Shown here one piece after another: positions 1 through 20,416 of a stretch of 20,416 nt of DNA (position 1 is its first letter; each line of letters starts with the position of its first letter). The DNA is from a virus: IMG/VR virus record IMGVR_UViG_3300025379_000937, positions 1-20,416 of that record; one strand, written 5' to 3'. The position numbers were made by a program, and so were the translations under genes. The notes beneath the pieces are model-generated. The model was not told the DNA's origin, made no database searches, and saw nothing but the letters and a program-made list of their open reading frames with translations.

Positions 1-147
1 GATGCTGAAGGTGCTTGGAAAGAAGTTATGCGATCTAATTTCAGTAAAGTAGGCGATGATGGAAAGGTCAGGAAAAGAGAGGACGGAAAAGTCCTTAAAC
101 CGATCGGTTACTCCCCTCCACAACTTTCAGAATATATTAAAACTTAA
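1..147 (+). CDS. C-terminal fragment of a gene cut by the window edge, unknown function
   Basis: Frame 1 is open from the first base and ends at TAA 145-147, giving the last 48 residues of a protein. The visible part is hydrophilic and lysine-rich, with DDGKVRKREDGKV in the middle and a tail reading SPPQLSEYIKT. It lies 12 bases before the next + strand gene and looks like the end of the same transcription unit. The fragment is too short to assign a family. It is called coding because the frame stays open up to a stop just before the next Shine-Dalgarno, as elsewhere in this compact region. Confidence 0.6.
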   Translation, partial: DAEGAWKEVMRSNFSKVGDDGKVRKREDGKVLKPIGYSPPQLSEYIKT

Positions 148-159
148 AGAGACAATAAT

Positions 160-984
160 ATGAGAAGCAACTATTGGTCCTGTTCAAAACTAGCAGATTA
201 CATTCGCGGAACTCCTAAACTCGGTATGGGTACCAGTGAGGAATGGGATGAGTGGAATACTCGTGCTAAAATGAAACACAGCTTTCGCTACTGGTTGGCG
301 GAAGAAGCGTTGGATGCTGTCCAAAATTTCTTTTGCTATCCTGGAGATAAATTAAATGATGTCCGTTATTATATCAATAATCGTTACATTAGCAAGTCTC
401 ACGCTCTTACCGCTCATCCGAGAGACATCAAACCCGGGGCTTGGCAGGACGTTGGTAATCGCTTTCTACCTTGCCTGTTTAATGAGCTTGTGGATTTTGT
501 GGAAATAGAACAGGCATGGCACACCTGTATATGGGATGAAGAAGCTCGTAAGAAATACGCTGTACCATGGTATCGTAGTGGCTGGTTGCGTTGGCGTACT
601 TGGCGTTGCGCCGAAGCCGGACTTGCTCACCTAGATTGGGCCGCTACTCTTACCAACAAAGATTTTATCAAAGAAGGTGAGAAGGAAGAACCAACTTACC
701 AAGCCAAAGCCGCAAAAGAAATTTTAGATCTTTACACTTGGTGGACTGTTACATATCGTAATCGTCCGGATCCTTATGAAGCAAGTGGCTGGACTGCGGC
801 ATGCGAAGCGAGTCGTATTGCTAACGGTGGCCGACTGAACTTTGGTGGAGAAAAAGATCCAATGCTGAAGAAACAAAGCAATAAAGCTCACAAATTACTT
901 CAAAAAATTGAAGCCGATTACGAAAAAGAAGATACAGAAATGTTAATCCGTTTAATCAAAATCCGTCAATCACTTTGGACCTAA
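160..984 (+). CDS. Conserved-looking phage protein, unknown function, 274 aa
   Basis: This is an open frame of 274 residues with an ATG at 160, preceded by an AAAGAGA Shine-Dalgarno seven bases upstream. The protein is rich in tryptophan and aromatic residues, including a WYRSGWLRWRTWRC stretch near residues 136-149. The C-terminal third is charged and probably helical. No signal peptide or membrane segment is visible. I recognise no catalytic motif, although the general look matches uncharacterised proteins of T4-like aquatic phages. It is followed two bases later by the next gene, so the two are probably co-transcribed. The coding call is firm from length, start signal and tight packing. 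The function is unknown. Confidence 0.85.
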   Translation: MRSNYWSCSKLADYIRGTPKLGMGTSEEWDEWNTRAKMKHSFRYWLAEEALDAVQNFFCYPGDKLNDVRYYINNRYISKSHALTAHPRDIKPGAWQDVGNRFLPCLFNELVDFVEIEQAWHTCIWDEEARKKYAVPWYRSGWLRWRTWRCAEAGLAHLDWAATLTNKDFIKEGEKEEPTYQAKAAKEILDLYTWWTVTYRNRPDPYEASGWTAACEASRIANGGRLNFGGEKDPMLKKQSNKAHKLLQKIEADYEKEDTEMLIRLIKIRQSLWT

Positions 985-985
985 T

Positions 986-1228
986 ATGACTGAAGAAAAG
1001 AAAGTTCGTGTAACATTTGCTCCTGGCGCCTTTGACCAGTTTGAAGGCACTCAAGAAGAGTTAGATGAATTCATTGCCGAAATCAAAAATATGTTTGAAG
1101 GCAAGACTCCTGAAGAAATTAAAGAAATGAGCCGTGTGATTGATTTTGAAGATCCTACCGAAGAGGATCTTGAAGCAATTGCCGCATTAAGCTCAACAAA
1201 TACCACACAAAATAGGATACTGCAATGA
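986..1228 (+). CDS. Small acidic phage protein, 80 aa
   Basis: The ATG at 986 follows the previous stop by one base, which suggests coupled translation. There is no clear Shine-Dalgarno of its own. The protein is strongly acidic. It has a short beta-like start (VRVTFAPGAFDQFEGT) and then a helical EELDEFIAEIKNMF stretch around residues 24-37. From memory the FAPGAFDQFEGTQEELDEFI motif recurs in small hypothetical proteins of marine T4-like phages, but this was not searched. Its stop overlaps the ATG of the next gene (1225-1228, ATGA). A longer - strand frame across this locus is a shadow. Function is unknown; small acidic phage proteins are often inhibitors of host proteins, but nothing here shows that. 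Confidence 0.82.
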   Translation: MTEEKKVRVTFAPGAFDQFEGTQEELDEFIAEIKNMFEGKTPEEIKEMSRVIDFEDPTEEDLEAIAALSSTNTTQNRILQ

Positions 1229-1557
1229 AAGCGCAGATACCTGCCGAAGGCATTTACCAACACAAAGATTGGGGTGACTCTGTCATGTACGGGGTAACCT
1301 GTGAATGTACTGATCCTGCTCATCAACATAATGTTTGGATTGAAGCAGATGAAACTGGTGTTACTGTGACTACGTATACTCAACAAAAGACCAAGTGGTG
1401 GGAACTTAATCGTTTTAAAATCATTTGGTGTTTGTTGATCAAAGGTTATGTAGAGTACGAAGCAAATATTATCATGACAGAACAACAGGCCCTTAACTAT
1501 TCTGAAACACTAAAGAAAGCAATTGCCAATGTCAAAAAATTCAAAGATAGCAAGTAG
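1225..1557 (+). CDS. Phage protein of unknown function, 110 aa
   Basis: The gene starts at ATG 1225 inside the stop of the upstream gene, with an AGGA Shine-Dalgarno at 1214-1217. The protein has a CECTDPAHQHNVWIEAD segment (residues 26-42) in which two cysteines and two histidines cluster. These could bind a metal, but no known finger pattern is satisfied. A hydrophobic WELNRFKIIWCLLIKGYVEY patch follows, and then a helical C-terminus. The last 29 bases overlap the start of the next gene in another frame. Similar short proteins occur in T4-like aquatic phages by my recollection. No function can be assigned. Confidence 0.8.
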   Translation: MKAQIPAEGIYQHKDWGDSVMYGVTCECTDPAHQHNVWIEADETGVTVTTYTQQKTKWWELNRFKIIWCLLIKGYVEYEANIIMTEQQALNYSETLKKAIANVKKFKDSK

Positions 1558-2092
1558 TCCAGAAAGACATACCTTTCAAGTTGAGGGTGCAAAAAAACGA
1601 GCAGAGAAAAAAGGCGAGGAAGTTCCTGAACATTATCTTAATTTTTGGAAAACTGCCAAAGAGCAAGATGAAGCAAATCTTGTAGATCCAGCTTGGCAAA
1701 AAGACAATATGGAGTATGATCTCCGCAGTACTGAGTGGATCTGTGACAAAGTCAAAGTCTCAGATAGCTATGCTCAAAACTTGTATGCGGCCATGTGTAA
1801 CATGCAGTTTCAAAAATTGGATGTTATGCCTATACTAAAGAATCAGCGTTGGTCGTGTTCATGGCGGCATGCCGGTGGCATTGTTGCCGACATGCGTGAA
1901 AAGGGCGATTACATTGATTGGTACTGTAGCGGTATTGGTAACGAAGAATACGGCAACGGTTTGGACGGTACTAAACCAGAACTTGACGAAGATGGTAGAA
2001 CTTATGTACCCGAAGGTGTTGTAACTGACGAAATCCGCGAAGATTTGAAGAAGTTAGGATGGATTGCTGTAGAATGGGAAGATGAAGAATGA
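1529..2092 (+). CDS. Phage protein of unknown function, 187 aa
   Basis: The start is taken as ATG 1529 (MSKNSKIASSPERH) rather than the upstream TTG at 1523. A purine-rich AAAGAAAG lies a few bases before it, inside the preceding gene. The N-terminal third is lysine/glutamate-rich (VEGAKKRAEKKGEEVPEHYLNFW). The middle holds an aromatic core with NQRWSCSWRHAGGIVADMR and GDYIDWYCSGIGNEEYG. The C-terminus is acidic and contains VVTDEIREDLKKLGWIAVEW. The combination resembles a conserved hypothetical of T4-like phages rather than a known enzyme. It overlaps both neighbours (29 bases upstream, ATGA downstream), so it sits in a translationally coupled block. Coding status is secure and function unknown. 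Confidence 0.85.
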   Translation: MSKNSKIASSPERHTFQVEGAKKRAEKKGEEVPEHYLNFWKTAKEQDEANLVDPAWQKDNMEYDLRSTEWICDKVKVSDSYAQNLYAAMCNMQFQKLDVMPILKNQRWSCSWRHAGGIVADMREKGDYIDWYCSGIGNEEYGNGLDGTKPELDEDGRTYVPEGVVTDEIREDLKKLGWIAVEWEDEE

Positions 2093-2655
2093 AAATTGCG
2101 TTGAGTAAGCGTACAATTGAGCGTGAAGGAAAGGTATACGATGCTATCGAAAACGCATGGTATACCTTTTTGGACGGGCATGATTTGACGTTTATTCCCA
2201 ATCGATTGGACCAAGACTTTGACGCACTAGCGGAAAACGCCGATGTTTTCATAGTCACAGGGGGCGATAATCGCCCCGTACGCAGGCGCACAGAGCGTAG
2301 GATGATCATTGCTATGCTGAAACGCAATAAACCTGTTGTAGGGGTTTGTCACGGGGCTTTTTTGCTTACAAAGTTCCTAGGCGGGACTACAGGACGCAAG
2401 GATGGACATCGTGGAGTTATCCACAAAGTTATCCACAATAAGGTTGAATATAGTGTGAATAGTAGTCACCGTTACTACATCAAAACCCTGCCAAAAAGTG
2501 CCCAAATACTGGCACAAGACGAAGATGGTCATTGTGAAGCATGGATAGATCATAATATAGCGGGCATAGTTTGGCACCCAGAAAGAGAAGAAAACGGGTT
2601 CATTCCTCCCGAAATCATGCCGTTTTTTGGTAAAAACCTCCTAAAAGTCGCTTGA
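2089..2655 (+). CDS. Class I glutamine amidotransferase-like protein (peptidase C26 type)
   Basis: This 188-residue protein has the layout of a class I glutamine amidotransferase domain. A strand-turn VFIVTGGDNRPV lies near residues 53-64. The nucleophile elbow VVGVCHGAF carries Cys87. A C-terminal GIVWHPERE segment carries His163 and Glu165, completing a Cys-His-Glu triad. Such domains release ammonia from glutamine or hydrolyse gamma-glutamyl bonds, usually for a synthetase partner. No synthetase is fused here and none is obvious next door. Relatives of this small C26 type occur in bacterial capsule and surface-sugar clusters, so a link to the nucleotide-sugar genes at 9706-11899 is possible but inferred. 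Translation starts in an ATGA overlap with the previous gene. The coding sequence contains two perfect DnaA boxes, noted separately. Confidence 0.85.
   Translation: MKIALSKRTIEREGKVYDAIENAWYTFLDGHDLTFIPNRLDQDFDALAENADVFIVTGGDNRPVRRRTERRMIIAMLKRNKPVVGVCHGAFLLTKFLGGTTGRKDGHRGVIHKVIHNKVEYSVNSSHRYYIKTLPKSAQILAQDEDGHCEAWIDHNIAGIVWHPEREENGFIPPEIMPFFGKNLLKVA
2417..2437 (+). promoter_or_regulatory. Two tandem perfect DnaA boxes inside a coding sequence
   Basis: TTATCCACA occurs at 2417-2425 and again at 2429-2437, in the same orientation and 12 bp apart. Both copies match the high-affinity E. coli DnaA box. A third element, TGTGAATAG at 2454-2462, matches the reverse orientation at eight of nine positions. 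The repeats encode the VIHKVIHN stretch of the amidotransferase-like protein, so a purely protein-level cause cannot be excluded. Whether the phage or host uses them is unknown. Confidence 0.4.
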
Positions 2656-2680
2656 CTTTGAGCCGGTACGGCTATATAAT
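2652..2680 (+). promoter_or_regulatory. Sigma70-type promoter with a palindrome in its spacer
   Basis: TTGACT at 2652-2657 and TATAAT at 2675-2680 are separated by exactly 17 bases, close to the bacterial housekeeping consensus. The spacer holds a perfect inverted repeat, AGCCG-GTA-CGGCT (2661-2673), that could be an operator. Transcription would start near 2687. The -35 begins just upstream of the stop of the preceding gene, and the gene at 2713 has an AGGAG Shine-Dalgarno at 2703-2707. This is probably a promoter read by unmodified host polymerase. Confidence 0.75.
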
Positions 2681-2712
2681 AACAGTATGTTTAACACACT
2701 ATAGGAGCAAAA

Positions 2713-3918
2713 ATGGCTACAGTGGCAGGGGTTAAAATTAAACCCAAGACAAAAAAGATTACCAGCGTTACCATTCGAGAGAATGCCAAACGAGATTACA
2801 GTCCCAAATGGGATCATGTTGGCACGATGACTGCCACCGAGTATTCCATTCACTGGCACAATTCCATGAACTATTACAGACTTGAGGGCGACGCAAAGAC
2901 CTTTAAGCCTGCGGTGATTAATTGGATGGGTCGTAACGACTATACTAAAGAACAAATCCAAGAGTTTAAGAAAACTAAAGATTGGCGTGTTCATACCACT
3001 ATGGGCAGTATTGCTCATTGTTTGTTGAAGGGTATGCCAGATGTTCGAGCAGACTTTAACAATGGCAAAAGTGCTGTTACTTGGTTGAAGAAAGAAATTG
3101 CCAAGATTGTTGAAGATGGCAAATACGACATCGAAGTTGTTCCAGAAGATAAAACAATCAAAGTGGCAGCACCTGTGGTCAGTATACAAGATCGTATTCG
3201 CGAACAGGCAGTTACTATGAGCGAAGAATTGGATGCGGCCATCGACAGCTGGATTATGGATCCAGAAGCGTTTGATCCAAAAGAATTTAAAATTGCCAAT
3301 TTGTTGCGCGGCAAAGGTGCCAAAGCGGCACAGGCTCGTTATATTAAATCTTTTTTCCAAAAGGACATGGCCGAGTTACATGAACTGGCCAGCGGCAGTG
3401 CTGATGACCAGTTGCGAGAAGCATACAGCCATAATAGTCGTAAACAAGTTAAGAAATTAATTGAATTTTACGAAGGCATTGCCACTGCGTGTGATCAAAT
3501 TGCCGCAGAAGCTAAGGTGCTTAAAAAGCCACGTGCCAAGAAAGCCAAGCCTGCCGAGGAATTGGTCAAACGTGTTAAGTTCAAGGTCGGCGATGATAAG
3601 TTAGGCATTACCAGTGTGCCACCAGCACAGCTGATCGGTGCCCAAGGTGCTGTGGTCTATAATACCAAATTGCGTAAACTTGGCATCTATATTGCTAAAA
3701 CTGCCGCAGGCTTGGGTGTTAAAGGTACTAGCATTACTGAATTTACTGAAAAGAGTTTCCAAAAGACTCTACGCAAGCCCGAGGTACAGATCAAAGAGTT
3801 TAAAGATCAAAATACACAGAAGCGCATTGAAACTTGGTTTGGTAAAATCAAGGCCACTGAGACTGTGATGAATGGTCGTTTGAATGAAGAAATTATTATC
3901 CTAAAGGTATTCAAATAA
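2713..3918 (+). CDS. Phage protein of unknown function with its own strong promoter, 401 aa
   Basis: The ATG at 2713 has an ideal AGGAG Shine-Dalgarno five bases upstream, and a near-consensus promoter lies just before it. The protein starts with a basic stretch (KIKPKTKKITSVTIREN). An alpha-helical middle follows, and then a lysine/proline-rich linker (KKPRAKKAKP, residues 271-280). A more compact C-terminal domain (about 284-401) has a GAQGAVVYNTKLRKLGIYIA segment. The basic patches suggest nucleic-acid contact, but no known fold is recognised. It has a dedicated host-like promoter, so it is probably made early and in quantity. It ends in a TAATG overlap with the next small gene. A 239-residue - strand frame over the same bases is a shadow. 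Confidence 0.88.
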   Translation: MATVAGVKIKPKTKKITSVTIRENAKRDYSPKWDHVGTMTATEYSIHWHNSMNYYRLEGDAKTFKPAVINWMGRNDYTKEQIQEFKKTKDWRVHTTMGSIAHCLLKGMPDVRADFNNGKSAVTWLKKEIAKIVEDGKYDIEVVPEDKTIKVAAPVVSIQDRIREQAVTMSEELDAAIDSWIMDPEAFDPKEFKIANLLRGKGAKAAQARYIKSFFQKDMAELHELASGSADDQLREAYSHNSRKQVKKLIEFYEGIATACDQIAAEAKVLKKPRAKKAKPAEELVKRVKFKVGDDKLGITSVPPAQLIGAQGAVVYNTKLRKLGIYIAKTAAGLGVKGTSITEFTEKSFQKTLRKPEVQIKEFKDQNTQKRIETWFGKIKATETVMNGRLNEEIIILKVFK

Positions 3919-4076
3919 TGGAAAGGGATACCCGTAATAAATTGTTGGAAGAACTACATTTAGAAGCATGGCGTCATGCTGTTGCTGGGCAGAGGTTATT
4001 GAGTCGTATTAGAGATTTGGAAACCTTGTTTAAGGCTCAGGATATTTTAGAAGACAAGGAGAAGCACAATGCTTGA
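3918..4076 (+). CDS. Small helical protein, 52 aa
   Basis: The ATG at 3918 shares its A with the TAA of the upstream gene, and the TGA at 4074-4076 overlaps the ATG of the downstream gene at 4069. The 52-residue product is charged and probably one long helix (RNKLLEELHLEAWRH, then GQRLLSRIRDLETLFKAQ), with a heptad-like leucine pattern suggesting a coiled coil. It fills what would otherwise be a 150-base gap in a block where genes abut. An AAGGAGAAG near its 3' end serves as the Shine-Dalgarno of the next gene. No family is recognised. Confidence 0.65.
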   Translation: MERDTRNKLLEELHLEAWRHAVAGQRLLSRIRDLETLFKAQDILEDKEKHNA

Positions 4077-4467
4077 TTGTTTGATCATAGGCGATAGTAT
4101 TGCCGTAGGTACACAGATGTTTGATAAGGAGTGTGCTCTAATTGCCAAAGGGGGTATTAATACTGCCCAATGGAACAGAGACTATCTCAAACGTGATTTG
4201 AACGCAAAAACTGTTATTATTAGTTTAGGCACAAACGATCATAAAGGTATCCGAACTAAAGCAGAACTACAACGTATTCGAGAAAAGGTAGGAACCAATG
4301 CCCAAGTATTTTGGATATTGCCAGCTATCAAGCCCGAGATCCAAACTATTGTAAAAGACATGGCTACTGAATACGGTGATGTGGTCATACCTATCAAGAG
4401 CCTACAACCAGATGGAGTTCATCCTAGCCGGGCTGGATACAAGCAAATAGTTTTAGAAACAAAATGA
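4069..4467 (+). CDS. SGNH/GDSL-type hydrolase, 132 aa
   Basis: The sequence carries the SGNH hydrolase blocks in order. IIGDSIAVG gives the nucleophile Ser10 (block I), GG near residues 28-29 fits the block II glycine, SLGTND gives Asn56 (block III), and DGVHPSRAGY gives Asp115 and His118 (block V). These enzymes cleave ester or acetyl groups from lipids, polysaccharides or proteins. At 132 residues it is short for the family, which usually exceeds 180, so this is a minimal version lacking the usual insertions. There is no signal peptide, so it would act in the cytoplasm or as part of the virion. Its Shine-Dalgarno (AAGGAG) lies inside the upstream small gene. Removal of acetyl groups from surface glycans is a plausible but unproven role. 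Confidence 0.8.
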   Translation: MLDCLIIGDSIAVGTQMFDKECALIAKGGINTAQWNRDYLKRDLNAKTVIISLGTNDHKGIRTKAELQRIREKVGTNAQVFWILPAIKPEIQTIVKDMATEYGDVVIPIKSLQPDGVHPSRAGYKQIVLETK

Positions 4468-4742
4468 TAAGATGCCATCTATCAATTGGTAACCTGTGGG
4501 GTGATCGATTTCGACTACTTGGATCCATTGGTAAAAAAATTTCCAAAAACAAAGCATGGGAATTGGAACACTTTTACGATGGTACATGTATTTTTGAAAT
4601 AGAGTGCGTTTATACAACAAGACAGGACCATGCAGGCATTAGATTATCATTCTGCTTGCTGGGCTACACAATTGGTGCTAAACTATATGATGTAAGGCAT
4701 TGGAACTATCTTACCAAACAATACAAAAAGGAAACAGTATGA
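4464..4742 (+). CDS. Phage protein of unknown function, 92 aa
   Basis: The gene begins in an ATGA overlap with the hydrolase (4464-4467) and ends in another ATGA overlap at 4739-4742. The product has aromatic and beta-rich segments: SIGNLWGDRFRLLGS near the start, KAWELEHFYDGTCIFEIEC in the middle, and HAGIRLSFCLLGYTIGAKLYD followed by RHWNY near the end. By recollection the DHAG...LLGY...YD.RHW pattern recurs in small hypotheticals of T4-like phages. No catalytic or metal-binding set is evident. It is held in a translationally coupled chain, so expression is tied to its neighbours. Function unknown. Confidence 0.8.
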   Translation: MIRCHLSIGNLWGDRFRLLGSIGKKISKNKAWELEHFYDGTCIFEIECVYTTRQDHAGIRLSFCLLGYTIGAKLYDVRHWNYLTKQYKKETV

Positions 4743-5311
4743 TCACAATGAAAGAATTTATGGAATTGGTGGATTATAAAATCACCGAAGGCAACGACTA
4801 CGGTTGGAATTGTTATGGCAATTATGCTTATTCGTTAGACAGTTGGAATGGCATTCACGGCGACGGTGGATATAGTTTCACTATTGTGTTTAGCACTAAG
4901 AGTCAACGTGTGTTTGAAGTATGTGTACACGACTATACCAATAACCGTGCTTATCGTATGATTGCTAAAAACAAGCAGGAAAAACATAGCCAGGAAGCAA
5001 AACAACGTGGCGTTAACTTGAACGAAGCTTGGGAATTGGATGACGGCACTCCTGTTGAATATACTGATTTAGAACTTTTAGAAGATTTTATGGAAAAAGC
5101 TCGATCAATTAAAGAAGGCAAAACTTATGATACTGGTGTTCTGGTGCCTTTGGATTTGTCAGATGAAATGCTGTTACAAGCGGCGCTAGAGGCACATAAA
5201 CGTGGTATCACACTCAACGCCTATGTTAATTTGGCATTGGCAGATTTGGTTGAACGAGTAAAGAACGGTGAAATTTCCAAACAAGATTTTATAAAATCTG
5301 AGGACTGCTAA
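4739..5311 (+). CDS. Phage protein with a possible ribbon-helix-helix C-terminus, 190 aa
   Basis: The start is set at ATG 4739, not the earlier in-frame ATG at 4700, because AAAAGGAAA lies just upstream and the resulting ATGA overlap matches neighbouring junctions. Residues 1-75 form an aromatic, probably beta-rich domain (GWNCYGNYAYSLDSW; GGYSFTIVFSTKSQRVFEVCVHDY). Residues 136-172 read VPLDLSDEMLLQAALEAHKRGITLNAYVNLALADLVE. A strand followed by two helices around a GITLNAYV turn is the shape of a ribbon-helix-helix DNA-binding unit. Such tails are common on T4-like phage proteins. A regulatory or DNA-associated role is therefore possible but inferred only from this pattern. Confidence 0.8.
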   Translation: MITMKEFMELVDYKITEGNDYGWNCYGNYAYSLDSWNGIHGDGGYSFTIVFSTKSQRVFEVCVHDYTNNRAYRMIAKNKQEKHSQEAKQRGVNLNEAWELDDGTPVEYTDLELLEDFMEKARSIKEGKTYDTGVLVPLDLSDEMLLQAALEAHKRGITLNAYVNLALADLVERVKNGEISKQDFIKSEDC

Positions 5312-5565
5312 TGAGCAAGGATAAACACAAACCCTATCAGTGGATTGATGGTGAGACTGCTGATCGTATCACTAGTCTTAACCTAAAGGATTATCGTGCC
5401 TACCTTAAAAAGGAACTTAAGGAATGGACAAAGAATCCCAAAGGTCCCAATAACCCTGATGGTAAATGGCTGCATCCTGATGATGTGGTTACTAATATGC
5501 GTACCATCGAAGCACTGGATTTGATTATCAGTCATTTTATAACAACTGAAGATGAGATAAAATAA
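5311..5565 (+). CDS. Small phage protein of unknown function, 84 aa
   Basis: The ATG at 5311 overlaps the previous TAA (TAATG), with a GAGGA Shine-Dalgarno about seven bases upstream. The product is hydrophilic and probably helical: NLKDYRAYLKKELKEW (residues 24-39), a loop with NPKGPNNPDGKWLHPDDVV, and a final helix MRTIEALDLIISHF. By recollection, the LKDYR.YLKKEL ... HP.DVV ... ALDLII arrangement recurs among T4-like phage hypotheticals. No catalytic motif is present. The 3' end overlaps the following ATG at 5565. Confidence 0.8.
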   Translation: MSKDKHKPYQWIDGETADRITSLNLKDYRAYLKKELKEWTKNPKGPNNPDGKWLHPDDVVTNMRTIEALDLIISHFITTEDEIK

Positions 5566-5786
5566 TGTATAAAACAGTTTACACAGAAGTAGAAGTCGAT
5601 GTTGACTTGAGCGACTTTGATACAGACGATCTAGTTGAAGAACTAGAAAGCCGTGGCGCTGGCACTACAGACTACGGAGACGGCAGAGATTTATTGTATA
5701 CTATTTGGCTCAAACGTAGGATGGGGCAAAATTATCAAACAGAATTGGATCAATTGATCTATAACGGAATTGGAAAAATTGTATGA
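5565..5786 (+). CDS. Small acidic phage protein, 73 aa
   Basis: The gene is joined to its neighbour by TAATG at 5563-5567 and to the next by an ATGA overlap at 5783-5786. The N-terminal half is strongly acidic, with a strand VYTEVEVDVDLSDF and a helix DDLVEELESRGAG. The C-terminal half is mixed and amphipathic. There is no recognisable enzymatic motif. An acidic strand-helix start of this kind (DVDLSDFDTDDLVEEL) is familiar from small phage proteins, but its role is not known to me. It is called coding because of length and perfect junctions on both sides. Confidence 0.75.
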   Translation: MYKTVYTEVEVDVDLSDFDTDDLVEELESRGAGTTDYGDGRDLLYTIWLKRRMGQNYQTELDQLIYNGIGKIV

Positions 5787-6382
5787 AGCAAGAACTTGAT
5801 GAATTGTTGTGTAAGAAATATCCTAAAATGATGGTCAACCGTAACAAGAACATGATGGAAACTTGTATGTGCTGGGGTTTTGAATGTGGCGATGGTTGGT
5901 TCCAGATTCTCAATCAGCTTATGGGTAATATTCAACATCACATTGATTGGAAACGCAATCAACGTGCCAGCACATTGAGGTATAATCGTGCCTTGAAACA
6001 GGCCCTTAACGGTAACAAGACTGCGCTGATTAGTTACTACACATATGGCGATACTCCAACTGATTATACATTTGATCACGTTGAAGAAGATATTGAAAAG
6101 GCCAAGTTTCGTGATGTTCCAGACCTTATCACACAAGTGACATTGGACCAGGTCAAGGAAAAGTTTGGCACACTACGGTTTTACTACTCAGGTGGCGATG
6201 ACTATATCAGCGGCATGGTAACTATGGCAGAAGCAATGTCAGGTGTAACTTGCGAATCATGCGGTAATCCTGGCGAAAGCAAAGGTGGTGGATGGGTACG
6301 TACTATCTGTGAGCCTTGTGAAGAAAAACGTAGCCAGGCATGGAAAAAACAAAGAGAGGAATATGATGAAACTAATACCTAG
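5783..6382 (+). CDS. Phage protein with a C-terminal zinc-ribbon-like motif, 199 aa
   Basis: The start is at ATG 5783 in an ATGA overlap, with GGAAA upstream. The N-terminal part is aromatic and cysteine-containing (METCMCWGFECGDGWFQI, residues 24-41). A central VTLDQVKEKFGTLRFYYSGGDDYISGMV segment (119-146) looks like a compact folded core. The C-terminus has Cys157-x2-Cys160 and Cys176-x2-Cys179, spaced as in a zinc ribbon or treble-clef knuckle, followed by a basic helix (EEKRSQAWKKQREEY). The LDQVKEKFGTLRFYY plus CxxC...CxxC layout recurs in hypothetical proteins of phages and bacteria by my recollection. Zinc binding is likely. The partner, whether nucleic acid or protein, is unknown. 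Confidence 0.82.
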   Translation: MKQELDELLCKKYPKMMVNRNKNMMETCMCWGFECGDGWFQILNQLMGNIQHHIDWKRNQRASTLRYNRALKQALNGNKTALISYYTYGDTPTDYTFDHVEEDIEKAKFRDVPDLITQVTLDQVKEKFGTLRFYYSGGDDYISGMVTMAEAMSGVTCESCGNPGESKGGGWVRTICEPCEEKRSQAWKKQREEYDETNT

Positions 6383-6566
6383 AGAAGTACTAACTGTGTT
6401 AATCTGTTTGTCTTTAGGCTTTTGTTTGTCATATTTTGTCTTGCCCAGACACGGTGAAGTAGTATATAATTGCGACATAGCAGAAATTAGTCCCGACATA
6501 CCTGTGGCGGTTAAAGAAGAATGCCGCAAGCGACAGCTTCAACGAACTCTTTGGATTCCAAAATGA
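6366..6566 (+). CDS. Small single-pass membrane protein, 66 aa
   Basis: ATG 6366 is chosen because AGAGAGGA ends six bases upstream. The adjacent ATG at 6363 would be too close and the longer frame upstream lies inside another gene. Residues 7-26 form one hydrophobic segment (VLTVLICLSLGFCLSYFVLP). A 40-residue tail follows with Cys36 and Cys53 flanking AEISPDIPVAVKEECRK. With a short N-terminus and a periplasm-facing tail, the two cysteines could form a disulfide. The product could be an inner-membrane anchor, or a lysis or superinfection-exclusion factor, but nothing decides this. The 3' end overlaps the next gene by ATGA. Confidence 0.78.
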   Translation: MKLIPREVLTVLICLSLGFCLSYFVLPRHGEVVYNCDIAEISPDIPVAVKEECRKRQLQRTLWIPK

Positions 6567-6817
6567 CATTACCTGATGAACGATATCGTGCTGTGATTGC
6601 CACTAGACGATTCCTTTTAGATCTTACAAACCCACAACACACCCCCAGAGTTCCTAAAATTATTAGAGAACATGCCAGTTGGTGTTTAAGGCATTACCCT
6701 AATGATTGGGAAATGCGTCGAGTAACAGAAGGCCACGGAGCTCAACTGTTTCAAGAAGAAATGGAACCACTGCATCGTATGGTGCTACAATATGAACAAG
6801 ATAAGGACGCAAAATGA
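6563..6817 (+). CDS. BPSL0761-like small protein, 84 aa
   Basis: ATG 6563 is preferred over ATG 6521. The product then begins MTLPDERYRAVIATRRFLLDL, and the start falls in the usual ATGA overlap. Residues 1-48 match my memory of a family of short bacterial and phage proteins (BPSL0761 type) that begin with MT(L/M)PDER.RAV..T..FL..L and carry a later R...LLRHYP box. The equivalent here is ASWCLRHYPNDWEM (residues 43-56). The family has no known activity. The remaining C-terminal part is a variable acidic helix. The gene lies in the co-directional operon and ends by overlapping the next ATG. Confidence 0.75.
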   Translation: MTLPDERYRAVIATRRFLLDLTNPQHTPRVPKIIREHASWCLRHYPNDWEMRRVTEGHGAQLFQEEMEPLHRMVLQYEQDKDAK

Positions 6818-7233
6818 AAATCGGTCTAAGTTATAGTCGTTGTGTTCGTGATATCTTTGACGGTAAAGTTAGCATCAGTAATGTATTGCTAATTATTGCT
6901 CGTACAGATTTTGATCCTCACAATGATGAGCAGTGGGCTGGTATTTGGGCTGGGTATCACGGCTACAATCCCTGGAGTAATCCCGAGTGGGCCAGTTATG
7001 AAGACGAAGACGAAGAAAAGTTTCGCAAAATTAGTATTGAATTGTACGATACTGGACGCATGCATCAGCCTCGCCAATTTGGCGCACATCCAAGGCGCTT
7101 GCCCTACATTTGGCTTGAGGCAGGATTACCCAATGATGAAATGGCCAGTAACCCCGCAGTTAAGAAGGCATGGGAACAGTTCCAAATTATTGCCGGATTG
7201 AGCAATGCCAAAATGATTGATGACAACTTCTAA
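6814..7233 (+). CDS. Phage protein of unknown function sharing a C-terminal tail with the 12090 gene, 139 aa
   Basis: The ATG at 6814 has an AAGGA Shine-Dalgarno upstream and overlaps the preceding stop. The N-terminus reads MKIGLSYSRCVRDIFDGKVS. The core contains IIARTDFDP, WAGIWAGY and a GRMHQPRQFGAHPRR segment (residues 81-95), a combination I associate with conserved hypotheticals of T4-like aquatic phages. Residues 113-129 (NPAVKKAWEQFQIIAGL) closely match the C-terminal tail of the unrelated protein encoded at 12090-12548, which suggests a shared docking peptide. No catalytic motif is clear. Its last 14 bases overlap the next gene. Confidence 0.82.
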   Translation: MKIGLSYSRCVRDIFDGKVSISNVLLIIARTDFDPHNDEQWAGIWAGYHGYNPWSNPEWASYEDEDEEKFRKISIELYDTGRMHQPRQFGAHPRRLPYIWLEAGLPNDEMASNPAVKKAWEQFQIIAGLSNAKMIDDNF

Positions 7234-7867
7234 AGAAATTAATATAACTCGTCCCTTGGTATTTGAAGATACGTATAATTTTAACAAAACTATACTATTG
7301 CCTAAATGCCTTCAGCAGGCACAATCGCCAGGGTTTACATCAAATAAAGAACCTTTGATGATAGGTGCTGTGGGAACATCTGCCACAGCATCTGTAAACA
7401 ACGGGATTAATAATATTATCACTGATCCAAATCAGCCGCACTACTGGCCCGAGCTATCACATTTTACTTCTTGGATGCTGAATAAAGCAGATGAAATATT
7501 TAAGATGTGGCAGTTTGAATACAGTGGGATAGAAATTGTCAAGAGCTGGGTCAATAGGCATCAGCAAGGTGGTTGGACCAATGCTCACTACCATTTGTAT
7601 TCAGACTTGGTAGTCAGCGCCTACATTCAAGCACCCCAAGGCAGTGGTAACTTGGTGATAACTGATCCCATGGAATATCATTGGATGGGTTATAGAGCTG
7701 CCATTAATACCGATATACTGTTGGGCAATATCATACCTGTTACAGACAATAGTGTTATATTCTTTGCTCCATTTTTAAGACATCATACAGAAATAAATCA
7801 AACGCAACAAGATAGATGGGTACTGAGTTTAAATCTTAGAACCGTCCCATTACCAAGAAATAATTAA
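7220..7867 (+). CDS. 2-oxoglutarate/Fe(II)-dependent oxygenase-like protein (TIGR02466 type)
   Basis: The start is ATG 7220 rather than TTG 7217, giving 215 residues. The family signature is visible. SWVNRHQQGGWTNAHYH (residues 109-125) is followed by SAYIQAPQGSGNLVITDP, and then by a distal FFAPFLRHHTEINQ (181-194) and RWVLSLNLR. In this double-stranded beta-helix family the proximal His and a distal His hold Fe(II), and a later Arg binds 2-oxoglutarate. His123 or His125, His188 or His189, and Arg199 are the candidates here. The substrate is unknown. Members are common in aquatic phages and could hydroxylate protein or nucleic acid. The gene overlaps the previous one by 14 bases and precedes clpP. 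Confidence 0.78.
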   Translation: MTTSKEINITRPLVFEDTYNFNKTILLPKCLQQAQSPGFTSNKEPLMIGAVGTSATASVNNGINNIITDPNQPHYWPELSHFTSWMLNKADEIFKMWQFEYSGIEIVKSWVNRHQQGGWTNAHYHLYSDLVVSAYIQAPQGSGNLVITDPMEYHWMGYRAAINTDILLGNIIPVTDNSVIFFAPFLRHHTEINQTQQDRWVLSLNLRTVPLPRNN

Positions 7868-7876
7868 AGGAAAATT

Positions 7877-8470
7877 ATGTATAACAATCTAGTACCAATG
7901 GTGGTTGAAAAGACCGGACAGGGCGAACGTGCTTTTGACATTTACAGTCGCTTGCTCAATGAGCGTATTGTATTTTTGAACGGCCCTGTGGATGACTACA
8001 GTGCCAATTTGGTTGTGGCACAAATGCTACACCTGGAAAGTGTGGACAGTGAAAAAGACATTCACTTTTATATTAATAGTCCAGGTGGTGTTATCACTGC
8101 GGGCATGAGTGTTTATGATGTCATGCAGTTTGTCAAACCTGATGTGGCAACCTATGTCATGGGACAGGCCTGTAGTATGGGCAGTTTCCTAGCACAAGCA
8201 GGCACCGCAGGCAAGCGTTACATGTTACCTAACAGTCGTCACATGATTCACCAACCCAGTGGAGGTGCTAGGGGCATGGCCAGTGATATTGAAATTTCAT
8301 ATCATGAAATTATGTTTTGGAAAAAGCGGCTAACTGAACTCTATGTCAAACACAATACTGGTGGTAAAACTTTTGAAGATTTTGAGCGTGACATGGATCG
8401 AGACACATTCATGAGCGCAGATGAAGCCTTGTCCTATGGATTATGTGACAAGATAATTGAAAGCAGATAA
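7877..8470 (+). CDS. clpP: ClpP-like ATP-dependent protease proteolytic subunit
   Basis: The 197-residue product aligns by eye with bacterial ClpP over its full length. [14 protein letters not shown] carries the nucleophile Ser100. [12 protein letters not shown] carries His125. The [21 protein letters not shown] block carries the catalytic Asp176, shifted by a two-residue insertion relative to E. coli. The oxyanion strip INSPGG (residues 67-71) is intact. The family forms a tetradecameric barrel fed by ClpX or ClpA. No Clp ATPase is in this window, so it may pair with a host unfoldase or act in capsid maturation. AAAGGAAA five bases before the ATG is a strong Shine-Dalgarno. The next gap holds a possible late promoter. 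Confidence 0.93.
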
Positions 8471-8478
8471 TGTGATAG

Positions 8479-8527
8479 TTAAATACTGCCCCTAAGCGAA
8501 TTAAATATTTTTACTTAGGGGAGAGCA
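8479..8527 (+). promoter_or_regulatory. TAAATA-type promoter candidate plus Shine-Dalgarno-sequestering hairpin
   Basis: TTAAATAC at 8479-8486 resembles a T4-type late promoter element. It is followed at once by a perfect 8-bp inverted repeat, CCCCTAAG (8489-8496) and CTTAGGGG (8514-8521), with a 17-base AT-rich loop that carries a second TTAAATA. The 3' arm contains the GGGGAGA Shine-Dalgarno of the gene at 8530, so the repeat could hide the ribosome site. If transcription starts near 8492 the hairpin would be cut, and the repeat would then act as DNA. Confidence 0.5.
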
Positions 8528-8529
8528 TT

Positions 8530-8847
8530 ATGGCACAAATTTTATCAAAACATCTAGAAGAAATCAAAGGCTTAACTTGGCAACGCAAGGCTTGGTTATT
8601 ATTAAGTACAGTTGTATTGGTTGTGATCGGATTTTTAATTTTCGATGAACACGGCCTAGAGGATCTTGGACTATATTTGCCCATTGCTATCTTAGGAATT
8701 TGCCTATCTGTTATCTGGTGGTATTGGGCCATGCACATGATGGGCCGTCTACTTTCACATAGAAAAGAAGAAACTGAAGTGTTGATAGAGATACGTGATT
8801 CCATTAAAGAAATACGAGAAGAAGTTCGTAAATCTTTTTCAAAATAA
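8530..8847 (+). CDS. Two-pass membrane protein with a coiled-coil tail, 105 aa
   Basis: Residues 21-38 and 47-70 are hydrophobic segments (the second is GLYLPIAILGICLSVIWWYW). They are separated by a short acidic loop and followed by a basic junction, SHRKE. Residues 77-103 (EETEVLIEIRDSIKEIREEV) look like a cytoplasmic coiled coil. The Shine-Dalgarno GGGGAGA lies in the 3' arm of an 8-bp hairpin. Two membrane passes and a charged tail would suit a holin or another inner-membrane protein, but the length and tail are not diagnostic. By recollection, similar short proteins occur in marine T4-like phages. Function uncertain. Confidence 0.8.
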   Translation: MAQILSKHLEEIKGLTWQRKAWLLLSTVVLVVIGFLIFDEHGLEDLGLYLPIAILGICLSVIWWYWAMHMMGRLLSHRKEETEVLIEIRDSIKEIREEVRKSFSK

Positions 8848-8954
8848 TTTACTTTATTAAATATCACTGTATAATTATTATATAGCGGTCTTGGAGCATC
8901 ATCCCGCTTTACAAATTCTGCTGCCTATGCTATAATTTAACATAGGAGATAAAA
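8848..8954 (+). promoter_or_regulatory. 107-base intergenic region with at least one sigma70-type promoter
   Basis: TTTACA (8908-8913) and TATAAT (8931-8936) with a 17-base spacer form a good promoter for the gene at 8955. CCTATG (8924-8929) and CATAGG (8941-8946) are a 6-bp inverted repeat around the -10 whose right half includes the TAGGAG Shine-Dalgarno. It could be an operator. Farther upstream, TTTACT (8848-8853) with TATAAT (8870-8875) at 16 bases is a weaker second candidate. A TTAAATAT element lies near 8857. The leader resembles the one at 2690-2715, where TTTAACA, TAGGAG and AAAAATGGC recur. Confidence 0.65.
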
Positions 8955-9404
8955 ATGGCAAAGTATTATTCGACTAAGCATTATGGGCACAACATTGGCC
9001 TATCAGCAGTTTTTAGACAACCAAACGCAGATCACAGTCACTGTCATTTGCTACACGGCTACAGTCTAGCATTTACATTTACATTTGGTTGTGATAGATT
9101 AGATGACAAAAACTGGGCAGTGGACTTTGGTGGTCTTAAAAAACTCAAGGCATGGTTAGAAGATCATTTTGATCATAAACTGGCGTTGGATCTTAAAGAT
9201 CCATATCTAAATAAATTTACAGAATTAGAACAGTTGGGTTTGGCTGAGATTAGAGTGTTTGATGGTGTGGGAGCAGAGAAGTTTGCCGAACATGCCTTTA
9301 ACTTTGCTGATTCTCTAATCAGAGAAGCCAGTGATAATCGTTGTTATTGTGTTCGAGTAGAGTGTGCTGAGCATGGTGCTAATTCGGCTATTTACGAAGG
9401 TTAA
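8955..9404 (+). CDS. queD: QueD-like 6-carboxytetrahydropterin synthase / PTPS-fold protein
   Basis: The 149-residue protein shows the PTPS/QueD pattern: HSHCHLLHGYSLAFTF with Cys30 and His34, WAVDFGGLKKLKAWLEDHFDHK with Asp58, Asp73 and His74, and a C-terminal VECAEHGANSAIYE. QueD converts dihydroneopterin triphosphate to 6-carboxytetrahydropterin on the route to queuosine and other 7-deazaguanines. The usual first zinc histidine in an FSAAH box is absent (LSAVFRQ here), and HGH is HGY. The metal site must therefore use other histidines, for example in NADHSHCH. This divergent form is familiar from T4-like phages. Phages use 7-deazaguanines to shield DNA, but queC, queE and folE are not in view. 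It has its own promoter and the ATAGGAG Shine-Dalgarno. Confidence 0.8.
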   Translation: MAKYYSTKHYGHNIGLSAVFRQPNADHSHCHLLHGYSLAFTFTFGCDRLDDKNWAVDFGGLKKLKAWLEDHFDHKLALDLKDPYLNKFTELEQLGLAEIRVFDGVGAEKFAEHAFNFADSLIREASDNRCYCVRVECAEHGANSAIYEG

Positions 9405-9561
9405 AAAACTTTGGAGACTATGGGCCAAGGCTCTAGGTGAAAAGTCAGGCGATACGGATGAAGAGTCAGACCGTATTGCTTGTATTCGAACTTTAATTGT
9501 GCTATCATATATTTTAACAAACTGCTTTATAATAGCAGGTGTTATTAGACATTGGAATTAA
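9373..9561 (+). CDS. Small membrane protein overlapping the QueD-like gene, 62 aa
   Basis: This frame begins inside the 3' end of the queD-like gene. ATG 9373 is used, and a GTG three codons earlier (9364) is possible. The product has a basic amphipathic start (FTKVKKLWRLWAKALGEKSG), an acidic stretch (DTDEESDR) and one strong hydrophobic segment at residues 38-58 (RTLIVLSYILTNCFIIAGVI). The KLWRLWAKALGEK...R...NCFIIAGVIRHW arrangement matches my memory of a small membrane protein recurrent in T4-like aquatic phages, which supports coding despite the 32-base overlap and weak Shine-Dalgarno. Role unknown. Confidence 0.7.
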   Translation: MVLIRLFTKVKKLWRLWAKALGEKSGDTDEESDRIACIRTLIVLSYILTNCFIIAGVIRHWN

Positions 9562-9563
9562 AC

Positions 9564-9722
9564 ATGAATGATAAAGAATTTTTAGAAAAAGTAAATCATT
9601 TGTATAACATATACAGCAATGACATTGGTCCTAAATTGGATATAGAAAATTTCATTACTTGGATATACAAACAATATGGATTTTTAGAACCTAAAAAGGA
9701 TAAAAATGAAGATAGGATTTAA
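9564..9722 (+). CDS. Small protein of 52 aa, unknown function
   Basis: ATG 9564 follows the previous stop by two bases and the frame ends at TAA 9720-9722, 17 bases into the next gene. The product starts MNDKEFLEKVNHLYNIYSND, continues with KLDIENFITWIYKQYGFLEP and ends in a lysine-rich tail. It looks like a helical globular protein with no membrane segment. No clear Shine-Dalgarno precedes it, so translation may depend on coupling to the gene before. Its tail carries the AAAAGGAT that serves as ribosome site for the cytidylyltransferase gene. It was kept because it fills the gap with protein-like content and fits the neighbouring junctions. Confidence 0.6.
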   Translation: MNDKEFLEKVNHLYNIYSNDIGPKLDIENFITWIYKQYGFLEPKKDKNEDRI

Positions 9723-10188
9723 TTGTAGTAGTTTTGACCTGTTACATGCTGGGCATGTAACAATGTTAAAAATGGAGAAACAACTTTGCGATTATTTGAT
9801 TGTGGCTCTACAAATTGATCCTACCATCGATCGTCCTGGTATTAAAAACAAACCTGTACAAAGTGCCTACGAACGGTATGTACAATTACAGGCCTGTAAG
9901 TATGTGGATGAAATCCTTATATATGAAACCGAATACGATCTTTTACAGTTGTTACAAACTCAAACTATTCATATTCGTTTCCTAAGTGAAGAATACCTCA
10001 ACAGAGATTTCACAGGCAAACAGTGGTGTATGAATAATGGTATTGAGCTACACTATCATAAACGACAACATGATTATAGTTCTAGCGAACTACGAGCAAG
10101 AACAGCCAAATTAGAAAACGCCAAAGATAAAGATTCCAGTAAGGCGTTGCCACAATACAGTCCAGAATTAATCAAGGCTCCAGAATGA
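9706..10188 (+). CDS. Cytidylyltransferase-like nucleotidyltransferase (TagD/RfaE family)
   Basis: The N-terminus MKIGFNCSSFDLLHAGHV carries the HxxH nucleotide-binding signature (His14, His17) of the cytidylyltransferase superfamily. RYVQLQACKYVDEILIYE follows, and a later YSSSELRARTA fits the motif that contacts the triphosphate. Relatives transfer CMP or AMP to glycerol-3-phosphate, heptose-phosphate or similar. The substrate cannot be told here. At 160 residues it is slightly longer than TagD (about 130), with a hydrophilic tail. It starts inside the preceding small gene (AAGGA Shine-Dalgarno) and overlaps the next by ATGA, forming a three-gene nucleotide-sugar cassette with the two reductase/epimerase-type genes. 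The likely purpose is activation of a sugar or polyol phosphate for modification of DNA or cell surface. Confidence 0.82.
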   Translation: MKIGFNCSSFDLLHAGHVTMLKMEKQLCDYLIVALQIDPTIDRPGIKNKPVQSAYERYVQLQACKYVDEILIYETEYDLLQLLQTQTIHIRFLSEEYLNRDFTGKQWCMNNGIELHYHKRQHDYSSSELRARTAKLENAKDKDSSKALPQYSPELIKAPE

Positions 10189-10964
10189 TTGCTCTTATTG
10201 GCCATGGCTACGTAGCCAAACATATTGCCTGTGAATTAGAAGGGCAGGGATTGGAATATGTTTGGATCACACATCGTGATCCTGTTCCACAATGCTTGTC
10301 AATTATCAATGCCGCAGGCTACACAGGATCACCTAATGTAGATGCTTGTGAAACTTACAAACAAGAAACAATTGATGGCAATGTGGTCTGGCCTGTGCAA
10401 CTTGAACTAGCCAATCCCAACAAGCCCATTGTACATATCAGCAGTGGGTGTGTGTATTCAGGTTATGATAAAGAGTATACTGAATATGATGAGCCTAATT
10501 TTGATTTTGGCAATGGCAGTTTCTATAGTGGATCAAAAGCATTAGGTCAAAAAATGCTGATGCCATTTTTGTACAAGAGTTATCTATTACGGATTCGTAT
10601 GCCCTTTGGTGACTATGAAGATACTAAAAACTTCTTGACCAAAATGAAACGCTACGACAAATTAATCAGTTATGACAACAGTTTAAGCTACATGCCGGAT
10701 GTGGCTCGATTTGCTGTGGCCTGTGCTCTAGGTAAAATTAGTCCTAAAGGAATTTACAATGTGTGTAATCCTGGTTTCAGTAACGCTAGAGAAATAGTCA
10801 GCATGATGGGCATAGATAAAGAGTTCTTTACTGACGAAGAGTTTAAACAGGCTGTGGTAGCTCCTAGAAGTAATTGTATTTTAAGTACAAAAAAACTACA
10901 ATCTGTATTTGACATACAGGATGTAAAAACAGCATTAACGACTGCGATTGGAAATTTAAAATGA
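10185..10964 (+). CDS. NAD(P)-dependent sugar reductase/epimerase, RmlD-like short-chain fold
   Basis: The 259-residue protein has an N-terminal Rossmann motif GHGYVA (residues 6-11). [10 protein letters not shown] fits the family's NAAA box. [11 protein letters not shown] carries the catalytic Ser, and YSGSKALGQ supplies Tyr114 and Lys118 of the YxxxK active site. Such enzymes reduce or epimerise nucleotide-linked sugars, for example dTDP-4-keto-rhamnose reductase. The short first glycine motif (GxGxxA) and overall length suit the RmlD/extended-SDR group. The exact sugar is unknown. It overlaps the cytidylyltransferase and the decarboxylase-like gene by four bases each, so the three are surely co-translated. 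A surface- or DNA-modifying sugar pathway is the simplest reading. Confidence 0.83.
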
Positions 10965-11899
10965 AAAAAATATTAGTAACCGGTGGTGCCGGATTCCTAG
11001 GTAGCCATCTCTGTGAGCGACTGGTTCTAGAAGGACATCATGTGCTTTGTGTGGACAACTACTTTACAGGTAGTAAAAAGAATATTGAACACCTGCTAGA
11101 TTACAAAAACTTCGAAGTAATCCGCCAAGATATTTGTTTTCCCTTGTATGTGGAAGTAGATGAAATTTATAATTTGGCATGCCCTGCTAGTCCCTTTTAC
11201 TATCAGTGGGATCCAATCCAAACTATGAAAACCAGTGTATTGGGTGCTTATAACATGTTGGGTTTGGCCAAACGTACTGGTGCTAAGATTCTTCAAGCAT
11301 CAACCAGTGAGATCTACGGTGATCCACAGTTACATCCACAGACTGAAGACTATTGGGGCAATGTAAATCCCATAGGTATTCGCAGTTGTTATGATGAAGG
11401 AAAACGTGCCGCCGAAACTCTGTTCATGGATTACTGGCGAGTACATTCAGTAGATGTTCGCATTGTGCGTATTTTTAATACCTATGGGCCAAGAATGGCC
11501 ACACAGGATGGACGTGTGGTCAGTAACTTCATTGTACAAGCTCTACAAAACAAGGACATCACCGTCTACGGTTCAGGACTACAGACTCGTAGTTTTTGCT
11601 ACGTAGACGATCTTATTGAAGGTATGGTACGTTATATGGCTGTGGATGGTGATGTTACTTTCCCAGGACCTATTAATTTGGGAAATCCTGGAGAGTTCAC
11701 TATGCTAGAACTGGCACAAAAGGTCATCGAACTCACAGGCACAGACAGTAGAATAGTACAAAGCACACTGCCACAAGACGATCCTAAACAGCGCCGGCCC
11801 GATATTTCAGTGGCTAGATCCAAATTAAATTGGGAACCCACTATTGAATTAGCCGAGGGACTACAAAAGACCATTGACTATTTTCGTAAAATAGTGTAA
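10961..11899 (+). CDS. UDP-glucuronate decarboxylase-like (UDP-xylose synthase) enzyme
   Basis: The 312-residue product is the most conserved-looking protein in the cassette. It has [12 protein letters not shown] (residues 7-18) for NAD binding, [13 protein letters not shown] (70-82), [10 protein letters not shown] (113-122), the active-site [10 protein letters not shown] (Tyr144, Lys148), FNTYGPRM and a C-terminal KQRRPDIS (277-283). The ACPASP, SEIYGDP and RRPDI blocks are the ones that distinguish UDP-xylose synthases from UDP-glucose 4-epimerases. The reaction would be UDP-glucuronate to UDP-xylose with internal NAD recycling. In some T4-like phages pentoses are attached to hydroxymethylcytosine, so a DNA-modification role is plausible. 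Host surface modification is the alternative. Its end contains the -35 of the next promoter. Confidence 0.88.
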
Positions 11900-11902
11900 A
11901 AT
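11874..11902 (+). promoter_or_regulatory. Sigma70-type promoter overlapping the end of the decarboxylase-like gene
   Basis: TTGACT (11874-11879) and TAAAAT (11897-11902) are separated by 17 bases. The predicted start near 11909 gives a short leader with the AGGAG Shine-Dalgarno (11914-11918) five bases before ATG 11924. The -35 hexamer is the same TTGACT as at 2652. The -35 lies within the codons for the last residues of the upstream protein, so chance cannot be excluded, but the spacing and position before a probable regulator are persuasive. Confidence 0.55.
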
Positions 11903-11923
11903 ATAGTTTTAGCAGGAGACAAC

Positions 11924-12109
11924 ATGACACAGCGTTGGGTTGTGACACTCGAAGAAGCCGATGACGGCAGTGAAGATTTGGTACTCCCTCTACCGCAGGA
12001 CTTACTTGAACAAGTAGGTTGGGCTGAGGGCGATGTGTTAGAATGGTCTGATAACAAGGATGGAACATACTACATCCAGAAAGTCAAAGATGAAAAAGAT
12101 CTATTATGA
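11924..12109 (+). CDS. AbrB/MazE-like DNA-binding protein, 61 aa
   Basis: The 61-residue product has the swapped-hairpin pattern of SpoVT/AbrB domains: a strand WVVTLEEADDGSEDLVLPLP, a turn with helix QDLLEQVGWAEGD, and a second strand VLEWSDNKDGTYYIQKV. Such proteins bind DNA as dimers and act as transcription regulators or antitoxins. Here there is no partner toxin. Phages of this type often carry solitary AbrB-like proteins. It has a likely own promoter and a strong AGGAG Shine-Dalgarno. Its 3' end overlaps the next gene by 20 bases in another frame. DNA targets are unknown; the palindromes at the promoters of 2713 and 8955 would be worth testing. Confidence 0.75.
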   Translation: MTQRWVVTLEEADDGSEDLVLPLPQDLLEQVGWAEGDVLEWSDNKDGTYYIQKVKDEKDLL

Positions 12110-12548
12110 AAAAATTGGACGAAGGTATGTGCCTGTAGCCGAATATGATAACGATTTTTTGGACAGCTTTCCAAAAGGCAATCATTTGGTTATGTCTTAT
12201 CCCGGAGGTACTAGTCGTAGGTTTAATATTGACCCTAACTATGCGGCTATGATTGCCGCAGGTCGAGTGGCTGAAGATGCTATATGCAAGGCTATTAGTA
12301 AGGCCAGTGAACTGCGTCCTAAACAAACTCCTATCACCCCTAAACAGAAACGAGCATGGGAAGCGTTGGCTGAAGCATTTGGTGATGAACTTTGTACGCT
12401 ACACGGGCTCAGTGTACATGACTGTGCTGAAGCTGGGGTCAAAGCCATGATGGCAGAGGCCGACAAGTTGATGACCAACCCCGCAGTTCGTAAGTCTTAT
12501 GAACAATTTCAAATGGTATGTGCGTTAACTAAAGAAAGTCAAAAGTGA
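12090..12548 (+). CDS. Phage protein of unknown function with the shared C-terminal tail, 152 aa
   Basis: The start is ATG 12090 (MKKIYYEKIGRRYVPVAEYD) rather than the earlier in-frame ATG at 12060, which lies deep in the upstream gene. The core contains GNHLVMSYPGGTSRRFNIDPNY (residues 30-51), AAGRVAEDAICKAISKASEL and TPKQKRAWEALAEAFGDEL, which by recollection is a conserved hypothetical of T4-like aquatic phages. Residues 130-147 (NPAVRKSYEQFQMVCALT) repeat, with a few changes, the tail of the protein encoded at 6814-7233. No active site is recognised. It ends in an overlap with the UV endonuclease start. Structural or regulatory roles are equally possible. Confidence 0.82.
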   Translation: MKKIYYEKIGRRYVPVAEYDNDFLDSFPKGNHLVMSYPGGTSRRFNIDPNYAAMIAAGRVAEDAICKAISKASELRPKQTPITPKQKRAWEALAEAFGDELCTLHGLSVHDCAEAGVKAMMAEADKLMTNPAVRKSYEQFQMVCALTKESQK

Positions 12549-13576
12549 ATAAAAAAATTGGTTTTGCCTGTAAATGGATTGATCATCCAGGACAAGTCGA
12601 TGGCATCAAAGCCACAGATGATGCCAAAAAGTATAACACAGGCGGCACAACTGTTGCTTGGTTAAATAGACAAAAGAAAGATGTAGCAGAACAAAAGCTC
12701 TGGGACATCATGGTACAAAATATTGAATCAACTAGACTATTGGTGGAACGAGTTGGAAATCTTGAAGAAAATCTTAAAATGGTTCGCCTTAGTAGCGATA
12801 TTTTACCTGTGTATACCCAGCGTGATTGGAGTTATTTTTGGCGTCGAAGCGATGTTGTTAACTATTGCGAATCTGCTTTTAAACGTATTGGTGACCTTGC
12901 TAGATCTCGTGGTGTACGCACTAGCTTTCATCCGGGACAGTTTACAGTACTCGCCAGCGACAATCCCGACATCGTGGATCGAAGCATAGAGGAATTTGAA
13001 TATCATGCTGATATGGCACGTTGGATGGGTTACGGGGTTACTTTCCAAGACTTTAAAATCAACGTCCACATATCGGGTAGAGCCGGTCCAGCCGGTATTA
13101 AAAGCGCCTACAGTCGCCTCTCACCCGAAGCCCGCAACTGTATTACAATTGAAAACGAGGAAATAAGTTATGGATTGGATGATTGCCTTGAGCTTGGTGA
13201 TGTGGTTCCTATCGTATTGGATATTCACCACCATGGGATTAAATCAGGAGGAGAATACATCTCCCCCTTGGACCCCCGCGTTGCAAGTGTGGTGCGGTCT
13301 TGGCGTGGTATTCGGCCTACTTGTCATTATTCAGTTAGCCGTGAAGATTATCTTGTGGGTCATAGCACTACTACCCGGCCTGCGATTGATCTTCTTTTAG
13401 AACAAGGATATAAGAAACAAAAACTGCGTGCTCATTCAGATTTTATGTGGAATACCGCAGTCAATGATTGGGCATTGGGATTTTTAGATCAGTTTGATAT
13501 AATGGTCGAATGCAAGTCAAAGAATCTTGGTTCATTTGCTCTTGCTGAATATGCTAAACAATTAGGTGTTCTTTAA
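12545..13576 (+). CDS. uvsE: UV damage endonuclease (UVDE family)
   Basis: The 343-residue protein carries the metal-binding set of UVDE TIM barrels: FHPGQFTVLASDN with His129, EYHADM with His154, VHISGR with His175, ENEE with Glu203, LDIHHHG with Asp226 and His229, CHYS with His261, HSDF with His297, and VECKSK with Glu322 and Lys324. The enzyme nicks DNA 5' to pyrimidine dimers and other lesions to start excision repair. The start is GTG 12545 in a GTGA overlap with the previous stop; the first internal ATG is 55 codons in and would remove conserved sequence (GFACKW). Its 3' end overlaps the - strand gene by 23 bases. Phage genomes exposed to sunlight often carry such repair genes. Confidence 0.9.
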   Translation: MNKKIGFACKWIDHPGQVDGIKATDDAKKYNTGGTTVAWLNRQKKDVAEQKLWDIMVQNIESTRLLVERVGNLEENLKMVRLSSDILPVYTQRDWSYFWRRSDVVNYCESAFKRIGDLARSRGVRTSFHPGQFTVLASDNPDIVDRSIEEFEYHADMARWMGYGVTFQDFKINVHISGRAGPAGIKSAYSRLSPEARNCITIENEEISYGLDDCLELGDVVPIVLDIHHHGIKSGGEYISPLDPRVASVVRSWRGIRPTCHYSVSREDYLVGHSTTTRPAIDLLLEQGYKKQKLRAHSDFMWNTAVNDWALGFLDQFDIMVECKSKNLGSFALAEYAKQLGVL

Positions 13577-13841
13577 ACTCAGGAAATAGTTCAAATATAC
13601 GATGTAATCCAGACCTAAGTTTATTAATAGTAGCATAATCTATTTTCATTAGTTTTGTGATTTCTTTATTAGTTTGACATTCTCGAATTATTTCTGTAGT
13701 GTAATCAATGCCATGCTCTTTAAGATGTGTTTTCCAATCTGCACCAGATCCATGATAAGCATGAGGATCTTGGTTCGTAGTTTTGCCGAGGTATTTTAAC
13801 CCAGTTTTATTATGGGTTTTGACGTATAGGTAAATAGTCAT
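13554..13841 (-). CDS. GIY-YIG-type endonuclease-like protein with a C-terminal helix-turn-helix, 95 aa
   Basis: On the - strand, ATG 13841 is preceded by AAGGAAC and gives MTIYLYVKTHNKTGLKYLGKT. A longer frame back to 13901 lacks a ribosome site. IYLYV plus KYLGKT fits the GIY..YIG core, and HAYHGSGADWKTHLKEHG (residues 27-44) is the next block seen in phage homing endonucleases of the SegB kind. The canonical conserved arginine is not evident, so activity is uncertain. Residues 57-80 (TNKEITKLMKIDYATINKLR) look like a helix-turn-helix. At 95 residues it is short for a full nuclease (over 150). It sits head to head with the + strand operon at the end of the UV endonuclease gene, as expected for an inserted selfish gene. 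Confidence 0.65.
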   Translation of the reverse strand: MTIYLYVKTHNKTGLKYLGKTTNQDPHAYHGSGADWKTHLKEHGIDYTTEIIRECQTNKEITKLMKIDYATINKLRSGLHRIFELFPEFKEHLIV

Positions 13842-13956
13842 GCTGTAAGTTCCTTTATAACTTGTAGAGAGGATGGATATGTCCAGTATCGCGATCCTCA
13901 CTTTTATTTAGTCAAAAAGAAAAGGCCCCGAAGAGCCAATCCTTAGAGCTAAAGAA
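13842..13956. other. 115-base spacer between two - strand genes
   Basis: Besides the terminator at 13914-13937 it holds the ribosome site of the downstream - strand gene and, on the - strand, a TTGACT at about 13908-13913. No good -10 stands at the right distance (GATACT at 19 bases is the best). A CTAAATAAAAG element resembling the TAAATA late motif overlaps it. A 6-bp inverted repeat (GAGGAT 13869-13874, ATCCTC 13894-13899) is also present. Confidence 0.35.
13914..13937 (-). terminator. Rho-independent terminator with UUCG loop
   Basis: Read on the - strand, GGCTC (13937-13933), loop TTCG, and GGGCC (13928-13924) form a five-pair stem with one G-U pair. The run TTTTCTTTTT follows directly. 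The C(UUCG)G tetraloop is the hallmark of very stable phage terminators, and the position 20 bases after the stop of the - strand gene at 13957 is right. It separates that gene from the GIY-YIG-type gene, which must then have its own promoter or rely on readthrough. Confidence 0.75.
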
Positions 13957-14295
13957 TTAAGCCTTCTTTGAACGTGGAGCACGTGGCTTCTTAACAGCAG
14001 GAGTCTTTTCAGTTTTAACAGCAGTCTTACGAGGAGCTCTAGCTTTTGCTGGAGCTTTTTCTTTAACTGCTACTTCTGCTTTAGGAGTACGTGGCTTACG
14101 AGTTTTCTTAACAGGCTCTGCTGTAGCTGGTTCAACTACTTCAGGAGCAACTGGTAATACAACAGGTTCTTCAACTACTGGCGTTTCAACTGCGGGCGTT
14201 TCGACTACAGGTGTGCTGGCTACTGCTTTGGGCTTTCTATTAAAATAGATGGCAGCGGCAAAGGCAACAACAGCAATTAATATAATGATTTCCAT
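13957..14295 (-). CDS. Membrane-anchored protein with a histone-H1-like basic tail, 112 aa
   Basis: On the - strand, ATG 14295 has AAGGAA upstream. Residues 2-17 (EIIILIAVVAFAAAIY) are one hydrophobic segment that could anchor the protein. Residues 28-62 are a Pro/Val/Glu repeat (TPVVETPAVETPVVEEP) and residues 63-112 are a lysine/arginine/alanine/proline tail (KTRKPRTPKAE, KAPAKARAPRK, KKPRAPRSKK) of the kind seen in H1-like DNA-condensing proteins. The acidic spacer then basic tail gives a bipolar charge pattern. It could tether phage DNA to the inner membrane or act like a spanin-type extended protein; neither is shown. The gene ends at a clear terminator. Confidence 0.75.
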   Translation of the reverse strand: MEIIILIAVVAFAAAIYFNRKPKAVASTPVVETPAVETPVVEEPVVLPVAPEVVEPATAEPVKKTRKPRTPKAEVAVKEKAPAKARAPRKTAVKTEKTPAVKKPRAPRSKKA

Positions 14296-14350
14296 GGAAA
14301 TTCCTTTTTATGTAAAAATGTATTGTTATTTAATGGGCACTAAATACTGA
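14296..14350. promoter_or_regulatory. Divergent TAAATA-type late promoter candidates
   Basis: The start of a 181-base spacer between divergent genes holds two TAAATA elements pointing away from each other. CTAAATAC at about 14340-14347 (+) faces the SOD-like gene, and on the other strand TTAAATAAC (about 14317-14325) faces the H1-like gene. Both resemble the TATAAATA late promoter of T4-like phages. No good -35/-10 pair is visible here. The + element would start RNA near 14355, so the rest of the spacer becomes a long leader. Confidence 0.4.
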
Positions 14351-14351
14351 T

Positions 14352-14456
14352 ATGCAAAAAATGAAATCAAGTGCCAATTTACCTTTAAGCCACATTGGCT
14401 GTACTACGAAAAAACAGGGAAAGCTCGTAGTTAGGGGTCCTTGGATGCCCTGTTAA
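14352..14456 (+). CDS. Possible 34-aa peptide in the leader of the SOD-like gene
   Basis: ATG 14352 (or in-frame ATG 14361) opens a frame ending at TAA 14454-14456. The product has LPLSHIGCTTKKQGK and ends LVVRGPWMPC, with two cysteines. No Shine-Dalgarno precedes either ATG, and the candidate + promoter would start transcription almost on the first ATG. The frame runs through the region that can form a pseudoknot, so peptide and RNA structure are competing or combined explanations. It is reported because it uses most of an otherwise unexplained spacer and looks like protein sequence. Confidence 0.25.
   Translation: MQKMKSSANLPLSHIGCTTKKQGKLVVRGPWMPC
14388..14454 (+). ncRNA. Possible structured leader RNA: hairpin plus H-type pseudoknot
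   Basis: Three perfect helices can be drawn. AGCCA/TGGCT (14388-14392 with 14396-14400) is a small hairpin. ACTACGA/TCGTAGT pairs 14403-14409 with 14425-14431. AACAGGG/CCCTGTT pairs 14413-14419 with 14448-14454. The last two interleave, which makes an H-type pseudoknot with a 16-base final loop. GCCAAT (14373-14378) can instead pair with ATTGGC (14394-14399), giving a mutually exclusive alternative to the first hairpin. The whole lies 22 bases before the SOD-like start codon. No known riboswitch family was recognised. This rests on hand pairing only. Confidence 0.35.
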
Positions 14457-14476
14457 CCACTTGATGAAATATTTAT

Positions 14477-15034
14477 ATGTACAACTTTATTAAATCCTTA
14501 ACTGAAGGTAAAATCAAACAGGAATTGGTACAGGCCACTTTACCTTATGCTCGAGATGGTTTGGGCAGAAGTCTTAGTAAATCTGCTATAGATTATCACT
14601 ATGGTAAATTATATAAGGGCTATGTTGATCGATTTAACTCTGGTGAAGGCGATCCAGATTTTAACGAAGCTGGCGCATTTTTACACAGCATCTATTTTCC
14701 ACAACTACGTCCGCCAAGAAGCAGTAATAAACCTGATGGCTTGATTTTAGAGTTTATCAACCAGCATTTTAAAAGTTTTGATAAATTCAAAGAGGAGTTC
14801 AAAAAAGTTGCCATGAAAATTCAAGGCAGCGGTTGGGTATATCTTGCCCGTGATGGTAAAATTAAAACCATAGTCAATCATGAAATCAAGCAGGATATAC
14901 TGGTACTTATTGATTGGTGGGAACATGCTTGGGCATTAGACTATCAAGCAGACAAAGAAAAATACCTGGACAATCAATGGAAAATCATTGATTGGGACAG
15001 AATTAATATCAAAATGGAGGGCATTCAAAGTTAA
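14477..15034 (+). CDS. Iron/manganese superoxide dismutase-like protein, 185 aa
   Basis: The Fe/Mn SOD layout is clear: YHYGKLYKGYV with ligand candidate His41, EAGAFLHSIYFPQL with His70, GSGWVYLARDGK (117-128), and the C-terminal signature IDWWEHAWALDYQADKEKYL giving Asp146 and His150 of the DxWEHxY box. All four metal ligands are present. The distance between the first two histidines is 29 residues against roughly 48 in bacterial SODs, so the second helix pair is shortened, and the usual AY of the signature is AW. The enzyme would remove superoxide during infection, or the fold may have been reused. The start ATG 14477 has no evident Shine-Dalgarno and follows a structured leader. SOD genes are uncommon in phages. 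Confidence 0.83.
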   Translation: MYNFIKSLTEGKIKQELVQATLPYARDGLGRSLSKSAIDYHYGKLYKGYVDRFNSGEGDPDFNEAGAFLHSIYFPQLRPPRSSNKPDGLILEFINQHFKSFDKFKEEFKKVAMKIQGSGWVYLARDGKIKTIVNHEIKQDILVLIDWWEHAWALDYQADKEKYLDNQWKIIDWDRINIKMEGIQS

Positions 15035-15085
15035 TACGCAGGGTTCAGATATTCACGAAAGTTGATAACCACAAACGGAGGCGGT

Positions 15086-15310
15086 ATGTCCAACAATAAT
15101 TTAGAAGCATTAGTTAGCATTGAAGAATACGAAGAAGACGATGATTACGGGCCAGATGATTTTGGATTTGTAATAGGGCCAGATGGTAGTTTAAAATCGT
15201 TTATGATCCCACAACATTTAATGGAAGATCCTCCAGAAGAAATACAATTAATTCTAAGTATATTTGGTATTGAAAATATACACGATTTAGAGCATAGAAC
15301 CCTACACTGA
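15086..15310 (+). CDS. Small acidic protein, 74 aa
   Basis: ATG 15086 is set by a GGAGG Shine-Dalgarno at 15077-15081; an upstream TTG in frame (15062) is not needed. The protein begins MSNNNLEALVSIEEYEEDDDYGPDD. A short GFVIGPDGSLKSFMIPQHL segment (residues 29-47) looks beta-rich, and a helical DPPEEIQLILSIFGIENIHDL end follows. It is very acidic and has no membrane segment. No family is recognised. It stands just before the late structural genes and 52 bases after the SOD-like gene, in a spacer without other features. Confidence 0.75.
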   Translation: MSNNNLEALVSIEEYEEDDDYGPDDFGFVIGPDGSLKSFMIPQHLMEDPPEEIQLILSIFGIENIHDLEHRTLH

Positions 15311-15328
15311 TTTTACTGGCCATTTTAG

Positions 15329-15357
15329 GTAAATACCTCTATAGTAGCCTATAGAGG
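15329..15357 (+). promoter_or_regulatory. TAAATA element plus 9-bp hairpin holding the Shine-Dalgarno of the tail-fibre gene
   Basis: GTAAATAC (15330-15335 core) leads directly into CCTCTATAG (15336-15344), a TAGC loop and CTATAGAGG (15349-15357), a perfect nine-pair inverted repeat. The right arm ends in AGAGG, the only Shine-Dalgarno for ATG 15368, ten bases on. If the RNA contains both arms, the ribosome site is closed. If transcription starts about six bases after TAAATA, only the right arm is in the message and translation is free. This could make expression depend on which promoter is used. Confidence 0.55.
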
Positions 15358-15367
15358 AATAATCTCA

Positions 15368-17686
15368 ATGAGTCAACAATTAGTCAATATCGGTGGTCAG
15401 GCAAATGATGGCACCGGCGATAGTATTCGAACTGCGTTCGATAAAATCAATACCAATTTCACTGAAGTTTACAGTGATTTAACTTTTATAAACAGTGTTT
15501 TTTCTAATACTAATTCATCTACGATTGGTACTAGCACTATTAACACAATACTATCAGAGTATGCTGGAGTCACAGCCACTCTTGCCTTGTTCCAAAATAG
15601 CCTTAACACGCTTAGTGCTTATGTAAGTACATTTGCCACACAGACCTATGTCGACGACCATATCAGTGCCGAATTAGGACTAGTTGAACAAAGTGCTACT
15701 ATTTTTTACTCAACTATAACTTTTGTTCATTCTGCGCTGTTTACTAATACCAACGCCACCTCAACAACATCAGGTGCTTTGCAAGTAGTAGGTGGTGCCG
15801 GCATTGGTGGTGATCTATATGTTGGCGGCAATATCAACTCTGGCGGTGGATTCAATGCGAAAGGAAATATTACTGTTATTAGTGGGACCAATAGCTTGCT
15901 GGATTTGAATATTATCAATAACAGTACAGGGAACACAGCCTCAGCCGGCGTATCTGCTCAATCAAGTGGTACATCAATTGGGTTGTTCACTTATCCGATT
16001 GCGTCCACAGTGAACTCAGGAACTTTCCTATATTCAAATAATCCTGGAGGTTTGACCATTGAACAAAACGGCAGTTCTAGCACCGGCATCAACTTTGTGC
16101 TGCCTTACTCCTATGATAATGGTGCCTATCCCCGCGTGAAAATCAATTCAACCGGTAGTATTTTAGAAATCAATCTAGATACGGCACCGTTGTACGGAGG
16201 GATTCATCAGTTTGGTAACAGTGTAGATCAAGGATATAGTCGCGGAGCCACTATCACGTACACAGGCGGAGAACCTAAATTTGGCAATTGGCGACAGTAC
16301 CACAATGCCGAAGAATGGAGTTGGGCTTTAGTTTACAACACCGCAGTCAATCCGCATACTGTTTTTCCCGCAACATACAGTGCTCGCGATACCACTGATG
16401 GTACTGCCGACATTGTGTTTGCCAATAGAATTGATGTAGCGGAAGGGCATAGCGGACAAAACTTCTGGGGAGCTGAGTGGGCGCCGGCTAACGATACAGT
16501 TCCTGCTACACAACCAGATTGGGCCGCGGGCAGTTCCATGCGCTACTATGATGGTGGAGTACTAGCACTGTCAAATAGTTGGGGAAATAGTGCTCAATGG
16601 TCATCTTCTGGAGATCCCAAATATCAACCTTCAGGAACATTTAGAGATTCAGCAATACAACTGATAAGTGGAGAAACTGTTGCGGGTCCGAATAATAATG
16701 GTTACTCACATGTCATGCGTACATCTGCTACAGACGGATCATTTAAGATTCAGGATGTAACTGCATTTAAAAACAGTTCTACATATTGGATTCCAATAAC
16801 ACCACCAACACAAGTGGGAATACTTGACCGTATGGTAATTGATACTAGCGGAAATGTATCTTTCCCAGGTGGAAATATAACTTCAGGCGGCAAAGTAATT
16901 TCAGGCGGGGACATACAGGTACCATCCAGCCATGCTCTAGTACTTTTCAATTCTGACAATACTAGTCATGCCAATGTAACGTATGATGGTACAATGGTTA
17001 AGATTTCCAAACCATATGGTGGTGGTGGCTCAGGCCTTGGGGTACAGATCGGAAACTTACAACGTGCCACCCTGAGCACTGTTGGATTTACCGGAAACAC
17101 CAGCACAGTGGTGTGTGACACAGGCACTGAGATCCTGTTCTTGGATTATAGTACAGCCTCTATAATTGTAGTATTTCCGGCAAATCCGGTAAATGGCCAA
17201 ACATTGAAAATTGGAACATTTGGCGCAACTATTACTGGTATTACATTTATACCAGGTCTAGGTAGTAGTTATATTGGTGCAGTACCCGCTAGCATAACAC
17301 AAAATACTCCCATAGAATATACATATTATTCTGGAACAAGTGCTTGGTTTACTAGTGGAGGTAGTATTCCTTCTACTACTATTAAAGGGCTAGGATATAA
17401 CGGTGAAACATGGCATGATGTCACAGCATCTAGAGTGTTAGGTGGTGGATATACAAATTCCCATACGTACCCAATCATGGTGGCTGTAAGTTGCACAAGT
17501 ATCGGATTAAGTGCAGGTAGCTTTGATCTTAACGCATACATTAATGGTTATAACATATTGAATATAGGCGGGGGTGGCTTGGGAAATATCGGCGGAATTT
17601 CCTTTATTGTTCCACCAGGAGCAATCTATGAGGTCGGGTCCAGCGGCGCAACAACAACTCTTACCTTATGGACAGAACTTTATTAA
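15368..17686 (+). CDS. Tail-fibre-like structural protein, 772 aa
   Basis: The N-terminus (QLVNIGGQANDGTGDSIRTA, then FDKINTNFTEVYS) is the start typical of fibre and adhesin proteins of T4-like aquatic phages. A helical stretch (residues 56-125) follows. Residues 131-157 carry the TTSGALQVVGGAGIGGDLYV repeat module common to trimeric phage fibres. A long beta-rich central region (160-560) and a C-terminal part (570-772) complete it; the latter, rich in glycine, serine and aromatic residues, probably forms the receptor-binding tip. By its place at the head of the late genes it is a virion component. Its Shine-Dalgarno lies in a hairpin. The C-terminal domain is not recognised and may set host range. 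Confidence 0.87.
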   Translation: MSQQLVNIGGQANDGTGDSIRTAFDKINTNFTEVYSDLTFINSVFSNTNSSTIGTSTINTILSEYAGVTATLALFQNSLNTLSAYVSTFATQTYVDDHISAELGLVEQSATIFYSTITFVHSALFTNTNATSTTSGALQVVGGAGIGGDLYVGGNINSGGGFNAKGNITVISGTNSLLDLNIINNSTGNTASAGVSAQSSGTSIGLFTYPIASTVNSGTFLYSNNPGGLTIEQNGSSSTGINFVLPYSYDNGAYPRVKINSTGSILEINLDTAPLYGGIHQFGNSVDQGYSRGATITYTGGEPKFGNWRQYHNAEEWSWALVYNTAVNPHTVFPATYSARDTTDGTADIVFANRIDVAEGHSGQNFWGAEWAPANDTVPATQPDWAAGSSMRYYDGGVLALSNSWGNSAQWSSSGDPKYQPSGTFRDSAIQLISGETVAGPNNNGYSHVMRTSATDGSFKIQDVTAFKNSSTYWIPITPPTQVGILDRMVIDTSGNVSFPGGNITSGGKVISGGDIQVPSSHALVLFNSDNTSHANVTYDGTMVKISKPYGGGGSGLGVQIGNLQRATLSTVGFTGNTSTVVCDTGTEILFLDYSTASIIVVFPANPVNGQTLKIGTFGATITGITFIPGLGSSYIGAVPASITQNTPIEYTYYSGTSAWFTSGGSIPSTTIKGLGYNGETWHDVTASRVLGGGYTNSHTYPIMVAVSCTSIGLSAGSFDLNAYINGYNILNIGGGGLGNIGGISFIVPPGAIYEVGSSGATTTLTLWTELY

Positions 17687-17692
17687 TTTGAT

Positions 17693-19975
17693 ATGACTGT
17701 ACAATGGACTACACCTGCAGGGCTACTTTTTACCGCTACTGAAGCAGTAAGCACATCGGTGGCAGTAATGGCCACTGGTACTAACATTTCCTATAGTTTG
17801 ATCAGCGGACAGTTATCATCTGGTTTAACAATAAATTCTTCTGGAGTTATTTCTGGTGTTCCCGACAATGTGTTTATTCCCACAACCAGCACATTTGTAA
17901 TTAGAGCAACAGATAGTGTTAATGTAATTGATAGAACATTTAGTTCCACGATTTACAATAACGGTGGAGTACAATGGGTAACCACTGCGTCAGTTATTTC
18001 AACTTCCACAAATACAACTTCAACATTTTTGCCAGCAGGGTACAGTGGTGTGGAATATATTTTTAATAATCAGTGGGTTGATTATCCCTTAAAGGCTATA
18101 CCTGTTGGTGATCCAAATACAGCCACAATAACCTATCATTTAAGTACTGGCACATTACCACCCGGATTGACACTAAGTTCCACTGGCACAATTTCAGGAT
18201 TTGTCAAGGATCATTTGACTTTCCCTGGATTTGCCAGCACAACAGGTGGGTACGATACAGAATCATTTGATGATTATAGTTATGATCCTGCTGTGTTATC
18301 TTTTTATGGAACATTGACAGAAGTACAGCTGGTATCGGTTCCAAAAATTTATCAGTTCAGTGTAGCAGCCACTGATGGATATAATACTTCTACTAATAGA
18401 TTTGAAATGTTGGTGATCAATCCAGACATGCTTAGAGCGGATTCTGTATTTTTAAGTTATGATGTTAGTATACTCAGTACCGACGTTGTTCCTGCCTCGG
18501 CCAGTTTTCTAGAGTTGCCACAATTTTTAAACAGTTCAAATTTTGGTATCATTCGAGCAGGTGAAAAAACAGATCTAGATGTGTCCGCTTATAACGGTAC
18601 ACCACAAGAGGGCAAAATAACCTATAGTTTAATTACCACAACAAATTTACTAACACAGTTACCCCCTGATTTGGTTTTAGACCCAATATCAGGTCATATT
18701 TCTGGATATGTGGAATTTCAACCAGCATACACAAAAACCTACACACTAACTGTCGCAGCCACCAAATCAGATTATACATCAACAGCCACTACCACAGTGA
18801 CAAATACATTCACATTGTTTGTTCAAGGCAATGTGTACAGCAGTATTGAATGGGTCACAGGCAGTGATCTTGGCAGCATCGAAACACAAACTGTCAGTGA
18901 TCTGTATGTTGAAGCCAGAGAAATTTCCGCAGACTATAATATCAAATATCAGTTAGATGGCGGCGCACTGCCATCAGGGTTAACTTTAGATAGAGATGGC
19001 AGTATTACTGGGCAAGTGGATTTTAATGCCACTGGTACATACACATTTACAGTACTGGCCAGCGACATTTATGATTTGGGTGCTATCAGCAAGACATTTA
19101 CACTGTCAGTAGCACAAACAACTAGCACACAATACACCAGTATATATGCTAGACCGTTTATGAACTCAACACAACGACAGAGTTTTCAAGACTTTATCAG
19201 CAATACCAAAATATTTGATCCCAATTTGATCTATAGATATTTTGATCCAAATTTTGGTGTACAGTATAATATGAAAATGTACCTAGAATATGGTATAGAA
19301 AAACTGAATTTAGATTCTTATTTTGCGGCCTTGTTTCAGAATTTTTACACAACTAATTTATACTTTGGCGATATCAAAGTGGCGGTGGCCAAGGACATCC
19401 ACGGAACTGCCATTTACGAAGTAATTTACGTCGACGTTGTAGATCCCATGGCCACTAGTACAGGCACTAGTGTATCACTACATACAGAGATCAATAACAG
19501 CCTGTACTATCCAGCCAGTATTCACAATATGCGCAAGAGATTGGAAACACTGATATTAAACAACCAGTACATCACAGTCAACGAATACAACTTACCATTG
19601 TTTATGCGCACCCCGCAGTCAGGGCAGTATATCCCTCCAGGATATATGCCTGTGATACCATTGTGCTATACACTGCCAGGACAAAGTTCCAAAATTGTTG
19701 ATAGAATTAAATTGTCAGGTTTCAATTTTACCAGTTTGAATTTTGAAGTAGACAGGATTATAGTATCCAAAAGTCTGGATAATTCAGCCGATAAATATTT
19801 GATATTTGAACGTAGAGATATATCAAATATTGTTCCAGAGGATTTCGAATTGTTTGGCCCGGATGGCGTTGGATTCAATGTTGGGCCGTATCAAGGTAAT
19901 TTGGGACCAGTCATTGATGATGAAAATGGCAATATACTAACTGATCAAAGCGGAATACCTTTCGAAGGCGATTAA
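17693..19975 (+). CDS. Virion protein with four putative-Ig (He_PIG-like) repeats, 760 aa
   Basis: Four repeats with the G-x-L-P-x-G-L-x-L-x-x-x-G-x-I-S-G pattern are seen near residues 33-55, 147-169, 309-338 and 416-440, each followed by a FTV.ATD-type strand. These are the putative Ig (He_PIG) domains of surface proteins. The first copy is divergent (QLSSGLTINSSGVISG) and the third is expanded (TTNLLTQLPPDLVLD). Residues 480-760 form a different, non-repetitive region with an aromatic FMNSTQRQSFQDFI start and an RIIVSKSLDNSADKYLIFERR end. It probably functions in tail or fibre attachment. It follows the fibre gene by six bases, with no clear Shine-Dalgarno before ATG 17693, so it may be coupled. 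Confidence 0.87.
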   Translation: MTVQWTTPAGLLFTATEAVSTSVAVMATGTNISYSLISGQLSSGLTINSSGVISGVPDNVFIPTTSTFVIRATDSVNVIDRTFSSTIYNNGGVQWVTTASVISTSTNTTSTFLPAGYSGVEYIFNNQWVDYPLKAIPVGDPNTATITYHLSTGTLPPGLTLSSTGTISGFVKDHLTFPGFASTTGGYDTESFDDYSYDPAVLSFYGTLTEVQLVSVPKIYQFSVAATDGYNTSTNRFEMLVINPDMLRADSVFLSYDVSILSTDVVPASASFLELPQFLNSSNFGIIRAGEKTDLDVSAYNGTPQEGKITYSLITTTNLLTQLPPDLVLDPISGHISGYVEFQPAYTKTYTLTVAATKSDYTSTATTTVTNTFTLFVQGNVYSSIEWVTGSDLGSIETQTVSDLYVEAREISADYNIKYQLDGGALPSGLTLDRDGSITGQVDFNATGTYTFTVLASDIYDLGAISKTFTLSVAQTTSTQYTSIYARPFMNSTQRQSFQDFISNTKIFDPNLIYRYFDPNFGVQYNMKMYLEYGIEKLNLDSYFAALFQNFYTTNLYFGDIKVAVAKDIHGTAIYEVIYVDVVDPMATSTGTSVSLHTEINNSLYYPASIHNMRKRLETLILNNQYITVNEYNLPLFMRTPQSGQYIPPGYMPVIPLCYTLPGQSSKIVDRIKLSGFNFTSLNFEVDRIIVSKSLDNSADKYLIFERRDISNIVPEDFELFGPDGVGFNVGPYQGNLGPVIDDENGNILTDQSGIPFEGD

Positions 19976-19978
19976 TAC

Positions 19979-20416
19979 ATGACCAAGATAACAGATTTAC
20001 CAGTAACGCAGAATATAAGCACAACAAGTGTATTCTTGGTGGTTGATAATAATGTGGCCAAGCAATTCAGCTATAGTTCTTTAAAACAAGAATTAGGAGT
20101 TGCCGGCGGGTATGCTGGAAGTGTTGGACCCATCGGATTCACCGGTAGCATTGGCTCAGCAGGATATTGGGGCAGTGTTGGTTATGCTGGTAGTATAGGT
20201 TACACTGGCAGTATAGGTTACACTGGATCAGCCAGTGATGTTTCTGGGCCAGTAGGGTATACAGGCAGTCAAGGCACTCCTGGTGGCCCACAAGGACCAG
20301 TTGGATACACTGGCAGTCAAGGATTGGGATTTACTGGCAGTACTGGTGCTCAAGGATATACAGGTAGTTCTGGGTTAGGCTACAGTGGTAGTTTAGGATA
20401 TTCCGGTAGCGTAGGC
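19979..20416 (+). CDS. Collagen-like GYTGS-repeat protein, 5' part only
   Basis: ATG 19979 opens a frame with no stop before the window ends (146 codons seen). Residues 1-42 are a short head (MTKITDLPVTQN, FLVVDNNVAKQFSY). From about residue 43 onward the protein is an irregular run of GxxGYTGSxG and GPxG triplets, such as GYAGSVGPIGFTGSIG and GPQGPVGYTGSQG. Triplet Gly repeats form collagen-like trimers in phage fibres, giving long flexible stalks. AAGG lies about ten bases before the start, a weak ribosome site. It is the third consecutive late gene and is likely a fibre or neck appendage protein. Its length and C-terminal domain lie outside the window. Confidence 0.85.
   Translation, partial: MTKITDLPVTQNISTTSVFLVVDNNVAKQFSYSSLKQELGVAGGYAGSVGPIGFTGSIGSAGYWGSVGYAGSIGYTGSIGYTGSASDVSGPVGYTGSQGTPGGPQGPVGYTGSQGLGFTGSTGAQGYTGSSGLGYSGSLGYSGSVG
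20108..20416 (+). repeat. Degenerate collagen-like tandem repeat, GYTGS units
   Basis: DNA units of about 9-18 bases encoding GYTGS and close variants (GYAGS, GFTGS, GYWGS, GYSGS) repeat from about 20108 to the window edge. TATACAGGCAGT-like and GTTACACTGGCAGTATAG-like copies recur. The codons are varied, suggesting selection on protein and some long-term divergence rather than recent expansion. Such tracts are prone to length change by recombination and slippage. Confidence 0.7.

Follow-up and report, generated by a model that had tools for sequence, protein, structure and literature searches.

The spacer upstream of the superoxide dismutase gene (sod) in the window, that is, the whole 20,416-nucleotide stretch of viral DNA analysed here, probably holds a gene of its own. 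We interpret positions 14366-14465 of the minus strand as a stand-alone gene for a noncoding RNA, pseudoknotted in structure and served by a late promoter, whose product most likely acts in trans. Sequence comparison finds the RNA family conserved across many large phages of the T4 type in environmental DNA; the family is real and apparently undescribed. In a first-pass annotation the spacer had been taken for a candidate riboswitch in the leader of sod, and it is the combined comparison of strand, promoter and gene order that recasts the apparent switch as an independent RNA gene. The case carries a caution: where a spacer looks palindromic, the wrong strand may be read. Few well-supported RNA families are confined to lytic giant phages, and this one is equipped for bench work: its ends are predicted, it has a promoter and a fold based on covariance, and it occurs once, beside a constant neighbour. 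It opens the testable question of what use a lytic phage makes of a highly folded RNA that would be made late, alongside superoxide dismutase.

Structure and covariation of the sod-side RNA

The spacer extends from the start of a minus-strand gene at 14295 to the sod start at 14477. Its folding energy is ordinary (z -0.97), so a comparison with homologues was needed to settle whether the structure is real. A protein search with the SOD of the window gave 80 viral loci, in most of which the element adjoins sod; pattern scans and a covariance model (R1) extended this to a single alignment of 57 distinct rows, with further copies besides. R1 scores 117.5 bits on the minus strand, its sole real match within the window. 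The predicted 5' end of the RNA is near 14465 and the 3' end near 14366.

The element, described here along the minus strand, is closed by an 8-bp helix, P1, whose 5' strand (14458-14465) pairs with its 3' strand (14366-14373) and which shows compensatory changes in 8 of 8 pairs. P2 follows with 4 bp (14441-14444 with 14374-14377); 100% of its cells are paired, 3 of the 4 pairs covary, and its variants among the homologues are CCAA/TTGG, CCGA/TCGG, CTAA/TTAG and TCGA/TCGA. Both of these strongly covarying helices had been missed in the first-pass annotation. Three pairings that it did list are present in the sequence: the 7-bp helix P4 (5' strand 14425-14431, 3' strand 14403-14409; ACTACGA/TCGTAGT), a 7-bp pseudoknot (5' strand 14448-14454, 3' strand 14413-14419 inside the P4 loop; AACAGGG/CCCTGTT) and the 5-bp hairpin P3 (14388-14400, AGCCA-AUG-UGGCU, with arms 14388-14392 and 14396-14400). 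A 2-bp helix, P2b (14435-14436 with 14382-14383), is 100% paired with one double change in each pair, and a symmetric 4x4 loop, GGAY/YRAA, sits between P2 and P2b.

The pseudoknot is paired in 98% of cells, with double changes in 4 pairs, and P3 in 96%, also with double changes. The sequence of P4 differs in nearly every subgroup, different helices occupying the same place, and its own arms pair with a mean of -5.6 kcal/mol, compared with -3.26 (sd 0.25) for swapped partners. Across the 57 distinct sequences, 97.7% of 1512 pair cells are formed and compensatory double changes are found in 20 of 27 pairs; 0 of 500 shuffles equal the real alignment, and sliding the 3' partners by 1-3 columns makes pairing collapse to 25-47%. 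Covariation among the homologues thus strongly supports a pseudoknotted, conserved RNA structure and, together with shuffles of the spacer itself, argues against an accidental origin of the paired repeats, for which the first-pass annotation had allowed. Shuffling the dinucleotides of the spacer 2000 times produced two interleaved perfect 7-bp helices in 16 cases and never with an enclosing 8-bp helix, whereas the real sequence has all three.

Element lengths are 99-103 and 111 nt, and the invariant unpaired bases cluster in internal loops. The G in the P3 loop (14393) covaries with the flanking C (14401), C-G having become G-C once (L082), hinting at a tertiary contact. The 111-nt variants (L038, L124, L191 and L193) have an unrelated longer stretch in place of the P3 hairpin and keep P1, P2 and the pseudoknot.

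Distribution

Every homologue is from a viral contig in IMG/VR. There is one copy per contig, at sod, in contigs up to 356 kb, and the element lies near sod in every record long enough to show its position; for the copy in L159 the sod neighbourhood is cut off by the end of the record. Sod loci without the element also exist (for example L057 and L062). A mobile element was rejected on this distribution, the single copy being always beside sod and nowhere else in the contigs.

Searches elsewhere were negative. In cultured phages, blastn with two variants of the element gave chance matches only, and the genomes of MIJ3, Vibrio 2.275.O and NCTB gave no significant match in a covariance search. 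The plasmids searched contained no copy; in cellular genomes the core pattern was unmatched, and six weak pattern matches all failed the covariance model. Two viral pattern matches, L184 and L185, were discarded as chance. Rfam 15 returned nothing at the gathering threshold for the window or five related loci; at E<=10 the window gave only chance matches far below the threshold, and two diverged homologues gave none. No description of such an RNA was found in the open-licence literature.

Strand, promoter and predicted transcript ends

Read on the plus strand, P1 contains 22 A-C cells and only 2 G-T cells. An A-C excess on the plus strand corresponds to G-U on the minus strand, which is therefore favoured as the RNA strand. 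Pooling the cells of P1, P2, P2b, P3 and the pseudoknot gives 34 G-U and 10 A-C on the minus strand; the asymmetry is strong in P1 alone, while P3 and the pseudoknot are neutral.

The minus strand also carries a T4-type late promoter core, TATAAATA, at 14470-14477, which ends 4 nt before P1. Practically all 57 distinct loci have a minus-strand TAAATA 4-5 nt upstream of P1; the distance is 2-3 nt in five inverted loci, where the register of P1 shifts. TAAATA keeps its place beside P1 in the inverted L043, L051, L072, L073 and L150, as well as in L023, where the element is 518 nt away from sod. WTAAATA is uncommon in the window: its 20 kb contain 8 copies, where 14.7 would be expected. The T4 late promoter TATAAATA spans -13 to -6 (PMC1524935); by this geometry a gp55-type sigma factor would read the core and begin transcription at the first or second base of P1. 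Of 11 large contigs, 7 encode a gp55-like late sigma factor, so that the element combines a late core at -13 to -6 of its predicted start with a gp55 homologue, as expected of a T4-type late gene. Its own promoter at a fixed distance, its covarying structure and the lack of a conserved frame are likewise those of a stand-alone noncoding RNA. Position 14477 is part of the promoter and also the first base of the sod ATG, so that promoter and sod start constrain each other.

Past P1, the RNA strand is 54% U over 12 nt and then falls to 30%, and TTTT occurs there in 31 of the 57 loci, compared with 11 in a control stretch. This U-richness is compatible with 3' ends just beyond P1, the stretches being too uneven to serve as proof of termination. 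The predicted transcript would have about 100-115 nt and would end just past the other P1 strand, often in such a U-rich stretch.

Gene order and alternative explanations

The divergent neighbour of the RNA gene is an Fe/Mn superoxide dismutase gene (14477-15034, plus strand), as Pfam matches to Sod_Fe_C (1.4e-23) and Sod_Fe_N (5.5e-7) confirm. A TAAATA-type promoter candidate had been reported at the start of the spacer, and it is found as CTAAATA at 14340-14346 on the plus strand. This candidate sod promoter lies beyond the RNA gene, so the sod transcript of the window may carry the antisense of the RNA. The same layout, with a sod-sense TAAATA beyond the element, recurs in 25 of 57 loci. 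In 19 others a separate TAAATA for sod lies between element and ATG, 4-7 nt before the latter, and the transcript from that promoter would be without the element. The element is inverted in 5 of 57 loci, giving the co-directional order promoter-RNA-sod; the remaining loci comprise 7 without a near sod promoter and 1 record without sod.

The position of TAAATA in the 19 loci (L014, L035, L053 and L076 among them) suggests that late sod mRNA there is leaderless or nearly so. A leaderless mRNA would explain the missing Shine-Dalgarno sequence, whose absence before the window's sod start was correctly noted in the first-pass annotation. The RNA-lacking loci L057 and L062 show a similar arrangement of TAAATA before sod.

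These layouts bear directly on cis-antisense control, in which the minus-strand RNA would pair with sod mRNA or its transcription would interfere with that of sod. Transcripts of window-type loci would overlap across the full 100 nt, and the constant position beside sod, wherever records are long enough to tell, fits such a role. The transcripts should not, however, overlap in the 19 loci with a separate sod promoter between element and gene or in the 5 co-directional ones, and antisense control does not require a covarying, pseudoknotted fold. We regard this explanation as quite improbable: an antisense effect on sod is possible in window-type loci and cannot be the general role.

The fold, compact, pseudoknotted and with its invariant unpaired bases gathered in internal loops, is also what an unrecognised small self-cleaving ribozyme might look like, and the twister ribozyme has a loop-to-junction pseudoknot that is similar in outline. 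On the transcribed strand, however, the 5' side of the junction holds the pseudoknot strand, while on the other strand P1 and P2 abut and leave no cleavage loop. The permissive Rfam search gave chance matches only, and a place at the start of transcription offers no obvious use for cleavage. A ribozyme is very unlikely on these grounds.

On the other side of the RNA, the window has a small protein gene on the same strand (13957-14295, minus), downstream of the RNA and preceded by a TTAAATA of its own at 14327-14333. In 23 of 57 loci a same-strand gene likewise comes with a separate TAAATA, and in another 23 the gene is convergent, with its stop codon mostly -1 to +8 nt from P1, which leaves no room for a regulated gene. 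Only in 5 loci (L047 and L172 included) does a same-strand gene follow with no TAAATA between, so that co-transcription of RNA and gene is likely there. These 5 divergent loci, in which the gene following the RNA encodes a small protein, and the 5 co-directional loci, in which sod itself follows without an intervening TAAATA, would suit a minus-strand leader, whether aptamer or stability element, of whichever gene comes downstream. Such a leader is highly improbable all the same, given that the partner varies and that in the two groups of 23 loci it is convergent or separately promoted. A downstream gene that is constant on neither strand fits a stand-alone RNA gene and not a cis-acting switch.

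The reading that had been favoured in the first-pass annotation, a plus-strand sod leader forming a riboswitch that swaps two exclusive helices, is extremely unlikely. It could draw on the sod-sense TAAATA beyond the element in 25 loci, the window included, and on the fact that nearly all helices can also form on the plus strand. Against it stand the inversion of the element in 5 loci, the sod promoter between element and gene in 19, the P1 wobbles, which fit the minus strand, and the promoter that moves with the element, which is on the minus strand and in the window is directed away from sod. The supposed switching helix, 14373-14378 with 14394-14399, exists as complementarity and shows no conservation as a helix: it has 0 compensatory changes over 57 homologues, and 26 of 56 sequences fail to form one of its pairs. 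The comparison of homologous spacers, which that annotation had itself proposed, thus bore out its helices and refuted its switch.

A coding role for the element was rejected. The window-type plus-strand ORF of 34 codons (MQKMKSSANLPLSHIGC...), which begins 5 nt after CTAAATA, is open in few homologues; the frame is broken by 1-nt indels, the best frame is open in 11 of 55, and periodicity is absent (26/25/26). An Hfq-dependent antisense sRNA was dismissed as well, as the fold has no free seed and no Hfq was found on the phage side, which is the side that was covered.

Proposed mode of action

The stand-alone RNA gene that we favour would give a transcript folding as P1, P2, P2b, the hairpin P3 and P4, and the strand that connects P1 with P2 would pair with the P4 loop in the 7-bp pseudoknot. 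The conserved bases are nearly all in helices or short internal loops, with no long single-stranded seed. This makes an antisense sRNA unlikely, the most likely alternative being that the folded RNA acts in trans, late in infection, by binding a protein or ligand. Sequence comparison establishes the fold, its conservation, the promoter position, the compact boundaries, the single copy and the steady closeness to sod; transcription, the ends, late timing and trans action are what we infer. The linkage of the RNA to sod may reflect joint timing through back-to-back late promoters.

Several points count against the stand-alone reading. Besides the G-U asymmetry that is strong in P1 alone, the probable co-transcription in 5 loci and the uneven U stretches, the constant proximity to sod is left unexplained if the RNA simply acts in trans, and in window-type loci a plus-strand sod transcript may also pass through the element and could form nearly the same helices. 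We lean, by a little, towards a new class of RNA, in which large T4-type phages of a broad group keep a late, pseudoknotted trans-acting RNA of about 100 nt linked as one unit to an oxidative-stress enzyme; it might serve, for example, as the core of an RNP, as a decoy or sensor of a host factor, or as a new catalytic fold.

Comparison with known RNAs

Nearest in kind are the manA and wcaG RNAs and the larger orphan noncoding RNAs such as GOLLD and ROOL. The manA and wcaG motifs (RF01745, RF01761) are conserved structured RNAs of T4-like cyanophages, known from water samples and located near metabolic genes, in potential 5' UTRs of genes that they presumably regulate (PMC2864571). The sod-side RNA resembles them as a structured RNA found by comparison in T4-like phages near a metabolic gene, and differs in having its own promoter, no constant downstream gene and no Rfam match. 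RNAs of the GOLLD, ROOL and OLE type are several hundred nucleotides long, and some are linked to phages. The three are discrete, elaborately folded, stand-alone orphan noncoding RNAs of unresolved function (PMC12286853). The sod-side RNA, at about 100 nt, is unrelated to them in sequence and fold and again has no Rfam match.

Small size and paired ends are shared with the pRNA of phi29, a small phage RNA that belongs to the packaging motor of small phi29-like phages; T4-type packaging motors are not known to require an RNA, and Rfam gave no match for the sod-side RNA here either. The bacterial and phage Y RNAs, partners of Ro60/Rsr, also have about 100 nt and paired ends. A Y RNA or Ro RNP was rejected, with no Rfam match and with a TROVE (Ro60) protein in 0 of 12 large contigs, a count that concerns the phage side only and possibly incomplete records. 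The RNAs of type III toxin-antitoxin systems (ToxI, CptI) are small, pseudoknotted and relevant to phages too, but consist of units of roughly 35-45 nt repeated in tandem next to an endoribonuclease toxin gene, whereas the sod-side RNA is a single unit beside sod.

Observations on neighbouring genes

The small protein encoded at 13957-14295 (minus strand) has an N-terminal hydrophobic stretch and is rich in Lys, Pro and Ala; the window copy has no Pfam or PHROG match. Its relatives have an N-terminal hydrophobic stretch or an MxxFxKKLFG-like start and a tail rich in Pro, Ala and Lys. In L023, the insert between the RNA and sod contains a frame with NLEWVHPIENM-like residues, which by eye are typical of HNH homing endonucleases. 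In L043, L051 and L072 the 3' end of a gene similar to the window's UvdE-type endonuclease gene, also judged by eye, apparently crosses the promoter into the first bases of the RNA. The window itself encodes a UvdE-type UV endonuclease (12545-13576, plus strand), whose nearest relatives, at 43-47% identity, are in Phage NCTB and Erwinia jumbo phages. The SOD of the window has more than 500 viral relatives in IMG/VR and is 38% identical to the SOD of PA5oct-like Pseudomonas phages.
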